Positions 1 to 64,000 of a stretch of DNA of 64,000 bases are shown piece by piece. The notes under the pieces were generated by a model, which searched no databases, was not told the origin of the DNA, and saw only the letters and a list, made by a program, of their open reading frames with translations. Location: positions 1 to 64,000 of the forward strand of contig FNPA01000006.1 of the NCBI GenBank assembly GCA_900107185.1, given 5' to 3'. This DNA comes from Ruminococcaceae bacterium YAD3003 (lineage in GTDB: Bacteria > Bacillota > Clostridia > Saccharofermentanales > Saccharofermentanaceae). A program made the translations under genes and the position numbers. Each line of letters begins with the position of its first letter. The first letter of the stretch is position 1.

Positions 1-1
1 G

Positions 2-82
2 TTCTCGACGATAGTAAATCTCATAATGCGCGCCAAGATCGAGAAGATTGACATGGCAGAATCTCTGAAGAGTGCGGAATAA
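2..82 (+). CDS. 3' end of an unidentified protein (partial)
   Basis: The second frame is open from the window edge and ends at TAA 80-82, giving a 26-residue C-terminus (ending ESLKSAE). The composition (IVNLIMRAKIEKIDMAESL) looks like an ordinary helical protein end, and the other two forward frames do not give a better reading. The fragment is too short to name a family. If real, it is convergent with the AraC gene at 610-1365, and the dyad array at 93-545 starts 11 bp after its stop codon. No terminator is visible between this stop and the array. Confidence 0.5.
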   Translation, partial: FSTIVNLIMRAKIEKIDMAESLKSAE

Positions 83-92
83 GTGTGGATTT

Positions 93-545
93 GTATTCTC
101 ATATTTGGTAAACGTCGAATTAGAATACATTTCTTAGATGTTTTGTATTCGTAATTCTCGAAAACGTGATTTTGGAATATATTTCTTAGATATTTCGTAT
201 TCTCAATTCTCGAAAACGTGATTTTGGAATATATTTCTTAGATATTTCGTATTCTCAATTCTCGAAAACGTGATTTTGGAATACATTTCTTAGATGTTTT
301 GTATTCGTAATTCTCGAAAACGTCGAATGAGAATGCATTTTTCTAAGTATTTGTATTCGCAAATTCCCAAAAACCAAATTGAGAATACATTTACGGGGGA
401 GTTTTGTATTCCATATATTCAAAAACGCGAAATGAGAATATATTTTTCGGCGAGAGTGTATTCGCGTTTTTAAAAACTGCAAAATGAGAATACAAATTCA
501 TCAAGAATTGTATTCCAAAACCCAACAAATACTGAAAAGGAATAC
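93..545. repeat. 52-bp-periodic GAATAC/GTATTC dyad array (array A)
   Basis: GAATAC, or a one-base variant, starts at 123, 175, 227, 279, 331, 383, 436, 488 and 540. Its reverse complement GTATTC starts at 93, 145, 197, 249, 301, 353, 406, 458 and 510. The period is 52 bp with a single 53-bp step. From about 145 to 325 the whole 52-bp unit is nearly identical; further right only the words and spacing persist. Between each GTATTC and the next GAATAC there is an A-rich core, CGAAAA at 159, 211, 263 and 315 and degenerate elsewhere. The array lies between two convergent genes, beyond the terminator of the AraC gene. No convincing coding sequence lies within it. Confidence 0.95.
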
Positions 546-561
546 AATCAAGCCAAGAAAA

Positions 562-584
562 AGGCATTCCGCCCGGGAATGCCT
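562..584 (-). terminator. Rho-independent terminator of the AraC-type gene
   Basis: AGGCATTCC and GGAATGCCT form a 9-bp stem with a short GC-rich loop. Read on the minus strand it is followed by TTTTTCTT. It lies 25 bp beyond the stop codon of the minus-strand AraC gene and separates that gene from array A. Confidence 0.8.
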
Positions 585-609
585 CTAAACACTCAGTTGT
601 TCTGAAGTC

Positions 610-1365
610 TTACTCTTCGTTCTCGCCGTTCATCCAGCTCTGGTGATAATTTCTTCTTCTGTATTCTTCAGGTGTAAGGCCTGTGCTCTTTTTGAATACC
701 TGGATGAAATGGGACTGGGATGAGAAACCAAGGTAATTTGCGATCGAGAGGGAAGACTCGTCCAAATGTCTCAACATGTTACATGCGACGTTGATCTTCT
801 GGTCTCTGATGTAACGGCTTAATGTAATGCCCATTTCCTGCTTAAACAGTTTGGACAGATAGCTCGAATTAAGTGACAGGGAATCTGCAATAGACTCTAC
901 TGTGAGATTCTCCTGGATGTGTGATCTGATGTAATCGATTGCAACCACGATATGACGTGAAACGACACGGTTTTTAGACAGGTCGATCATCTTGCGGCAG
1001 TATGTGCGGAGCATTTCATTCTGGATGACATAGACCTCATCAATAGTACCAGCGTTGTCAATGAGACCGATGAAAATGTCGCTCAAGGTATAAGAAACAG
1101 AAATCTCCAGACCCTGCTCAATGCAGAAACGGCTTACCAGGGCAGTAAGGATGATCGTGTGGTATTTGATATTGCGGACCTTATCAGCGCTTAAGACACC
1201 TCTCAGATCAGACTTGGGGCCGGTCTTGAGAATCTCTTCAAGTTTATTGATGTTTCCACTGGCAACTATCTCATAAAAACCGATCTCGTTGTTGTAACTT
1301 GCCTGGCGGGCAGCGGTCTCGCCTTCTTCCATCAGCCTCTTGGCCAGTTCTTTCTCAATATTCAT
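610..1365 (-). CDS. AraC-family transcriptional regulator
   Basis: This is a 251-residue regulator with a C-terminal AraC/XylS double helix-turn-helix (about the last 100 residues; SLNSSYLSKLFKQEMG, then the signature region LGFSSQSHFIQVFKKSTGLTPEEYRR). The N-terminal half is helical and lacks a recognisable cupin, so the ligand is unknown. Two upstream in-frame ATGs would add up to 9 residues. I prefer the ATG at 1365 because AGGGAA lies at a fitting distance before it. It is transcribed divergently from the acyltransferase gene at 1600 across a 230-bp AT-rich gap, so it may regulate that operon, itself, or distant targets. It ends in its own terminator. Confidence 0.85.
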   Translation of the reverse strand: MNIEKELAKRLMEEGETAARQASYNNEIGFYEIVASGNINKLEEILKTGPKSDLRGVLSADKVRNIKYHTIILTALVSRFCIEQGLEISVSYTLSDIFIGLIDNAGTIDEVYVIQNEMLRTYCRKMIDLSKNRVVSRHIVVAIDYIRSHIQENLTVESIADSLSLNSSYLSKLFKQEMGITLSRYIRDQKINVACNMLRHLDESSLSIANYLGFSSQSHFIQVFKKSTGLTPEEYRRRNYHQSWMNGENEE

Positions 1366-1599
1366 AGTGTTTTCCCTCATGTTTCCTATCATGCGCGTGT
1401 GTTTATCCGCTAGTAAAATTGTATATATCTTTAGAAAGATAGTAAAGCGTATTTGACAAAACAGGCGTGCCTGATTACCCCTCCGAAAATATTACAAAAC
1501 TAACAAAACAAGGGCTTTGAGTAATAAAAATAATATTGAGTTATCGAGCGAAAAGTAATAGAATTTTTATGATAGATATATTGGGAGGAGAGTGCATAT
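1366..1599. other. Divergent promoter region
   Basis: This AT-rich spacer lies between the minus-strand AraC gene and the plus-strand acyltransferase. It holds the ribosome site TGGGAGGAG just before the ATG at 1600. I see AT-rich stretches that could be -10 elements but no clear operator palindrome or riboswitch. Confidence 0.4.
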
Positions 1600-2256
1600 A
1601 TGACGGATGAACTTAAAGACATAATTTATGCCGATTTGTTCAGATACACGGGTAATGCACGCCGTTTTAAGAACATCTATACATGCTATCTCGAAGAGAG
1701 AAGGTCTTCTCCCGAATTCAGTTACATCAGCGTAATGAGACGTACGCGTTACTATTCTGACCAGATAAAGAAATATGACGGCTTCAGAAAATGGCTTTAT
1801 CAGGTCAAATTCTCAGTAAGTAACTTCAGACTCGACAGACTGAGCCGTAAATATCATTTTCAGATTCCCTACGATACAGAGATCGGCAAGGGTTTTTATC
1901 TGGCGCATTTCGGCCGTGTAATCATCCACCCGAAGAGCGTAATCGGACACAACGTCAACGTTTCAACAGGCGTAGTTATCGGTACTCAGTTCAGAGGTAA
2001 GAGGAAGGGTTCTCCTCATATCGGCAACTATGTTTGGATCGGTGCCAATGCAGTTATCGTAGGTAATATCAGGATCGGTAATAATGTACTTATCGCTCCC
2101 GGTGCTTATGTTAACTTCGACGTACCGGACGGTTCGATCGTTATCGGTAACCCCGGTCTCATCAGAAGATCCCCCGGAGCTACTCTCAACTACATCAATA
2201 ACACTATCCTTTTCGACGAATATAATGTTCGTTCCGATGGAGTCAGACAGTGGTAA
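1600..2256 (+). CDS. Left-handed beta-helix acyltransferase, serine acetyltransferase-like
   Basis: The 218-residue protein has a helical N-terminus (about 1-85) and a C-terminal hexapeptide-repeat beta-helix (about 90-190; IGKGFYLAHFGRVIIHPKSVIGHNVNVS and IGNYVWIGANAVIVGNIRIGNNVLIAPGAYV). The layout resembles CysE-like serine O-acetyltransferases and the related acyltransferases of surface polysaccharide loci, with the usual HFG and GANAVI motifs. No cysteine synthase lies nearby, so the acceptor could be serine or a sugar. It starts with ATG 11 bp after a strong GGGAGGAG site. Its stop overlaps the GTG start of the next gene by 7 bp, suggesting an operon with the peptidase, hydrolase and MATE genes. 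Confidence 0.75.
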   Translation: MTDELKDIIYADLFRYTGNARRFKNIYTCYLEERRSSPEFSYISVMRRTRYYSDQIKKYDGFRKWLYQVKFSVSNFRLDRLSRKYHFQIPYDTEIGKGFYLAHFGRVIIHPKSVIGHNVNVSTGVVIGTQFRGKRKGSPHIGNYVWIGANAVIVGNIRIGNNVLIAPGAYVNFDVPDGSIVIGNPGLIRRSPGATLNYINNTILFDEYNVRSDGVRQW

Positions 2257-3494
2257 GTCCTGAGTTTTTCCAGAATAACAGAGAGCGTTTTGCCGCCGCG
2301 CTGCCAAACCGCACCGCGGCTTTACTTTTCTCAGGAGAAAGTAAGAAGATGTCTTCGGACACTGATTACCGTTTCTTTGCTGACCGCAATTTCTATTACC
2401 TGACAGGACTTGAGAATCCCGGATATGTTCTTCTCATTGAGAAGGATGACGATAACGTACGAACAACACTCTATGCTCCTGCCAGGGATTCTATGAAGGA
2501 ACGCTGGCATGGTAAGCGCATGGACTTTGCTGATATCGCATCTGTTTCAGGTGTATCCGTTGCAGACATATGCGATCTGGAGAAATGCGAAGAGAAGGAA
2601 TTCGAACTCATAAAGAATGAGAATGTAACGATCTATCTGGACAATTCTTCCGTGATGGCGAAGCCTTTCGAGCTGAAGAATCAGATTGAGAAGAACGGAA
2701 GGAAAGTGTCCGATCTGTCAGAGATCACAACTCAGATGCGCCTTGTTAAGCAGCCATGCGAGTATGAGGCTATCAGACAGGCCGCAAAGATTACCGAAGA
2801 TGCGATCGATGAGATGAAGACATTGATCCGTCCGGGCGTATCCGAATACGAACTCTATACGAAGCTCGAATATGAGATGGCCAGAAGGAGCACGATGAAT
2901 TTCGCTTTTGAGACTATCGTTTCATGCGGAAGAAATGCATTTTATCTCCACCATTCTGACCCTGAGAAAGACGGAGACGGCATCGCACAGGAAGGTTCTA
3001 TCATTCAGATCGACTGTGGCGCCAGAGTTGACGGATATTGTGCCGATATTTCACGCGTTTTCTTCGTAGGCGGGCCTCAAGGTGAAGACGATAAGAGAAT
3101 GAAGCTGTTAGAACTCATTCAGGCACTTCGAAAGAGAGCTTTTGAGTATATTGCGCCAGGTAAAACATTTGCCGGGCTTAATTCACAAATGTATGACATT
3201 GCAGGCAAATGGCTTGCGGGACAAGGCTTAATATCTGATAATTTTACAGTGGAGGAAGTGCGTCAATACTATTGGCACAACACCTCTCACTATCTGGGAT
3301 TGGACGTCCATGACGTCGGTTCGAGAGACAGGGAATTTGAAGCAGGTAATTGCCTTGCCGTCGAGCCCGGTGTGTATATCCCTGAATGGGACATCGGCTT
3401 CAGGATCGAGGACGACTTGCTGGTAACTGAAGACGGCTGCCTGCTCCTGAGCTCCGGGAAGGACAGCCCGGAGGGTATAATTGTCGGACGGTAA
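2250..3494 (+). CDS. Xaa-Pro aminopeptidase (M24B, PepP-type)
   Basis: The 414-residue protein has an N-terminal creatinase-like domain (about 1-160) and a C-terminal pita-bread metalloprotease domain. Metal ligands are visible: two Asp in IQIDCGARVDGYCADISRVF, His in SHYLGLDVHDVG, Glu in AVEPGVYIP, and Glu in GFRIEDDLLV. It should remove N-terminal residues that precede proline in cytosolic peptide turnover. The length matches PepP of E. coli and its relatives. The start is GTG, overlapping the preceding stop by 7 bp. The 3' end overlaps the TTG start of the next gene by 14 bp, so translation of the three genes is probably coupled. Confidence 0.9.
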   Translation: MVSPEFFQNNRERFAAALPNRTAALLFSGESKKMSSDTDYRFFADRNFYYLTGLENPGYVLLIEKDDDNVRTTLYAPARDSMKERWHGKRMDFADIASVSGVSVADICDLEKCEEKEFELIKNENVTIYLDNSSVMAKPFELKNQIEKNGRKVSDLSEITTQMRLVKQPCEYEAIRQAAKITEDAIDEMKTLIRPGVSEYELYTKLEYEMARRSTMNFAFETIVSCGRNAFYLHHSDPEKDGDGIAQEGSIIQIDCGARVDGYCADISRVFFVGGPQGEDDKRMKLLELIQALRKRAFEYIAPGKTFAGLNSQMYDIAGKWLAGQGLISDNFTVEEVRQYYWHNTSHYLGLDVHDVGSRDREFEAGNCLAVEPGVYIPEWDIGFRIEDDLLVTEDGCLLLSSGKDSPEGIIVGR

Positions 3495-4494
3495 TTCATC
3501 TGCCACCGCTATTCTCGTTGCGGTATTGATAATTCTCATAGTAGTCCTCGTTGCAGGACTGGCTTTTGTGCTGTTCATTTCTTATTCCGATAAGGTCTTC
3601 AACCGTTTATTCAAAAGACCGAAGCCACAGCCCCAGGTCGACAGATCTCCAAAACAGATAGACAGGAGTACGATCATCGGCCGTGGCAAAAACTGGTTCT
3701 ATACCTTCAGAAATGAATGGCTCGGCGTAAGGACGACCTCATTTGACGGATGCAAACTGTCCGGTTATTACAGACCTTCATCAGACCCGACATGCAACAA
3801 TATGGTCATTCTGGTTCACGGATATGACGAATCTCCTGCAGAGATGGCCGCATATGCAAGACTCATGATGAGAAAGGTGCAGTGTCACTGTATCATTACC
3901 CATATGCGAGGACACGGCATGAGCGGCGGTAAGAACTTTACCTGGGGTCTCATGGAGAGTGTCGATCTTGATACATGGTTTACATTTACAAAGAGACGCC
4001 TGGGCAATAACTGCAGGATCTATCTGGTAGGCAGAGGAGCAGGTGCGACAGCATGCCTTTTGGCAGCTCAGCAGAAGGAATTCGATAAGAATGTCGTTGG
4101 AATCATTGCAGATTCACCTATATCGTCACTTACCGGCTTTATGAAGACTACTCTGCCGGAGAGCACGAAAATCTCTCCTGATCTGATAATAAGCCGTGTA
4201 AGGAAGCTGGCTTCACATAAATTCGGATTTGATATCAACCGCTGCGATACTACTGATCACGCCAGTTCCATTAAGGTTCCTGTCCTGATTTTCCAGGGTG
4301 GAGAGGATGACATGACTCCTCCTAAGGGATCGCGTGATATATACGATAATCTCAGATGCAGAAAGAGAATGGTTATCGTTAATAATGCCAAGCATCTGGA
4401 GTGTTATGAGAAGTCTCAGGCTATGTATGAGCGCGAGGTGCAAAAATTCATCGAGTCCTGCATCGTAAGACTTGTTAAGATTGGCCGATTGTAA
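3481..4494 (+). CDS. Membrane-anchored alpha/beta-hydrolase-fold protein lacking the nucleophile
   Basis: The protein has 337 residues. An N-terminal hydrophobic anchor (about 10-35) is followed by an alpha/beta hydrolase domain (about 85-330) of the BAAT/YqkD-like type. The oxyanion region is VILVHGYDE, the acid region GGEDDMTPP and the base region NAKHLECYE. At the nucleophile elbow, where GxSxG is expected, the sequence reads G184-R-G-A-G188, so Ser or Cys is missing at 186. It may be a pseudoenzyme or binding protein. I chose the TTG start because GGAGGG lies about 6 bp upstream; it overlaps the peptidase gene. Confidence 0.8.
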   Translation: MSDGNSSATAILVAVLIILIVVLVAGLAFVLFISYSDKVFNRLFKRPKPQPQVDRSPKQIDRSTIIGRGKNWFYTFRNEWLGVRTTSFDGCKLSGYYRPSSDPTCNNMVILVHGYDESPAEMAAYARLMMRKVQCHCIITHMRGHGMSGGKNFTWGLMESVDLDTWFTFTKRRLGNNCRIYLVGRGAGATACLLAAQQKEFDKNVVGIIADSPISSLTGFMKTTLPESTKISPDLIISRVRKLASHKFGFDINRCDTTDHASSIKVPVLIFQGGEDDMTPPKGSRDIYDNLRCRKRMVIVNNAKHLECYEKSQAMYEREVQKFIESCIVRLVKIGRL

Positions 4495-4534
4495 TCCCCG
4501 ACAGTATTTGTAAAATACTTTTCGGATTACTTTT

Positions 4535-5914
4535 ATGAGCGGAAAATACACTGACAGAAGATCTATGCTCGAAGGAAGCCTGTGGAATAAGATCCTCGGG
4601 TTTGCTTTTCCTTTGGCTCTAACAGGCATTCTGCAGCAGTTGTTCAATGCGGCTGATATTGCGGTCGTAGGTAACTATGCCGGCGAGATGGGCGAGGCTG
4701 CCATGGCTGCGGTCGGTGCAAATACGCCGATCATATCCTTGGTTGTCAATTCGTTTTTGGGAATCTCACTTGGTACCAACGTCGTTATAGCGAATGCAAT
4801 AGGTAAGAAGGATGAGGCGACTGTAAAAAAGGCTGTTCATACTTCCATTATTGTTGCGTTGATCTGCGGTATTGTCGTAACTGTATTCGCGGAACTCTTA
4901 TCCAGACCTATCCTGGTAAGACAGAACATTTCCAAAGAATCCATTGAACTCGCGATCCTTTATTTCAGGATCTATATGTCAGGTCTTCCGGTAATCCTGC
5001 TCTATAACTTCGAGGCGGCAATTTTCAGAGGAATAGGTAATACCAAAATCCCTTTCATTGCTCTTGTTATCTCAGGCATCGTTAATGTCGGACTGAACAT
5101 TTTGTTCGTTGTTGTTTTTCACCGCACGGTAGACGGTGTAGCTGCGGCTACAGTAATTTCGAATTTCCTGAGCAGCATCATATTGCTGGTGTTCCTAAGG
5201 TACTCAAAGACACCTGCCAAATTCAGTTTCAAAAACCTTAAGGTTGACCGTACTGTACTGGTGAAAATCCTAAAGATCGGAATTCCCGCAGGACTCCAGG
5301 CAATAGTTTTCTCTTCGGCCAATATTATCATCCAGGCAGCTATAAACAGACTGGGAACACTTGTTGCGGCAGCATCTTCTGCAGCATTTAATATTGAGAT
5401 ATTCTCATATTACGTATTGAACAGCTTCGGCCAGGCATGCACTACTGTCACGGGTCAGAATTTCGGCGCGCGAAAGATAGACAGATGCCGCAGCTCGTTA
5501 AGACTCTGTCTTTTGGAAGGCATTGTCGTTGAGGGCTTGATGGTCTTATTCCTATTAGTCTTTGGTAAGAACCTGATCGCAATCTTCAGACCTGATAATC
5601 CCGAACTGGTCGAGATAGGTTATATCCGTGTTATGTTTATCACCATCGCTCATCTGTTTTCTCTGTTCTACGATGTAATGAGCGGCTACATGAGAGGTTA
5701 CGGAATCTCTTTGTCACCTGCTATAGTTACCATGATCTGCATTTGCGGAACGAGAATACTGTGGATCAAGACCGTGTTTGAGATGTATCTGTCATTTGAG
5801 AGCATCATGATCGTATATCCGATAAGCCTTGGTCTGAACGCTCTGGCGATATTTGTCCTTTTGCTCATAAAAAGACCTGCCAAAAGGTACGAGATTGGCA
5901 CAAAAGCCGCCTGA
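4535..5914 (+). CDS. MATE family multidrug/Na+ (H+) antiporter
   Basis: The 459-residue integral membrane protein has about 12 transmembrane segments in two homologous MatE halves (about 15-180 and 240-400). Family features are visible: PLALTGILQQLFNAADIAVVG near the start, GIGNTKIPF in the first half and FGQACTTVTGQNFGA in the second. It should export cationic organic compounds using an ion gradient; the substrate is unknown. It follows the hydrolase after 40 bp. No strong ribosome site precedes this ATG, which is the only reasonable start. The gene is followed by the TPP riboswitch of the next transcription unit. Confidence 0.9.
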   Translation: MSGKYTDRRSMLEGSLWNKILGFAFPLALTGILQQLFNAADIAVVGNYAGEMGEAAMAAVGANTPIISLVVNSFLGISLGTNVVIANAIGKKDEATVKKAVHTSIIVALICGIVVTVFAELLSRPILVRQNISKESIELAILYFRIYMSGLPVILLYNFEAAIFRGIGNTKIPFIALVISGIVNVGLNILFVVVFHRTVDGVAAATVISNFLSSIILLVFLRYSKTPAKFSFKNLKVDRTVLVKILKIGIPAGLQAIVFSSANIIIQAAINRLGTLVAAASSAAFNIEIFSYYVLNSFGQACTTVTGQNFGARKIDRCRSSLRLCLLEGIVVEGLMVLFLLVFGKNLIAIFRPDNPELVEIGYIRVMFITIAHLFSLFYDVMSGYMRGYGISLSPAIVTMICICGTRILWIKTVFEMYLSFESIMIVYPISLGLNALAIFVLLLIKRPAKRYEIGTKAA

Positions 5915-5964
5915 TTACTCCTTGTAATTCCAATATTCATATAGTATAGTTTTCGCGATATATG

Positions 5965-6050
5965 GAAAACGGGGAGCTGGTAACGGCTGAGAGGGATTAA
6001 TAAATCCGACCCGCAGAACCTGACGGATAATGCCGGCGTAGGGAACATAT
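5965..6050 (+). promoter_or_regulatory. TPP riboswitch (THI element)
   Basis: The conserved THI-box segments are present in order: ACGGGGAGCT, GGCTGAGAGG, GACCCGCAGAACCTGA, then GATAATGCCGGCGTAGGGA. Thiamine pyrophosphate binding is expected to switch off the downstream ThiT-aquaporin gene, whose ATG is about 80 bp further on. No terminator hairpin with a T-run is evident between aptamer and gene, so control may act by hiding the GACGGAGGTG ribosome site. A possible -10 (TATAGT) lies near 5944. Confidence 0.92.
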
Positions 6051-6128
6051 AGTATTTTTATATCCTCTTGTCATTGACAGATCCAAAGGTTTTAAGTTTC
6101 CCGGTTTCCAATTGACGGAGGTGTTTTT

Positions 6129-7502
6129 ATGTCAAAACAATCTACTCAGGCTAACCGCGAGAATATCGTGAAGATATCCACGGGTGGTGTATGCCTTGCA
6201 CTGGCATTCGTTCTCTCACAGCTTAAACTTTTCGAGATGCCGATGGGTGGTTCAGTTACTCCTGCATCGACATTGCCGATAATCGTTTACGGCGTTGCGT
6301 TCGGACCTGTGTGGGGATTTATCTTAGCATTCATCTTCTCATTGCTTCAGCTCATCGGCGGCTGGCTCGTAACTCCTTTCCAGGTTATCCTCGATTACAC
6401 AATCGGATATACTGCTCTGGGCTTTGCCGGATTTGCTGCTCTTAAGTCTGAGAACAGACTCAAGATCCATGGTGCGCTCAACAGATTCAGAGGCACATCA
6501 ATCATTAAGATCCTGCTGTTCTCCGTAGTTGCATATGTTGTAAGATGGCTCGGCTCAGTTGCATCCGGCGTTATCTTCTACGCTGAATATGCTGCTGAAG
6601 CAGGATACGACAGCGCGCTCGTATATTCCATGGTTTATAACGGATCATTCCTTTTGGCTGATCTTGCAATCCTCGCAGTCGTTCTCGTTATCCTTTACAT
6701 GGTTATTCCTTCAACCAAGAAGGCAGATGATTCACTCGTTGCTGTCAGAAAGTACACAGCAGAATTCATCGGAACATTCGTACTCGTATTTGTAGGTTGT
6801 GGTACTGCAATGGCAGTAGGCTGCGATTCAGCAAACGGCGGCGGATATATTCTCACTGCTCTTGCTTTCGGTCTTGTTATCGTCGCAATGGCTTACTCAA
6901 TCGGAAACGTATCAGGATGCCACATCAATCCTGCAGTATCTATCGCAATGCTTATCTCAGGTAAGCTCTCTGTTGCGGATTTCTGGGGTTATGTTGTATT
7001 CCAGGTTCTTGGTGCAATTTCAGGCGCAGGACTGCTCCAGTATCTGTTCTCTCTGTCAGGCAAAGCAGATATGACTGGCGTATTCGATGAAGAAGCAGGT
7101 GAGATGGTTTCATGGGGTCTCGGTGCAAACGGACTCGCTGGTGTTAACGGCAGCATCCCTGCAGGCCTCATCATCGAGATCGTTCTCACATTCATCTTTG
7201 TTTTAGCAATCCTTGGTGTTACAGACAGCAAGTTTAAGCATGGCTCATTCGGCGGTGTCGTAATCGGTCTTGCACTTGTTCTCGTACACATCCTCGGAAT
7301 CAGCTTCACAGGAACATCAGTTAACCCTGCACGTTCTATCGGACCTGCTCTCTTTGCAGGCGGTGCAGCTCTGGCTAACCTCTGGGTATTCATTGTTGCT
7401 CCTCTCGTAGGCGGCGCTCTCGCAGCTCTCGTTTACAAGGCAATCGCTGGTGCTAAGTCAGATGATTCAGACGAGAAGAAAGAAGCTTCAGAAGAAAAAT
7501 AA
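6129..7502 (+). CDS. ThiT thiamine-uptake S component fused to an AqpZ-type aquaporin
   Basis: One continuous 457-codon frame encodes two membrane domains. Residues about 10-195 match ThiT, the ECF thiamine-binding subunit (PFQVILDYTIGY at 83-94; VYSMVYNGSF at 165-174). Residues about 208-440 are a complete aquaporin with both NPA motifs (N267-P-A and N399-P-A-R). Aligned by eye to E. coli AqpZ, the selectivity filter reads F247, H387, T396, R402, as in water-specific channels. The tail is charged (DDSDEKKEASEEK). The ThiT part should bind thiamine and pair with EcfA/EcfT encoded elsewhere. The TPP riboswitch upstream supports the thiamine role; the fused water channel is unexplained. The ribosome site is GGAGGTG. 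Confidence 0.9.
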   Translation: MSKQSTQANRENIVKISTGGVCLALAFVLSQLKLFEMPMGGSVTPASTLPIIVYGVAFGPVWGFILAFIFSLLQLIGGWLVTPFQVILDYTIGYTALGFAGFAALKSENRLKIHGALNRFRGTSIIKILLFSVVAYVVRWLGSVASGVIFYAEYAAEAGYDSALVYSMVYNGSFLLADLAILAVVLVILYMVIPSTKKADDSLVAVRKYTAEFIGTFVLVFVGCGTAMAVGCDSANGGGYILTALAFGLVIVAMAYSIGNVSGCHINPAVSIAMLISGKLSVADFWGYVVFQVLGAISGAGLLQYLFSLSGKADMTGVFDEEAGEMVSWGLGANGLAGVNGSIPAGLIIEIVLTFIFVLAILGVTDSKFKHGSFGGVVIGLALVLVHILGISFTGTSVNPARSIGPALFAGGAALANLWVFIVAPLVGGALAALVYKAIAGAKSDDSDEKKEASEEK

Positions 7503-7536
7503 TCAGGAATCGATTCTGATTCCTTCCACGTAAAAG

Positions 7537-7573
7537 AAGTCCGGTGGGGTAACTAAACCCTGCCGGACTTTTG
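7537..7573. terminator. Bidirectional Rho-independent terminator
   Basis: AAGTCCGG and CCGGACTT form a stem extended by GGGGT/ACCCT, followed by TTTTG on the plus strand and by CTTCTTTTAC on the minus strand. It lies between the convergent ThiT-aquaporin and response regulator genes. Confidence 0.85.
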
Positions 7574-7593
7574 CATTTAGATTAATTATCAGA

Positions 7594-8259
7594 TCAGGAC
7601 CATTTATAGCCCGCTTTGATCACTGTTTCCACGTGATATCCACAGTCGCCCAATGCGGCGCGGAGCTTTTTGATATGAGTATCAACGGCTCTGTCATATC
7701 CTTCGTATTCCCGGCCCCAGACCTGATCGAGTATCTGGTTGCGGCTTAATACGATTCCTTTATTCTCAATAAGATAGATCAGGAGATCGTATTCTTTTGG
7801 AGCCAGTGTTATTTCTGCGCCGTTTGCCGTGACTCTTCTTTTGGCGGGTTCGATAACGAGTTCGTCCATGACGATCATGCCGTTTTTAACGAGCAGGCCT
7901 CTGTATCTGTTTATCAGCGCATTGATCTTCATCTGAAGAAGCTTTGTCGAAAACGGCTTTGTGATATATTCGTCGGCGCCGATCTCGTAACCTTCGACGA
8001 TGTCGCATTCTTCTCCCAGCGCGGTGAGGAAGATGACGGGCACATCGTATTTGCTCCTTATAAATTTGCAGACTTCCTTGCCGTCTTTACCGGGCATCAT
8101 GATATCCAGAACAATGCAGTCATAATGGTTTCTTTCGACCAATGAACATGCATCATTTCCGTTATCGGTCTCATCGACCTCAATGCCGTTTTTAGTGAGG
8201 TATTTAACCGTTATATCTCTTAATGCCTTTTCATCTTCTGCCAGCAGTATCTTACTCAT
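7594..8259 (-). CDS. OmpR/PhoB-type response regulator
   Basis: The 221-residue regulator has an N-terminal receiver domain (1-115) with acidic pocket E8-D9 and phospho-acceptor D52 in YDCIVLDIMMPGKDG. The C-terminus is a winged-helix Trans_reg_C domain (about 125-221; LAPKEYDLLIYLIENKG, VWGREYEGYDRAVDTHIKKLRAALG). Its start overlaps the stop of the histidine kinase gene by ATGA, so the kinase-regulator pair is translationally coupled. The ABC exporter genes lie about 150 bp upstream of the kinase on the same strand and are possible targets, but this is inference. Confidence 0.93.
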   Translation of the reverse strand: MSKILLAEDEKALRDITVKYLTKNGIEVDETDNGNDACSLVERNHYDCIVLDIMMPGKDGKEVCKFIRSKYDVPVIFLTALGEECDIVEGYEIGADEYITKPFSTKLLQMKINALINRYRGLLVKNGMIVMDELVIEPAKRRVTANGAEITLAPKEYDLLIYLIENKGIVLSRNQILDQVWGREYEGYDRAVDTHIKKLRAALGDCGYHVETVIKAGYKWS

Positions 8260-9752
8260 GCTTTCTTCGCCTCAAACCAGAATACTGTTTCAGTGTTGCC
8301 CATTGAGGAGCCGTATTTGAAACCGTGGAGCTTCATGATGTTCTCGTTGATCTCGACTCCCATTCCGTTACTGTTAAGTTTATCAGTCTTATTTTTTCTG
8401 TCATTTGAACTGTCATTTCTGAACTTGATCCAGACAGTCTTTTCTTCGTTTATGATTTGTACTTCAGCCTTTTTATCAGCGTATTTGACCATGTTGGTCA
8501 GGTAGTTGCCGAGAGCGATCTTCATGAACTTGAGATCTGCCTTGATCATGATCTCTTCAGAATCAGGCATGATTACCTTGAGGTCTCTTTCCAGTGCGAG
8601 CGGTCTTACATGATTATAAACTGACCACAGGAGTGCAGAGATGTCGATCTCCTCAATGTTGAGGTTTAAGTTGCCCGAATTGATCTTATCCATCTCGAGG
8701 AGTGCGTTGATCAATACTGTCATGTCATCAACTTCGCGGTTGATCTTTTTGGCGTACTCTTCGCGGTCGTTCTCGTCGATATAATCCCAATTCTCCATAT
8801 AAGCTTTTGTAACAGCCAGAGGTGTCTTGAGCTCATGTGCAACGCCTCTCGTGAGTCTTCTGGATTTCATCTCAAATTCCATGCTGCTCTTGTAGAGTCT
8901 TGACATCGCGAAAGCAATGACAGCTTCAATTAAGAGGAGCGCAACAGTCAGAGCGATGTATGTTCCTCTGTTTGCTCTTAATACTATCTGAACGGGGTGG
9001 AAGACATGCATCGTGACATAAACTCCGTATCTGGTAACAGTAGATTTGAATTGATATGTTGTCCAGATGCTTTTCTTCTGCAACTGCGCATCCTCTCCGG
9101 TCTTTATCTGTGCATATAGCTCATCAAACTTTGCTTTCGCTTCCTTATTAAGTTTTGCATCATAATTTGTCTTGGCAAAGCGCATAACCGTACCATATAG
9201 ATAGGTATCATTCTTCCACTCAGAAGCAGGAATCAGTTCACCGCCCTGGTAATCAACATCATGAACCTTATAAGTCTTGTTCTGATAGAGCATCTCGCCG
9301 CCGTGAATGAATACATCATCAACCTCACCGGTAAATGAGGGATCATACAGATTTTTGTCATCATAAACAGAGGTATCGTCAACATAGAAGATCCTGTACT
9401 CGCTACTGCTGAAATAATGGTCCTCGGCCAGTACCACGGTACAATAATCAGTTGATGTATCAAATTTCGCACCGCTGCCGGTCTCCAGGTAGCCGTAAAA
9501 TCCCATACCTTCATATCCGTACTCGCCATAAGTATTCCAGCAATTGGCAAACGAATACCTTATGAATTCATCTTCGGAAGTTATGCTGTCACTTGTTGGA
9601 ACATTTGAATAAACAATTGACTTGGCCATGGTGATATCCGTAGTCATCTCTTTGTTTGCGAGGATATATGTATAGATTCCCATTCCCAGAAGGAAGATTG
9701 CGAGAATCAAACCATCGATTATTATTGCTGTTCTGATGTAATGCTGTTTCAT
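8256..9752 (-). CDS. Sensor histidine kinase
   Basis: The 498-residue kinase has a first transmembrane helix (about 9-31), an extracellular sensor region of about 230 residues (32-260) with no recognised domain, and a second helix (about 264-285). The cytoplasmic part is HisKA (phospho-acceptor H306 in RGVAHELKTPLAVTK) and HATPase (N box in NYLTNMVKYADK; a reduced G box NGMGVEINENIMKLHG). I chose the ATG at 9752 because GAGGGAG precedes it by about 8 bp; the upstream in-frame ATG has no such site. It is cotranscribed with the response regulator. The signal is unknown. Confidence 0.9.
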   Translation of the reverse strand: MKQHYIRTAIIIDGLILAIFLLGMGIYTYILANKEMTTDITMAKSIVYSNVPTSDSITSEDEFIRYSFANCWNTYGEYGYEGMGFYGYLETGSGAKFDTSTDYCTVVLAEDHYFSSSEYRIFYVDDTSVYDDKNLYDPSFTGEVDDVFIHGGEMLYQNKTYKVHDVDYQGGELIPASEWKNDTYLYGTVMRFAKTNYDAKLNKEAKAKFDELYAQIKTGEDAQLQKKSIWTTYQFKSTVTRYGVYVTMHVFHPVQIVLRANRGTYIALTVALLLIEAVIAFAMSRLYKSSMEFEMKSRRLTRGVAHELKTPLAVTKAYMENWDYIDENDREEYAKKINREVDDMTVLINALLEMDKINSGNLNLNIEEIDISALLWSVYNHVRPLALERDLKVIMPDSEEIMIKADLKFMKIALGNYLTNMVKYADKKAEVQIINEEKTVWIKFRNDSSNDRKNKTDKLNSNGMGVEINENIMKLHGFKYGSSMGNTETVFWFEAKKA

Positions 9753-9842
9753 TTCATTAACTCCCTCAAATGTTTGATGATGCAATAATAATCCCGGGAT
9801 GTGTACTCTTTATGTACATATGAAAATTTCTCGAAAAATAGA

Positions 9843-9882
9843 AATATCCCTGCCAGAACATCACGCACTGACAGGGATATTA
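9843..9882 (-). terminator. Terminator-like hairpin after the ABC exporter operon
   Basis: AATATCCCTG and CAGGGATATT form an arm of about 10 bp. On the minus strand it is followed by TTCTATTTTT. It lies 20 bp beyond the stop of the last ABC permease gene and before the kinase promoter. Confidence 0.65.
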
Positions 9883-9902
9883 TAGCATTTGATTATTCTT
9901 TA

Positions 9903-10709
9903 TCAGGATCCCGTGAAATCATATTTCCTGACTCCGAGCATCCAGAAGGCATAACTTAAGAAAAAGAAAACCAGTCCGATCAGGGGTGACAGCCATGTCA
10001 GGACCGGGACATTATCCGGCTGCAGGAATACCAGGCTCGGGTAGTAAGCAACAAAGGCGATCGGGATGATGAATGTAAAGATAGCCTTGAAGACACTGTT
10101 AAAGATGCTCGCGGGGTAACGCGCGAAATCTTTGAACCTGAACATGATTACCATTACATAACCTGAGCCCTGGATCCAGAAGCATGTTGCCGCAGCAACG
10201 TTCATGATGGCGATCATGAAAAGTGATGCGGTGAAAGTAAACACCAGTGCCTGACCGACTGTTAAGAACGTTACAGGTATTCCGATCTTTGCCCATGCAT
10301 AGATCAATGTTCCCAGACCGAAGGCGAGCTGTCCTAATCCTTTGACGTCGAACACTTCCGACATGAAGTAGAAGAAGATGTTGACGGGCCTGAAGCAGTA
10401 CTTGATGAAGTCGCCGGAATAAACATGTGTACGGAGGTTCCAGTTGTTGTCAAAAAAGCACTGCACAGGAGTCAACGCCAAAAGCGAGAAACCGTAGAGA
10501 AACAGCATGTGGTTTAAGTCCCACCCGTTGATGGTAGGGAAGTTGTGGAACAGTACGATGAAGGTTATGAATCCTGCGAGGTTTGTCATGATCATTCCGA
10601 TCGTGGAGATCACGAAATCCGCACGGTAACTCATCTTACTCTTAAGGTCCTGGATCAGGATCTTGCGGTATATGGATAAATAGAATTTTAATCCTCTTTT
10701 CTTAGACAT
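9903..10709 (-). CDS. ABC-2 type permease (DUF990/COG3694-like)
   Basis: The 268-residue membrane protein has about six transmembrane segments. It belongs with the permease family usually found as a pair beside a COG4586-type ATPase. Family-like features include FYLSIYRKILIQDLKSKMSYRADF near the start and the C-terminal WMLGVRKYDFTGS. It should form one half of the membrane channel; the exported substrate is unknown. It follows the other permease gene after 4 bp and is the last gene of the operon. Confidence 0.82.
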   Translation of the reverse strand: MSKKRGLKFYLSIYRKILIQDLKSKMSYRADFVISTIGMIMTNLAGFITFIVLFHNFPTINGWDLNHMLFLYGFSLLALTPVQCFFDNNWNLRTHVYSGDFIKYCFRPVNIFFYFMSEVFDVKGLGQLAFGLGTLIYAWAKIGIPVTFLTVGQALVFTFTASLFMIAIMNVAAATCFWIQGSGYVMVIMFRFKDFARYPASIFNSVFKAIFTFIIPIAFVAYYPSLVFLQPDNVPVLTWLSPLIGLVFFFLSYAFWMLGVRKYDFTGS

Positions 10710-10713
10710 ATCA

Positions 10714-11523
10714 TTAACCTCCGTTTACCGTTATCTTCCTGACGGAAATCTTCCAGAAGATGACGCCTGCAACAGTAAGGATCACGCACCAGCCGAGCTG
10801 CATACCCCATAATTTTGCGAGCCCGGCGAGCGTGTCCGAACCACCCTTGTTAAGGAGCACCTGCAAGGGTATGTCGTATATAGCGCGGAAAGGCATCCAT
10901 GAGATGATGTTGCGGATGCTCTCAGGGAAGAATGCCAGAGGAATTGATGCACCCGAGAGAACCAGAACGATGGTCTCTTTTACGATGTTGATTCCCCATG
11001 TTGATTCTGTGTAGAGACAAAGCGTTGCAACCAGCATCTCGATGCCGAAGTTTACGATCTGTGCGAGTACTACAGATACCATGAACTTAACGAGATTAAG
11101 TCCGATCGGGATCGCACCTTTAGTTACGATCATTACTACAATGAATGTAGGAACGAATGCCAGAATAAACTGTGAAACGTGTGAGCCGGAATACTTCCAG
11201 AAAGTATAGGATCTGTACTTCATAGGTTTAAGAAGATCCAATATGATTGCACCCGACTGGATCGAACGGCTCATATCCCATACGACGAACATCTCGAGGA
11301 AGTTGAACAGTGCAGTGGCCAGGATCAGGTAGATCATGGTGTCGGTGAACGTCATGCCGTTTACGACATCCGTTCCGGATGACGCATATACTGCCTTCCA
11401 TAAGAAGTAGACCAGTACCAGATATATGAGGTTCGCAAATAGCGTAACCGCTGTGCCCAGTCTGAAGTGCAGAGATTCCATTATGCCTGCACGTACCAGG
11501 GCGATGTACTTTCGAATTGTCAT
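10714..11523 (-). CDS. ABC-2 type permease (COG4587-like)
   Basis: The 269-residue membrane protein has about six transmembrane segments and starts MTIRKYIALVRAGIMESLHFRLG, typical of this permease family. Its start overlaps the stop of the ATPase gene by 4 bp (ATGA), and the second permease follows 4 bp after its stop. Together the three genes encode a complete exporter of the uncharacterised COG4586-4587-3694 type. Related systems export drugs or lipophilic compounds, but no substrate can be assigned here. Confidence 0.82.
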   Translation of the reverse strand: MTIRKYIALVRAGIMESLHFRLGTAVTLFANLIYLVLVYFLWKAVYASSGTDVVNGMTFTDTMIYLILATALFNFLEMFVVWDMSRSIQSGAIILDLLKPMKYRSYTFWKYSGSHVSQFILAFVPTFIVVMIVTKGAIPIGLNLVKFMVSVVLAQIVNFGIEMLVATLCLYTESTWGINIVKETIVLVLSGASIPLAFFPESIRNIISWMPFRAIYDIPLQVLLNKGGSDTLAGLAKLWGMQLGWCVILTVAGVIFWKISVRKITVNGG

Positions 11524-12464
11524 ACAGAGCCTCCCTCATAGAGCTTTTTGATGACTTCTTCAGTTGAGATCTCCTGAAGCTGGATATCCTTTACCTTGTG
11601 TGACTTCTGGTATTCGGTAATGACAGTCATTACGTCAGTTGTCTTCTCGTCGATGAGTGTTTCTTCCCATGTGTCATTGTTGTCGAGACGGACACGGAGT
11701 GTTCTATATGAACCGAAATAAGTCTTCAGGTGTTCGATATCGTTGTCGTATATCTTGCTGCCTTTATCGATGATGACGATCCTCTTGCAGAGCGCATCAA
11801 CGTCGCCCATGTCATGTGTTGTAAGGATAACGGTAGTATTCTTTTCCTTATTGAGACCGAGGATCAGGTCTCTGATCTTCGATTTCATCGAGACGTCGAG
11901 ACCTATCGTCGGTTCATCAAGGAAAACAATGCCGGGGTTATGCAGGAATGCTGCGAGGATATCAGAGAGCGTTCTCTGGCCCAATGACATCTGACGCACT
12001 GTCTTGTGGAGGATCGGTTCAATATCGACGAGCGACCTGTAGAGCTCGATCATCTCGTCATATTCTTTCTGGGGAACCATATAGAGGTCTCTTAAGAGCT
12101 TGAATGATTCAACCAGCGGAAGTGCCCACCATAGCTGGCTTCTCTGTCCGAAAACGACACCGATGTTCTCGCAGTTTCTGGTTCTGTCCTTGTAGGGAAC
12201 AAGACCGTTAACGAGGATCTTACCTGATGTCGGCTCCAGAACGCCTGTCATCATCTTTATTGTTGTTGATTTGCCGGCCCCGTTAGGACCTAAGTATCCG
12301 ACGATCTCGCCCTTATTAATAGTTACTGATACATCCTTAACTGCAGAGACTGTTTTGTAATCTCTCGAAAACAGATCCTGAATGCTGCCCTTGAGACCTT
12401 CACGGCGGTTCAACACCTTGAAGTCTTTGCAAAGGTTTTCCATTACGATTGCTTCCTGTGCCAT
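11520..12464 (-). CDS. ABC transporter ATP-binding protein (COG4586-like)
   Basis: The 314-residue ATPase shows Walker A GPNGAGKST, a signature written MSLGQRT instead of LSGGQ, Walker B GIVFLDEPTIGLD, and switch histidine in TTHDMGD. The C-terminal 80 residues form the extra domain usual for ABC-2 exporter ATPases. The LGQR signature is typical of this subfamily. It is the first gene of a three-gene minus-strand operon with both permeases. A divergent AraC regulator begins 181 bp away across a region with a 34-bp inverted repeat, so that regulator may control the operon. Confidence 0.9.
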   Translation of the reverse strand: MAQEAIVMENLCKDFKVLNRREGLKGSIQDLFSRDYKTVSAVKDVSVTINKGEIVGYLGPNGAGKSTTIKMMTGVLEPTSGKILVNGLVPYKDRTRNCENIGVVFGQRSQLWWALPLVESFKLLRDLYMVPQKEYDEMIELYRSLVDIEPILHKTVRQMSLGQRTLSDILAAFLHNPGIVFLDEPTIGLDVSMKSKIRDLILGLNKEKNTTVILTTHDMGDVDALCKRIVIIDKGSKIYDNDIEHLKTYFGSYRTLRVRLDNNDTWEETLIDEKTTDVMTVITEYQKSHKVKDIQLQEISTEEVIKKLYEGGSV

Positions 12465-12582
12465 ATAAATCTACCTCTCTTCTTCGCCTGTAACTTTACG
12501 GCGTTTTTCTGTTGCTTTTCTTGATGAACACAAGTATATTGTATGAAAATACTCAATCAAACTGCTTTTGATATACATTTTT

Positions 12583-12616
12583 ATAACAATCTTCCACACG
12601 GTTGGAATATTGTTAT
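12583..12616. promoter_or_regulatory. 34-bp inverted repeat upstream of an AraC gene, candidate operator
   Basis: ATAACAAT-c-TTCCA and TGGAA-t-ATTGTTAT face each other across a 6-bp centre (CACGGT). The arms are 14 bp with one mismatch. It lies 30 bp before the AraC start codon at 12646 and about 120 bp upstream of the divergent ATPase gene. It could be an operator for autoregulation or a hairpin in the 5' untranslated region. There is no T-run after it, so it is unlikely to be a terminator. Confidence 0.6.
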
Positions 12617-12645
12617 TGTTTTGAATACGGGGAGAGAAAATTGTT

Positions 12646-13581
12646 ATGAAAAAAGAAGTCATGGGTCTCATCGTAAAGAGGGAAGACGGCTCGGAAATCG
12701 TAAACTACGATGATGAATCATTTCCTTCATATATCTATGAGGGTTGGGTAGCTCCGAAATGCACTTGGGCAAACGTCCCTCATTTTCATTCTGATGTTGA
12801 AATAGTCTCTGTTACATCCGGAAAGATGGCATATTCAGTTGATGGCAGAACGATAATGCTTCATGAGGGAGATACTATTTTTGTTAATGCCAATCACATT
12901 CATTACAGTATGTGTATCGATGATACCGTAGCCAAATACGTTATCTTCATAGCTGACCCGTCTATACTGAATTCGTCTGTGGCAGTAGAAATGAAGGCCT
13001 TGATGCCTATTCTCAGTAATCCTGATATTTCATGCATAAGGTTTCGCGATTTGAATGAACGCACCGAAAGCATATACAACCTTATGATGAAACTTCCTGA
13101 CGTAAGACATGATCCGTTTCAGATAACAAAGATCTTTTTCGAGATCTGGGAGATACTGTTATTTCAGAGCAAGACCTACGGCATTGTTGATACAGAGGTA
13201 ATGTCTGATACTCATATGCATTCGTTTAAACAGATGATGTATTTCATTGCTCAGAACTACAAAGAACCGATCAGTCTGGATCAGATCGCAGAGAGCGGTA
13301 ATATCAGCAAATCGATGTGCAACAAACTGTTTAACCAATATGTTGGAGAATCGCCCGTTAACTATCTGCTTCATTTAAGGAGCCGCAAAGTAGCCGAGTA
13401 TTTAAGGAGTACTCAGAGCAGCCTGTCAGATATCGCAGCTCTTACGGGTTTTAACGGCGTCAGTTATATGTCTGAAACGTTCAAGAAAATGTTTGGTCAG
13501 TCTCCGCGTGAGTACAGGAAAACGTGGCTCTCTGTACCTGAGACGACAGGACAGAATGTACCTGTCGAGCTGGATAAATAA
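12646..13581 (+). CDS. AraC-family regulator with N-terminal cupin
   Basis: The 311-residue protein has an N-terminal cupin-like sensor domain (about 25-110; NVPHFHSDVEIVSVTSGKMAYSVDG, then VNANHIHYSM) and a C-terminal AraC double helix-turn-helix (about 200-300; ISKSMCNKLFNQYVGESPVNYLLHLR, then GFNGVSYMSETFKKMFGQSPREYRK). Regulators of this layout commonly bind small sugars. It starts with ATG after GGGGAGAG, 30 bp beyond a 34-bp inverted repeat. It is divergent from the ABC exporter operon. The next gene starts 62 bp downstream. Confidence 0.88.
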   Translation: MKKEVMGLIVKREDGSEIVNYDDESFPSYIYEGWVAPKCTWANVPHFHSDVEIVSVTSGKMAYSVDGRTIMLHEGDTIFVNANHIHYSMCIDDTVAKYVIFIADPSILNSSVAVEMKALMPILSNPDISCIRFRDLNERTESIYNLMMKLPDVRHDPFQITKIFFEIWEILLFQSKTYGIVDTEVMSDTHMHSFKQMMYFIAQNYKEPISLDQIAESGNISKSMCNKLFNQYVGESPVNYLLHLRSRKVAEYLRSTQSSLSDIAALTGFNGVSYMSETFKKMFGQSPREYRKTWLSVPETTGQNVPVELDK

Positions 13582-13643
13582 ATAGTGGTTGAATAAGTGT
13601 TCCCTTACTGTAAAATAGATTCAAAGCTTCGGGAGGGCATTTC

Positions 13644-14114
13644 ATGTCAGAGCTATTGAAACAGATTAATTCGCTTGCAGTTTTCGGCGGGCTCAGACAG
13701 AAAGAGCCATTGAAGAGTCTTTGTACATTTTTAAGAAGCACTGAAACTCCCGGTACAAGACTCGAGGATGTTATCGAAGCATACAGTAATTTCGTAAGAG
13801 AAGTTTATATGATCCGCACCGATGCCGATTTTTCCGGCGCGTTGTGGGATGCTCTCAAAGAAGACGAGAATGTTTATTTCAAGATCGCAACAAGAAACAT
13901 GATGGCTGCCCAGACAGGTGAAGAGAAGATCAAACTCAGCCGTCTGATGGAAGTTGAGGTCGACCGTGAACTTGATATTCTCACTGCGATCGGAAATACC
14001 TCATATATCGATCTTCAAAATCTGTTCTATTACGACGGCCATATTGCCCAGTTCAAGACTACGGGCATTGATCTGAAGAAACGGTATATGGCTTATCTGT
14101 CAGTAGAAGACTGA
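13644..14114 (+). CDS. Small protein resembling the N-terminal domain of DUF815 ATPases
   Basis: The 156-residue helical protein follows a strong GGGAGGG site. The stretch LAVFGGLRQKEPLKSLCTFL, then ALKEDENVYFKIATRNM and EVEVDRELDILTAIG, resembles from memory the region before the AAA domain in DUF815 (PF05673) proteins. The ATPase domain itself, with its Walker motifs, is absent, and the protein ends at YMAYLSVED. No remnant of the ATPase part follows; the next gene starts 35 bp later. The similarity is by eye and unverified. It may be cotranscribed with the M6 protease gene. Confidence 0.55.
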   Translation: MSELLKQINSLAVFGGLRQKEPLKSLCTFLRSTETPGTRLEDVIEAYSNFVREVYMIRTDADFSGALWDALKEDENVYFKIATRNMMAAQTGEEKIKLSRLMEVEVDRELDILTAIGNTSYIDLQNLFYYDGHIAQFKTTGIDLKKRYMAYLSVED

Positions 14115-14148
14115 AATCTCGCGAAAAAACTTTCAGGAGTAAATCAAT

Positions 14149-16779
14149 ATGAAGAAGTTAAAAGTGGCAGGCCGCAATCTGCTGATTCCGGTTCTGGCTG
14201 TTTCGATGCTGTTAATGGGCTGCACTAAAACAGATGTGAATGAGACCGGGAACGGTGATGATCAGACACAGATGTCGACACCTCCGACCGATGCAGTAAT
14301 CCCGGCAGGGGAGATAATGGTTGATTCATCAGGTCTTGCCAGATGGAATTCTATTACGGGATCGCAGTACTATGTTGTTGAGCATATGTATTATTCGGAG
14401 TGTTGTAATGTTTTCGAGCGTTCGGAAAAGACAAAAGAGACACAGATTCAATTAAACCCAAATCACAGAATCGAAGTAAGAGCGGTTTATTCAGACGGTT
14501 CTCTGTCTGACGTAATGATCTCTGACTACTATCTCAAGGATGATACAAGTGACAAGATCTATGAATATGTGAGTTCTCTTCCCCAGTGGGATGCGTTTGC
14601 TAATATCGACCTTAACAGCGTCACGACTAATCCTGACGGTTCCATATATTTTGAGACTCAGGGACCTTGCGGGGATATGGTCCGCTTCTGGGGTGAAGAT
14701 ATTGAGATAACTCCTGATGGCGTGTTGTTCCATTCATTGGGAAGAATAGTTTCTCTTGATTCCATAGGCCGTATCTATATGGCAATGCCTTCCACGGATG
14801 AACCTACCGGATACGGGTTTATCAGCAATTTTGGTGCATATAATGCGAACTTCGATCCTCATCCGGACGATATCAGCAACATGATCTATACACGTCCGTT
14901 TGGTAAACCGATGGAGAGTTATAAAATCGGCGATGAGCTCCCGTACGAATTTACTTATTACTATCTTCAGCCGAATTTTATAGGATTGGGTTGTGATTCC
15001 CCGGCATATACTTTTGACAGAGTCGGCCTTGACGAAGACATGCTGGTACAGCGTTTCATTGTCATTTATGAACCGGATGAAGAGTGCACGAAGTTTGACA
15101 GAGTAGTTCTCCCTTATGAGGATTACGGTGTCTATATGGAAGGTGATTTTTACGATGTAACGAAAGAAACATGGGATCCTGTTCATGAGGTTTTCAATTT
15201 TGCTGCAAGCGTAGTTCCTGAACTTCACAATACGTTCGGCAAAGAGATTACCGATGAAATGATTAATGCACATTCAGAATACTATTGTGCGAATGCTGCC
15301 GAATCAGGCGTTGCAATTCCGGGTGATCTCAAAGATGCGGGCGGAAAAGTCCTTGATAAGGACAACACTCTGGTTACGGAAGGCTTAACGCTCAGCGTCA
15401 AGATCGGTGATTACGAATACGATGCCAAACTCGACATTATCGATGCGTATGAATCAGCAGAGACCATGCACGATCTCGTTCCTTATGCTTTCCCTGAAGC
15501 AACGGGTGAAATCAATACGCTTGTAATTCCTATCTGCTGGGCTGACGATCCGTCTTTGGCTAATGACAATGAACTGAACCGCTACAAATCCGAGCTCGGA
15601 AGATGTACGGAACTGGGCAATGATGATATTAAGGATTATTCAGACGGAATTGACGGCGACCGTTTCTCATTGAGCGGATATTTCGATATCGCATCTTACG
15701 GTAAGCTCACTGTTAATTCTTATATCACAGACTGGTATATGGCGCCTTATTCTTTCGATGAGATGAAATACAGGGGCCTGGATGATGAACTCATAAAAGA
15801 ATTCGGCAAGTGGTTATTCAAAGAATATCCTAATGTTGACTGGTCTATGTTCGATAAGGATTCAAACGGATATTTCGATTCAGTGATCCTCTTAAATTCT
15901 GGTGATATGACAGATGAGGACGGATTCGTGATCGTATCGTTCGGAGGCGCATTCCAGTACAGAGCAACTTACGGAAGCGAGTGCGCAGGAACAGCTGAAG
16001 AACCCGGATTCAATAACGTGGTATGCATGAATGCGATGCATTTCGGCGACAATACTCTTATCCACGAGTTCAGTCACGGCTTTGGCATTATCGATTATTA
16101 TGATGTGTCCTACAGCGGCATTGATGCTGTAGGAGGATATGACATGCAGGACGCAAGTAAGGGAGACTGGAACCCGTATTCCAAGTTTGCTTGCGGCTGG
16201 ATCGATCCTGAGATCGTATCAGGTCTTAAATCCGGCGAGTCAGCTGAGTTTACTATCGGATCTTTTGCAGACACCGGTGACGCTATTGTCGTTCCGGTAT
16301 TGGATACATATGACGGAAAACCTTTCGCTGAGTATATGATCATTGATCTTTATACTGATTCAGGTGTAAATGTTTACGATTCGCGTGAATACGGAATTGA
16401 CAGTTTTGCAGGTGTCCGTATCTATCACGTTGATGCGAGGATGGAGTACCGTGATTTTGTACCTGATATGTTCCCTTATATGGATCCGTGCCCGATCGGA
16501 ACGGTACATTACGGAAATAACAACAAGGCTTCCGGCTATTTCAACATCGAGCTTATCCAGGCAGGCGGTGAGAATACATTTACGGCAGGAGACAGAGCAG
16601 TTATTGACCAATCTGATTTCTTCCAGACAGGTGATGTGTTTACGGCAGATGCCTACTCCGGATTCTTCTACAAGGGCAAGATGGATCAGGGTGTCGATTT
16701 CAACTACTCGATAGAAATCGTGAGCGTGACCGGCACAGGCAGTAATGCTAAGGCAACGATAAAGATCACGAGATTATAA
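14149..16779 (+). CDS. Secreted lipoprotein with M6-type metalloprotease motif
   Basis: The 876-residue protein starts with a lipoprotein signal peptide; the lipobox cysteine is in MLLMGC (about residue 25). The catalytic zinc motif is H639-E-F-S-H-G-F-G-I-I-D649, the HExxHxxGxxD pattern of the M6/immune-inhibitor-A group, followed by MQDASKGDWNPYSKFACGW, also typical of M6. The region of about 350 residues after the signal (fibronectin-like start VDSSGLARWNSITGSQYYVV) has no recognised catalytic domain and probably serves binding. It should act at the cell surface on proteins. The ribosome site is CAGGAG. It is convergent with metH, sharing a terminator. Confidence 0.82.
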   Translation: MKKLKVAGRNLLIPVLAVSMLLMGCTKTDVNETGNGDDQTQMSTPPTDAVIPAGEIMVDSSGLARWNSITGSQYYVVEHMYYSECCNVFERSEKTKETQIQLNPNHRIEVRAVYSDGSLSDVMISDYYLKDDTSDKIYEYVSSLPQWDAFANIDLNSVTTNPDGSIYFETQGPCGDMVRFWGEDIEITPDGVLFHSLGRIVSLDSIGRIYMAMPSTDEPTGYGFISNFGAYNANFDPHPDDISNMIYTRPFGKPMESYKIGDELPYEFTYYYLQPNFIGLGCDSPAYTFDRVGLDEDMLVQRFIVIYEPDEECTKFDRVVLPYEDYGVYMEGDFYDVTKETWDPVHEVFNFAASVVPELHNTFGKEITDEMINAHSEYYCANAAESGVAIPGDLKDAGGKVLDKDNTLVTEGLTLSVKIGDYEYDAKLDIIDAYESAETMHDLVPYAFPEATGEINTLVIPICWADDPSLANDNELNRYKSELGRCTELGNDDIKDYSDGIDGDRFSLSGYFDIASYGKLTVNSYITDWYMAPYSFDEMKYRGLDDELIKEFGKWLFKEYPNVDWSMFDKDSNGYFDSVILLNSGDMTDEDGFVIVSFGGAFQYRATYGSECAGTAEEPGFNNVVCMNAMHFGDNTLIHEFSHGFGIIDYYDVSYSGIDAVGGYDMQDASKGDWNPYSKFACGWIDPEIVSGLKSGESAEFTIGSFADTGDAIVVPVLDTYDGKPFAEYMIIDLYTDSGVNVYDSREYGIDSFAGVRIYHVDARMEYRDFVPDMFPYMDPCPIGTVHYGNNNKASGYFNIELIQAGGENTFTAGDRAVIDQSDFFQTGDVFTADAYSGFFYKGKMDQGVDFNYSIEIVSVTGTGSNAKATIKITRL

Positions 16780-16784
16780 AACGA

Positions 16785-16812
16785 AAAGCAGGCACGGACA
16801 GCCTGCTTTTTT
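16785..16812. terminator. Bidirectional Rho-independent terminator
   Basis: AAAGCAGGC and GCCTGCTTT form a 9-bp stem with a 7-bp loop, flanked by A-rich sequence on the left and TTTTT on the right. It serves both the M6 protease gene and the convergent metH gene. Confidence 0.88.
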
Positions 16813-16813
16813 A

Positions 16814-19216
16814 TTACACTCCGAAAACCGAATCGCAGTATCTTACCGTTCCCATTGCATCTTTTGCATATGCATCGGCACCGATCTTATCTGCATATTC
16901 CTGTGTCATTACCGCACCGCCGACAACGACTTTGGTGCCGGGCTTTTTCTCGCGTAATAACTTGATAGTATCTTCCATAGAAGCAACTGTTGTAGTCATG
17001 AGGGCGGAGAGGCCTACGACTTCAATGTTGTTCTCGATTGCGCAGTCTACGATAGTTTCAGGCGGAACGTCTTTGCCTAAGTCGATTACGTCGTAACCGT
17101 AGTTCTCGAGCATTACCTTAACGATGTTCTTACCAATATCGTGAATGTCACCCTTAACTGTTGCGAGGATCACACGGCCCTTAATGTTTCTGGGCTTATC
17201 TGACATTGCTTCTTTAACAACAGCGAAAGCCGCCTTAGCGGCATCCGCGCTCATGAGGAGCTGGGGAAGGAATACCGTACCGGCCTCGTAACCTTTACCT
17301 ACACGGTCGAGTGCAGGAATGAGTTCAGCGTCGATTATCTCAAGTGAATCACGGCCTGAGTCGAGCTGCTCTTTCATTGCTTCTGCGGCTCTTCCCGTAA
17401 CGCCTCTCTCGATTGCTTCTGCGAGTGTGAGGACTGCATTAGTTGAAGCAGAAGATGCTTTCGCGCCTGATGAAGCGGCAACACCTGAACCGGGAACGTA
17501 ATCACTGTACGCGCCGATGAATTCTTCCAATTTCGGGTCGAGATTCATTAGGGCATTAAATGATCTTACGGAAGCCATCATGGGACCGTTGCAGGGGTTG
17601 ATGATCGCGCATGACAAACCATTCTGCATCGCCATTGCGAGGAAGTAAGAGTTAATGAGTTCACGCGCGGGGAGTCCGAATGAGATGTTGGAAACACCTA
17701 AGATGGAATGCCCGTTATAAATGTCTCTTACGCCCTTAACGGTATCAAGTGTAGCAATAGCTGAATCAGGATCCGAAGAGATAGTCATTGCGAGGCCGTC
17801 GATAACGATGTCTTTTCTGGGGATACCGTATTTGTCAGCAGCTTCGTAGATTCTCTTTGCAACAGCGAGTCTGCCTTCTGATGTGGCGGGAATACCGTCT
17901 TCATCTAAGGGAAGTCCTACGAGAACGCCGCCGTATTTTGCAACGAGGGGCATTACTGCTTCGATATTTTCTATCTTACCGTTAACGGAATTGACCATAG
18001 GTTTACCGTTGTAGATACGAAGGCCTCTTTCCAACGCTTCGATATCAGTTGTATCGAGCTGGAGAGGGAGGTTGGTAATCGACTGGATCTTCAATACAAC
18101 GCTCTCCATCATGACGGGCTCATCGATCTCCGGAAGACCTACGTTAACGTCCAAAATGTCAGCGCCTGCAGCTTCCTGGTTCAAAGCCTCGGTAAGAAGA
18201 TAATCTATGTTGTTGTCACGGAGTGCCTGCTGCAGTTTTTTCTTACCGGTAGGATTAATTCTCTCACCGATAACGACAGGCTTCCTGCCGATCTCAACGC
18301 AATCGGCAAAACTCGTGACATAAGTGAAATTCTTTGTTTTAGGTTCGGTGAAGGGGAGTGCCTTGACCGTTTTTATCATTGTGCTGATGTGGTCAGGAGT
18401 CGTGCCGCAGCATCCGCCCATAACATGTACTCCGAGCTTCGCGATCTCTCCCATGATCTCTGCGAACTCTTCGGGGTCCACATCGTATACTGTCTGTCCG
18501 TTCTCAGTTCTCGGAAGACCTGCATTCGGATTAACAACGATAGGAAGTGAGCAGCATTTAACAAGACGTTCAGCGATAGGGAGCATCTGCTTCGGGCCGA
18601 ATCCGCAGTTGATACCGATGGCGTCAACCTTGAGACCTTCGAGCATTGCAACTGTGCCTTCTACGCCGCCGCCGGTAAGGAGCTTACCTGTCTCGTCGTA
18701 AACCATTGTAACGATGACAGGGAGGTCGCAGACTTCATGTGCAGCAACAACTGCAGCCTTAGCTTCATATGAGTCGCTCATTGTCTCGATTACTACAACG
18801 TCGCCGCCTGCTTCAGCTCCTGCCTTGATTATTTCTTTGAATACTTCTACCGCATCGTTGAATGCGAGGTCGCCCATGGGCTCTAAGAGTTTTCCTGTAG
18901 GGCCGACGTCGATAGCGACATAAGCATCGTCTTCGCGGCCTGCTTCCTTTCGAGCCTGCTGGCAGAGTTTAACTGCAGCGGCAACTATCTCAGGAACATT
19001 ATCGAACTTAAATCTGTTGGCACCGAAAGTATTGGTATTTACGATATTAGAGCCTGCATCGAAATAACCCTTGTTAAGATTCTTGATATCATCAGGTCTG
19101 TTGAGATTCCAGAGTTCAGGCAGCTCGCCGCCCTTAAGACCCAGCTTTTGCAGGATCGAACCTGTGCCTCCGTCACAAAATAACCATTCTTTACCAAGTC
19201 TTTCGCGTAAGCCCAT
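16814..19216 (-). CDS. metH: B12-dependent methionine synthase, catalytic part
   Basis: The 800-residue protein contains the homocysteine-binding domain (about 1-290; zinc cysteines in GINCGFGP and GGCCGTTPDH), the methyltetrahydrofolate domain (about 310-570; VIGERINPTGKKK), and the cobalamin cap and binding domains (about 590-800; DIHDIGKNIV, with His as lower cobalt ligand). The C-terminal AdoMet reactivation domain of E. coli MetH is missing and is supplied by the next gene upstream. I chose the ATG at 19216, preceded by AAAGGAT; a longer reading would overlap the reactivation gene. It completes the metF-reactivation-metH operon. Confidence 0.95.
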   Translation of the reverse strand: MGLRERLGKEWLFCDGGTGSILQKLGLKGGELPELWNLNRPDDIKNLNKGYFDAGSNIVNTNTFGANRFKFDNVPEIVAAAVKLCQQARKEAGREDDAYVAIDVGPTGKLLEPMGDLAFNDAVEVFKEIIKAGAEAGGDVVVIETMSDSYEAKAAVVAAHEVCDLPVIVTMVYDETGKLLTGGGVEGTVAMLEGLKVDAIGINCGFGPKQMLPIAERLVKCCSLPIVVNPNAGLPRTENGQTVYDVDPEEFAEIMGEIAKLGVHVMGGCCGTTPDHISTMIKTVKALPFTEPKTKNFTYVTSFADCVEIGRKPVVIGERINPTGKKKLQQALRDNNIDYLLTEALNQEAAGADILDVNVGLPEIDEPVMMESVVLKIQSITNLPLQLDTTDIEALERGLRIYNGKPMVNSVNGKIENIEAVMPLVAKYGGVLVGLPLDEDGIPATSEGRLAVAKRIYEAADKYGIPRKDIVIDGLAMTISSDPDSAIATLDTVKGVRDIYNGHSILGVSNISFGLPARELINSYFLAMAMQNGLSCAIINPCNGPMMASVRSFNALMNLDPKLEEFIGAYSDYVPGSGVAASSGAKASSASTNAVLTLAEAIERGVTGRAAEAMKEQLDSGRDSLEIIDAELIPALDRVGKGYEAGTVFLPQLLMSADAAKAAFAVVKEAMSDKPRNIKGRVILATVKGDIHDIGKNIVKVMLENYGYDVIDLGKDVPPETIVDCAIENNIEVVGLSALMTTTVASMEDTIKLLREKKPGTKVVVGGAVMTQEYADKIGADAYAKDAMGTVRYCDSVFGV

Positions 19217-19220
19217 ATAT

Positions 19221-19898
19221 TTATCCTTTCTCGGAAGAGAATTCGCATTTGCCATGCATATTGCAGTCTTTGCATCCGGAGCACCCTGAAGGTCTGACGT
19301 CTCCACCGATTCCGATTATAGCGGTTACAGATTTAGTAGGCACCATGAGAAGTGAATCCGTAAGTTCGATGCCGATCTGTTTGGATATATCGAGGAGCCT
19401 GAACCAGTCTTTCTGATGGTCGAGCTTCAGATCACCGTATCCGGGTGAGAAGCGGGGCCTTAAATAGAGATTGTCCTTTTCGTATTCGCGCTTTAATCTG
19501 TCATTCTCGCTGTCTAAAAATGCTTCAATGGCAGCTGCGCCCGCTGCCTGGTAAATCGCAGCATCAGCTGCAGAAGTAACGGACGCTCTTCTTACCAGCA
19601 TGTCGCATGAAGGACCGATCGTTGCTGCGAGAAGTATAGCCCTTAAACAGCCTGACAGGTTTCTGGCCAGTGATTCTGATTCGAGTACCAGGTTCTCTGA
19701 TTCAGCATGAATAACTACAGTTCTCTCTGCCACTTCGATTGCAAATTCTTTCAATATAATGCGCGGATGGGACTGAGTTCCTACCTGGTCGATGGCCTTG
19801 TTAATACGCTCCTGCATATCAGGAGTTACTTCGGCAATGCCGTGATAGCCCATGTAACGCTGGACTTCTTTAATGGGAATGTCTACACAAAGCGGCAT
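19221..19898 (-). CDS. Methionine synthase reactivation-domain protein
   Basis: The 225-residue protein corresponds to the C-terminal AdoMet-dependent activation domain of MetH. The RFSPGYGDLKLDHQ segment matches the conserved RxSPGYG region that binds AdoMet, and MVPTKSVTAIIGIG matches the end of the domain. A cysteine-rich tail follows (CSGCKDCNMHGKC), as often seen in the stand-alone form. It should reductively remethylate oxidised cobalamin on MetH. It overlaps the metF stop by one base (TGATG) and ends just before metH, so the three are coexpressed. Confidence 0.88.
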   Translation of the reverse strand: MPLCVDIPIKEVQRYMGYHGIAEVTPDMQERINKAIDQVGTQSHPRIILKEFAIEVAERTVVIHAESENLVLESESLARNLSGCLRAILLAATIGPSCDMLVRRASVTSAADAAIYQAAGAAAIEAFLDSENDRLKREYEKDNLYLRPRFSPGYGDLKLDHQKDWFRLLDISKQIGIELTDSLLMVPTKSVTAIIGIGGDVRPSGCSGCKDCNMHGKCEFSSEKG

Positions 19899-20761
19899 CA
19901 GCTGACGATTCCTTTGAGATTATTGAGAATATCGGCAGCAACATCAGGCTTATTCATTGAATAAACATGGATGTGGTTAACACCATTAGCGATGAGGTCG
20001 ATTATCTGCTCAGTAGCGTAAACGATACCTGCCTGACGCATAGCGACAGGGTCATCACCGAATCTGTCTACGATCGCCTTGAAACGCTCAGGTACCGCAG
20101 TGCCTGAGAGCTGTACGGAACGAGAGAGTTGTTTTGCTGTTGTGACAGGCATAATGCCCGGAAGAACAGGAACATTGATGCCAATGTCCTTAACTCTGTA
20201 GAGGAAGTTGTAGAAGATGTTGTTGTCAAAGAACATCTGCGTTGTGAGGAAGTCGCAGCCTGCATCAACCTTTTCCTTAAGGAAATGAATATCGTCTGAC
20301 TTGCGGGCGCACTCAACGTGACCTTCGGGATAGCATGCACCGCCGATGCAAAGATCAGGGGCAATAGATTTGATATGTCTTATGAGGTCTGATGCATGCT
20401 CAAAATCATGGCAGATTACACCATCTTTGGGAATATCGCCTCTTAATGCCATGATATTGTCTATGTTATTTTCACGGATCCTCTTGATCATATCGTCTAC
20501 GTGCTCTTTTGTGGATGCAACGCATGTCAGGTGGGGGAGGACAGATACACCATGAAGATTCTTGATATCTGAAGCGACTTCAATGGTGAGTTTAGATGTT
20601 GAGCCTGCCGCACCGTATGTGACGGACATGAATGAAGGCTTGAGCGCCGCAATGGAGCCTGCTGCTGCCTTAACGTTGTCTAAATCAGCCTCTTTCTTCG
20701 GAGGGAAAACCTCGAAAGAGATGGAAGGGGTCTGTTCCTTGAGTATTTCGTTAATTTTCAT
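19898..20761 (-). CDS. metF: Methylenetetrahydrofolate reductase
   Basis: The 287-residue flavoenzyme matches the family length. Motifs include PSISFEVFPPKK near the start (Glu in the active site), MSVTYGAAGSTS, and LTTQMFFDN further on. It should reduce 5,10-methylene-THF to 5-methyl-THF, the methyl donor used by the MetH encoded downstream. It is the first gene of the operon. The 144-bp gap to the divergent importer operon shows no SAM or cobalamin riboswitch. The ATG at 20761 is the natural start. Confidence 0.93.
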   Translation of the reverse strand: MKINEILKEQTPSISFEVFPPKKEADLDNVKAAAGSIAALKPSFMSVTYGAAGSTSKLTIEVASDIKNLHGVSVLPHLTCVASTKEHVDDMIKRIRENNIDNIMALRGDIPKDGVICHDFEHASDLIRHIKSIAPDLCIGGACYPEGHVECARKSDDIHFLKEKVDAGCDFLTTQMFFDNNIFYNFLYRVKDIGINVPVLPGIMPVTTAKQLSRSVQLSGTAVPERFKAIVDRFGDDPVAMRQAGIVYATEQIIDLIANGVNHIHVYSMNKPDVAADILNNLKGIVS

Positions 20762-20905
20762 AATAAACTGCCTTGTTTTGAATATAGTTTTCGATAATCA
20801 AGAATAGCATAAAGTATACATCAAAAGTTGTCAGAATATTATAATTAATACGGATACAGGGGCGCAATTGCGTTTTTGTACAAGTGTTATTTGGAGGTAT
20901 AGACA
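20762..20905. other. Divergent promoter region of metF and the ABC importer
   Basis: The 144 bp are AT-rich, with a plus-strand ribosome site TTTGGAGG before 20906. I looked for SAM (S-box) and cobalamin riboswitch signatures and saw none. Control of the two divergent units is not evident. Confidence 0.4.
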
Positions 20906-21967
20906 ATGAAAAAGATAGTTGCTGTTATTTTGGCAGTTGCAACAACATTGGCTCTTGCAACAGGTTGTGCCAAGGTAATGGAGATCAAGGAAATGGCAGA
21001 GGCTTCTGATGTTGAGTCTTTGTTTTCCGTAGGTTTGGATGTATACGATGAACTTACTATCGAGGTTCCTACAAAGGACCGCGCCGGTAATGACATTAAG
21101 GTTCCTGAAACTGTTAATAAGATCGTTTCCATGGCACCTTCCACAACACAGTTCCTTATCGACCTCGGTTTGAGCGATAAGATCGTTGGTATTGACACTA
21201 ATTCCGCTACATATCTTGATAAGCTCCCTGCAAACGTTGCACAGTTCGATATGATGGCACCTGATAACGAGGCAATCGCTGCTCTTAACCCTGATATCGT
21301 TTTCACATCCGGTATGAGCTCTGTAGGCGGTACTTCTCCATTCCAGTCACTCATCGACAGCGGTATCTGTGTTGCAGATATTCCTTCACCTGACTCTCTT
21401 GCAGGAATCAGTGAAGACCTCAAGTTCATCGGTGCATGCGTAGGTAAGGGACCTGAGGCTCTCGCTTATGCTAAGGGATTTGATGTTTTCGTAGAGGGCC
21501 TCGAAGAAACAGCTAAGGAAATCCCTGAGGGAGAGACAAAGACAGTTCTCGTAATGATGAATGTTCCTTCTGCTGAAGCTCCTACGATCTACACTTTCGG
21601 TAAGGGTACTTACATGAATGAGATGATCGAGGCAGTTGGCGCAAAGAATGTTTTCGGCGACCAGGAAGGCTGGCTCGCAGTTTCTATTGAGGATGCTATC
21701 GCAGCTAACCCTGACGTAATCCTTATGGATTGCAACTGGGATCCTAACGCAGTTGAAGAAGTAAAGGCTCTCGAAGGCTGGGAGAACGTTTCAGCTATCC
21801 AGAACGGTGCTGTATTCCAGATCGATGAGGATCTCTGCTCACGTCCTAACCAGCATGTTGCTGACGCAACACTCGAGTGGGGCAAGTGCATTTACAATGA
21901 CCGTTTCGCTAACATCACTTCATTAACTGATATTAAGGACGATGTCGTTGAGAGTTTGGTTGGATGA
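20906..21967 (+). CDS. ABC importer substrate-binding lipoprotein (BtuF/FhuD-like)
   Basis: The 353-residue lipoprotein (lipobox LATGC near residue 22) has a class III solute-binding fold: KIVSMAPSTTQFLIDLGLSDKIVGID, then NPDIVFTSG in the first lobe and NPDVILMD in the second. The family binds cobalamin, heme or ferric siderophores. The neighbouring divergent B12-dependent methionine synthase operon makes cobalamin plausible, but that is inference. Its stop overlaps the permease start by 4 bp (ATGA). Confidence 0.85.
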   Translation: MKKIVAVILAVATTLALATGCAKVMEIKEMAEASDVESLFSVGLDVYDELTIEVPTKDRAGNDIKVPETVNKIVSMAPSTTQFLIDLGLSDKIVGIDTNSATYLDKLPANVAQFDMMAPDNEAIAALNPDIVFTSGMSSVGGTSPFQSLIDSGICVADIPSPDSLAGISEDLKFIGACVGKGPEALAYAKGFDVFVEGLEETAKEIPEGETKTVLVMMNVPSAEAPTIYTFGKGTYMNEMIEAVGAKNVFGDQEGWLAVSIEDAIAANPDVILMDCNWDPNAVEEVKALEGWENVSAIQNGAVFQIDEDLCSRPNQHVADATLEWGKCIYNDRFANITSLTDIKDDVVESLVG

Positions 21968-23022
21968 CACAAAGCTCAAGAACAGAATTAACTAAAAAGG
22001 GCACAGGACTGAAGGTAGCAATATCGGCAGTCCTGTGCCTTATTATTCTCGTTCTGGCGATCAGGGTCGGAAGCGTCCATATCTCGCTCAAAGACCTGTT
22101 CGGAATCATCGGAGGACATATAACGGGCGACGGAATTCCTGAAGGGATCGAGCCCAGAATGGATTCCATTTTCTGGACCATAAGAATGCCCAGAGCCATA
22201 ATGGCTTTTCTCGTTGGAGGAGCACTCTCGATAAGTGGCGCATGCATGCAGGCTCTGCTGCAGAACCCACTGGCATCTTCTTACACATTAGGAGTCTCAT
22301 CCGGTGCCTCATTGGGTGCGGCATTCGTTCTCGTCCTTGAGATATCCATCCCGGTATTGGCAGGCTTCATGCTTCCGTTTGCCGGTTTTATATTCGGACT
22401 AGCTGCAGTTACGGCAGCCCTTCTTCTTGCTTCAGCAATCGACAGGAGCATATCTAACACAACGGTTGTTCTGATAGGTATGGTCCTGTCGCTTTTTGTA
22501 AACGGCATTCTGAATCTTTTATCTTCACTTTATTCTGACCATTCAAAGCAGCTCTATCTGTGGATGATGGGTTCGTTCTCCGCAAGAGGATGGAAGCATT
22601 GCGCTATCCTTTTCCCGGTGCTTGTAATTTGCTTTGTTCTGCTTATGACTATGGCCCGTAAGATGGACATCATGAGCTTCGGCGATCTTCAGGCTCAGGC
22701 GATGGGTGTAGATGCAAAGAAGACGAAGATCATTGCAATACTCATCTGTTCATTGCTTACCGGTGTATCGGTTGCGTTTACGGGTGTTATTGGTTTCGTT
22801 GATCTGGCAGCACCTCACATAGTCAGAAAGATCTTCGGACCTGCTCACAAGATCGTTATACCAATGTCATTTATTTACGGCGGCGCATTCATGGCTCTGT
22901 GCGACCTGATATCCAGAACCCTGTTGTCGCCCAGAGAGATTCCTGTCGGCGCGGTTACGGCTCTTCTCGGCGCACCGTTCTTTGCCTATGTTTTCTTCGC
23001 ATCAAGGAGGAAACACGCATGA
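21964..23022 (+). CDS. ABC importer permease (BtuC/FecCD family)
   Basis: The 352-residue membrane protein has about ten transmembrane helices and the FecCD signature regions: RMPRAIMAFLVGGALSISGACMQALLQNPLASSYTLG and, near the end, GFVDLAAPHIVRKIFG and EIPVGAVTALLGAPFF. It forms a homodimeric channel for cobalamin or iron complexes. It is coupled to the binding protein upstream and to the ATPase downstream (ATGA overlaps at both ends). Confidence 0.93.
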   Translation: MTQSSRTELTKKGTGLKVAISAVLCLIILVLAIRVGSVHISLKDLFGIIGGHITGDGIPEGIEPRMDSIFWTIRMPRAIMAFLVGGALSISGACMQALLQNPLASSYTLGVSSGASLGAAFVLVLEISIPVLAGFMLPFAGFIFGLAAVTAALLLASAIDRSISNTTVVLIGMVLSLFVNGILNLLSSLYSDHSKQLYLWMMGSFSARGWKHCAILFPVLVICFVLLMTMARKMDIMSFGDLQAQAMGVDAKKTKIIAILICSLLTGVSVAFTGVIGFVDLAAPHIVRKIFGPAHKIVIPMSFIYGGAFMALCDLISRTLLSPREIPVGAVTALLGAPFFAYVFFASRRKHA

Positions 23023-23771
23023 AGATAGTTGTAAAAGACATGAGTGCCGGATACGGTTCTTCAGAAGTATTGAAGGATATTAATCTCGAAATAAATTCTG
23101 GCGAGAAAGTCTTTATCGGTGGCTCTAACGGCTCAGGTAAGACGACTCTGCTCAAAGTTTTGGCAGGACTCATTTCCCACAAGGGACTGGTGACAGTAGA
23201 CGGAAAAGAAGTTTCCAAAATGAAGAGAAAAGATGCTGCCAGACTTATATCTCTCATGCCTCAGACGAGTGAGGTTTATTTCCCGTACACTGTCTATGAA
23301 ACGGTAATGCTCGGAACATATGCATCTTCCGGAAGTGCGTTCGGAGGAGTGCCTGCCTCAGCAGTTGAATATGCTCTCAAGTGCATGGAAGACTGCGGGG
23401 TTTCAGACCTCAGGGACAGACACCTGGACGAACTCTCAGGCGGACAGCTGCAGAGAGTCTTGCTGGCACGTACTTTCGCGCAGAAATCTCCATTCCTTTT
23501 CCTTGATGAACCGGGTAATAATCTCGACATCAAATACAGGGCTGAACTCTGCGATAAATTAAATGTATGGGCAGCAGGGCAGACCTCAGAAATACCCAAT
23601 ACACTCGTTGCAATCTTCCATGATCTCGAGCAGGCGAGAAGGTGCTGTACGAGGGCCGTAATGCTCAAGGAGGGCAAGGTGGTTTTCGACGGTGATATCA
23701 GCGAAGCAATGAAGCCCGACATGCTCATGAAAGTCTATGACTTTGATGTCACTTCATATATAGGTGAATGA
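23019..23771 (+). CDS. ABC importer ATPase (BtuD/FecE family)
   Basis: The 250-residue ATPase shows Walker A GGSNGSGKTT, signature ELSGGQLQRV, Walker B FLFLDEPGNNLD and switch H in AIFHDLEQARR. I chose the ATG at 23019, which overlaps the permease stop and follows AGGAGGAAAC at proper spacing; a longer in-frame reading starts inside the permease gene. It powers the cobalamin or metal-chelate importer. The usual FecE-type DLGNNLD is written PGNNLD here. No terminator is obvious after it. Confidence 0.92.
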   Translation: MKIVVKDMSAGYGSSEVLKDINLEINSGEKVFIGGSNGSGKTTLLKVLAGLISHKGLVTVDGKEVSKMKRKDAARLISLMPQTSEVYFPYTVYETVMLGTYASSGSAFGGVPASAVEYALKCMEDCGVSDLRDRHLDELSGGQLQRVLLARTFAQKSPFLFLDEPGNNLDIKYRAELCDKLNVWAAGQTSEIPNTLVAIFHDLEQARRCCTRAVMLKEGKVVFDGDISEAMKPDMLMKVYDFDVTSYIGE

Positions 23772-23947
23772 CTTATTACAAAATGCTTCTTCAGAGGACG
23801 TAAATATGCCTTCTTTGTGCAATTTACAATCATTCCAAGCCCTTGAACGAGCCTAAAATAGCGAATGTATTATTACAATTCCAATAACGTGAATGATATT
23901 ATTTTGCCAATAATTACATATCAGGTACTCAAGGAGGGGTATTTACG

Positions 23948-25081
23948 ATGGGTAAATCGAAGGCTAAGAACAAGAAAACCTTCAAAGAGTTTTTGAAGAG
24001 CAAGGATATTAACGTATCCGCAAAGACTTATTTTGTTGATGCCATGGGTGGAATGGCGCAAGGGCTTTTTGCTTCACTTTTGATCGGAACGATTCTTTCG
24101 ACAGTAGCTAAGTATCTTGCGATGATCAATGTTCCGTTCTTTGTTACACTTGCTCATTTTATCGGACAGGCAGGTTCACTTGCTTCCGCAGTTACAGGTG
24201 CTGCAATCGGTGTCGGAATCGCATTCGCACTTAAGGCACCTATGCTCGTTATGGCATGTGCTGCTGCAGTTGGTTATTTCGCAAACGCTTATCCGGGTTC
24301 AGTCGGACAGTGCGGCTTCTACTATCTCGACAAGCCTTATACGGCTGGTCCTTTGGGAGTATTCATTGCAGTTATCGTTGCTGTTGAATTCGGTAAGATG
24401 GTTTCCAAGGAAACTAAGGTCGATATCCTCGTAACACCTATCGTTACTCTTGGTGTTGGTCTGTCTGTAGCTTACGTAACATGCCCGCCGATTGCTATCG
24501 CAATGAACTGGCTCGGTGAATTCATCAACACAGCTACAACACTTCACCCGTTCCTCATGGGTATCATCATCTCAGTAGTTGTAGGAATCATTTTGACACT
24601 TCCTATCTCTTCTGCTGCTATCTGCGCTTCGATCGGTATCGCAGGTATTGCAGGCGGCGCTGCTCTCGCAGGATGCTGCGCTCAGATGGTTGGTTTTGCA
24701 GTTGCTTCTTACAGAGAGAATAAGTGGGGCGGAGTCATTTCCCAGGGTCTCGGAACGTCAATGCTCCAGATGCCTAACATCATGGTTCACCCTCAGATCT
24801 GGATCCCTGCAACACTTGCTTCTGCAATCACAGGCCCTATGGCAACAATGATCTTCAAGCTCGAGTGCACAGGCGTTTCAGCAGGTATGGGTACATGCGG
24901 TCTCGTAGGTCCTATCGGATGCTTCTCTGCAATGACTGAGTCAGGAAATCTCAACTGGTATGCATGGCTCGGAATGTTCTGCATCTGCTTCTTTACACCT
25001 GCAGTTCTCTCTCTCATCTTCAGCGAGATCATGAGAAAAATCGGCTGGATAAAGCCCGGTTACATGAAGCTCCAGAGCTAA
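23948..25081 (+). CDS. PTS EIIC-like membrane protein, PfoR type
   Basis: The 377-residue protein has about nine to ten transmembrane segments and matches the PTS_EIIC_2/PfoR family: YFVDAMGGMAQGLFASLLIGTI near the start and GIAGGAALAGCCAQMVGFAVASYREN in the middle. Members are sugar-transport-like proteins, but no EIIA, EIIB or sugar enzyme genes lie nearby, so function is uncertain. It is preceded by AAGGAGGGG and sits alone between the B12-type importer and a 465-bp non-coding region. Confidence 0.8.
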   Translation: MGKSKAKNKKTFKEFLKSKDINVSAKTYFVDAMGGMAQGLFASLLIGTILSTVAKYLAMINVPFFVTLAHFIGQAGSLASAVTGAAIGVGIAFALKAPMLVMACAAAVGYFANAYPGSVGQCGFYYLDKPYTAGPLGVFIAVIVAVEFGKMVSKETKVDILVTPIVTLGVGLSVAYVTCPPIAIAMNWLGEFINTATTLHPFLMGIIISVVVGIILTLPISSAAICASIGIAGIAGGAALAGCCAQMVGFAVASYRENKWGGVISQGLGTSMLQMPNIMVHPQIWIPATLASAITGPMATMIFKLECTGVSAGMGTCGLVGPIGCFSAMTESGNLNWYAWLGMFCICFFTPAVLSLIFSEIMRKIGWIKPGYMKLQS

Positions 25082-25182
25082 AAATACTTCGAAAATCAAA
25101 TTGTAAGTATTGCATATTTTTACCCCATGTTTACCACAAAGGTAAGGGTAATTTGACACATTCTGATTTGCATTTTTTCGAT

Positions 25183-25317
25183 TATAATCAGGATGTGGAT
25201 ATTAGGATAGAGGTTCCACAGATCACACCCCGAATGTGATGGAATCATCCTAACAAAGCATTACATAGTTTTTTGTTTCGGCAGCGCGGCTTCCCAAAGG
25301 AGCCGCGTTTGCTTTTT
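25183..25317 (+). ncRNA. Candidate small RNA or structured leader with terminator
   Basis: A perfect TATAAT (25183-25188) would start a transcript near 25195. Then comes a compact hairpin with one uninterrupted 3' strand (235-253 of the 25 kb block): TTAGGAT/ATCCTAA, GGTTCC/GGAATC and ATCACA/TGTGAT stack, with bulges AGA and ACAG only on the 5' side and loop CCCCGAA. A strong Rho-independent terminator follows (CGCGGCTTC/GGAGCCGCG at 25285-25307, then T-rich). The unit of about 120 nt is self-contained. I do not recognise a known riboswitch. The nearest downstream gene starts 230 bp later. Confidence 0.55.
25284..25317 (+). terminator. Rho-independent terminator
   Basis: CGCGGCTTC and GGAGCCGCG pair over 9 bp (one G-T) around CCAAA, followed by TTTGCTTTTT. 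It ends the candidate small RNA or, alternatively, the PfoR transcript. Confidence 0.85.
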
Positions 25318-25345
25318 GTGTGTTATTTGTGTTCCGGATGTGTGT

Positions 25346-25454
25346 GCAAATTTTGTGCATATTATGTCTCTATTTACTACACAAAAAACTACACTTATGA
25401 ACGAATGTGCGAAAAACGTGTAGTAAACAAGGGCGAATTATGCACAAATTTGTC
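25346..25454. repeat. Nested inverted repeats in a non-coding region
   Basis: The outer arms 25346-25361 and 25439-25454 read GCAAATTTTGTGCATA and TATGCACAAATTTGTC, nearly complementary. Inside them, TTTACTACAC (25373-25382) faces GTGTAGTAAA (25418-25427), a perfect 10-bp pair, with an extra ACTACAC at 25388. The region lies just after a terminator and before the ABC exporter gene. It recalls the dyad arrays elsewhere in the window but lacks their clean period. Confidence 0.6.
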
Positions 25455-25546
25455 ACGACGAAAATTACACTTTTCTCCGCCCTCTTTTTTCTCAGGTTTT
25501 TCTATGGTAAAAGTAACTGGTAAGCATTAATCAAGGAGACTATGTT

Positions 25547-27448
25547 ATGCCGCCAGGTGGAAGAGGAATGGGAGGCCCGATGGGCGGAAAGTTCCTGACA
25601 GAAGAAGAGAAGGCGAACCAGCCGAAGATAACACCTGAATTGCTTAAGAGAGTTTTCTCTTATCTGAAGCCTTACACGAAGCAGCTCGTGCTGGTTATTT
25701 TGTGCATAATCGTGTCTTCATTTTTCACGATTCTTCCGTCAATCATAACGGGTAAGATCGTCGACGAAGGACTCCTCAAAAAAGATCTCAATGCACTCCT
25801 TTTGTATATCGGTTTATCGCTTCTTGTAACACTTATCGCGAGCCTTATCGGAGTCGCTGAACATTACATCAATACATGGATCGCACAGCACATTACTTAC
25901 GACATGCGCAACCAGATGTACAGTCATCTGCAGCAGATGTCGCAGAGGTTTTTCACGACCAACAATCAGGGTGATATCATCACCAGAATGACAAGTGACA
26001 TCGACGGTGTTAAGACGATTATCACGAGTACATTCAGCAGCATTCTTTCCAATTCGATCACGCTGATAATTGCGCTCGTTGCGATGTTCCAGAAGAACTG
26101 GATCCTCGCTCTGGTAGGCATCGTTATCGTTCCGCTTTTTACCATCCCGACTCGAAAGGCAGGAAAGAAGAGATGGTCGCTTACCAATGAATCACAGCAG
26201 GTAAATGATGAGGTAAACGGAATCCTTAATGAGACATTATCTGTCAGCGGACAGCTCCTGGTTAAGCTCTTTGGAAAAGAGAAATATGAGTATGACAGAT
26301 ATGAGAAAGCAAACAAGAGAATGATCGGTCTCAACATCAAAGAGAGCATGGCAGGCCGATGGTTTATCGTCGTCCTCACAACGTTCACTAGTGTCGGTCC
26401 TATGCTCATTTATCTGGCAGGCGGAATCATCATGATGAAGTATGATCCGAATCTGTCCATAGGTGACATCACGGTTCTCGTTGCACTCCTTGGAAGAATC
26501 TATATGCCGGTTAACAGCCTGCTCAATATCCAGGTCGACTGGATCAGATCAATGGCGCTGTTTACCCGTATCTTTAACTATTTCGATATCCCTGTTGAGA
26601 TTAAAAATGCGGACAATGCTATTACACCTGAGACGGTCGTTGGCGACGTTGTTTTCGAGCATGTTGAATTCTCTTATGAGAAGCCGAAAACAATACTTAA
26701 GGACATCACTTTTACCTTGAATGCAGGTAAGAGTATCGCGATCGTCGGACCGTCCGGTTCTGGTAAGAGTACGATCGTAAATCTCATTCCGCGTCTTTAC
26801 GATGTCGATTCGGGAAGCGTTACTTTCGATGGGGTCGACGTAAGAAATCTTGACCTGAAATTCCTCCGTAACCAGGTAGGCGTTGTCTCGCAGGAAACAT
26901 ACCTGTTTAACGGAACGATCAGGGATAATCTTCTCTATGCAAAGCCTGATGCGACTGAAGAAGAGATGGTCGAGGCGCTGAAGAAGGCCAATATTTATGA
27001 CTTCATCTGCAGGCAGGAGAAGGGCATTGACACAGAAGTCGGCAACAGGGGTCTGAAGCTGTCGGGCGGTGAGAAACAGAGAATTTCGATTGCGAGGATC
27101 ATTCTGAAAGACCCGACGATCTTCATTTTCGACGAGGCGACATCGGCACTCGATTCCATTTCTGAAAAGAAGATCCAGGATGCGATCGATCCGATCATAA
27201 AGAGCAAGACCAGCATCCTGATCGCGCATAGACTGTCGACCATTCTGGCGGCAGATGAGATCCTGGTAGTTAAGGACGGCATGATCGCCGAGAGAGGAAG
27301 CCATAAGGAACTCCTCGCCAGGGAAGGCGTTTACAGGGAACTCTATGAGACACAGTTCTCAAAGGCTCTTCTCGAAGAGGACGGAGTGACGGAACTCGAG
27401 CAGTATATCTGGGGCTCCCAGCCGGCCGACGAGCCGATAGATGAATAA
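25547..27448 (+). CDS. ABC exporter, fused permease and ATPase
   Basis: The 633-residue half-transporter has a Gly/Pro-rich start (MPPGGRGMGGPMGGK), a six-helix exporter domain (about 35-340) and an ATPase (about 370-600) with Walker A GPSGSGKST, signature LSGGEKQR, Walker B IFIFDEATSALD and switch His in LIAHRLST. It is of the MdlB/LmrA-like multidrug or lipid type and would act as a homodimer, since no second half gene is adjacent. The ribosome site is AAGGAG. The substrate is unknown. Upstream lies a non-coding stretch with a structured element. Confidence 0.9.
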   Translation: MPPGGRGMGGPMGGKFLTEEEKANQPKITPELLKRVFSYLKPYTKQLVLVILCIIVSSFFTILPSIITGKIVDEGLLKKDLNALLLYIGLSLLVTLIASLIGVAEHYINTWIAQHITYDMRNQMYSHLQQMSQRFFTTNNQGDIITRMTSDIDGVKTIITSTFSSILSNSITLIIALVAMFQKNWILALVGIVIVPLFTIPTRKAGKKRWSLTNESQQVNDEVNGILNETLSVSGQLLVKLFGKEKYEYDRYEKANKRMIGLNIKESMAGRWFIVVLTTFTSVGPMLIYLAGGIIMMKYDPNLSIGDITVLVALLGRIYMPVNSLLNIQVDWIRSMALFTRIFNYFDIPVEIKNADNAITPETVVGDVVFEHVEFSYEKPKTILKDITFTLNAGKSIAIVGPSGSGKSTIVNLIPRLYDVDSGSVTFDGVDVRNLDLKFLRNQVGVVSQETYLFNGTIRDNLLYAKPDATEEEMVEALKKANIYDFICRQEKGIDTEVGNRGLKLSGGEKQRISIARIILKDPTIFIFDEATSALDSISEKKIQDAIDPIIKSKTSILIAHRLSTILAADEILVVKDGMIAERGSHKELLAREGVYRELYETQFSKALLEEDGVTELEQYIWGSQPADEPIDE

Positions 27449-27598
27449 TCCTTTCGATTTAGTGGGAATCAATAAAATATACTAACGGAATAAGCACAAT
27501 GCCTTCCGATTCGTACATTCGACAATGCTGCCATATTCCTAAAATAAACTTGAAGTATAGTATAATATCTTCTTGGTTAATCCAGGAGGATAGATTAA

Positions 27599-30394
27599 AT
27601 GACAAAACCATATTCGGCTACAGTTGAGCAGGTAGCACAGGAAATCGACACAGACCTGGTTAAGGGTCTGACTTCAAACGAGGCATCTTTAAGATATGCC
27701 AAGAATGGTCCCAACTCATTAGGTGAAGAAAAGAAGGTTCCGCTCTGGAAGAGATTCCTTTCACAGTTCGCTGATGCAATGGTATTCATTCTCCTCGCGG
27801 CTGCAGGCCTCTCTGCTTATATGGCAGCAAAGAGCGGCGGCGGATTCGAAGAGTGGATCGACGTAATTGTAATTCTCGCAATCGTAATCTTAAATGCCTG
27901 CCTCGGTGTTTACCAGGAAGGTAAGGCAGACCAGGCTCTGGCTGCACTTAAGAAGATGAGCTCACCTAAGACGAAGGTTATCCGTGACGGTAAGATCGTC
28001 ATGGTTGATTCAGAAAATATCGTTGTCGGTGACGTAATTGCAATCGATGCAGGTGACAGCATCTCAGCAGATATGAGACTCATTGAGTCCAGCTCACTGA
28101 AGGCTGAGGAAGCTTCACTTACAGGTGAGTCCGTAGCAGTAGAAAAGAATGCTGACATTGTTCTCCCTGAAGATTGTTCACTGGGCGACCGTAAGAACAT
28201 GCTCTACATGGGTACTGCAGTTACTTACGGAAGAGCAAGAGGTGTTGTAGTTGCTACGGCAAGAGACACTGAGCTCGGTAAGATCGCTAATAAGCTCACA
28301 AATATTGAAGACGAGCAGACACCTCTGCAGAAGAGCCTTAACAAGCTCGGTAAGATCCTTGCAGTTGTATGCATCATCGTATGCGTAATCGTATTGCTCG
28401 TGGATATCTTCGTACAGAAGCAGCCTTGGGAAGATGCTCTTATGACTGCCGTATCACTCGCAGTTGCTGCTATTCCTGAAGGTCTCGCTGCAGTCGTTAC
28501 GATCGTTCTGTCCATCGGTATGACAAAGATGGCAGAGAGCAACGCTATCGTAAAGAGACTCCTCGCAGTAGAAACACTCGGATGCGTAGACGTTATCTGC
28601 TCAGATAAGACAGGTACTCTTACACAGAACCAGATGACAGTTAAGGTCCTCTATGACGGTGACAAGAAGTACAAGGTCGAAGGCGGCGGATATGCTCCTG
28701 TCGGAAATATCGTTGACGAAGGCAACAAGCCGGTTAAGATCGAAGGTGTTTTGAATACACTCATCCTGTCTTCTGTTCTTTGTAACGATGCTTCAATCGT
28801 TAAGGAAGGCGATAAGGATTATTCCTGCATCGGAGACCCTACAGAAGGCGCTCTTACAACTCTCGGTATGAAGGCAAAGATGCTCCGCGAAGAGACAATG
28901 CACTCATATCCCAGAGAGACAGAACTTCCTTTCGACTCTGACCGTAAGATGATGACAACGTATCATTCAGGTATTGAAGAAGGTAAGTGGATCAGCTTCA
29001 CAAAGGGTGCTCCGGATATCGTTCTCTCACGCTGCTCATCAATTCTCACATCAACAGGCGTTCAGCCTATGACAGCCGAGAAGCTCGCTGAGATCCGTGA
29101 GGTAAACCACAATTACGCAATCCAGGCAATCCGTGTACTTGCTTTCGCTACTAAGGAGCATGGTGACGGATCCAAGGCAACTTTCGCTGATGAAGAGAAC
29201 ATGACCTTCTTAGGTCTCATCGGTATGATCGACCCTGCACGTACAGAGGCTAAGGACGCCATCGCAGTATGTAAGGAAGCAGGCATCCGTGCCGTAATGA
29301 TCACAGGCGACTTCAAGGATTCAGCAGTTGCAATCTCCGATAATCTCGAGATGCGTGACGAGAAGCATATGGGTGCTTATTCCGGTGAGGAACTCGACAA
29401 GATGAGCGATGAAGAACTCCAGAAAGTTGTCGAGACAACAAGCGTTTATGCTCGTGTATCACCTGAGCATAAGGTCCGTATCGTAGGCGCACTCAAACAC
29501 AACGATCACATTGCTTCAATGACAGGCGACGGTGTAAACGACGCTATGGCTCTGAAGTCTGCTGATATCGGTGTCGCAATGGGTATCACAGGTACAGACG
29601 TATCGAAGAACTCTGCCGACATGATCCTTATGGACGACAACTTCGCAACGATCGTTAAGGCCGTTGAGCAGGGCAGAATCATTTATTCCAACATTCGAAA
29701 GTTCGTCGGATTCCTTCTGTCTTGTAACGTAGGTGAGATCCTCGTAATCTTCCTGCTCTCACTCGTGCCGAAGAGCGTCGTTCCCGGCATTGCTGCTCCT
29801 TTGACAGCAATCCAGCTCCTCTGGCTCAACCTCATTACTGACTCATTCCCGGCTCTCGCATTAGGCCGTGAGAAGGGTGAGCCCGGTATCATGAAGGTTC
29901 CCCCGAGATCAAAGCATGAGCCTATCATCAACAAGAGCATGACAGGCCACATCGCAATGCAGTCAATTGGATTATTCATCTCAGTAGCAGCTGCTTTCCT
30001 TATCGCACTGATGAGCATGAACAACGGAAACACATTCTTCTATTCAGGTGTTCTCGCTGACGCAGCCGCAAAGGGTGTACATCCTATAGACATCGCACGT
30101 ACGGTAGCATTTGCAACATTGATCTGCGCAGAGCTCTTCAGAGCATTTGCCGCAAGATCAGAGAAGGTTTCAGTATTTAAGCTCGGTCTGTTCTCAAACA
30201 AGATGATGAACATCGCTGTAGCACTGTCACTCGTAATGCTCGTTGCAGTTATCTACATCCCGGGTGTAAATACAATCTTCAATAACGTCGCCCTTAATCC
30301 TATGGCTTGGCTCGTAATTCTTCCTCTGGCTCTCCTGCCGTTCGCAGTAAGTGAGATCAGCAAGCTCATCAAGGGCGGAGCAAAAAAGAATTAA
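27599..30394 (+). CDS. P-type cation-transporting ATPase, Ca2+ type
   Basis: The 931-residue pump has the N-terminal cation-ATPase domain (about 5-75), the actuator SLTGES (about 180), the phosphorylation site D336-K-T-G-T, the hinge TGDGVNDAMALKSADIG and a C-terminal six-helix domain. Membrane motifs AAIPEGLAA and NLITDSFPALALG match the SERCA/PMR1-like IIA group. It should export Ca2+, possibly Mn2+. It follows 150 bp of AT-rich sequence with TATAAT near 27559 and an AGGAGG site, and stands as its own unit before secG. Confidence 0.92.
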   Translation: MTKPYSATVEQVAQEIDTDLVKGLTSNEASLRYAKNGPNSLGEEKKVPLWKRFLSQFADAMVFILLAAAGLSAYMAAKSGGGFEEWIDVIVILAIVILNACLGVYQEGKADQALAALKKMSSPKTKVIRDGKIVMVDSENIVVGDVIAIDAGDSISADMRLIESSSLKAEEASLTGESVAVEKNADIVLPEDCSLGDRKNMLYMGTAVTYGRARGVVVATARDTELGKIANKLTNIEDEQTPLQKSLNKLGKILAVVCIIVCVIVLLVDIFVQKQPWEDALMTAVSLAVAAIPEGLAAVVTIVLSIGMTKMAESNAIVKRLLAVETLGCVDVICSDKTGTLTQNQMTVKVLYDGDKKYKVEGGGYAPVGNIVDEGNKPVKIEGVLNTLILSSVLCNDASIVKEGDKDYSCIGDPTEGALTTLGMKAKMLREETMHSYPRETELPFDSDRKMMTTYHSGIEEGKWISFTKGAPDIVLSRCSSILTSTGVQPMTAEKLAEIREVNHNYAIQAIRVLAFATKEHGDGSKATFADEENMTFLGLIGMIDPARTEAKDAIAVCKEAGIRAVMITGDFKDSAVAISDNLEMRDEKHMGAYSGEELDKMSDEELQKVVETTSVYARVSPEHKVRIVGALKHNDHIASMTGDGVNDAMALKSADIGVAMGITGTDVSKNSADMILMDDNFATIVKAVEQGRIIYSNIRKFVGFLLSCNVGEILVIFLLSLVPKSVVPGIAAPLTAIQLLWLNLITDSFPALALGREKGEPGIMKVPPRSKHEPIINKSMTGHIAMQSIGLFISVAAAFLIALMSMNNGNTFFYSGVLADAAAKGVHPIDIARTVAFATLICAELFRAFAARSEKVSVFKLGLFSNKMMNIAVALSLVMLVAVIYIPGVNTIFNNVALNPMAWLVILPLALLPFAVSEISKLIKGGAKKN

Positions 30395-30469
30395 TTTATA
30401 GCCGTTTGCATAAGTAGAACCCTTGTGTTATTATTCATAGGCTAATTCTGTATAAGGAGGCTTGAAACG

Positions 30470-30721
30470 ATGACAATACTGAATATCGTTCTCAGCGTTA
30501 TAGATATCATTTTGGCTATTGCCATTATCGTTCTCTTCCTCGTTCAGGAAGGTAACGACAGGGGTATTGGTGTAGTTGCAGGCGGTTCTTCCGATTCTTA
30601 CTACAGCAAGTCAAAGGGCAGAACATTAGAAGAACAGCTCAAGACATGGACAGTTATCTGCTGCTTCCTGTTCGCTGCTGTTTCTGTTGTTCTTTATCTT
30701 TCCATCGCTAAGGCTTGGTAA
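30470..30721 (+). CDS. secG: Preprotein translocase subunit SecG
   Basis: The 83-residue protein has two transmembrane segments (about 5-25 and 60-80) joined by the loop QEGNDRGIGVVAGGSSDSYYSKSKGRTLEEQLKTWT, the hallmark of SecG. It is the auxiliary subunit of the SecYEG channel. It is preceded by AAGGAGG and followed at once by a terminator. RNase R often lies close to secG in Bacillota; here a GDPD gene is inserted between them. Confidence 0.93.
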   Translation: MTILNIVLSVIDIILAIAIIVLFLVQEGNDRGIGVVAGGSSDSYYSKSKGRTLEEQLKTWTVICCFLFAAVSVVLYLSIAKAW

Positions 30722-30746
30722 GATTTAATTAATCTGAATTTACAAA

Positions 30747-30775
30747 GGCCGTCTCTTAATGGGACGGTCTTTTTT
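30747..30775 (+). terminator. Rho-independent terminator after secG
   Basis: GGCCGTCTC and GGGACGGTC pair over 9 bp with G-T pairs around TTAAT, followed by TTTTTT. Confidence 0.88.
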
Positions 30776-30802
30776 GCGTTTATAACCGGTCTATGCATGC
30801 TG

Positions 30803-30845
30803 AAATTCCCTTAAATCGAACTACCAGTTCGAAATTAGGGAATTT
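30803..30845. repeat. 43-bp compound palindrome beyond the secG terminator
   Basis: AAATTCCCT (803-811) faces AGGGAATTT (837-845) and, inside it, TCGAAC (816-821) faces GTTCGA (827-832) around TACCA. No T-run follows. It lies 28 bp after the secG terminator, about 90 bp before the GDPD gene, in the same position relative to a terminator as the dyad arrays, with a similar word-core-word design. Confidence 0.7.
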
Positions 30846-30936
30846 TCCTCTATGTAATTTCCGGAATCATTGGGGTATAAATGGAACAAGATTTCCTAAT
30901 AAGATATAATTAATACTTGAGAATTAGGTGATTGGG

Positions 30937-32847
30937 ATGAGCAGGGTAATGGAATATCTTCCTACGTTTAAAAAGGCTTTTTATACAGCCAGGGATAAGA
31001 CCGGATTGTTTTTCAGGAATTTCGGTCATGTTATCCAGGGAATATTCAGACTGTTCAGATATAACCTCAAAGAAATCCTGGGATTCCTCTTAGTCTGCAA
31101 CGGTTTTACTGTCGTTGCCACGATGGTTTGGAAGAATATCCTTCTTGATATCCTGATGAAGATCAATGGCAAGACTTATATCGGCCCCGTCAACATGAGA
31201 CAGATCTTCCTTAATCCATGGTCGATCCTTATTATGCTGTTCTTTGCCGTATGTATCATGCTGATCAATTTCTTTGAGATTGCCGGTCTGATGCACGCGT
31301 TTGCGATGAGCCGGATAGGTAAGAACACAAGTGTCGTAAGCATGTTCCTAATCGGTTTCAGAACCTGCAAGAAGTGCCTTCATCCCAAAAACTGGCTGCT
31401 CATGGTTTTCGTAATGGTTCTGCTCCCTATGGCGAAGTTCCTTCCGCTGACGGGTACGACAATGAAGCTCGTTTTCCCCGGATTTGTAAACCAGACCATT
31501 GATTACACGACAAGTCTTAAGATCATCTACAGGGTAGGCTATGTTTTGATCTTAAGCTTTTTGGCGGTTTATGTTTTCGCGATCAATTCCTTTGTATTGC
31601 ATCGAAAGAAAGATTTCTTCCAGAGCTGCAAACAGTCAAGACAGATAGAGAAAGGCCACATCGTAGAGACGATCCTCACGTTCGTCCTTCTCACAGCATT
31701 GATGAATCTTGTGATCAACTCGATCTCTTCTATGCTTATGGTCAACGCCGAGGAGATCAAGACGTTGTTTAAGGGCGACCTCGGAATTTTCTCGAAGTCC
31801 GAAGCGCTCGGCATGAACATATACGTTGTAAGACAGATCTTGAAGTCATACATCGCGCCGGCTATCAACAATGCCGCTCTTACAGTGCTCTACTTCAGAT
31901 ATGTTGAAGAGAGAAAAATGACGGCGACTATTTCAAAAAGCATCTTCATTGAGAAGAAGCTCAGCCTCAGAACAAACATAATTGTCTGGTCTCTTGTGGC
32001 TGCTTTCTTTGCCGGAAGCATCGGTTATCTGTGTTTCAAGTATTCGTTTCTGGCAGAAGATGTCGGTCCCGTTCTGGTCTGTGCTCACAGAGGCGATAAC
32101 GTTAACGCACCTGAGAATACGATGCCGGCATTCGAACTCGCTGCAAGTGAGAATCTGGAATGGATCGAGACTGACGTTTGGCAGACCTCAGACGGCGTAA
32201 TCGTCTGCAATCACGATGCCAGCATCGCCAGAACTACGGGCGATAAGCTCTATATTTACAATACGACTTACGAAGAACTGATTAAGCACGAGTTCAGTTC
32301 ATCCTTGCCCGGAAATTACGAGCATGTAGTTGTTCCTACGCTGGAGGAAGTTCTTACTTTCGCGAAGGAAAACAATATGCATGTCCAGGTTGAACTCAAG
32401 GGCGATTCAAATGACATAGGGTTCGAAGAAAATGTCCTCGATGTAATCAACAGGACAGGCATGCACGACAACGTTATGGTAATTTCCCAGAATGCCAGAA
32501 GGATCATGAGGGTCAATGACCTCGATCCGACGATAAAAAAGGCATATTGTATGTTCTTCGCGTACGGCAATCTGGAAGATATTGAGTATACTGATAATGT
32601 ATCGATCGAAGAGAGCAACGTTACTCCTGAACTCGTCCACCATCTGCACGAGCAGGGAATAGAGGTATTCTGCTGGACAGTTGATCTCGATGATACGGTA
32701 CAGTATCTCGTCAGCTGCGATGTTGACGTTATCGGAACAGATAACCCGCTCCTCATCAGCTCGGCTGTTGACAGAGCAGATTATTCAGGTGGACTGCCCA
32801 GAGTGTTCCACATAGTAATGCATGTAGTAGCGGGAATGGATAAATAA
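30937..32847 (+). CDS. Glycerophosphodiester phosphodiesterase with large membrane domain
   Basis: The 636-residue protein has an N-terminal multi-helix membrane domain of the GPDPase_memb type (about 1-365) and a C-terminal GDPD catalytic domain (about 375-620): VCAHRGDNVNAPENTMPAFELA with catalytic His and Arg, IETDVWQTSDGVIVCNHD with Glu/Asp metal ligands and the second His, and VQVELKG. It should hydrolyse glycerophosphodiesters or lipoteichoic-type polymers at the membrane. I prefer the ATG at 30937 over a GTG three codons upstream because AGGTG is better spaced. A TATAAT (30905-30910) lies just upstream. rnr follows after 12 bp. Confidence 0.88.
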   Translation: MSRVMEYLPTFKKAFYTARDKTGLFFRNFGHVIQGIFRLFRYNLKEILGFLLVCNGFTVVATMVWKNILLDILMKINGKTYIGPVNMRQIFLNPWSILIMLFFAVCIMLINFFEIAGLMHAFAMSRIGKNTSVVSMFLIGFRTCKKCLHPKNWLLMVFVMVLLPMAKFLPLTGTTMKLVFPGFVNQTIDYTTSLKIIYRVGYVLILSFLAVYVFAINSFVLHRKKDFFQSCKQSRQIEKGHIVETILTFVLLTALMNLVINSISSMLMVNAEEIKTLFKGDLGIFSKSEALGMNIYVVRQILKSYIAPAINNAALTVLYFRYVEERKMTATISKSIFIEKKLSLRTNIIVWSLVAAFFAGSIGYLCFKYSFLAEDVGPVLVCAHRGDNVNAPENTMPAFELAASENLEWIETDVWQTSDGVIVCNHDASIARTTGDKLYIYNTTYEELIKHEFSSSLPGNYEHVVVPTLEEVLTFAKENNMHVQVELKGDSNDIGFEENVLDVINRTGMHDNVMVISQNARRIMRVNDLDPTIKKAYCMFFAYGNLEDIEYTDNVSIEESNVTPELVHHLHEQGIEVFCWTVDLDDTVQYLVSCDVDVIGTDNPLLISSAVDRADYSGGLPRVFHIVMHVVAGMDK

Positions 32848-32859
32848 GGGGGAAGCGAA

Positions 32860-34923
32860 ATGGACAGCAAGAATAGAAGACCAAGCTTTGCCGAGAATAT
32901 GAGCGCAGCACAGCGCAGAAGAAACAGGGTGATCAAGGCGAAAGAAGCTGAATCGGCACTCCCTAAGACTTTGGCAGATCTCGCGCCGAGAGGCCCGCTG
33001 CAGGTTAAGAACCAGGTAATCGGTATTTTGAGACAATCTCCGACAGGCGGTGTCGTTATTCCGGACCCTTCATTCAGGAGTACTGATTACGGTGCGATCG
33101 AGATCGATAAGAATCATTTGAACGGCGCGCCTTTTAATATGGTCGTTGTCTGCGAAGTCCTTAATCCGAATTGCGAGAGAGGCGACTGCAGAGGAACGAT
33201 TACTGAAGTTTTGGGCGATATCGGGAATAACGATGTCCGTATGCTCACTGTGTTGAGACAGTATGGCTTGTCCAGAACTTTCCCCGAAAAAGTTCTTAAG
33301 GAAGTTGAGCCGCTACCGATCCATCCGGATCCGGAACAGGTTGAAAATGAGATCAAAAACGGCAGGCACGACTTAAGAGATATCCTTACGATCACGATCG
33401 ACGGTGAGGACGCAAAAGATCTGGATGATGCCATCTCCATCGAGAGACTTCAGAATGGTAATTTCAAACTCTATGTTCACATCGCTGACGTTTCAAATTA
33501 TGTAAGAGAAGGCACCGCTCTTGATGAAGAAGCATTTAAGCGTGCTACTTCCGTATATCTCGTAGACCGTGTTATTCCTATGCTCCCGCCGAAGCTGTCG
33601 AACGGTCTGTGCAGCCTTAATCCTAATGTGGACAGACTCTCCATGACCGCTGAGATGCTGGTTGACAGAGAGGGCGGAACCTATGGCGGCGACCTCTATG
33701 AGAGTGTTATCAGATCCGACAGGAGAATGAGTTACAAAGAGTGCTACCGCATTCTGACTGATCCACAGCCTGAGGACGATGCCGAGTATGGCCCCATCAT
33801 CCCTATGCTCATTGCGATGAAGGAACTCGCTGAGATATTGAAGTCTATGAGAGACAGGCGCGGCGCTATTAATTTCGAGATGCCGGAGACGAAGGTAATC
33901 CTTAACGATGACGGTACGGTAAAGGACATCATGGCTTACCCGATTAATTTCACCAACGGCATTATCGAATCTTTCATGATCTGCGCAAACGAGTTTGTTG
34001 CAAAGAAGTTCTTCGATCTGAAGTATCCGTTCGTTTATCGTGTACACGAAGATCCCGATCCAATCAAGATCGCGCGCTTTTCTAATATTGCACGTTACTT
34101 CGGTGCATCCGGAAGACTCATGGGCAGGATCAAGCCTTTGGATGTTCAGAGATTTATGGGCACGATCGGCGATAAGTCTGCACTGCCTGCGTTGGACGAG
34201 ATCCTTTTGAGATCCATGGCGAAAGCAAGATATGCATCAGACTGCCTCGGCCACTTCGGTCTGGCGTCTAAATTCTACTGCCATTTCACATCACCTATCA
34301 GACGTTATCCTGACCTATATATTCACCGCATAATCAAGAGTTATCTGCATGGCGAGAACTCCAGAAGCCACTTCGCAAGCCTAGTTGATAATGCTGCTGA
34401 GCATTCATCTGACATGGAGAGAAATGCTGTTGAGGCAGAACGCGCATCTGACGATATCAAGATCTGCGAATACATGGCAAATAAGATCGGTGAGCATTAC
34501 GACGGCGTCATATCTTCCATCATTGATGCAGGATGCTTCGTAAGGCTCGAAAACACGGTCGAAGGATTCGTTCCTTTCAGATCTTTGCGTGACCACTATT
34601 TCTTCGATGAGAGAACATACAGGGCAATAGGTGCTCACGGCGGCAAGATACTTTCGATAGGTATGCCTGTAACCGTTGTGGTTGAGAAGGTTGATACAGA
34701 AGAGAACAAGATAGACTTCTCTTTCGAATACGGATTTGAGGAAGAAAGAGACCCGCGCCCTGCGGCAGGCGGAAAGAAAGCACCCAAGATTGCAAAGAAG
34801 GGTAAAAAGGGCGGAGCTTCTAAAGGCTCATCAGGCAGAAAGGGCGGCTCCGGAGGATTTGCAGGCAGACCCAAGTCATTCGGAGGAAGATCAGGCAGAG
34901 GCGGCGGAAGAGGCAGAAGATGA
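32860..34923 (+). CDS. rnr: Ribonuclease R
   Basis: The 687-residue 3'-5' exoribonuclease has a cold-shock-type N-terminal part (about 50-150), the RNB catalytic domain (about 175-510; DGEDAKDLDDAISIE with the acidic metal ligands), an S1 domain (about 545-630; GEHYDGVISSIIDAGCFVRLENTVEGFVP) and a basic Gly-rich tail (KKGKKGGASKGSSGRKGGSGG, ending RSGRGGGRGRR). It degrades structured RNA. The length is a little below the E. coli enzyme. It follows the GDPD gene by 12 bp with a GGGGGAAG site. Confidence 0.92.
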   Translation: MDSKNRRPSFAENMSAAQRRRNRVIKAKEAESALPKTLADLAPRGPLQVKNQVIGILRQSPTGGVVIPDPSFRSTDYGAIEIDKNHLNGAPFNMVVVCEVLNPNCERGDCRGTITEVLGDIGNNDVRMLTVLRQYGLSRTFPEKVLKEVEPLPIHPDPEQVENEIKNGRHDLRDILTITIDGEDAKDLDDAISIERLQNGNFKLYVHIADVSNYVREGTALDEEAFKRATSVYLVDRVIPMLPPKLSNGLCSLNPNVDRLSMTAEMLVDREGGTYGGDLYESVIRSDRRMSYKECYRILTDPQPEDDAEYGPIIPMLIAMKELAEILKSMRDRRGAINFEMPETKVILNDDGTVKDIMAYPINFTNGIIESFMICANEFVAKKFFDLKYPFVYRVHEDPDPIKIARFSNIARYFGASGRLMGRIKPLDVQRFMGTIGDKSALPALDEILLRSMAKARYASDCLGHFGLASKFYCHFTSPIRRYPDLYIHRIIKSYLHGENSRSHFASLVDNAAEHSSDMERNAVEAERASDDIKICEYMANKIGEHYDGVISSIIDAGCFVRLENTVEGFVPFRSLRDHYFFDERTYRAIGAHGGKILSIGMPVTVVVEKVDTEENKIDFSFEYGFEEERDPRPAAGGKKAPKIAKKGKKGGASKGSSGRKGGSGGFAGRPKSFGGRSGRGGGRGRR

Positions 34924-34982
34924 AAAGCTTATTGATTAAGGACACAACAAAATAAGAACGTGAGCAGATAGTTGCAGAGTAG

Positions 34983-35153
34983 ATAGGATATATCGGTGGC
35001 AACTGCGATGGCTGCATGTCAGGCCTGGCAGATATGTATCAGGATTATATTGACGGTAAGCGCGAGATCAGGGAGATCAACATGGAGTTCCGTGCTCACT
35101 ACGAGTCAGGTGACGACGGCCCGACAAAGAGCTCCTGCGATTACCAGCGATGA
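34983..35153 (+). pseudogene. Short reading frame, possible gene remnant
   Basis: A frame open from just after TAG 34980-34982 to TGA 35151-35153 encodes about 56 residues with gene-like composition (GGNCDGCMSGLADMYQDYI, then REINMEFRAHYESGDDG). The first ATG is at 35016, within the coding-like part and without a ribosome site, and stop codons lie close upstream in all frames. This looks like the 3' end of a decayed gene; a real 45-residue peptide from 35016 is the alternative. I do not recognise the family. Confidence 0.4.
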
Positions 35154-35166
35154 AGGGAATAAGGTA

Positions 35167-35691
35167 ATGGATAAGTTTAAGAAGATATTAGTAACAGTTC
35201 TGGCAGCAGTACTTTGTGTATTTGCATTTGCAGGCTGCACCGGTCAGTCACCAAAAGAACCTCTGGATGTGAAAAAAGTCTCATATCTGATCTATTGCGG
35301 AGACATTCAGGAAGTAAGAATGTATGTCATCACAAGCGATCTTAAAGTCACTCAGTACATTATCTGGCCGGAAGACGGCACGGACTACGATTACTTTGCA
35401 GGCGAACTGCCTACTCCGGACAAATATGATAAGACAGAATATGAGATAACAAAAGAGAATTGGGACAGTATGGTTAATACACTGACCGAGTCAGACTTTA
35501 TGACTCTTTTGGAGGAGTTTACGCCTGACGATTCTATGGATGCTTCAACCTACTACATTAAAGTTGAGACTGCGGACGGTGTTCATCAGTCAGGCGGTTA
35601 TAATGCAGGCGGCCATATGGATCCTGAAAGCAGGAGATACTCCAGTGCAAGGCAGGCAGTAGAACGTGCGCTGAATCTTGGAGTTTATTGA
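35167..35691 (+). CDS. Small lipoprotein of unknown function
   Basis: The 174-residue protein starts MDKFKKILVTVLAAVLCVFAFAGC, a clear lipoprotein signal with lipobox AFAGC. The mature part (about 150 residues) is acidic and beta-rich (VSYLIYCGDIQEVRMYVITSD, EITKENWDSMVNTLTESDFMTLLEEF) with no recognised domain. The ATG at 35167 follows GGGAATAAGG; a longer in-frame reading upstream is out of frame with the remnant and has no signal peptide at its start, so I rejected it. It is anchored outside the membrane. Confidence 0.75.
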   Translation: MDKFKKILVTVLAAVLCVFAFAGCTGQSPKEPLDVKKVSYLIYCGDIQEVRMYVITSDLKVTQYIIWPEDGTDYDYFAGELPTPDKYDKTEYEITKENWDSMVNTLTESDFMTLLEEFTPDDSMDASTYYIKVETADGVHQSGGYNAGGHMDPESRRYSSARQAVERALNLGVY

Positions 35692-35830
35692 AAAATCCTA
35701 TTCTGTATCCGTTAATAAAATACTTACAGCAAATTTACCTTTTGCTTATTGGTTTAAGGCTTAAGTTCAAACTATACTAACCTTATAGTCCGTTATTAGT
35801 TTTTCATAACAGTATAAGGAGGTGCTGAAA

Positions 35831-36637
35831 GTGATAAGTAAACGAATAAGGATCTTAGCTTTGCTTACTTCGCTGGTAATGGTATTGGGCGTGCTTTCTT
35901 CCTGCGGCCTTACCACAAACGGAACCAGCAAACGTCACCGCGATGATGATGACGATGACCGTTATGAATATGACGACGATGACGATGATAAGGATAAGGA
36001 CGACAGAAATTCCGGCGGCTGGGGTGATTCCGATACAAACCAGAAGGGAAGAGAAACTGAAGCCGAGACAGAAACCGAATTGGAAACAGATATCGTAATG
36101 GTAACTGAAACCGAAGCATCTTCCGGTTACTGGGAACTTGTCGATACTAAGATAATCAAGGCAGAGCCGCATAATGCCGTCCCGGATTATCAGACAACAT
36201 ACGGTGCAGATGAATATATCCATTCATACTCGGATTTTCTTCCTGATAACGGTTATCACGCTGACCAGAGCTGTGAGTTTACCGCGACTTGTTCAGAAGT
36301 GCCGGGAAGGATAGATCCGGGCGTAACTTATGTTTATCATGTTTCACTGTCGATGTCCGACGGTGCTGATTATCTGTTTGAAGCTACGGCAGCCATGTAT
36401 TTCGACGGTCCGTACGATCCCACGAAAACAGTTTTCGGCACATCGGGAATAAAGTTCCTGCCAACTGATGACAATGCTCCGAATTATTGTGCAATGGATA
36501 CATGCGGCAATGAATACGTTGAATCCATTGAAGTTTACAGGGTATTTGACCCGGGCGACGAAAAGGGTGACCTGATGTGTTATTCATTCTACGGGTGTGA
36601 ATCAAGTACCGTCTGGATATACAGGTGGGTGGAATAA
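35831..36637 (+). CDS. Lipoprotein with Asp-rich segment
   Basis: The 268-residue lipoprotein (lipobox VLSSCG near residue 25) continues with a highly acidic low-complexity run after about residue 35 (RDDDDDDRYEYDDDDDDKDKDD), then a Thr/Glu run (EAETETELETDIVMVTETEA) and a folded domain of about 150 residues with Cys pairs. The acidic run may bind Ca2+ or other cations or act as a spacer; this is inference. I chose the GTG at 35831 because AAGGAGG is 8 bp upstream; a GTG three codons earlier is too close to it. A terminator follows. Confidence 0.75.
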   Translation: MISKRIRILALLTSLVMVLGVLSSCGLTTNGTSKRHRDDDDDDRYEYDDDDDDKDKDDRNSGGWGDSDTNQKGRETEAETETELETDIVMVTETEASSGYWELVDTKIIKAEPHNAVPDYQTTYGADEYIHSYSDFLPDNGYHADQSCEFTATCSEVPGRIDPGVTYVYHVSLSMSDGADYLFEATAAMYFDGPYDPTKTVFGTSGIKFLPTDDNAPNYCAMDTCGNEYVESIEVYRVFDPGDEKGDLMCYSFYGCESSTVWIYRWVE

Positions 36638-36652
36638 ACAAAAACCTTTCAG

Positions 36653-36684
36653 ACCGGGAGCAATCCCGGTTTGTTATAGTTTTT
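36653..36684 (+). terminator. Rho-independent terminator after the Asp-rich lipoprotein gene
   Basis: ACCGGGA and TCCCGGT form a 7-bp stem around GCAA, followed by TTGTTATAGTTTTT. It precedes array B by about 40 bp. Confidence 0.8.
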
Positions 36685-36723
36685 CCACATTGTCCTAATG
36701 TTTTTTTGTTGTTAGAACGGCAT

Positions 36724-36961
36724 AACCCACTAGACTTTTAGTTTTCACCCTTTAGTGGGTAAAATTTCGGCTCTATCTTCTCGAAAATCCTGACGGTTAC
36801 CCACTAATCAAGCTTTTTCTGCCATTTAGTGGGTATAATCCGGTATCAGACCTCGCAGAAATACCCACTAAATCAGTGTTTTCGCCCGTTCGGTGGGCAT
36901 CCACCGATTAGTGGCAAAGCAGCAATACCCACTAACTCTTCGTTTTCCCCTATTTAGTGGG
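36724..36961. repeat. TACCCACTA/TAGTGGGTA dyad array (array B)
   Basis: CCCACTA starts at 36726, 36800, 36864 and 36928. Its complement TAGTGGG (one copy CGGTGGG) starts at 36753, 36827, 36891 and 36955, always exactly 27 bp later. The core GTTTTC or TTTTTC sits at the middle of each dyad (741, 814, 878, 942). The periods are 74, 64 and 64 bp, which differ by one helical turn. The rest of the sequence is not conserved between units. It lies between the lipoprotein terminator and the aspS promoter. Confidence 0.93.
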
Positions 36962-37020
36962 CATCCTATGAGCAAAGATTTACCGTAGTAGATGCCTTTT
37001 GGGTGAAAATGTATATTATA

Positions 37021-37050
37021 TTGACAACCCGCTTTTAAATGATGTAGTAT
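37021..37050 (+). promoter_or_regulatory. Promoter of the T-box/aspS unit
   Basis: TTGACA (37021-37026), an 18-bp spacer and TAGTAT (37045-37050) form a good sigma-A-type promoter directly upstream of the T-box leader. Confidence 0.75.
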
Positions 37051-37055
37051 TACGC

Positions 37056-37276
37056 ATTATGCGATGACGGAGACCCCAGTAGTCGTGGTATGTCGCCTAC
37101 AGAGAGCTTTGCCCCCGGGCTGTAAGGCAGAGCGGAAAGAGGCCACTGACGAATAACAACTCTAACAGCATTTCGGTTTAAAGAGATTTCGCGTTTGGCG
37201 AAGTAAATCAGGTGGCACCGCGGACATGTTTTGTTCGTCCTGAACTTAAAGGAGATTTAAGTTCGGGGCGTTTTTT
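37056..37276 (+). promoter_or_regulatory. T-box leader, probably tRNA-Asp specific
   Basis: The leader has an AGTA element (37079), AGAGAG followed by the stem I distal part (37100-37135), and the canonical T-box AGGTGGCACCGCGG (37210-37223). A GAC triplet at 37148-37150 lies where the specifier codon is expected, matching tRNA-Asp and the aspS gene downstream. The terminator uses GAACTTAAA/TTTAAGTTC (37242-37264) and a T-run. Uncharged tRNA-Asp should favour the antiterminator. Confidence 0.9.
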
Positions 37277-37307
37277 ATTTGGCAACCCGGAAAGAAAGGA
37301 TTGGATT

Positions 37308-39056
37308 ATGAGCAACATTTACAGAGACAGAATCATCAGCTCTTTGTCTGAGAAGGACGTAGGATCTGAGCTTCGCGTATGCGGCTGGATCGAGAACATC
37401 AGAGACCACGGCGGCGTTTCTTTCATTGACTTGAGAGATATGTACGGCACGCTCCAGGTAGTTATGCGTGATACAAGCCTTCTTGACGGACTCGTAAAAG
37501 AAGAGTGCATTTCAATCGAAGGTAAGATCGAGCACAGAGACGAGGAGACATATAACCCCAAGATCGCAACAGGTACGATCGAGCTTGAGGCTCATTCTGT
37601 TGATGTACTTGGTAAGGTTTACAGCCAGCTTCCTTTCGAGATCATGACATCAAAGGAGATCAGAGAGGACGTAAGACTTAAGTACAGATATCTTGACCTC
37701 AGAAACCAGAAGGTTAAGGACAACATTATCTTCAGATCTAACGTCATCGCTTTCTTAAGACAAAAGATGACTGAGATGGGCTTTTTGGAGATCCAGACAC
37801 CTATCCTTACTTCATCTTCGCCTGAGGGCGCAAGAGACTACATCGTTCCCTCAAGAAAGTGGAAGGGCAAGTTCTATGCGCTTCCGCAGGCTCCTCAGCA
37901 GTTCAAGCAGCTCCTGATGGTTTCGGGATTCGATAAGTATTTCCAAATCGCTCCCTGCTTCAGAGACGAAGACGCAAGAGCAGACAGATCACCGGGAGAG
38001 TTCTACCAGTTAGACTTCGAGATGAGCTTTGCTACACAGGAAGATGTATTCAGAGCAGGTGAGGAAGTTCTCACGGCTGCTTTCGAGAAGTTCGCACCCG
38101 AAGGCGCAAAGGTTACACCTGCACCTTATCCGGTAATCTCATATAAGCAGGCTATGGAAGAATTTGGTTCAGACAAGCCTGACCTCAGAAACCCCTTGAG
38201 AATCAAGGATGTTACAGAGTTCTTCTCAAGATGTACATTCAAGGCTTTCCACGGAAAGACAGTTCGTGCGATCAACGTTCATGCAAAGCTCTCAAAGGGC
38301 CAGCACGAGAAGATGCTCAAGTACGCTCAGGACGAGCTCGGAATGGGCGGCCTTGGATACCTCGAAGTGCTCGAAGATATGAGCTACAAGGGACCTATCG
38401 ACAAGTTCATTCCTGATGATATGAAGACAGAGCTCAAGGAACTCGCAGGCCTTGAAGCAGGCGATACAATCTTCTTCATTGCTGATAATGAGGCACGTGC
38501 AAACGAGTGCGCTGGTAAGATCAGAAATGAACTCGGCGCAAGACTCGACCTCATCGAGAAGAACGCATTCAGATTCTGCTTCGTCAACGACTTCCCTATG
38601 TATGAATGGGATACAGAGACAAAGAAGTACATCTTCACTCACAATCCTTTCTCCATGCCTCAGGGCGGACTCGATGCACTCAATACAAAGAAGCCTGAAG
38701 AGATCCTCGCTTACCAGTACGACATCGTATGCAACGGTATCGAGCTCTCATCCGGCGCTGTAAGAAACCATGACCTCGACATCATGAAGAAGGCATTCGA
38801 GATCGCAGGATATTCTGAAGAAGAGCTCAAGACAAAGTTCGGTGCTCTCTACAGTGCATTCCAGTTCGGCGCTCCGCCGCACGCTGGTATGGCTCCCGGC
38901 GTTGACAGAATGATCATGATCCTCAGAGGTGAGGAGAACATCAGAGAAGTTATCGCATTCCCTATGAACGGTAATGCGCAGGATCTCCTCTGCGGCGCTC
39001 CGGGCGAAGTTACAGAGCAGCAGCTCAGAGAGACACACATCAAGATCAGACAGTAA
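37308..39056 (+). CDS. aspS: Aspartyl-tRNA synthetase
   Basis: The 582-residue class II synthetase has an N-terminal OB anticodon-binding domain (about 1-105), the catalytic core (FLEIQTPILTSSSPEGARDYIVPSR; CFRDEDARADRSPGEFYQLDFEM), a bacterial GAD insertion (about 290-400) and motif 3 (GVDRMIMILRGEENIREVIAFP). Length is normal. I chose the ATG at 37308 after AAAGGA; a longer reading would run back through the T-box leader. The stop TAATG overlaps the mtaB start by one base. Confidence 0.96.
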   Translation: MSNIYRDRIISSLSEKDVGSELRVCGWIENIRDHGGVSFIDLRDMYGTLQVVMRDTSLLDGLVKEECISIEGKIEHRDEETYNPKIATGTIELEAHSVDVLGKVYSQLPFEIMTSKEIREDVRLKYRYLDLRNQKVKDNIIFRSNVIAFLRQKMTEMGFLEIQTPILTSSSPEGARDYIVPSRKWKGKFYALPQAPQQFKQLLMVSGFDKYFQIAPCFRDEDARADRSPGEFYQLDFEMSFATQEDVFRAGEEVLTAAFEKFAPEGAKVTPAPYPVISYKQAMEEFGSDKPDLRNPLRIKDVTEFFSRCTFKAFHGKTVRAINVHAKLSKGQHEKMLKYAQDELGMGGLGYLEVLEDMSYKGPIDKFIPDDMKTELKELAGLEAGDTIFFIADNEARANECAGKIRNELGARLDLIEKNAFRFCFVNDFPMYEWDTETKKYIFTHNPFSMPQGGLDALNTKKPEEILAYQYDIVCNGIELSSGAVRNHDLDIMKKAFEIAGYSEEELKTKFGALYSAFQFGAPPHAGMAPGVDRMIMILRGEENIREVIAFPMNGNAQDLLCGAPGEVTEQQLRETHIKIRQ

Positions 39057-40375
39057 TGAAAGTCCATTTCTTAACATTAGGATGCAGAGTTAATCAATAT
39101 GAGACAGACGCCGCAAGGCGCCTGTTTCTTGATAATGGACACATAATTGTCGATTCTCCCGAAGAGGCGGATGTGTGCATCGTTAACACCTGTTCTGTCA
39201 CCGGTGAAGCTGACCGCAAATCCAACCAGATGTTAAGAAGAATGGCCAAGAACAACCCGGATGCTGTTATTGTCGCCATGGGATGTTCATCTGAGATTTC
39301 CAACGGCGAAGTGCCTGCGGATATCGTCATCGGAACACGCGAAAAGAACACGGTCGTTGCACGTGTTGAAGAGTTCCTTTCAGCGCGCGAAAACAAAGAC
39401 CTCGGCCACAAGACAAGTCATACAAGACCTGAAGTCAGCAAGACTGATGAATACCACGATTTCGGTACGGTCTTATCACCTGAAGGAACAAGAGCATTCA
39501 TTAAAATCGAAGACGGTTGCAATAATTTCTGCACGTATTGCATCATTCCTTATGCAAGAGGAAGAGTTGTAAGCAGAAGTGAGGAGGCATGCGTCAAAGA
39601 GGCTGAATTCCTTGCGCAGAACGGATATAAGGAGATCATCGTATCCGGAATCCATCTTTGTTCATACGGTAAGGACCAGGGCAAGGATATCACGGCACTT
39701 TTGGACCTTCTCAAAAAGATCGATGCAGTACCGGGAATCGAGAGACTGAGACTCGGCTCTCTTGAGCCCAAGTCCATGACACCTGAATTCATCAGCGGTC
39801 TTAAGGGATTAAAGCACCTTTGCCCGCATTTCCACATGTCGCTCCAGTCCGGCTCTGACACGGTGCTAAGGCGCATGAACAGGAAGTACGATACCGCCGA
39901 ATACGAAGACAGGGTAAAGGCCTTAAGAACCGAATTTCCTGATATGTCCCTCACAACTGACATTATTACGGGTTTCCCTGAAGAGACTGAGGAAGAATTC
40001 GAAGAGACAATTACATACGCGGAGAAACTCAAGTTCGCTAAAATCCACGTTTTCCCGTATTCAGTCAGGGAAGGCACGAAGGCTGCCGAGATGCCGCAGA
40101 TCGACATGTCCATTAGAAAAGCCAGAGCAAAGCGCCTCATTGAGGTATCTGACAGGCTCTCGGCTGAATTTTCCGCTGCGATGACCGGAAAAGAAGCGGA
40201 GATCCTCATTGAGAAGATCGAAGAAAAGGACGGAAAGCTTAAGATAGAGGGCTATACGGCCAATTATGTAAGGACTTTCGCTGATTGTGAGGGCAGGGAG
40301 TTCTCGCGCGGCGACATTGTCAAAGGTATAATTACCGGTTCTGTTAATGAAACGTGCCTGATGAGCCTGAATTGA
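39056..40375 (+). CDS. mtaB: tRNA t6A37 methylthiotransferase MtaB
   Basis: The 439-residue radical-SAM enzyme has the N-terminal UPF0004 domain (about 1-125; LGCRVNQYETDAARR, VNTCSVTGEADRKSNQ with cluster cysteines), the radical-SAM CxxxCxxC motif in EDGCNNFCTYCIIPYARG, and a C-terminal TRAM domain (about 375-437). CRVNQYE at the start is typical of MtaB rather than MiaB. It adds a methylthio group to t6A at position 37 of ANN-decoding tRNAs. Start overlaps the aspS stop. Confidence 0.93.
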   Translation: MKVHFLTLGCRVNQYETDAARRLFLDNGHIIVDSPEEADVCIVNTCSVTGEADRKSNQMLRRMAKNNPDAVIVAMGCSSEISNGEVPADIVIGTREKNTVVARVEEFLSARENKDLGHKTSHTRPEVSKTDEYHDFGTVLSPEGTRAFIKIEDGCNNFCTYCIIPYARGRVVSRSEEACVKEAEFLAQNGYKEIIVSGIHLCSYGKDQGKDITALLDLLKKIDAVPGIERLRLGSLEPKSMTPEFISGLKGLKHLCPHFHMSLQSGSDTVLRRMNRKYDTAEYEDRVKALRTEFPDMSLTTDIITGFPEETEEEFEETITYAEKLKFAKIHVFPYSVREGTKAAEMPQIDMSIRKARAKRLIEVSDRLSAEFSAAMTGKEAEILIEKIEEKDGKLKIEGYTANYVRTFADCEGREFSRGDIVKGIITGSVNETCLMSLN

Positions 40376-40491
40376 AAGATTTACACCGGTTCAGTAAAAA
40401 TTTATCAAATCTTAATAACATTTTGCCTATCAATTAATAATTACTGTGTTAGAATGAAAACATCGAAGATTACTTCGTTTGGAGGTTCGCC

Positions 40492-40740
40492 TTGGACAGT
40501 AATACAGCAAAATTTGATTTATCAGGTGATAGAACAGCTGATGTACACGCGCTGATGTCTTATGTTTTGAGCGCGTTGAAGGAAAAGGGTTACAACCCTA
40601 TTAATCAGCTGGTCGGTTATTTTATCTCCGGCGATCCTACTTATATCACCAATTATAAGGGTGCCAGAGGCCTCATTAAGAGGATCGATAGAGACGAGCT
40701 TCTGGAAGTTATCATCAACGATTACTGCTCAAGACTGTAA
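40492..40740 (+). CDS. IreB family regulatory protein (UPF0297)
   Basis: The 82-residue protein matches IreB/YrzL throughout (LMSYVLSALKEKGYNPINQLVGYFISGDPTYITNYKGARGLI). In enterococci IreB is a substrate of the Ser/Thr kinase IreK and affects antibiotic tolerance. The start is TTG after TTTGGAGG. It heads the usual Bacillota order ireB-ruvX-DUF1292, but alaS, the common upstream neighbour, is absent. Confidence 0.92.
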   Translation: MDSNTAKFDLSGDRTADVHALMSYVLSALKEKGYNPINQLVGYFISGDPTYITNYKGARGLIKRIDRDELLEVIINDYCSRL

Positions 40741-40771
40741 TCTGTCGGAATTTCAAGTATAATGACACTTA

Positions 40772-40798
40772 GCGGCGGCGTTTGCCGCCTTATTTTTT
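40772..40798 (+). terminator. Rho-independent terminator between ireB and ruvX
   Basis: GGCGGC and GCCGCC form a short GC-only stem around GTTT, followed by TTATTTTTT. A TATAAT at 40758 lies just before it. Confidence 0.8.
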
Positions 40799-40825
40799 AT
40801 CCGGACAATCCGGGGAGGATGGCAA

Positions 40826-41257
40826 ATGGGCAAAGCAGCCGGCAGAGTAATGGGAATTGATTTCGGCACCAGACACATTGGTGTCGCTGTTTCTGACGAA
40901 TTGAGAGTTATCGCAAGGGGAATAGAGACGGTTAACTGGAACGGTGAAGATCCTGAGTGGGCATTGAACCGTATCTGCGAGATCGTAAAAGAGATGGAGG
41001 TTAATGCCATTGTCTTCGGACGCCCTGCCAGAACAGACGGCACGAGGTCGGAAACACAGGACAAGGCCGAAGCTTTTGCGGCGAGCCTGGCTGAGAGATG
41101 CGGAATAGAACCTGTCTTTAAGGATGAGCGATATACAACTGTTCTGGCATCAAGGTACCTGCACGAGAGCAATATGAAGGCAAAAAAACAGAAGAAGATA
41201 ATTGACCAGGTTGCAGCGGAGATAATACTTCAGGATTACATTGACACCCTGTCTTAA
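40826..41257 (+). CDS. ruvX: RuvX/YqgF family putative Holliday junction resolvase
   Basis: The 143-residue protein has the RNase H-like fold of the family: MGIDFGTRHIGVAVSD near the start (Asp in the active site), VFGRPARTDGTRSE, KDERYTTVLASRYL and DQVAAEIILQDYID at the end. The family takes part in 16S pre-rRNA processing or junction resolution. The ribosome site is GGGGAGG. It follows ireB after a terminator and precedes the DUF1292 gene. Confidence 0.92.
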   Translation: MGKAAGRVMGIDFGTRHIGVAVSDELRVIARGIETVNWNGEDPEWALNRICEIVKEMEVNAIVFGRPARTDGTRSETQDKAEAFAASLAERCGIEPVFKDERYTTVLASRYLHESNMKAKKQKKIIDQVAAEIILQDYIDTLS

Positions 41258-41283
41258 TCCGAAATAATCACAAAACTACAAAC

Positions 41284-41322
41284 AAGCCTCATTTTTGGTA
41301 TAATTAACCATTGAGGCTTTTA
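41284..41322 (+). terminator. Terminator after ruvX
   Basis: AAGCCTCA and TGAGGCTT form an 8-bp stem with a 20-bp loop, followed by TTATT. The loop contains TATAATTAA, which could be a promoter element for the next gene. Confidence 0.6.
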
Positions 41323-41356
41323 TTATAATTAAAGCATTAGTTTAAGGAGAAAAATT

Positions 41357-41728
41357 ATGGCTGACGATAACAATATCAACGAGATCGGACCTAAGGATGA
41401 ACTTATTGACGCAATCGCTGAACTCGATGATGAAGGCGATAGAGTGATCGAACTCAAGGATGAGGAGACAGGCGAGACAACAAAGGCTGTTGTCGAGAGC
41501 ACATTCCTCTTCAATGGCAATAACTACGTAGTTCTCATTCTCGATACTGATGAGAAGGACGAAGATGGTGAGATCATTCAGGATTATGTAATCATGCGAT
41601 TTGTTGATAAGGGCGGCGACGTTCTTCTCGAGAGCATTGTCGAGAAGGAAGAAGACGTAATCTACGATTATTACGAGAAGCTCTGTGATGAGCTCTACGG
41701 CGACGATGAAGAATCAGAAGACAAATAA
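41357..41728 (+). CDS. DUF1292 domain protein (YrzB family)
   Basis: The 123-residue, very acidic protein has the DUF1292 core (RVIELKDEETGETTKAVVESTFLFNGNNYVVLI, then DGEIIQDYVIMRFVDKGGD). Members usually follow ireB and ruvX; their function is unknown. It is preceded by AAGGAGA. Its 3' end overlaps the next gene, which has a related domain. Confidence 0.9.
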   Translation: MADDNNINEIGPKDELIDAIAELDDEGDRVIELKDEETGETTKAVVESTFLFNGNNYVVLILDTDEKDEDGEIIQDYVIMRFVDKGGDVLLESIVEKEEDVIYDYYEKLCDELYGDDEESEDK

Positions 41729-42128
41729 TAAGCCCGCAGGCATTAAGAAAAAGATTGCTCTGGAGAAGGACCGTAAGGCCAAACTCGCGGGCAAGCATCT
41801 TAAGGAGAACCGTGGCGAAGAACTCATGGTTATGCGCGATCCTTACAGCAAGAAGGATTACTATATGTCGCGCATTGATTCTTTTACCCTCATGAAGACC
41901 GAATACGTTGTCATGTATAACTACGTACCTGATGACGGCAGTCATTCAAAGCCTGAGCTCGTTATCATGCGTACGGCTATCGGCGAGAATGGTGACAGAG
42001 TTTACTATTCGATCAAGGATGGGGAAGAATTAGAGAGAGCATTCGTTTTCTTCATGAGAAGATATTACGGTGCAAAGGGCAGTGAGGAAAGAATAAAGAA
42101 CGGCGTTGCTTCCGGAGATCAGAAGTAA
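41706..42128 (+). CDS. Second DUF1292-like protein
   Basis: The 140-residue protein has a basic start (MKNQKTNNKPAGIKKKIALEKDRKAK) and a DUF1292-like region (SFTLMKTEYVVMYNYVPDDG, PELVIMRTAIGENGDRVYYSI). It looks like a diverged tandem duplicate of the preceding gene. I chose the ATG at 41706; no good ribosome site precedes it and it overlaps the first gene by 23 bp, so translation probably depends on coupling. It is followed 2 bp later by the CPBP gene. Confidence 0.7.
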   Translation: MKNQKTNNKPAGIKKKIALEKDRKAKLAGKHLKENRGEELMVMRDPYSKKDYYMSRIDSFTLMKTEYVVMYNYVPDDGSHSKPELVIMRTAIGENGDRVYYSIKDGEELERAFVFFMRRYYGAKGSEERIKNGVASGDQK

Positions 42129-42130
42129 TT

Positions 42131-43075
42131 ATGAGTTTTTGGGGTAAAGTCCTGACCGGTTTTAAAGCATTATTAAAAGCAGCCCTCGCGCTGGCTATCT
42201 TTGTTCTTGCCGAATATGTTGTTTTTACTGTATTTGCCTTGTTGCAGATAGACTACAAAGTCTATAAAGGCACATACAATACTTTCGCTGCTATTTTATG
42301 TGTTGCAGCGATGCTTATCATTCACAAGATCTGTTCCAAAAAAGAGCCCCTTATCAGATTTAATAAGCTGTCAATTGATCAGGTTATTGCATTGATAATT
42401 ATCGGAATGGGCATGTTGGGATTTGTATCCATTTATCTGATCGTGACCGATAAGATTGCTGAGAGCATGCAGCCTGTTGAAGAGGCCATGGAGGAATACC
42501 GCGACAACGTTGACAGATATGTCGATGTTCCGCAGGTCTTTATTCCTGTTTGGGATTCATTCCTCTATATCATTACGCTCAGTTTTATCGTTCCGTTTTC
42601 CGAGGAGTTTACTTTCCGCGGTGCAGTTTACGGACACCTGAACAGAGTATTCGGTGTCTGGGTCTCGGTAATTATGAGCGCGCTTATTTTCGGATTGATG
42701 CATGGTGTTTCCGTACATGTCGGATATGCACTCGTTTGCGGTGCTGTCATGGCAACTTGTTACTACCTGACAGACAGCATTTTCGCATCTGTAATACTCC
42801 ATATGGTATTCAATATTTTCGGTTCCGGAATACCGAATGTTTTTGAAATAGACCAGTTGGGAATCCCTGCTTCTATTGCAAACAAGATAATGCTCACAAC
42901 AAATACCGCGTGCATGATCTTCCTGCCGATTTCGGTTCTGGCCATTGCTTATCTCGTTATTGTTAAGCGTAAAAAGGAAGCAGTTCGAAAACTTGCCGGA
43001 GAGAATATTTCTTTCGGGCAGGCAGAAGATAAAGAAGAAACTGTCGAAGTGTCAGAAGTCGAGGCAGAAGAATGA
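42131..43075 (+). CDS. CPBP family intramembrane metalloprotease
   Basis: The 314-residue protein has about eight transmembrane segments. The CPBP (Abi, Rce1-like) motifs are present: SEEFTFRGAVYGHL with the paired Glu, LIFGLMHGVS and ILHMVFNIFG. Such proteases cleave prenylated or membrane peptides; several have roles in bacteriocin immunity. The C-terminus is acidic (EDKEETVEVSEVEAEE). It follows DUF1292-like by 2 bp and overlaps the large surface protein gene by ATGA, so these genes form one unit. Confidence 0.88.
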   Translation: MSFWGKVLTGFKALLKAALALAIFVLAEYVVFTVFALLQIDYKVYKGTYNTFAAILCVAAMLIIHKICSKKEPLIRFNKLSIDQVIALIIIGMGMLGFVSIYLIVTDKIAESMQPVEEAMEEYRDNVDRYVDVPQVFIPVWDSFLYIITLSFIVPFSEEFTFRGAVYGHLNRVFGVWVSVIMSALIFGLMHGVSVHVGYALVCGAVMATCYYLTDSIFASVILHMVFNIFGSGIPNVFEIDQLGIPASIANKIMLTTNTACMIFLPISVLAIAYLVIVKRKKEAVRKLAGENISFGQAEDKEETVEVSEVEAEE

Positions 43076-46000
43076 AAAGACACGGACGGCCGATATTCGG
43101 AATAACAAAGAGGACACGTTTTGCGGCATCAATGGTCGTAGTTGCGGTCGTTCTTGTTATGGCGATTACCGTTCTGGGTTACGTCGGAATCTTCGGCCTG
43201 AGATCTGAGTTGTTCGAGATTTCCATTACTCCGGATAAGGCGGATGATACTTTCGGAGGTACAGGAATCAATTGTGATGTGATTCCTAACATTAATCTCG
43301 TAAGAGATGCCTCTTTTGAGTGCTCTACTGACTATTCGAGCATGCTCGTCGCAGGCGCATCGGATGGCAGCGTTTATCTCACACCTGATGCAGTTGCTGC
43401 TTCAGGCTATGACACTACTGCGTGTGTAGGTGATACAGCGCGTATTATCTCAATCGACAGTGATGGTGTAATGAACGAGAAGTTCACCGGAACTATTGCC
43501 GGGTTTAAGCCTGCAAGATTAGGCGTTGTTACGCTTATCAAGGATGAGAAAGATATATGGGACGAAGACCGTCTGGAGCAGATGACCTTCTATGGCAACA
43601 ATGTCTATGCCCTGACAGGAAACGGAAGACTCATATCTGATGTTACTAACAGCCAGCTCACAGGCATCGTTGATATTGATGAAAAGATCGTCATGATCGA
43701 CTCTAACGAAACAGGAGTTATCGCAGGCGGTCAGAGTGGCACGATCTATATCTCACAGGACGGAAAGAATTTCACACCTGTATATGAACCCGGTTCCAAC
43801 AAAGGAATCAACCTTTGCGGAATCGGCAGCACAGGAAATACTTTTGCAGTCTGCTATAACGACGGCACGATCGTTACGGTTACAAATGGCAAGACAGCTG
43901 TTTCCAAACTCCCTGATTCCAGAGCTGTAGTTTTTGTTTCAGACGGCAATAGACTTCTTGCGGCAGACAGCCTGGGCAATATCTATTCTTCAACGAACGG
44001 AATGGTATTTGAAATTGCAGGTAAATCTGATCTTCTTAAGGGTTATGAGAAGCCTCTGACGTGCGCTGCTAACGGAGTATTCTGTTTTGTAATTGACGGA
44101 ACAACAGTGATCATCCGATGTGACGAATCAGGTTTTAAGGTTGAGGAGAGAGATCTCGCTAAACTGACAGGTTCCGAGATAAAGACAATTGAACTTACCG
44201 ATTCAGGTTTGATCATTGCCGGAACATCCGATAAAAAGGCTTTTGCAATTGATTATGCGTCTGATAAGGCTACACAGCTGACTTCCGAGAACATTATGGT
44301 CGAGAACATCATCGGTGTATCTGGTGATAAGGTTTACTACGATTCAGGTAAAGATATCTACAAGTCTCAGATCCTGTCAGAGATTTCTATTGACGGTAAT
44401 CTGGAAGGCGTAGATATCATGGCAGATGATATCCTCGTCGCAGGTCATATGGTAAAAGCTGCCAGCGGTTCGGTATCTTCTGCTGAAGGTAATACTGATC
44501 AGTGGACAGTTTCAGATGATTCACCCTGGGGTATTTATGGAGACGGCACGACTGTTATTGCTACTGACAGATCTTACAGCGGCAGATTTGGTGTGAGACT
44601 GTCAGGTAAGGGCAGCGGCGTTCATGCTATTACTCAGACTTTGCCCGGCAAGGCGAAAGATAACTTTAACGCCGGAACATTCTACCGTCTGAGCCTTTAT
44701 GTCATGTCAGAAGATGCACCTGATAAGGTCTATTGCTGGCTCGAGGGTGAAGGCTTCGGAAGATATGGCTTTGAACTTACACAGATTGGAAATAACTATA
44801 AGCAGTACAGTTATGTTTTCGCGGTGACAGACTTCATGATCGAAGCGGAAAACGTCACGTTGAACATTGCTTTCGAAGGTACTGGTTATATTCTCGCAGA
44901 CGATATTTATCTGGGACCTGACAGCTATAACTCAGCACAGATTCCTCAATACTATGTAGATACATTGATGTCAGGCAATCCTTCTGTTATGAGACTTAAT
45001 AACCTCAATATCGGCAGCGCAGGTTATGCTCCTGATGCGTTGTATCTCATGAGCAATGATTCGGTTTCAGCTAAAATCGACGGAACAAGTTCAACAGCGG
45101 CATATACAGATGGCGAGGATACTGCTGTTACAGGTTATCAGGGCCAGTCAGTAACGGTTTCTCTGGAAGAGAGCTTAAGACTCGTCAAAGATTGCGGTTC
45201 CACACCATGGCTCGTTATCGGATCTTATGCCAACCAGCATGATATCGATAAACTCCTTGAATATCTCTGCGGCTCAATGACGTCTGAATACGGCGGAAAG
45301 AGAATCGACAACGGTACTGCGCTCCCGTGGAGCAGACAGTTCACAAGATTCTATATCGAGATCAATGACAGCGGAAAAGCGTTTAAGAGCGATGTCCAGA
45401 AGGCGGCCTACGTTAATTACGTAATCTCGATGTTCTCACAGTCTGAATATTTCAGCGATATCAAGGATAAGACTGTTTTCCTTGACGGAATGAAATATGA
45501 CGGCGGTACGATGATGTCTGATGCTGATAACCACACAATGGATGTCAGACTCATAGCAAATGACAATTCAGAATCCTACATCGACAATATCAATACGAGC
45601 TATGTTCTCGCTCAGTACAACTCACCGCATATCGTTACTGGTAACAGCGTAGGTGAGTATATCAGCAAACTTGATACGGACGGCAGCAACTGCGGAAAGG
45701 TAATATCCGCGATAATTACACAGGAAGCTGACTTTGCGGAGATGATTCTTTTCGATGCGTCGGTAAACTTTGTTCCGTCACAATACACCGGAAAGGATAT
45801 GTTTACTGCAGGTGACGGTTTCATCAATATGGTTAAGGTATCAGGCCTCATGACAGGATTTACCGGTTATGACGAGCTCTATCTGAATATTAATGAGCCT
45901 TTGGATAAGACTGTCACGGCGAGCGTGGACCAGTTTGCGTCTAATGTTTCATGCGCATGCTTCAACAAAGGACCCAGAACCTATCTGGTTATTGCAAATC

Positions 46001-46182
46001 CCTCGAATTCACAGCAGAGCTTCCTGATCAATGACAACAAGCTCGGCCGTACGGATACCGTTGTCAGAAGATACGATGAAAACGGAAATCTCATTAATGA
46101 GAGAAACTTAAGATATGAACATATGCGAAATATTCTCCAGCCAGGAGAATTCATGATCGTTGAGATAAGGTGGAAAGGCTGA
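43072..46182 (+). CDS. Large membrane-anchored surface protein with propeller-like and barrel-like regions
   Basis: The 1036-residue protein has a basic start, one transmembrane helix (about 18-45), then an extracellular region with several short repeats of the SNETGVIAGGQSGTIYIS type (about 50-440), suggesting a beta-propeller. Next comes a jelly-roll-like region (about 480-620; YRLSLYVMSEDAPDKVYCW) like carbohydrate-binding modules. The last 400 residues (SLEESLRLVKDCGSTPWLVIGSYA, IDKLLEYLCG) resemble by eye clan GH-A barrels such as arabinofuranosidases. The catalytic Glu pair is not identified. It is coupled to the CPBP gene by ATGA. Function unknown. Confidence 0.65.
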   Translation: MKRHGRPIFGITKRTRFAASMVVVAVVLVMAITVLGYVGIFGLRSELFEISITPDKADDTFGGTGINCDVIPNINLVRDASFECSTDYSSMLVAGASDGSVYLTPDAVAASGYDTTACVGDTARIISIDSDGVMNEKFTGTIAGFKPARLGVVTLIKDEKDIWDEDRLEQMTFYGNNVYALTGNGRLISDVTNSQLTGIVDIDEKIVMIDSNETGVIAGGQSGTIYISQDGKNFTPVYEPGSNKGINLCGIGSTGNTFAVCYNDGTIVTVTNGKTAVSKLPDSRAVVFVSDGNRLLAADSLGNIYSSTNGMVFEIAGKSDLLKGYEKPLTCAANGVFCFVIDGTTVIIRCDESGFKVEERDLAKLTGSEIKTIELTDSGLIIAGTSDKKAFAIDYASDKATQLTSENIMVENIIGVSGDKVYYDSGKDIYKSQILSEISIDGNLEGVDIMADDILVAGHMVKAASGSVSSAEGNTDQWTVSDDSPWGIYGDGTTVIATDRSYSGRFGVRLSGKGSGVHAITQTLPGKAKDNFNAGTFYRLSLYVMSEDAPDKVYCWLEGEGFGRYGFELTQIGNNYKQYSYVFAVTDFMIEAENVTLNIAFEGTGYILADDIYLGPDSYNSAQIPQYYVDTLMSGNPSVMRLNNLNIGSAGYAPDALYLMSNDSVSAKIDGTSSTAAYTDGEDTAVTGYQGQSVTVSLEESLRLVKDCGSTPWLVIGSYANQHDIDKLLEYLCGSMTSEYGGKRIDNGTALPWSRQFTRFYIEINDSGKAFKSDVQKAAYVNYVISMFSQSEYFSDIKDKTVFLDGMKYDGGTMMSDADNHTMDVRLIANDNSESYIDNINTSYVLAQYNSPHIVTGNSVGEYISKLDTDGSNCGKVISAIITQEADFAEMILFDASVNFVPSQYTGKDMFTAGDGFINMVKVSGLMTGFTGYDELYLNINEPLDKTVTASVDQFASNVSCACFNKGPRTYLVIANPSNSQQSFLINDNKLGRTDTVVRRYDENGNLINERNLRYEHMRNILQPGEFMIVEIRWKG

Positions 46183-46200
46183 CAGGACTTAAGATCCTGT
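46182..46200. terminator. Short palindrome between convergent genes
   Basis: ACAGGA-cttaaga-TCCTGT spans the stop codons of the surface protein and the DUF4364 gene. There is no strong T-run, so a terminator role is tentative. Confidence 0.4.
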
Positions 46201-46731
46201 AATAAGCTTAATCAGTTCACCGGAAGCCTTAGTGCAGCACTCCTTCCAGTTTTTGCAGAGTTTCATGGCAGTTTCTTCGTCGTCAACAGTAAGCGTTGCT
46301 GAAAACGGCTTGCCGTCACCTTTGTAAGCGAGATTTACGCGGTATTTGTTATCCTCTGTGAGCTCCAAAGAAGCCGTAATGCCCGAATTTTTGGATACTT
46401 CTTCGATGATCGTGTCAGCGGTCTCGTTAAGATGCTGGATAAGAGAAGCGCTTAATGAAGACATGAGGTCTTTAAGAACGGCTCTGCCGCCGTCTGTGAG
46501 GGTAAGATTTTCAGTCGAGCCGACTACGGAATCGCCTGCAAAGGCGCCGGATTGGCTCTTATCCATGAGATTTCCTGAAATGAGCTCCTCATAAGCCCTC
46601 GAAAAAGTAAAGAAATCAGTATAAAGAGACTCCATGCATTTTTCCATAAGCAGGTGGTAACTGACGCCCGGAGCCCGGTCGACCAGGTATAGGATCTGTA
46701 TTTTGGATTCTGCAATAGAAATCTCAGACAT
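46189..46731 (-). CDS. DUF4364 family protein
   Basis: The 180-residue protein matches DUF4364, common in Clostridia: KIQILYLVDRAPGVSYHLLMEKCME, YTDFFTFSRAYEELISGNLM and LTLTDGGRAVLKDL. The N-terminal 80 residues form a winged-helix-like domain (PadR-like by eye), so a regulatory role is possible. It is divergent from pgi with a 114-bp AT-rich gap and convergent with the surface protein gene. Confidence 0.85.
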   Translation of the reverse strand: MSEISIAESKIQILYLVDRAPGVSYHLLMEKCMESLYTDFFTFSRAYEELISGNLMDKSQSGAFAGDSVVGSTENLTLTDGGRAVLKDLMSSLSASLIQHLNETADTIIEEVSKNSGITASLELTEDNKYRVNLAYKGDGKPFSATLTVDDEETAMKLCKNWKECCTKASGELIKLITGS

Positions 46732-46845
46732 CTTTTATTCCTTGGTTTTTGTAATAATTCTATTCGTAATTATACTCGAAAAGAAAAAAATACGGGTGTA
46801 TACTCTGTATGATTTTTGAATAAAACCTGTAAGGAGAGTACAAGA

Positions 46846-48195
46846 ATGATTACATTTGATTACCAGAACGCCCTCGACTTCATCGGCGGCGAAGAGGCAG
46901 TCGCAAGAATGGAGCCCCAGGTTAAGGCCGCTTCTGATATGCTTCACAAGAAGAACGGTCCCGGAAATGATTTCCTCGGCTGGCTCGACCTTCCCACAAA
47001 CTATGACAAAGAAGAATTTGCCCGTATCCGTCAGGCAGCACAGAAGATCAGAAGAGATTCTGACGTTCTCGTTGTTATCGGTATCGGCGGTTCATATCTC
47101 GGAGCAAGAGCCGTAATTGAGCTCTTGGGCCATTCTTTCGCTAACAGCGCATCAAAGAAGATCAGAAAGAGCCCGATGATCCTTTTCTGCGGTAACTCTA
47201 TCAGCGCTACATATCTTGCAGACATGATGGACATCATCGAAGGTAAGGATATCTCCCTTAACATCATCTCAAAGTCAGGCACAACAACAGAGCCTGCTAT
47301 CGCTTTCAGAATTCTCCGTGCTTATATGGAGAACAAGTATGGTAAGGAAGAGGCTAAGAACAGAATCTATGCTACAACAGATAAGGCTAGAGGAGCACTC
47401 AAGGGCCTCGCTGACGAGGAAGGTTACGAGAGCTTCGTAGTACCTGACGACGTAGGCGGAAGATTCTCTGTTCTCACAGCTGTAGGACTTCTTCCTATCG
47501 CAGTTGCAGGCATCGACATCAGAGAGCTCATGAAGGGCGCAAGAGATGCTTCAAAGGCTTACAAGAAGCTTCCTTTCTCTGAGAACCCCTGCTATCGTTA
47601 TGCAGCAGTACGTAACTGCCTCTTGAGATCAGGTTATTCAACAGAGGTTATGGTCAACTATGAGCCTTCATTCCACTATATGACAGAGTGGTGGAAGCAG
47701 CTCTATGGTGAGTCTGAGGGTAAGGACAGAAGAGGTATCTTCCCGGCAGGCGTTGATAACACAACAGATCTCCACTCCATGGGTCAGTTCATCCAGGATG
47801 GCGCAAGAATCATGTACGAGACAGTTGTACAGATCGACCAGCCCAGAAGATCTTTCGAGATTCCTAACGATAAGGACAACCTCGATGGTCTTAACTTCCT
47901 CTCCGGCATGGATATGAACGAAGTTAACAAGAAGGCAATGCAGGGTACTGTTCTCGCTCATGTTGACGGTAATGTACCTAATCTTGCAATCCATATGTCA
48001 GAGCAGAACGCTTACTCATTGGGCGAGCTCATTTACTTCTTCGAGAAGGCTTGCGGCATTTCAGGATATCTCCTCGCTGTAAATCCTTTCAACCAGCCCG
48101 GTGTTGAGGCTTACAAGAAGAACATGTTCGCTCTTCTCGGCAAGCCCGGTTATGAGGACCAGAAGGCTGCTCTCGAGGCAAGACTTAACAAATAA
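46846..48195 (+). CDS. pgi: Glucose-6-phosphate isomerase
   Basis: The 449-residue enzyme has the family motifs [46 protein letters not shown], and the C-terminal His/Lys region ([33 protein letters not shown]). The length fits the shorter bacterial type. It interconverts glucose-6-P and fructose-6-P. I chose the ATG at 46846 after AAGGAGAG. It ends in a strong terminator, beyond which array C begins. Confidence 0.96.
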
Positions 48196-48234
48196 TTTAA
48201 GGCAAGCAATTGCTTTGAACTTTGAACAGGCAGG

Positions 48235-48262
48235 GGACCGCTTATTGCGGTCCTTTGTTTTT
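48235..48262 (+). terminator. Rho-independent terminator after pgi
   Basis: GGACCGC and GCGGTCC form a 7-bp stem around TTATT, followed by TTTGTTTTT. Confidence 0.9.
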
Positions 48263-48321
48263 GGGGGTGGGGATTGGGTTTGTGTCCCAAAGTGCCAAAA
48301 ATCGAGTGGTTGGGGCACGCC

Positions 48322-48517
48322 TTTACCCCAAACGCTCGAAAACAACCCTCTTGGGGTAAAAAGACCAGCGAAAATTTACCCCATCCCCATTAGAATCAAG
48401 TCTTTGGGGTAAAATCAGTAGCCTTTTTACCCCAAGTACATGTTTTCGATAGGGGTGGGGTAAAAAAACAAGGGGAATTTTACCCCAAACACCTCAAAAT
48501 CAGACATTTGGGGTAAA
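48322..48517. repeat. TTTACCCCA/TGGGGTAAA dyad array (array C)
   Basis: ACCCCA starts at 48325, 48378, 48429 and 48482. Its complement TGGGGT starts at 48352, 48405, 48456 and 48509, always exactly 27 bp later. Each word is usually extended to TTTACCCCA/TGGGGTAAA. The centre carries CGAAAAC (48337), AGAATC (48392), GTTTTCG (48442) or CAAAAT (48495). Periods are 53, 51 and 53 bp. A stray TTGGGG lies at 48310. It lies between the pgi terminator and the promoter of the hydratase gene, starting about 60 bp beyond the terminator. Confidence 0.94.
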
Positions 48518-48532
48518 ACGTTATTTGTCTGT

Positions 48533-48561
48533 TTGAATATGGGTCCTTTAACTTGTATAAT
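48533..48561 (+). promoter_or_regulatory. Probable promoter of the hydratase gene
   Basis: TTGAAT (48533-48538), a 17-bp spacer and TATAAT (48556-48561) lie just beyond array C and 35 bp upstream of the start codon at 48596. Confidence 0.65.
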
Positions 48562-48595
48562 AATGCGCGAATTTATTAATAAAGAGGTAGATACT

Positions 48596-50893
48596 ATGAT
48601 TTCCACACTCGAAAACGGCGCTTGGCTGGTAAACGGCGTCGAACTTATTGAAGACGTAGCAGGCAGCGCTGAAGCAGTAGCTGCAAAATCAGGTAAGCAG
48701 GCTGATAAGGCATCTGCAAAGCAGGGCACTATTGCTTACGGTATCCTGAAAGATCATAACACATCAGGTAATATGGATCAGCTTAAGATCAAGTTCGATA
48801 AGCTGACTTCACACGATATCACATATGTAGGTATCATCCAGACAGCAAGGGCTTCAGGACTTGAGAAGTTCCCGATTCCTTACGTTCTTACTAACTGCCA
48901 CAACTCGCTTTGCGCTGTAGGCGGAACGATCAATGAAGATGACCACATGTTCGGTCTTACTGCTGCCAAGAAGTACGGCGGAATCTATGTACCTCCTCAT
49001 CAGGCAGTTATCCACCAGTACGCAAGAGAGATGCTCGCTACATGCGGCGGCATGATCCTCGGTTCTGACTCACATACACGTTATGGTGCTCTCGGTACCA
49101 TGGCAATGGGCGAGGGCGGTCCTGAGCTCGTTAAGCAGCTCCTCTCACAGACATACGACATCAAGATGCCTGACGTAATCGCTATTTACCTCACAGGCGA
49201 GCCGATGAAGGGTGTTGGTCCTCAGGACGTTGCTCTCGCAATCATCGGCAAGGTATTTAACTCCGGCTATGTTAAGAACAAGGTTATGGAGTTCGTAGGT
49301 CCTGGTGTTGCCAGCCTCTCTGCTGATTTCAGAATCGGCATCGACGTAATGACAACAGAGACAACATGCCTCTCTTCAATCTGGCAGACAGATGAGAAGA
49401 CAGAGCAGTTCTTCGATATTCACGGCAGAAAGGGTGACTACAAGAAGCTCGCACCTGCAGACGTTACATACTATGACGGTGCCGTTATTGTTGATCTCTC
49501 AACAATCAAGCCTATGATCGCTATGCCTTTCCACCCTTCAATCGCTTACGAGATCGAGTATGTAAATGCAAATCTCGAGCAGATGATCGCAGAGACAGAA
49601 GAGAGAGCTAAGGTTTCTTTCGGTGACAAGATCGAGTACTCACTTAAGGACAAGATCCAGGGCGGTAAGCTCATGGTTGACCAGGGAATCATCGCAGGAT
49701 GTGCAGGCGGCGGATTTGAGAACATCTGTGCTGCTGCTGACATCATGAAGGGTAAGTACATTGGCTCTGATAAGTTCACAATGTCCATCTATCCTGCATC
49801 CACCCCTATATACATGGAACTCGTAAGAAACGGTGTTGCTGCAACACTCCTTGAGACAGGCGCTATCCTTAAGACAGCTTTCTGCGGACCTTGCTTTGGT
49901 GCAGGCGATACTCCTGCTAACAACGCATTCTCCATCCGTCACTCCACAAGAAACTTCCCGAACAGAGAAGGTTCAAAGGTTCAGAGCGGACAGATCTCTT
50001 CTGTTGCACTCATGGACGCGAGATCTATTGCTGCAACAGCTGCAAACAAGGGCGTTCTTACACCTGCTACAGAGTTCACAGGTGAGCTCAACAACTACGC
50101 TTACACATTCGATTCAAAGATCTACGCTAACAGAGTTTTCGATTCAAAGGGCGTTGCAGATCCTAATACAGAGATCCAGTTCGGACCTAACATCAAGGAT
50201 TGGCCGAAGATGGAGGCACTCCCTGAGAACCTTGTTCTCCAGGTTGTATCTGAGATCCACGATCCTGTTACAACAACAGACGAGCTCATTCCTTCAGGCG
50301 AGACATCTTCTTACAGATCCAATCCTCTTGGCCTTGCAGAGTTCACACTCTCACGTAAGGATCCTGAGTACGTAGGACGCGCTAAGAACATCCAGAAGGC
50401 TGAGACAGCACTCGTAGCAGGTGAGCATGCCTGCCAGGCTGTTGAGGGTCTCCACGATGTAATGCAGGTAGTAAAGAGCATCGTTCCTTTCGAGAAGGCT
50501 GATACAAAGATCATCGGATTCGGTTCCGTAATCTTCGCAGTTAAGCCCGGTGACGGTTCTGCCAGAGAGCAGGCTGCTTCATGCCAGAAGGTATTGGGCG
50601 GTTGGGCCAACATCGCTAATGAGTATGCAACAAAGAGATACAGATCAAACCTCATCAACTGGGGTATGTTGCCGTTCATTATCGAGAAGGGCGATCTGCC
50701 GTTCTCTAACCTCGACTACATTCTCTTCCCGGGAATCAGAAAGGCAGTAGAGGAGAAGGCTGATACGATCAAGGCAATCGCGATCAAGGGCAATGAGACA
50801 AAGGAGTTCACATTGACTCTGGGCGACCTCACAGACCGTGAGCGTCAGATAATTCTTGACGGATGCCTCATCAACTTCAACAGACAGAAATAA
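48596..50893 (+). CDS. Aconitase-family hydratase (YbhJ-like)
   Basis: The 765-residue protein belongs to the aconitase superfamily: [30 protein letters not shown], the cluster cysteines in [14 protein letters not shown] and [18 protein letters not shown], and [18 protein letters not shown]. It resembles the hydratases annotated in Clostridia and E. coli YbhJ more than classical AcnA. The exact substrate is uncertain. I chose the ATG at 48596 after AAGAGGT. No other citrate-cycle gene is near. A long hairpin follows the gene. Confidence 0.85.
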
Positions 50894-50920
50894 TTCTTTT
50901 ATGAACTGACTTAAAACTAC

Positions 50921-50974
50921 GGAAATACGGCTAAGAGTACGGCGCAAGCCGAATCGAAAGCCGTATTTCCTTAT
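50921..50974 (+). terminator. Long hairpin after the hydratase gene
   Basis: GGAAATACGGCT (50921-50932) pairs perfectly with AGCCGTATTTCC (50959-50970), and an inner CGGC/GCCG (940-951) pairs around GCAA. TTATT follows, then the next gene's ATG at 50994. It can act as a terminator, or as a leader structure for the YitT gene. Confidence 0.75.
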
Positions 50975-50993
50975 TAACGAAAGCAGTATTGAT

Positions 50994-51905
50994 ATGCCGG
51001 CACAGCAAAAAAGACAACACATAAATCATCAGCAGATAACATTCGCATACCTGTTAAAACAGTGGATAGGACCGGTTTTCTTTATCACTGTCGGTGCGGT
51101 CATTGCTGCTTTTGCCTTGGAGGAATTCCTCGTTCCATTTACGATCCTTGACGGCGGTGTTGTCGGTATCTCAATGATCATCAGCCAGTTGTCAGGAATG
51201 CCTTTGGGTGTTCTTACGATTGTTCTGAATATTCCGTTCATGATCCTCGGATTTAAGCGTTTGGGCATGAGATTCCTTGTGAAGGCCATCTATGCGATGG
51301 TTATCTTCTCTGTGTTCCTCGGCGTTTTCGAAGACATGAAGGCTGTAACTGAGCAGGAGATACTGGTCGTTGTATTCGGCGGTGTCTTACTGGGTGTCGG
51401 TGTAGGCCTCATCTTAAGATACGGCGGCTGCCTTGACGGTACAGAGATCGTTGCGATGTTCCTGTCGAAAAATACAGAATTCTCTGTCGGCCAGATCGTA
51501 TTGTTCTTTAACATAATCATTTACGGTGTGGCAGGCTTCCTCTTCGGACCTGACAGAGCGCTTTACTCGCTCCTCACTTATTTCATCACTTCGAAAATAA
51601 TCGATATCGTTGAGAACGGCATGGAACAGGGTAAATCCGTAATGATCATCACAGATCACGGTAAGGATATAGCTGATGCCATTTATTCCCAGCTCGGACG
51701 CACATGTACACAGATGGAAGGTAAGGGAATGGTCAGCAACGGTAAGAAGACCGTGCTCTATTGTGTTATTACCCGTGTCGAAGTTCCCGCGATCAAGAAG
51801 ATCATTAACGATGCGGATGTATCTGCATTCATGACAATCTCCGATGTTTCAGAGATTGTAGGAAATCATATAAAAAAGAAAAAAAGTCCTGTACATAAAA
51901 AATGA
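50994..51905 (+). CDS. YitT family membrane protein
   Basis: The 303-residue protein has about five to six transmembrane helices (YitT_membrane, about 20-215) and a cytosolic DUF2179 domain at the C-terminus (about 220-290; KSVMIITDHGKDIADAIYSQLGRTCTQMEGKGM). The function of the family is not settled. The ATG at 50994 directly follows a hairpin, with GAAAGCAG as a weak ribosome site. The next gene follows after 57 bp. Confidence 0.88.
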   Translation: MPAQQKRQHINHQQITFAYLLKQWIGPVFFITVGAVIAAFALEEFLVPFTILDGGVVGISMIISQLSGMPLGVLTIVLNIPFMILGFKRLGMRFLVKAIYAMVIFSVFLGVFEDMKAVTEQEILVVVFGGVLLGVGVGLILRYGGCLDGTEIVAMFLSKNTEFSVGQIVLFFNIIIYGVAGFLFGPDRALYSLLTYFITSKIIDIVENGMEQGKSVMIITDHGKDIADAIYSQLGRTCTQMEGKGMVSNGKKTVLYCVITRVEVPAIKKIINDADVSAFMTISDVSEIVGNHIKKKKSPVHKK

Positions 51906-51962
51906 TAATCTGATTTTTTTGATATAATATCTTTATTGAAACTAATCACGAGGAGATTACTT

Positions 51963-52331
51963 ATGGGAAAAGGCGCTTACTTTTTTGTTCAGATAATTTG
52001 GCAGTTTTTATTCGCTACGATGTTTTGGTTTGTTTACCTCTATAATGCATCGATAAGCGCTGCCGGAGATGGAGATGCTACTACTTCATTGATCATGACA
52101 GTTGGCGGCCCGGGACTCTACCTTCTGCTTACTATTGTCTATATGGTATTCGGATCCAAGAAGGTCAGTCGTTGGAGAGGATACCTCATTATCGTAGTAA
52201 TCCTCTTTACTTTAGCAATGGCAGTTGCCGGTTTCTATGCTGCATCATTTTCTGCTCCTTATCTCGCTGGATGGTTTGGCATGGAGAGTTTCACAGCTCC
52301 TACGAGCATTTTCAGTGTCTTCGGTATTTAA
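51963..52331 (+). CDS. Small membrane protein of unknown function
   Basis: The 122-residue protein has four predicted transmembrane segments (about 5-25, 40-60, 70-90, 95-115) and short loops. I do not recognise a family. The ATG at 51963 follows GAGGAG with good spacing; an ATG nine codons upstream lacks one. It is followed by a strong terminator and then array D. Confidence 0.7.
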   Translation: MGKGAYFFVQIIWQFLFATMFWFVYLYNASISAAGDGDATTSLIMTVGGPGLYLLLTIVYMVFGSKKVSRWRGYLIIVVILFTLAMAVAGFYAASFSAPYLAGWFGMESFTAPTSIFSVFGI

Positions 52332-52355
52332 AACTGCAATTAAAAGGCTAAATAT

Positions 52356-52392
52356 GAGTCGTCTCAAAACTGTTGAGGCGACTCTTTTATTT
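52356..52392 (+). terminator. Rho-independent terminator
   Basis: GAGTCGTCTCA and TGAGGCGACTC pair over 11 bp (one G-T) around AAACTGT, followed by TTTTATTT. It precedes array D by about 27 bp. Confidence 0.9.
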
Positions 52393-52418
52393 GATTGTTC
52401 GGTGTTTTCGAGTATTTG

Positions 52419-52714
52419 GTATTCGAAAAATGCAAAAAGAGAAAATCAGAATACATAATTTTCAGAAAATGTATTCAGATTTTAAAAAATCGCAAATAGA
52501 GAATACAATAATCGTTTGAATTGTATTCGTTTTTGCGTGAAATCGAAAAATGGAATACAAAAACAATTTAAAATATATTCTTAACTTCCAAATATCGAAA
52601 AAACGAATACAAATTTGATCTCAAAGTGTATTCGGTTTAGCCGTTTTCTGAAAAAAGGAATACAAACTCTTTGTTAATGTATTCTTTTTCGCGCGGAATG
52701 CGAAAAGCGAATAC
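52419..52714. repeat. 52-bp-periodic GAATAC/GTATTC dyad array (array D)
   Basis: GTATTC, or a one-base variant, starts at 52419, 52471, 52523, 52575, 52628 and 52679. GAATAC starts at 52449, 52501, 52553, 52605, 52658 and 52709. The 52-bp period (51-53) and the 22/30-bp spacing are the same as in array A, with the same word, although the intervening sequence differs. A-rich or TTTTC cores lie at or near the dyad centres. The array is enclosed by two terminators of convergent genes. Confidence 0.94.
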
Positions 52715-52741
52715 AACTGATTGTGTTTTTAGTCGGAATTA

Positions 52742-52772
52742 AAAGTGGCTGTCTCATATGAGGCAGCCACTT
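52742..52772 (-). terminator. Rho-independent terminator of the small minus-strand gene
   Basis: AAGTGGCTGCCTCAT and ATGAGACAGCCACTT (minus strand) pair over 15 bp with one wobble, followed by TTAATT. It lies 22 bp beyond the stop of the 58-residue gene. Confidence 0.85.
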
Positions 52773-52793
52773 GTTTTCGGTTTGATTTAAGTA

Positions 52794-52970
52794 TCAGTTT
52801 TTCTTTCCGAAAGTATTGTTTAATGTATCAACATCGGGAAGATCTACGCCGACCTTTTTCTCAACTGTATCGATAGCCTGGTTAGCTACCTTCTTTGCAT
52901 TCTCATCCTTTGCTACAGCGCCCAAAGCGTCCTGTGCAGCGCCTACAGCCTTGTTTACATCGATATCCAT
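52794..52970 (-). CDS. Small helical protein, 58 residues
   Basis: The product starts MDIDVNKAVGAAQDALGAVAKDENAKK and ends DTLNNTFGKKN. It is amphipathic and Ala-rich with repeated Ala/Val/Lys spacing, so probably a small helical bundle or coiled coil. The start is supported by an excellent GGAGGTG site 8 bp upstream and the end by a terminator. There is no signal peptide. I do not recognise the family. Confidence 0.8.
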   Translation of the reverse strand: MDIDVNKAVGAAQDALGAVAKDENAKKVANQAIDTVEKKVGVDLPDVDTLNNTFGKKN

Positions 52971-53021
52971 TGTTAAGCACCTCCGTTTGTTTTATAAGAT
53001 GATTATATCACCAGTATTAAT

Positions 53022-54062
53022 TTATTGAGCCTCATCGAGTCTCTCGCCGCCCCATTCAACAAAGGTCAGACCATAACGCTCATCTACGGAACAGTTGATA
53101 CCGTCAAGTGACTGCTCGGCAATATCAACGAATTCGTCTGATGCATACCAGAGCATGTTAACGCGTACGACTACGTCAGGTGAGGGGGCAACATCATAAA
53201 CTGCCACATCGTTAAATGTATCAGTCTGGAAAGCAATTACGTTATAAGCATTTCCTCCCATCTTAGGGAGCCAGTATTCAATAAAATCAGCGATTTCCTT
53301 ATCGTTCAGACCGAGCTGCCTGAGAGAAGTATTAAGGAATGCTTCAGTCTCGGAACCCTTAACGCAGAAACCTTCGCTAAGGTCAGGCTCGAAAAACATA
53401 TCAGCTTCCCAGATGATGTATTCGTAAGTCATGCCTGCTTCATCGGTAAGTGTGCCGTCAGATGAAGGAGTAACAATCCAGCCTTTGTTCTCAACATATT
53501 CAGGATATGTGTAGGTGAAACTGCCGTTAAGATCGAGAGTGATATTTACGGGTTCTTCTGTCTCGCTGTAAAGATAAATGATCGGCGCGTGAACTCTTAT
53601 TGCAGCATCCTGTGCGGCCTTTTGTGCCATTTTTATATATTGGACGATGCCATATGACATAAAGCCCGCAAATCCTACACAGAGGACCATCAGTACAATC
53701 AGAAGGGGGATACCTTTTCTCTTAGTACCATCTTCTTTGCGGGTGGTTGCGTTATAAAGACATACAAAGAAACCGATTATCGGTATGTCAGTAAGGATAA
53801 TAAGAAGTGCCCAGCCGGCGGTTGTAGGCATTGAACCTCTGTTCCTCGCAGCGCCTTTTGTAGGGGATGTGTTATCGCCTGTAACTGCCTCGATCTCGCT
53901 TACGACATCAAGGCCATAATCTTCGCTGCAATAACCGACATTGGTATTTCTGTCGTATTCAGCCTGGATGAAACTCGCGCTTAGAGCTACATAGAGATCA
54001 ACAGCAACAAGGATAATGATGCAAATAACTGCATAGATAATCTTCTTTAATCTTCTGTCCAT
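53022..54062 (-). CDS. Membrane protein of unknown function with extracellular domain
   Basis: The 346-residue protein has an N-terminal helix (about 8-30), two further transmembrane segments (about 80-100 and 120-145), and a C-terminal region of about 190 residues (APIIYLYSETEEPVNITLDLNG, then FIEYWLPKMGGNAYNVIAFQTDTF). Similar domains of unknown function occur in clostridial surface proteins, by memory. I chose the ATG at 54062 with GAGG upstream; a longer in-frame start lacks a site. It is separated from the DUF3021 gene by 60 bp and may have its own promoter. Confidence 0.7.
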   Translation of the reverse strand: MDRRLKKIIYAVICIIILVAVDLYVALSASFIQAEYDRNTNVGYCSEDYGLDVVSEIEAVTGDNTSPTKGAARNRGSMPTTAGWALLIILTDIPIIGFFVCLYNATTRKEDGTKRKGIPLLIVLMVLCVGFAGFMSYGIVQYIKMAQKAAQDAAIRVHAPIIYLYSETEEPVNITLDLNGSFTYTYPEYVENKGWIVTPSSDGTLTDEAGMTYEYIIWEADMFFEPDLSEGFCVKGSETEAFLNTSLRQLGLNDKEIADFIEYWLPKMGGNAYNVIAFQTDTFNDVAVYDVAPSPDVVVRVNMLWYASDEFVDIAEQSLDGINCSVDERYGLTFVEWGGERLDEAQ

Positions 54063-54121
54063 AGAGCATGCCTCAACTAAAAACAAATAATCCCTTAACA
54101 GAAATTATCATAACATTTTGA

Positions 54122-54565
54122 TTATTTGTTTTCCACAGAGGCTCTTTCCTGGAACTTCTTGAGGTCTTCCATCATTATGTTTGCGGTCTTAAGATCGATT
54201 AACCATCCGAAAACATGAACCAGTACATAGATGATCATTACGCTGATTGAAACCCCGATGATCTGTGGCCATACATCCGGAATGAATTTGAATCTGCCGA
54301 ACATGAATCCGATGATGACAGCTATGACCAAAAACATCTGTATGATCTCACGGATGATAGTCTGTTTCATTGTAAGTTCCTTTTTGGAATACATCACAAG
54401 ACCCGGAATGCTTCCGATAACGCCGTAAATAAGAGGATATGCAAAAGCTTCATATCCGAATTTCAAATCAGGCTCTAACATCCGCCCTAAAACAAACATC
54501 GCCACATTGATCAATGTAACGCAAATAAAAAAGCTTCCGAGGTTTGTTCTTAAATGTTCCTTCAT
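54122..54565 (-). CDS. DUF3021 family membrane protein
   Basis: The 147-residue protein has four transmembrane segments and matches DUF3021. Such proteins are typically encoded next to a LytTR regulator, as here, and may hold it inactive at the membrane. The start overlaps the regulator's stop by ATGA. The unit is probably regulator-DUF3021. Confidence 0.88.
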   Translation of the reverse strand: MKEHLRTNLGSFFICVTLINVAMFVLGRMLEPDLKFGYEAFAYPLIYGVIGSIPGLVMYSKKELTMKQTIIREIIQMFLVIAVIIGFMFGRFKFIPDVWPQIIGVSISVMIIYVLVHVFGWLIDLKTANIMMEDLKKFQERASVENK

Positions 54566-55008
54566 ACTGATCCTCCTCTGAGCTTCTCTCTGATGTCAGG
54601 AACGTACTTACGTGAGATGATAACCTGTTCGCCGTTCGTGAGGACACATGAGAATCTGCCGTTTAAAGACGGCCTGATAGAAGTAATCTTCATAAGATTT
54701 ACAACAACTGATTTTGATATGCGCGCGAAGTTGCGTGATGCGAGTGCCTCGTCGAATTCATAAAGGCGTCTTGTTGATTCGTAGCAGTCCTTCTCGAGAT
54801 AGATGAATGTCTTCTCGTCAACTGCCTCGATATAAAGGATATCCGGCAGTGCAAGACTGTACTGCCGGTCCTCTTTGGTACCTTTCAAAATGCCTTCACG
54901 GGATCTGATGAACCTGATTATCTCATCGACCCGTTCATCTTTTCTGTGACACCCAATCTCAATATATTCTTTCTCGGACTCGCCGATCTTTTTAACAGTA
55001 ATTTCCAT
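54562..55008 (-). CDS. LytTR-family DNA-binding regulator
   Basis: The 148-residue protein has a LytTR DNA-binding domain over about residues 40-145 (LPDILYIEAVDEKTFIYLEKDCYESTRRLYEF, FARISKSVVVNLMKITSIRPSLNGRFSCVLTNGEQVIISRKYVP). There is no receiver domain, so control is probably by the DUF3021 protein. It follows the hydrolase gene by 7 bp on the minus strand. Targets are unknown. Confidence 0.92.
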   Translation of the reverse strand: MEITVKKIGESEKEYIEIGCHRKDERVDEIIRFIRSREGILKGTKEDRQYSLALPDILYIEAVDEKTFIYLEKDCYESTRRLYEFDEALASRNFARISKSVVVNLMKITSIRPSLNGRFSCVLTNGEQVIISRKYVPDIREKLRGGSV

Positions 55009-55015
55009 TGATACC

Positions 55016-56353
55016 TCAATAGTGTTCGTTTACGCTGAAACTTCCTTCTCCTTTAAGATAACAATCGAAAAATCTTAGTACAAGACCATTTAATGTATCG
55101 ATCATTACACCATTGTCGACATTACCTGTTCCGAGGTTCTTTGCAAGGACAGGGGAGAACAAAGGAAGATCCGTAAAGTCCATGTGTCCGCTGTTTGCAA
55201 AGTATGTGCAGTAAGCTGTGTCAGCATTATCGATAATGATGTTATTGGAGAAAACATAACCTGTTCTTTCTGCTTCAACTGCCTGGTCGTGATGTTCCTG
55301 ATTCTGGAAATTCAGAAGGGGAGTGTGATAAGGTTCCTCATTAATAAACACCTCGTCTCCGCTAATACCAAGATTCTCACCTAACATAGTTCCGTCCAGA
55401 TCCACAGCAGCGGAGATATCGTCTCTTCTTCCGCAAGTTACTGCGGTAGCTCCGCCCATTGAATGACCAATGAGTCCGATCCTGGAAGGATCAATGAGAC
55501 TTACAGCTTGTATAACTCCTTCTTTCTGGCTGTCTTCGACATACCATGAATCAACGTTTCCTTCCTTAAGAGAATCGATTGCAAAGTTCATGTCTGCTGT
55601 GCGGAGCGCCATCCACCCGGATGTTACTTCGAATACTTCTGCCTCAGATACATCGCTCGAACCTATAGTCATTGCATCATTTAGGAACTGACTGTCAGCG
55701 ATTATTGTCTTTCCTGTAGAATCATGGGTAAAGATCGAGTGATAAGGATGCTCTATGCTCGCTACGACATAACCATTGCTGGCCAGTTCCATAAACATCG
55801 AGGCGTTGCTCTGATAGTAACCGAATGCACCGTGACTGAAGATAACAAGAGGCATCTTCCCGTTTGCATTTTCAGGATAGAAGAAGTAGACAGGAACCTC
55901 TCTATAAGAACCGTCATCTTCAAATTCTTCCACACGGGATGTATCGATTAGGATCGCATTTGCCTGCAGGACTTTGTAAGGTCCTGTTGTCTCTCTTCCT
56001 TCATAATCTGTAAACAGGAATGCAGGCATAAGTGAAGAGGCGATAAGGCTCATGCTGAGCACTGTTCCTAATATCACCGGGGCCTTCTTTTTGGCTTTGT
56101 TATTTTTCCGGTTAGCGAGGAAGAAAATTCCTGACACGACGATCCTGATCACGAGCATTGCAATCAGCCCTTTGAACCTGAATCCTGTATCGATTCCGGG
56201 CAGAAGAACCATTGCGAGAAAGATAACCAGTTCGCCTGCGTTTACGATTAAACGTTTAGTAGTCCATTCCTTTTTTTCCGATCTTTTTGTCAGCTCGAAA
56301 ACCATAAATCCGAGCTCAGTTATGAGAAGGATTATTAAAAGAAAAGCTGTCAT
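55016..56353 (-). CDS. Membrane-anchored alpha/beta hydrolase, PAF-acetylhydrolase-like
   Basis: The 445-residue protein has four N-terminal transmembrane segments (about 1-135) and an alpha/beta hydrolase domain. The elbow motif GLIGHSMGGATAV has the catalytic Ser; PLVIFSHGAFGYYQSNASMF is the oxyanion strand, and the acid and base are near DLDGTM and HMDFTDLPL. It should hydrolyse short-chain esters or lipids at the membrane. I placed the start at the ATG of MTAFLL because GAGGTG is properly spaced. It heads the unit with LytTR and DUF3021. Confidence 0.8.
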   Translation of the reverse strand: MTAFLLIILLITELGFMVFELTKRSEKKEWTTKRLIVNAGELVIFLAMVLLPGIDTGFRFKGLIAMLVIRIVVSGIFFLANRKNNKAKKKAPVILGTVLSMSLIASSLMPAFLFTDYEGRETTGPYKVLQANAILIDTSRVEEFEDDGSYREVPVYFFYPENANGKMPLVIFSHGAFGYYQSNASMFMELASNGYVVASIEHPYHSIFTHDSTGKTIIADSQFLNDAMTIGSSDVSEAEVFEVTSGWMALRTADMNFAIDSLKEGNVDSWYVEDSQKEGVIQAVSLIDPSRIGLIGHSMGGATAVTCGRRDDISAAVDLDGTMLGENLGISGDEVFINEEPYHTPLLNFQNQEHHDQAVEAERTGYVFSNNIIIDNADTAYCTYFANSGHMDFTDLPLFSPVLAKNLGTGNVDNGVMIDTLNGLVLRFFDCYLKGEGSFSVNEHY

Positions 56354-56435
56354 ATTCATCACCTCATTTATTGTTGTTGAGACGACTATATGACAGCATT
56401 AAACCGCGTTCAATAGAAGTAAGGATGAGATGCAA

Positions 56436-56466
56436 AAGCAGGCGGTAAGATGCATCAGACCTGCTT
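56436..56466 (-). terminator. Terminator overlapping the galT stop codon
   Basis: AAGCAGG and CCTGCTT form a stem with a 17-bp loop; on the minus strand it is followed by TTGCATC. It overlaps the galT stop codon. Confidence 0.55.
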
Positions 56467-57949
56467 ATAAGGTCGAAATAAACCTCATGAAATCTTCATC
56501 ATTTTTATAAACGCCTGCACATTCCAGAACCTTTGCGAAAGTCTTTCCAATCTCTGTTTTCAGTGCTTCATTGATATTGGTTTCTGAAGATAGATCGTAA
56601 TTATCTTTCCATTCATCGATCCAGTCAGCATGTTTGGAAATCTCTTCAATGGAACGGATATCTTTGCCGGTTAAAATGGCATCTTCAATCAATGACATTT
56701 CCTTTTTGAGTCTTGCAGGAAGAACAGCGAGTCCCATTACTTCGATGAGGCCGATGTTCTCTTTCTTGATGTGATGGTATTCGGCATGGGGGTGGTATAC
56801 GCCCATCGGATGTTCATCTGTAGTAATGTTGTTGCGGAGAACGAGATCCAATTCGAACAGACCATCTCTGTTTTTACGTGCAATAGGTGTTATCGCATTG
56901 TGAGGAACACCGTCAGTCTCGGCAAAGATAAATGCATCTTCGTCTGTGTAAGATTTCCACTTGTTGAGGATCATGTCTGCGCAATCAGCAATGCGCTCAA
57001 TATCTTCGCCCTGAAGTCTTATTACCGACATCGGCCAGTTGACGATGCCGGCAGTAAGATCTTCATATTCAGGGATAGAGAATGTGCTTTTATATGTTGC
57101 TCTTGCCATAGGGAAGAGATAGCAGCCGCCCTGGAAATGATCGTGGCTTAAGATAGAACCGCCAACAATCGGAATATCAGCATTGGAGCCTGCGGTGTAG
57201 TGAGGGAACTGCGCGACAAAACTGAGGAGCTTTTTAAAAGTCGAACGGTTGATCACCATAGGGATGTGCTTTTTGTTGAGGATAATGCAGTGCTCGTTAT
57301 AGTAAACATAAGGTGAGTACTGAAGGAAGTATTCATCCCCGTCCAATGTGATCGGAATGATCCTGTGGTTTTGTCTGGCAGGGTGAGTGAGTGTTCCTGC
57401 ATAACCCTCATTCTCGGGGCAGAGGAGACACTTGGGATAAGACGTACTCTTTGCTTTGCCTGCAGCAGCAATATCTCTCGGATCTTTCTCAGGCTTACTG
57501 AGATTGATCGTAATATCGATATCTCCGTATTCAGTCGGAGCTACCCATTTAACGTCCTTTGCAATACGGTCCGTGCGGATGTAGTTGGTAACCTTTGAGA
57601 AGTTATAGTACCAGGCAGTTGCAACCTTTGGAGACGTATCGCACAGTCTGTTAAACATGTTGATTACAACAGAAGGGGGAGGGGTTATTGCGCCCATGAT
57701 CTTTGTATCAAACAGATCCTTGCAGGCATTGGTATCACTCTTCATTACGCCATGCGCGAACGCCCAGTCCATCATGTCTTCGAGAATGAAGTGGAGATCT
57801 CTTTCGCCGGGCATTTCCTGAGGAACTGTATACTCGTCCAATTCCATCAGTTCAATAAGTTTATTGATTGAATAAACACGGTCTGCTTCATCTATAAGAC
57901 CGTTTCTGATTCCGTAATTAACAAGTTCAGTTATGTATGTGTTAATCAT
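56465..57949 (-). CDS. galT: Galactose-1-phosphate uridylyltransferase, bacterial long type
   Basis: The 494-residue enzyme matches GalT class II of Gram-positives (GalP_UDP_transf in two halves). The catalytic region is SILSHDHFQGGCYLFPMA, and CLLCPENEGYAG and HAEYHHIKKENIGLIEV are also visible. It converts UDP-glucose and galactose-1-P to UDP-galactose and glucose-1-P in the Leloir pathway. I chose the ATG preceded by GGAGG at 57949. galK lies directly upstream in the same operon; galE is not in the window. Confidence 0.94.
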   Translation of the reverse strand: MINTYITELVNYGIRNGLIDEADRVYSINKLIELMELDEYTVPQEMPGERDLHFILEDMMDWAFAHGVMKSDTNACKDLFDTKIMGAITPPPSVVINMFNRLCDTSPKVATAWYYNFSKVTNYIRTDRIAKDVKWVAPTEYGDIDITINLSKPEKDPRDIAAAGKAKSTSYPKCLLCPENEGYAGTLTHPARQNHRIIPITLDGDEYFLQYSPYVYYNEHCIILNKKHIPMVINRSTFKKLLSFVAQFPHYTAGSNADIPIVGGSILSHDHFQGGCYLFPMARATYKSTFSIPEYEDLTAGIVNWPMSVIRLQGEDIERIADCADMILNKWKSYTDEDAFIFAETDGVPHNAITPIARKNRDGLFELDLVLRNNITTDEHPMGVYHPHAEYHHIKKENIGLIEVMGLAVLPARLKKEMSLIEDAILTGKDIRSIEEISKHADWIDEWKDNYDLSSETNINEALKTEIGKTFAKVLECAGVYKNDEDFMRFISTL

Positions 57950-57960
57950 AGATACCTCCA

Positions 57961-59211
57961 TTAAAGGACTCTTATGCCGCCGTATTTGCGGATCGATAAT
58001 ATCTCGCAGCTGCCTTCACCAAAAACCTTGTCCATATATTTCCGGTAACGGTTAGCGTTTTCCTTTTTAACGAATGCCTGGATAGTGCCTGCAAAGCCGC
58101 CTCCGTGAACTCTTGCAACCTCATCAGGACCTAATACCGTATCGCTTACGGCGAGTGCCAGTGAGATGTTTTGCACGGTAACGTCTTTGTTCGTATATAC
58201 ATTCTGAAGATACTTAAAAGAGGAATCTCCTGACTGCTTTACCAGATTAAGGAATTCTTTGAGATTGCCGTCACTAAGGGCCTCAGATTCATCTTGCGCG
58301 CGCAAAGACTCATTAACGAAATGGATCGCTCTTAATACGGCTCTGTCGCCTGCATTCTCGCGGAGCATACCGATATTATCGATGATGTCTTCGAAATCAA
58401 CAGGGCGGAGGACGTCATGTCCTAACAGCGATGCGATCTTTTTCATTTCGGCGGGAACCGCTGCATATTCATCAGTTAAATCAGCGTGCGAACCCTTGGT
58501 ATCGGTAATGCAGAGAACGTAGCCGGCCTTCGTAAAATCAAAATCAATCTTTTCAACAACAGGCTCATCGGGATTCTCAAAATCAATGTGAACGAGACTT
58601 CCGACCGAGCATGCCATCTGGTCCATAAGACCGCAGGGCTTACCGAAGTATTCGTTCTCTGCGTATTGGCCGGTCTTTGCGATCTCGACAGGATCGATAT
58701 TCATGTCGTTAAACAGACCTGAAACTATTGTACCGATCAACGTCTCGAAAGCAGCAGAAGATGACAGGCCTGCGCCGATAAGAACATCACTTGTTATGTA
58801 TGCATCAAATCCGCCTAAAGTGTAACCGCCGTTTTTAAGACCTGCGACAACACCGCGGATAAGGGAAGCGGTAGAACATTTTTCTTCTTCGCGTATGCCG
58901 AGATCTGATAAAGAGATGTTTGTCATGCCGAATCCGTCGGCAAGAACATTGATATTTTCATCATCTCTCTTGGCAACGATAGCGATTGCATCCTTATTGA
59001 TAGATGCTGCGAGGACTTCACCGTGCTGATGGTCGGTGTGGTTGCCTCCGACTTCTGTTCTGCCCGGAGCAGAGAAAACGGCTTCAGGTTCAGAACCGGA
59101 AAAAGCCTTTGTAAATTCTGATACAGCCTTCTCATATCTGTCCTTCTGAATGGCGGCAGACTCGTCTGTACAGTAAATGTCTTTATATTTAATAACTGAT
59201 AAATCAAGCAT
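57961..59211 (-). CDS. galK: Galactokinase
   Basis: The 416-residue GHMP kinase shows the galactokinase signature GRTEVGGNHTDHQHG, the ATP motif LIGAGLSSSAAFETLIG and the third motif RVHGGGFAGTIQAFV. It phosphorylates galactose released by the alpha-galactosidase at the right end of the window. The start follows CGGGAGG. It is divergent from the TetR gene across a region with two inverted repeats. Confidence 0.95.
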   Translation of the reverse strand: MLDLSVIKYKDIYCTDESAAIQKDRYEKAVSEFTKAFSGSEPEAVFSAPGRTEVGGNHTDHQHGEVLAASINKDAIAIVAKRDDENINVLADGFGMTNISLSDLGIREEEKCSTASLIRGVVAGLKNGGYTLGGFDAYITSDVLIGAGLSSSAAFETLIGTIVSGLFNDMNIDPVEIAKTGQYAENEYFGKPCGLMDQMACSVGSLVHIDFENPDEPVVEKIDFDFTKAGYVLCITDTKGSHADLTDEYAAVPAEMKKIASLLGHDVLRPVDFEDIIDNIGMLRENAGDRAVLRAIHFVNESLRAQDESEALSDGNLKEFLNLVKQSGDSSFKYLQNVYTNKDVTVQNISLALAVSDTVLGPDEVARVHGGGFAGTIQAFVKKENANRYRKYMDKVFGEGSCEILSIRKYGGIRVL

Positions 59212-59291
59212 AAAGAGCCTCCCGGGAGGAGTTTATAGCATGATTATAGATTGTAATCTTCTAACAGTCACATGCGCAGTTTACACAATAC

Positions 59292-59323
59292 TTGGAAACT
59301 AAATTTGTAAAATCAGTTTCCAA
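59292..59323. promoter_or_regulatory. Inverted repeat, candidate TetR operator 1
   Basis: TTGGAAACT and AGTTTCCAA face each other across 14 bp. The same motif recurs 73 bp away. It lies in the galK-tetR divergent region. Confidence 0.7.
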
Positions 59324-59364
59324 ACAAATCACCCTATTTCTCTGGCATCTTGGTATTATTTAGG

Positions 59365-59395
59365 TGGAAACTGAAAATGCTATATTAAGTTTCCA
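59365..59395. promoter_or_regulatory. Inverted repeat, candidate TetR operator 2
   Basis: TGGAAACT and AGTTTCCA face each other across 15 bp, covering the likely -10 region (GCTATATT) 17 bp before the tetR start. Occupation would block tetR transcription. Confidence 0.7.
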
Positions 59396-59411
59396 AAGGA
59401 GAAATCTGACA

Positions 59412-59981
59412 ATGATAACAGAGATTCGTGAAAAGATTCTTATAGGAACTATTCAGGTTTTTAATAAAAAGGGATTAAAGCTCACTATGGATGATGTTGC
59501 AGATGAGCTTAAGATCTCCAAGAAAACTATTTATAAAGAGTTCTCGAGCAAGGAAGAGATGTTCGAGACAATGGCAGATTATGTTTTCGACAATATAAAG
59601 ATCAGGGAAGAAGAGATCCTTAATACAACCGGATACACAACCGTCGAGAAGATCAGATTACTGTTGTCAGCTATGCCGGAGAGTTACAGGAACATAAACT
59701 TCCAGGAATTGCATCCGTTAAAAGAAAAATTCCCTAAGGTATACAAGAAAGTCCAGAAGAGACTTGAGACCGGATGGGAGCCTACTCTGAAACTGCTGGA
59801 GCAGGGTAAGGAAGAAGGCATCATCAAGAAGGATGCAGATCTCAAGATATTCAAGCTCATGATGGAAGCATCACTCGAGAGATTTTTCGAGCAGGACGTC
59901 ATGAAGGGCGGACACAAGAAATACAACGATTATCTCAACGAAGTAGTAGACATTCTCTTAACAGGCATTTCAGAAAAGTGA
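59412..59981 (+). CDS. TetR family transcriptional regulator
   Basis: The 189-residue protein has the TetR N-terminal helix-turn-helix (about 1-50; VFNKKGLKLTMDDVADELKISKKTIYKEFSSKEEMF) and a helical C-terminal ligand domain. I chose the ATG at 59412, preceded by AAAGGAG. It is flanked by two candidate operators and lies at the head of the GT-B-like protein, symporter and alpha-galactosidase genes, facing galK-galT, so it probably controls galactoside use. Confidence 0.9.
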   Translation: MITEIREKILIGTIQVFNKKGLKLTMDDVADELKISKKTIYKEFSSKEEMFETMADYVFDNIKIREEEILNTTGYTTVEKIRLLLSAMPESYRNINFQELHPLKEKFPKVYKKVQKRLETGWEPTLKLLEQGKEEGIIKKDADLKIFKLMMEASLERFFEQDVMKGGHKKYNDYLNEVVDILLTGISEK

Positions 59982-59988
59982 GAATAAT

Positions 59989-61455
59989 ATGGAAAAGTCC
60001 AAAGTAATCTTTAATAACGTACAGCCGGATTCAGTGTACAGGAAGGCCGTAAAGTCTAAGGCAAAGTATGCCAAAAAGTTCGGCGACGATTCTGATAAGA
60101 ATTATTCGGCAAGGGTGGTCGACAACGGATACATCGGAGATATCCTGGGTGTCAGGAACATCGCTGTGGGTGATGGCGATGCCGGTGTATCCGAAGGTTT
60201 CGACACTGAGAAGGGTATCATTGTCGGCAATATCAGAATGGGATTCGGTCACTACCGTATTTCCATGGCCATTGCATCTGCGGCAAATTCAATGGGATAT
60301 ATTCCATACTGGATGGATCTCAATTCTTATAAGCAGACTACATGTACGAAGGTAATCTCTGCCCAGAATGACCTCTATTCAACGGGTTCGAGATTATCCC
60401 AGAAGTCCAAACTGTTTAATAAGATCGTTTGGGAACCATTGAACTACGAAGGTTTCAGGAAGCTCTCTTATAACGCTGCTGACCAGAAGAATGCCGAACT
60501 CATGGCACCTGTTTATCAGAATGTCCCTAAGGATATTCCTGTTGTAGCAACCCATGTCTGGCCTGCTCAGGCAGCCATTCATGCAGGCATGAAGAATGTT
60601 GTAAACGCTATTCCCGATAACTGGCCGATGGCTCTGCATTTCGCTGAAGGAAGCATCCATACAGTGCAGACACATTACGCTTACCAGGGTTACCGTATCT
60701 GTAACGGAATGGACGGCAAGAAGGTCTTAAATCCGATGCCGGAAGACAGCCTCAAATATGTCGGCCACTATATCGATCACGAACTCGTAGCAAATATCGA
60801 AGATGACTGTGCACGCCGTCTGGCACGTAAGGCAAACGGTGAGCCTATGAGATTCCTGCTTACTATCGGTGGTGCCGGCGCGCAGAAAGAAATCTTCGCT
60901 GCAATAATCAATGAACTTATGCCTGATATAAAGAACAATAAGGCAGCGTTATATGTAAATATCGGAGACTATCAGAACGTCTGGGAAGACCTGCAGAAGA
61001 TGGTTCCGGGAATCAAAGACATCGCGAAAACACACTTCAATGACTGGGAAGAAACAAAGAAATTCTGTAGTAGCGCAATAGACGGTGATGTTGAAGGAAT
61101 CCATCTGTTCTGCCACGAGAATATCTTTGAAGCAGTATATGCGACAAACCTTCTTATGAGATCCTGCGACGTTCTCGTAACAAAGCCTTCCGAGCTCGCG
61201 TTCTATCCCGTTCCGAAGCTCTTTATCAAGAGGATCGGAGGACACGAACAGTGGGGTGCTATCCACTCGGCTGAGATCGGTGACGGAACATTGGAGTGCA
61301 GGGACATACCTCACACGCTACAAATGATAAGACTGTTCAGAGATGATAATACAACGCTCGCAGATATGTGCGGAAACATCATCAGAAACAAATCCTTAGG
61401 GATCTACGACGGTGCATACCAGGTTGTAAAGATCGCTATGGGAATGAAGAAATAA
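59989..61455 (+). CDS. GT-B-fold-like protein of unknown activity in a galactoside locus
   Basis: The 488-residue protein has IIVGNIRMGFGHYRISMAIASAA, like the first Rossmann half of MurG/GT28-type glycosyltransferases, and a second half with LLTIGGAGAQKEIFAAI and VTKPSELAFYPVPKLFIKRIGGHE, like their donor-binding region. No signal peptide is present, so it is cytosolic. It is separated by 7 bp from tetR and 14 bp from the symporter gene. The activity could be a glycosyltransferase or a nucleotide-sugar-dependent protein; I do not assign one. Confidence 0.65.
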   Translation: MEKSKVIFNNVQPDSVYRKAVKSKAKYAKKFGDDSDKNYSARVVDNGYIGDILGVRNIAVGDGDAGVSEGFDTEKGIIVGNIRMGFGHYRISMAIASAANSMGYIPYWMDLNSYKQTTCTKVISAQNDLYSTGSRLSQKSKLFNKIVWEPLNYEGFRKLSYNAADQKNAELMAPVYQNVPKDIPVVATHVWPAQAAIHAGMKNVVNAIPDNWPMALHFAEGSIHTVQTHYAYQGYRICNGMDGKKVLNPMPEDSLKYVGHYIDHELVANIEDDCARRLARKANGEPMRFLLTIGGAGAQKEIFAAIINELMPDIKNNKAALYVNIGDYQNVWEDLQKMVPGIKDIAKTHFNDWEETKKFCSSAIDGDVEGIHLFCHENIFEAVYATNLLMRSCDVLVTKPSELAFYPVPKLFIKRIGGHEQWGAIHSAEIGDGTLECRDIPHTLQMIRLFRDDNTTLADMCGNIIRNKSLGIYDGAYQVVKIAMGMKK

Positions 61456-61469
61456 GAAAGGAGAATGAT

Positions 61470-63284
61470 ATGGAGACTAAAAAAGGTTTAACCGGAAAAG
61501 AGAAATTTGCTTACGGAATAGGTGCCGTAGGTAAAGATATGGTTTACATGCTCTCAGCTTCATATATCCTGTATTACTTCCAGGACATTATGAAGACGAG
61601 TGCGATCGCTATGGGTGTCATTCTTCTTGTCGCAAGAGTTTTCGATGCGTTCAACGATCCGATTATGGGTGTTATCGTCGCGAAAACAAAAACCAAGTGG
61701 GGCAAATTCCGCCCGTGGCTCCTTATCGGTACGATTACCAATGCCGTAATCCTGTTCCTCATGTTTGCAGCTCCGCCGACATTGGACGGCAAAGGCCTGG
61801 TTGCTTATGCGGCAGTATTCTATATCCTCTGGGGTATCACATATACCATGATGGATATTCCTTACTGGTCAATGATCCCCGCGTTTACTGAGGGCGGTAA
61901 GGAGAGAGAAGGTCTCTCTGCACTCGCACGTTCATGTGCTGGTGTCGGTTCAGCGCTCGTAACGATCTTTACGGTAATGGCTGTAACAGCGATCGGAACA
62001 TCACTCACAGCTAAGAGTACAGACAATATAACTAAGCAGTTTACAACAGCTGATACAAACATCCACACTTACGTTATTGAACTCGACAGTGACGGAAACC
62101 CTACTGACAACGTTATCGAATATGCATCTGATAAGACAGACGTATCAGTTACGATCGTAGGATCTGAGAGAGCTTTCGAAGGCGTTTATTCCTTTAATAC
62201 CGATAACACGAAGTATGAGTTTGCAATCAACGGTGTAAATTCTGATTCTTCTAAAGTTGAATTCGTTATGGATTCAGAAACTGCAGCTGATGCAGGACTC
62301 GTTTTCTATGTTGATTCAGAATGTTATGAAGCTATCAAGAACAATGATTCTATTGATGCAGATCTTACGATGAATTCTACATTGGAAGTTGAGAGAGTCG
62401 GTTTCAAATACTTCTCACTCATCATCGGAATCCTGTTCATCGTCTTCATTGCCATTACATGCCTCTGCATCAAGGAGAAGTCATCAGTTGATATGAAGAC
62501 TCCATCCGTTAAGCAGATGTTCAAGGCTCTCCTCAGCAACGACCAGGCGATGACGATCGTTATAACTATCGTATTGTTCAATACTGCTACATACATCACG
62601 TCGAATCTGTTGATTTATTTCTTCAAATACGATATTGCTGGTTCTAACTGGCAGGGCAATTACACACTGTTCAATATGTTCGCAGGCGCGATGCAGATTC
62701 TTGCGATGATGTTGCTCTTCCCGCTGCTTAGAAAGGCTTTCTCCACACTGAAGATTTTCTACATCGGTGTATTCGCAGCTATTGCCGGATATCTTATTCT
62801 CCTCGGATTGTCTATTGTCGGAACAAAGAATGTATATGCCTTCTTCGTACCCGGATTCTTCATCATGGGCGCAGTCGGAATACTCAATGTTATCTGCACG
62901 GTATTCCTGGCAAATACATGCGATTACGGCGAACTGAAAAACGGCAGAAGAGACGAATCAGTAATCTTCTCCATGCAGACATTCGTCGTTAAGCTAGCAT
63001 CCGGTATCGCAGCCCTGGTTGCATCTGTCTGCCTCACGATCTTCAACATCCAGCAGAACAGCGATGTCGATATGAATCTCAGCGTTCTCCTCTCGAAAGT
63101 AACATCGATCAGGAACAATGTCGTAGAGACGATCGACACGAGCGCTGTATTCGGCCTTAGAATGGTAATGACACTTGCACCTATATTTGTTCTCGTAATT
63201 GCATTGCTTATATTCAAGGCAAAGTATATTCTGACAGATAAGAAGCTTGAGGAGATTTCTAAGGAACTTAAATCAAGGAGCTGA
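61470..63284 (+). CDS. GPH family sugar:cation symporter with extracellular insertion
   Basis: The 604-residue protein matches the MelB/GPH symporter group (KFAYGIGAVGKDMVYML; DAFNDPIMGVIVAKTKTKWGKFRPWLL), but normal members have about 450-480 residues. The extra length is a polar insertion of about 130 residues (178-310) between predicted helices 5 and 6, on the outside by GPH topology, rich in Asp, Ser, Thr and beta-like strands. It should import galactosides for the alpha-galactosidase encoded next. The ATG at 61470 follows AAAGGAG. Confidence 0.9.
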   Translation: METKKGLTGKEKFAYGIGAVGKDMVYMLSASYILYYFQDIMKTSAIAMGVILLVARVFDAFNDPIMGVIVAKTKTKWGKFRPWLLIGTITNAVILFLMFAAPPTLDGKGLVAYAAVFYILWGITYTMMDIPYWSMIPAFTEGGKEREGLSALARSCAGVGSALVTIFTVMAVTAIGTSLTAKSTDNITKQFTTADTNIHTYVIELDSDGNPTDNVIEYASDKTDVSVTIVGSERAFEGVYSFNTDNTKYEFAINGVNSDSSKVEFVMDSETAADAGLVFYVDSECYEAIKNNDSIDADLTMNSTLEVERVGFKYFSLIIGILFIVFIAITCLCIKEKSSVDMKTPSVKQMFKALLSNDQAMTIVITIVLFNTATYITSNLLIYFFKYDIAGSNWQGNYTLFNMFAGAMQILAMMLLFPLLRKAFSTLKIFYIGVFAAIAGYLILLGLSIVGTKNVYAFFVPGFFIMGAVGILNVICTVFLANTCDYGELKNGRRDESVIFSMQTFVVKLASGIAALVASVCLTIFNIQQNSDVDMNLSVLLSKVTSIRNNVVETIDTSAVFGLRMVMTLAPIFVLVIALLIFKAKYILTDKKLEEISKELKSRS

Positions 63285-63289
63285 ATACC

Positions 63290-64000
63290 ATGATCACTGT
63301 TAAAGGCGATAAAGCCCCTCTGTTTATCCTTGATACCGCGCATACGACGTATGCCATGAAGGTATTGGATTCAGGTCATATAGAGCATCTTCACTACGGA
63401 AGAAAGATCCATATGGATAGTGAAGACGGTCTTACTGAGCAGCATGAATTTGCACCCGGAACATCTGTAGTCTATTCATCTGAAGTGAGCAATTTCTCAT
63501 TGGATGATATGCGTCTTGAGATGAGTACATACGGTAAGGGTGATGCACGGGAAGCTTTCATTGAGGTCGTTAATTCAGACGGCAGCATGACTTCTGATTT
63601 CCTTTATTCGGGATTTGATCAGAGCCGTGGAAGAGACGGTGGAACAGAAGGTCTTCCTTCCTCTTATGGTGAGGATGCAGAGGTTCTTACGATCACCTTG
63701 AACGATAAAGACAATAACCTTAAACTCGAACTGATTTACTGCGTTTATTCTGATACAGATGTGATCACCAGAACGGTACTTCTCATTAACGAAGGTGAAG
63801 GCGATATCAGGATCAAGAAGATCATGAGCTGTCAGATCGATTTCGATCCCGATAATTATGTGTTCACGACATTTACCGGCGCGTGGGCAAGAGAGATGAA
63901 AAAGACTGATATGTCTGTAGCATCTGCACGCCTTGTTAATTCGTCTTTTACGGGCAACTCATCCAACCGTGCCAATCCGTTTGTCATGCTCTCTAAAAGA
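63290..64000 (+). CDS. Alpha-galactosidase GH36, N-terminal part (cut by window end)
   Basis: The first 237 codons are present. They match the GH36 N-terminal beta-domain: FILDTAHTTYAMKVLDSGHIEHLHYGRKI, DGGTEGLPSSYG and the region up to SSFTGNSSNRANPFVML. The catalytic barrel lies beyond the window. It should release galactose from melibiose- or raffinose-type sugars. The ATG at 63290 follows AAGGAG, 5 bp after the symporter stop. It fits the GalK-GalT and symporter context. Confidence 0.9.
   Translation, partial: MITVKGDKAPLFILDTAHTTYAMKVLDSGHIEHLHYGRKIHMDSEDGLTEQHEFAPGTSVVYSSEVSNFSLDDMRLEMSTYGKGDAREAFIEVVNSDGSMTSDFLYSGFDQSRGRDGGTEGLPSSYGEDAEVLTITLNDKDNNLKLELIYCVYSDTDVITRTVLLINEGEGDIRIKKIMSCQIDFDPDNYVFTTFTGAWAREMKKTDMSVASARLVNSSFTGNSSNRANPFVMLSKR

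Follow-up and report, generated by a model that had tools for sequence, protein, structure and literature searches.

Can a vitamin-binding membrane subunit and a water channel have become a single functional protein, and what would such a pair be for? The question is raised by a gene in a 64,000-nucleotide stretch of contig FNPA01000006.1 of Ruminococcaceae bacterium YAD3003, hereafter called the window. An earlier note on this DNA described there a fusion of ThiT, the thiamine-binding S-component of ECF transporters, with an AqpZ-type aquaporin, downstream of a TPP riboswitch. We analysed the gene, its relatives and its genetic environment by comparative genomics.

One reading frame carries both domains

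The fusion gene (6129..7502, + strand) starts with an ATG codon and codes for 457 residues with no internal stop. Two Pfam domains are found in this one frame, as the earlier note had proposed: Thia_YuaJ (PF09515) at residues 18-196 (E 9.8e-35; 120.7 bits for a cut-off of 25.8) and MIP at residues 204-436 (E 7.5e-50; 170.2 bits for a cut-off of 25). The ThiT half, a putative thiamine S-component, extends from 6129 to 6710 (+ strand), as delimited by the Pfam domain, a profile match to ThiT and the helices of a structural model. The AqpZ-type channel half (6753..7439, + strand; residues about 209-437) was defined by the Pfam domain, both NPA motifs and residues F247, H387, T396 and R402. It is followed by a variable, charged C-terminal tail that runs to the stop codon (7440..7502, + strand; 42% mean identity, median dN/dS 0.55).

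The junction lies at residues 194-208 (6708-6752, + strand), with about 10 residues between the domains, close to the 6720-6760 region where it had first been placed. In an AlphaFold2 model of the fused chain, computed as a single chain from an alignment of 103 sequences, both domains are well modelled (mean pLDDT 88.5, pTM 0.75), and a short coil at residues 193-200 separates the two helical parts. The linker (6711..6752, + strand; residues 195-208) has the same length in 25 of the 26 copies, that of the window being one residue longer, and residues 194-208 have a mean identity of 58% across copies. Its start resembles the ends of the free ThiT proteins of the genus and its end the starts of the free AqpZ proteins. 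Thus, the join looks like a ThiT C-terminal tail run into an AqpZ N-terminus. As both of these ends are cytoplasmic in the parent families, topology would be no obstacle to the fusion.

Internal initiation of translation, which would yield two proteins, is not supported. The ATG of M191 is the only start codon near the junction that is common to all 26 copies, and neither it nor any other in-frame start codon between residues 184 and 216 is preceded by a Shine-Dalgarno motif in any copy (six 4-base motifs searched). With this absence and the constant length of the linker in 25 of 26 copies, the fusion is probably made as one polypeptide. This is the simplest reading, yet the chain might be cleaved after its synthesis. 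We favour, on a judgement that is evenly balanced, the view that the fusion is a bifunctional membrane protein of single origin and vertical inheritance, in which a water channel, probably a tetramer, carries a thiamine S-component.

The fusion is confined to one genus in the genomes searched

A search of 115 genomes of the family detected 26 full-length fused copies in 25 of the 85 genomes of the window's genus. Among the matches listed, there was no fusion in the 30 family genomes of four other genera, nor in 73 further genomes of the order (188 order genomes searched in all), nor outside the genus in samples of 391 genomes of the class and 398 of the phylum. These last two samples overlap and contain some genomes of the genus, and their E-value limits (1e-45 for the class, 1e-60 for the phylum) are so strict that more distant fusions may have escaped detection. 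Identity to the window's copy is 78-85% for the other 25. A scan of named genome contigs collected 77 relatives, 24 of which are fused (L032-L055); the animals sampled include goat, sheep, water buffalo, red deer and horse. One fused copy is found in a record without a MAG label (Ruminococcaceae bacterium AB4001, JHXJ01000003.1). On these genomes, the predicted ThiT-aquaporin pair is kept together in at least 25 species of a gut-bacterial group.

The earlier note had reckoned with an error of sequencing or assembly at the junction and with a fusion present in no other genome. The fusion has come through on both counts, with no assembly error and 25 genomes of the genus that have it. That it might be an assembly or sequencing artefact is therefore hardly conceivable, given 26 copies in 25 genomes, the 78-85% identity of the others and the copy in a record that carries no MAG label; a decaying read-through product is just as hard to credit in view of the strong purifying selection described below. 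We rejected an artefact or a chance fusion, as the 26 full-length copies are independent.

Genome G019, with 7% contamination, has two different fused copies (L023 and L052), which may represent two strains rather than a duplication.

Among the matches listed outside the genus, the long ThiT frames, five of which were fetched, had N-terminal extensions. Four of these proteins, of 413-526 residues and from other clostridial families, are encoded at L197 (2131-3711), L198 (1194-2435), L199 (2361-3605) and L200 (1424-2881). They are likewise long chains, but the added part is N-terminal and is not an aquaporin by Pfam; no Pfam family scored over its cut-off in these extensions, which are hydrophobic by eye. 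The extension of L197 looks tandemly repeated, also by eye.

The fusion sits at the ancestral thiT locus

The phylogenetic trees were built without duplicate loci and without rows of fewer than 100 residues. The ThiT halves of all 26 copies form one clade (98/97), which is nested within the unfused ThiT proteins of the genus; the closest of these are in genomes G051 and then G043. The fused aquaporin halves also form one clade, both in a smaller tree (88/88) and in a larger one (91/80). In the larger tree, whose drawn root is the midpoint, the fused channels lie outside a clade (100/99) of 47 free AqpZ proteins, drawn not only from the genus but also from a second genus of the family and from further families of the class; another 16 free AqpZ rows form a third group. 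A derivation of the channel half from the genus's own free AqpZ is not supported, as the fused form is outside this 47-member clade. In the smaller tree, a long-branched row from a neighbouring genus grouped with the fused channels, and it moved elsewhere once more rows were added.

The fusion occupies the ancestral thiT locus, as the same alpha/beta-hydrolase gene adjoins unfused thiT. This gene was found upstream of thiT at all 20 unfused loci of the genus that were fetched and at 21 of the 24 fused loci from named contigs, with the remaining three truncated. The distant unfused loci L070 and L071 from the contig scan (44% identical) do not have it. A gene for a MATE exporter (4535-5914 of the window) is located between the alpha/beta-hydrolase gene and the fusion. 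A MATE gene precedes thiT at 24/24 named fused loci, although at three of them it is incomplete and in L040 it is about 2 kb away, and it is absent from all the unfused thiT loci of the genus that were fetched. Thus, the lineage with the fusion has changed on both flanks of thiT. We looked for an intermediate with adjacent, unfused thiT and aqpZ genes, and no aquaporin match was found at 20 unfused thiT loci of 5-9 kb each, including that of the nearest relative (G051, L110).

In three genomes, G079, G018 and G083, the free AqpZ groups with those of the fused genomes, yet no fused match was detected. G083 has an unfused ThiT, and G079 and G018 have no ThiT match. The fusion may have been lost in some genomes; at the completeness of these three (89% for G079, 77% for G018 and 84% for G083), assembly gaps would look alike.

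A TPP riboswitch precedes the fusion

The proposed TPP riboswitch was recovered by the Rfam family RF00059, the only match over the gathering threshold in the 64-kb window (aptamer at 5960..6062, + strand; 58.6 bits for a threshold of 54.3). A TPP aptamer precedes all 26 fused copies, 25 of them above the threshold and one just under it, at 52.9 bits. The segment between the aptamer and the start codon (6063..6128, + strand) is a candidate translational switch. It contains a CCTC box (CCTCTTGTCA, 6064-6073) and a Shine-Dalgarno sequence (GACGGAGG, 6114-6121), of which GGAGG ends 7 bases ahead of the ATG. A CCTC after the aptamer and a GGAGG before the ATG are found in 26/26 fused leaders. The predicted energy of the duplex between them is -9.5 kcal/mol or better in 17 of the 26 leaders and between -5.1 and -8.4 in the other 9; the leader of G076, one of these 9, was scored on an upstream CCTC, with CCTCTTGTC present further on. 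Folded by itself, the leader of the window did no better than shuffled sequences, and the pairing is apparent only when leaders are compared. The potential CCTC/Shine-Dalgarno pairing fits a switch in which the TPP-bound form hides the ribosome-binding site, so that TPP would probably turn translation off.

A TPP aptamer above the gathering threshold is also present at 9 of the 16 unfused thiT loci scanned (20 fetched). Seven unfused thiT loci of the genus (L114-L120), six of them from one clade, have none above this threshold. In the window's genome, a second TPP riboswitch lies upstream of thiW-thiM-thiE-thiD-thiC (L174, 4565-8737).

The earlier note had argued from the riboswitch that water-channel expression would follow thiamine status. 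Each of the 25 fused genomes, though, gave one further match, a separate free AqpZ, so that a link between thiamine and channel expression can apply at most to the fused copy.

The channel half is under the same selection as free AqpZ

The best PDB relatives of the channel half by sequence are AqpZ proteins. Its score against the NCBIfam equivalog NF003838 (aquaporin Z) is 204.1 bits, short of the cut-off of 256, and we therefore call it AqpZ-type rather than an AqpZ equivalog. The filter was located by aligning the protein with AqpZ, whose selectivity filter consists of F, H, T and R. Both NPA motifs and F247, H387, T396 and R402 are present in the window's protein, as the earlier note had seen, and are kept in 26/26 fused copies. 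The shared gene and riboswitch might suggest that the channel passes another small solute tied to thiamine use, such as ammonia, hydrogen peroxide or a thiamine breakdown product. We consider this very unlikely, since the filter is of the narrow water type, is identical in all 26 copies and does not distinguish the fused channels from free AqpZ.

Selection was estimated by the Nei-Gojobori method (NG86), using only pairs with dS between 0.02 and 1.5. With dS near 1, the dN/dS values are approximate. The fused channel and free AqpZ have almost equal medians, 0.116 from 296 pairs and 0.115 from 195 pairs; the median is lower in the ThiT half, at 0.09 from 319 pairs, and much higher in the C-terminal tail, at 0.546 from 127 pairs. 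Mean pairwise identity is 86.8% in the ThiT half, 82.1% in the fused channel and 83.6% in free AqpZ, and it falls to 58.0% in the linker and 41.8% in the tail. Both forms were compared in 21 of the 25 genomes, the free AqpZ of four fused genomes being absent from the set. In this like-for-like comparison, the fused channel is clearly held as tightly as free AqpZ, and it is not a decaying passenger. The phrase ‘accidental but retained’, by which the fusion had first been characterized as one possibility, thus understates the case, as purifying selection acts on the aquaporin half just as it does on its free counterpart. The earlier note had also raised a structural or osmotic role in ECF transport, which is a possibility.

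These data also bear on the possibility that the two halves have independent functions. An extra aquaporin would then have landed in frame behind thiT and been kept as a useful second channel, perhaps with an altered outer loop, and the join would add only TPP control. Selection on the aquaporin half just like that on free AqpZ is in keeping with this, as are the resemblance of the linker to two native ends run together and the small number of near-fixed differences, merely 8, between the 26 fused and 21 free forms, none of which is a filter residue. Nevertheless, the length of the linker is near constant while its sequence varies, and none of the fused genomes lacks a free AqpZ of its own. 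We view such independence of the halves as a tentative alternative to a bifunctional protein.

A structural difference from free AqpZ concerns loop C, which in the fused channels is about a dozen residues longer than in 61 of 63 free rows. The AlphaFold2 model has two short strands in it, at residues 318-320 and 325-328. The exceptions are the free AqpZ of G016 (L027), with a long loop C although the ThiT of this genome is unfused, and that of G536, in which the extension is partial. The longer loop would suit a role of the channel half as a helper of the S-component. The channel could soften or hydrate the membrane or fix the orientation of ThiT, alter the rate of toppling or docking, and so favour ThiT over other S-components for the shared module. 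Competition of S-components for one module in group II transporters, described in PMC4820897 and PMC12075633, would give such help a use. The long loop C of the free AqpZ of G016, and in part that of G536, speaks against it, and we regard a helper role as unlikely.

The ThiT half is the only clear ThiT, and an ECF module is predicted

The profile of the ThiT half matched ThiT of PDB entry 3rlb (E 8e-28); a plain single-sequence search of this half against the PDB found nothing. All 50 rows listed in a fold comparison with Foldseek are aquaporins, so that it is silent on the ThiT half. Against the NCBIfam equivalog TIGR02357 (ECF_ThiT_YuaJ) its score is narrowly short (101.8 versus 108.45 bits), which makes it a family member, not an equivalog by that model. 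That both halves fall short of their equivalog cut-offs counts against a bifunctional protein.

The site comparison was based on the residues that we take to form the thiamine site of Lactococcus lactis ThiT. At the aligned positions, D89, Y90, S143 and N171 are present in 26/26 copies, Y151 in 21 (F in 5) and Y166 in 25 (F in 1). Several differ from the L. lactis protein, with D89 in place of Glu, S143 of His and Y151 of Trp. These differences also count against the bifunctional reading, although D89 is common to all 50 ThiT proteins aligned. All 26 copies have a G20xxxA24 motif, with a small residue at both positions aligned with what we presume to be the AxxxA motif of ThiT, the first being Gly and not Ala. 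For FolT, docking on EcfT has been ascribed to an AxxxA motif in helix 1 (PMC4820897).

A Pfam search for ThiT in the 25 fused genomes gave 26 strong matches (114-126 bits), all of them in the fused frames, and 15 weak ones (19.7-25.5 bits), one of which, in G008, is just at the cut-off. Thus, the fusion is the only clear ThiT of these genomes. The window's genome has a predicted ECF module to which the fusion could deliver thiamine. Two EcfT-family matches were found, one of which follows a 599-residue frame with two ABC domains and has, by eye, rpoA and rplQ beside it. That frame (L175, 8595-10394) appears to combine EcfA and EcfA' in one chain.

Discussion

The ThiT-family S-component and the AqpZ-type channel form a pairing for which we found no description: no ThiT-aquaporin or other ECF-aquaporin fusion appeared in the titles and abstract openings listed in searches of open literature. 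Each half has well-known relatives. By profile and Pfam the N-terminal half belongs to the same family as ThiT of L. lactis (PDB 3rlb), a group II ECF protein, and an ECF module is encoded in the window's genome; the fusion differs in its whole C-terminal aquaporin and in some residues of the site. An upstream TPP riboswitch is a further shared feature, as PMC8862789 reports one for L. lactis thiT. The C-terminal half has the MIP fold, the two NPA motifs and the F-H-T-R filter in common with Escherichia coli AqpZ (PDB 1rc2, 8uy6), from which it is set apart by the ThiT that precedes it in the chain and by the TPP riboswitch. Its loop C is also longer than that of the free AqpZ of the same genomes.

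Two other natural fusions are comparable. An aquaglyceroporin with a C-terminal arsenate reductase (Wu, Song and Beitz 2010, reviewed in PMC9775063) likewise joins a channel of the aquaporin family to another functional domain. That partner is a soluble enzyme that makes the substrate of the channel, whereas ThiT is a vitamin-binding membrane subunit, with no evident substrate shared with the channel. In that review, channel-enzyme fusions are called rare. In a second case, a receptor with an S-component fold is fused to an NRAMP transporter (PMC11109136), so that this fold is again joined to another integral membrane transporter. There, it is a C-terminal 5TMR receptor domain, more prevalent in archaea; here, a ThiT-family protein is N-terminal and its partner is a channel.

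If the fusion is bifunctional, as we favour, its N-terminal half would bind thiamine outside the cell and, through the usual cycle of toppling, pass it to EcfA-EcfA'/EcfT. The C-terminal half would be a water-selective AqpZ-type channel, which should form a tetramer like other aquaporins, and four ThiT domains would then be attached to one channel platform, each by a short linker on the cytoplasmic side. Thiamine binding, water conduction, tetramerization, the switching mechanism and the role of the platform are all inferred. In the current view of ECF transport, S-components rotate in the membrane and detach from the motor module, and the toppling step would here have to happen on a tether. 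A model in which the S-component topples and docks on EcfT is presented in PMC4820897, and release of the S-component from the module during ATP turnover is described for CbrT (PMC12075633). Such a cycle looks awkward for a domain that is tied to a tetramer by about 10 residues. A stronger version of the bifunctional reading holds that the aquaporin tetramer is a working platform for four thiamine S-components, in which the tethered S-component still imports its substrate or the channel speeds the process; this is possible, and we think it doubtful.

The pair of a channel and a vitamin binder adds to the natural fusions of membrane channels. With an S-component apparently tied to a normally tetrameric type of channel in the genomes of 25 species, the toppling and release model would become testable with a natural tether. 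If the tetramer does act as a platform, either there would be a bound on the freedom to topple and detach that ECF S-components require, or the channel half would speed the process. The fusion would then represent a new kind of ECF transporter, with the substrate binder built into a channel and water permeability tied to thiamine status.
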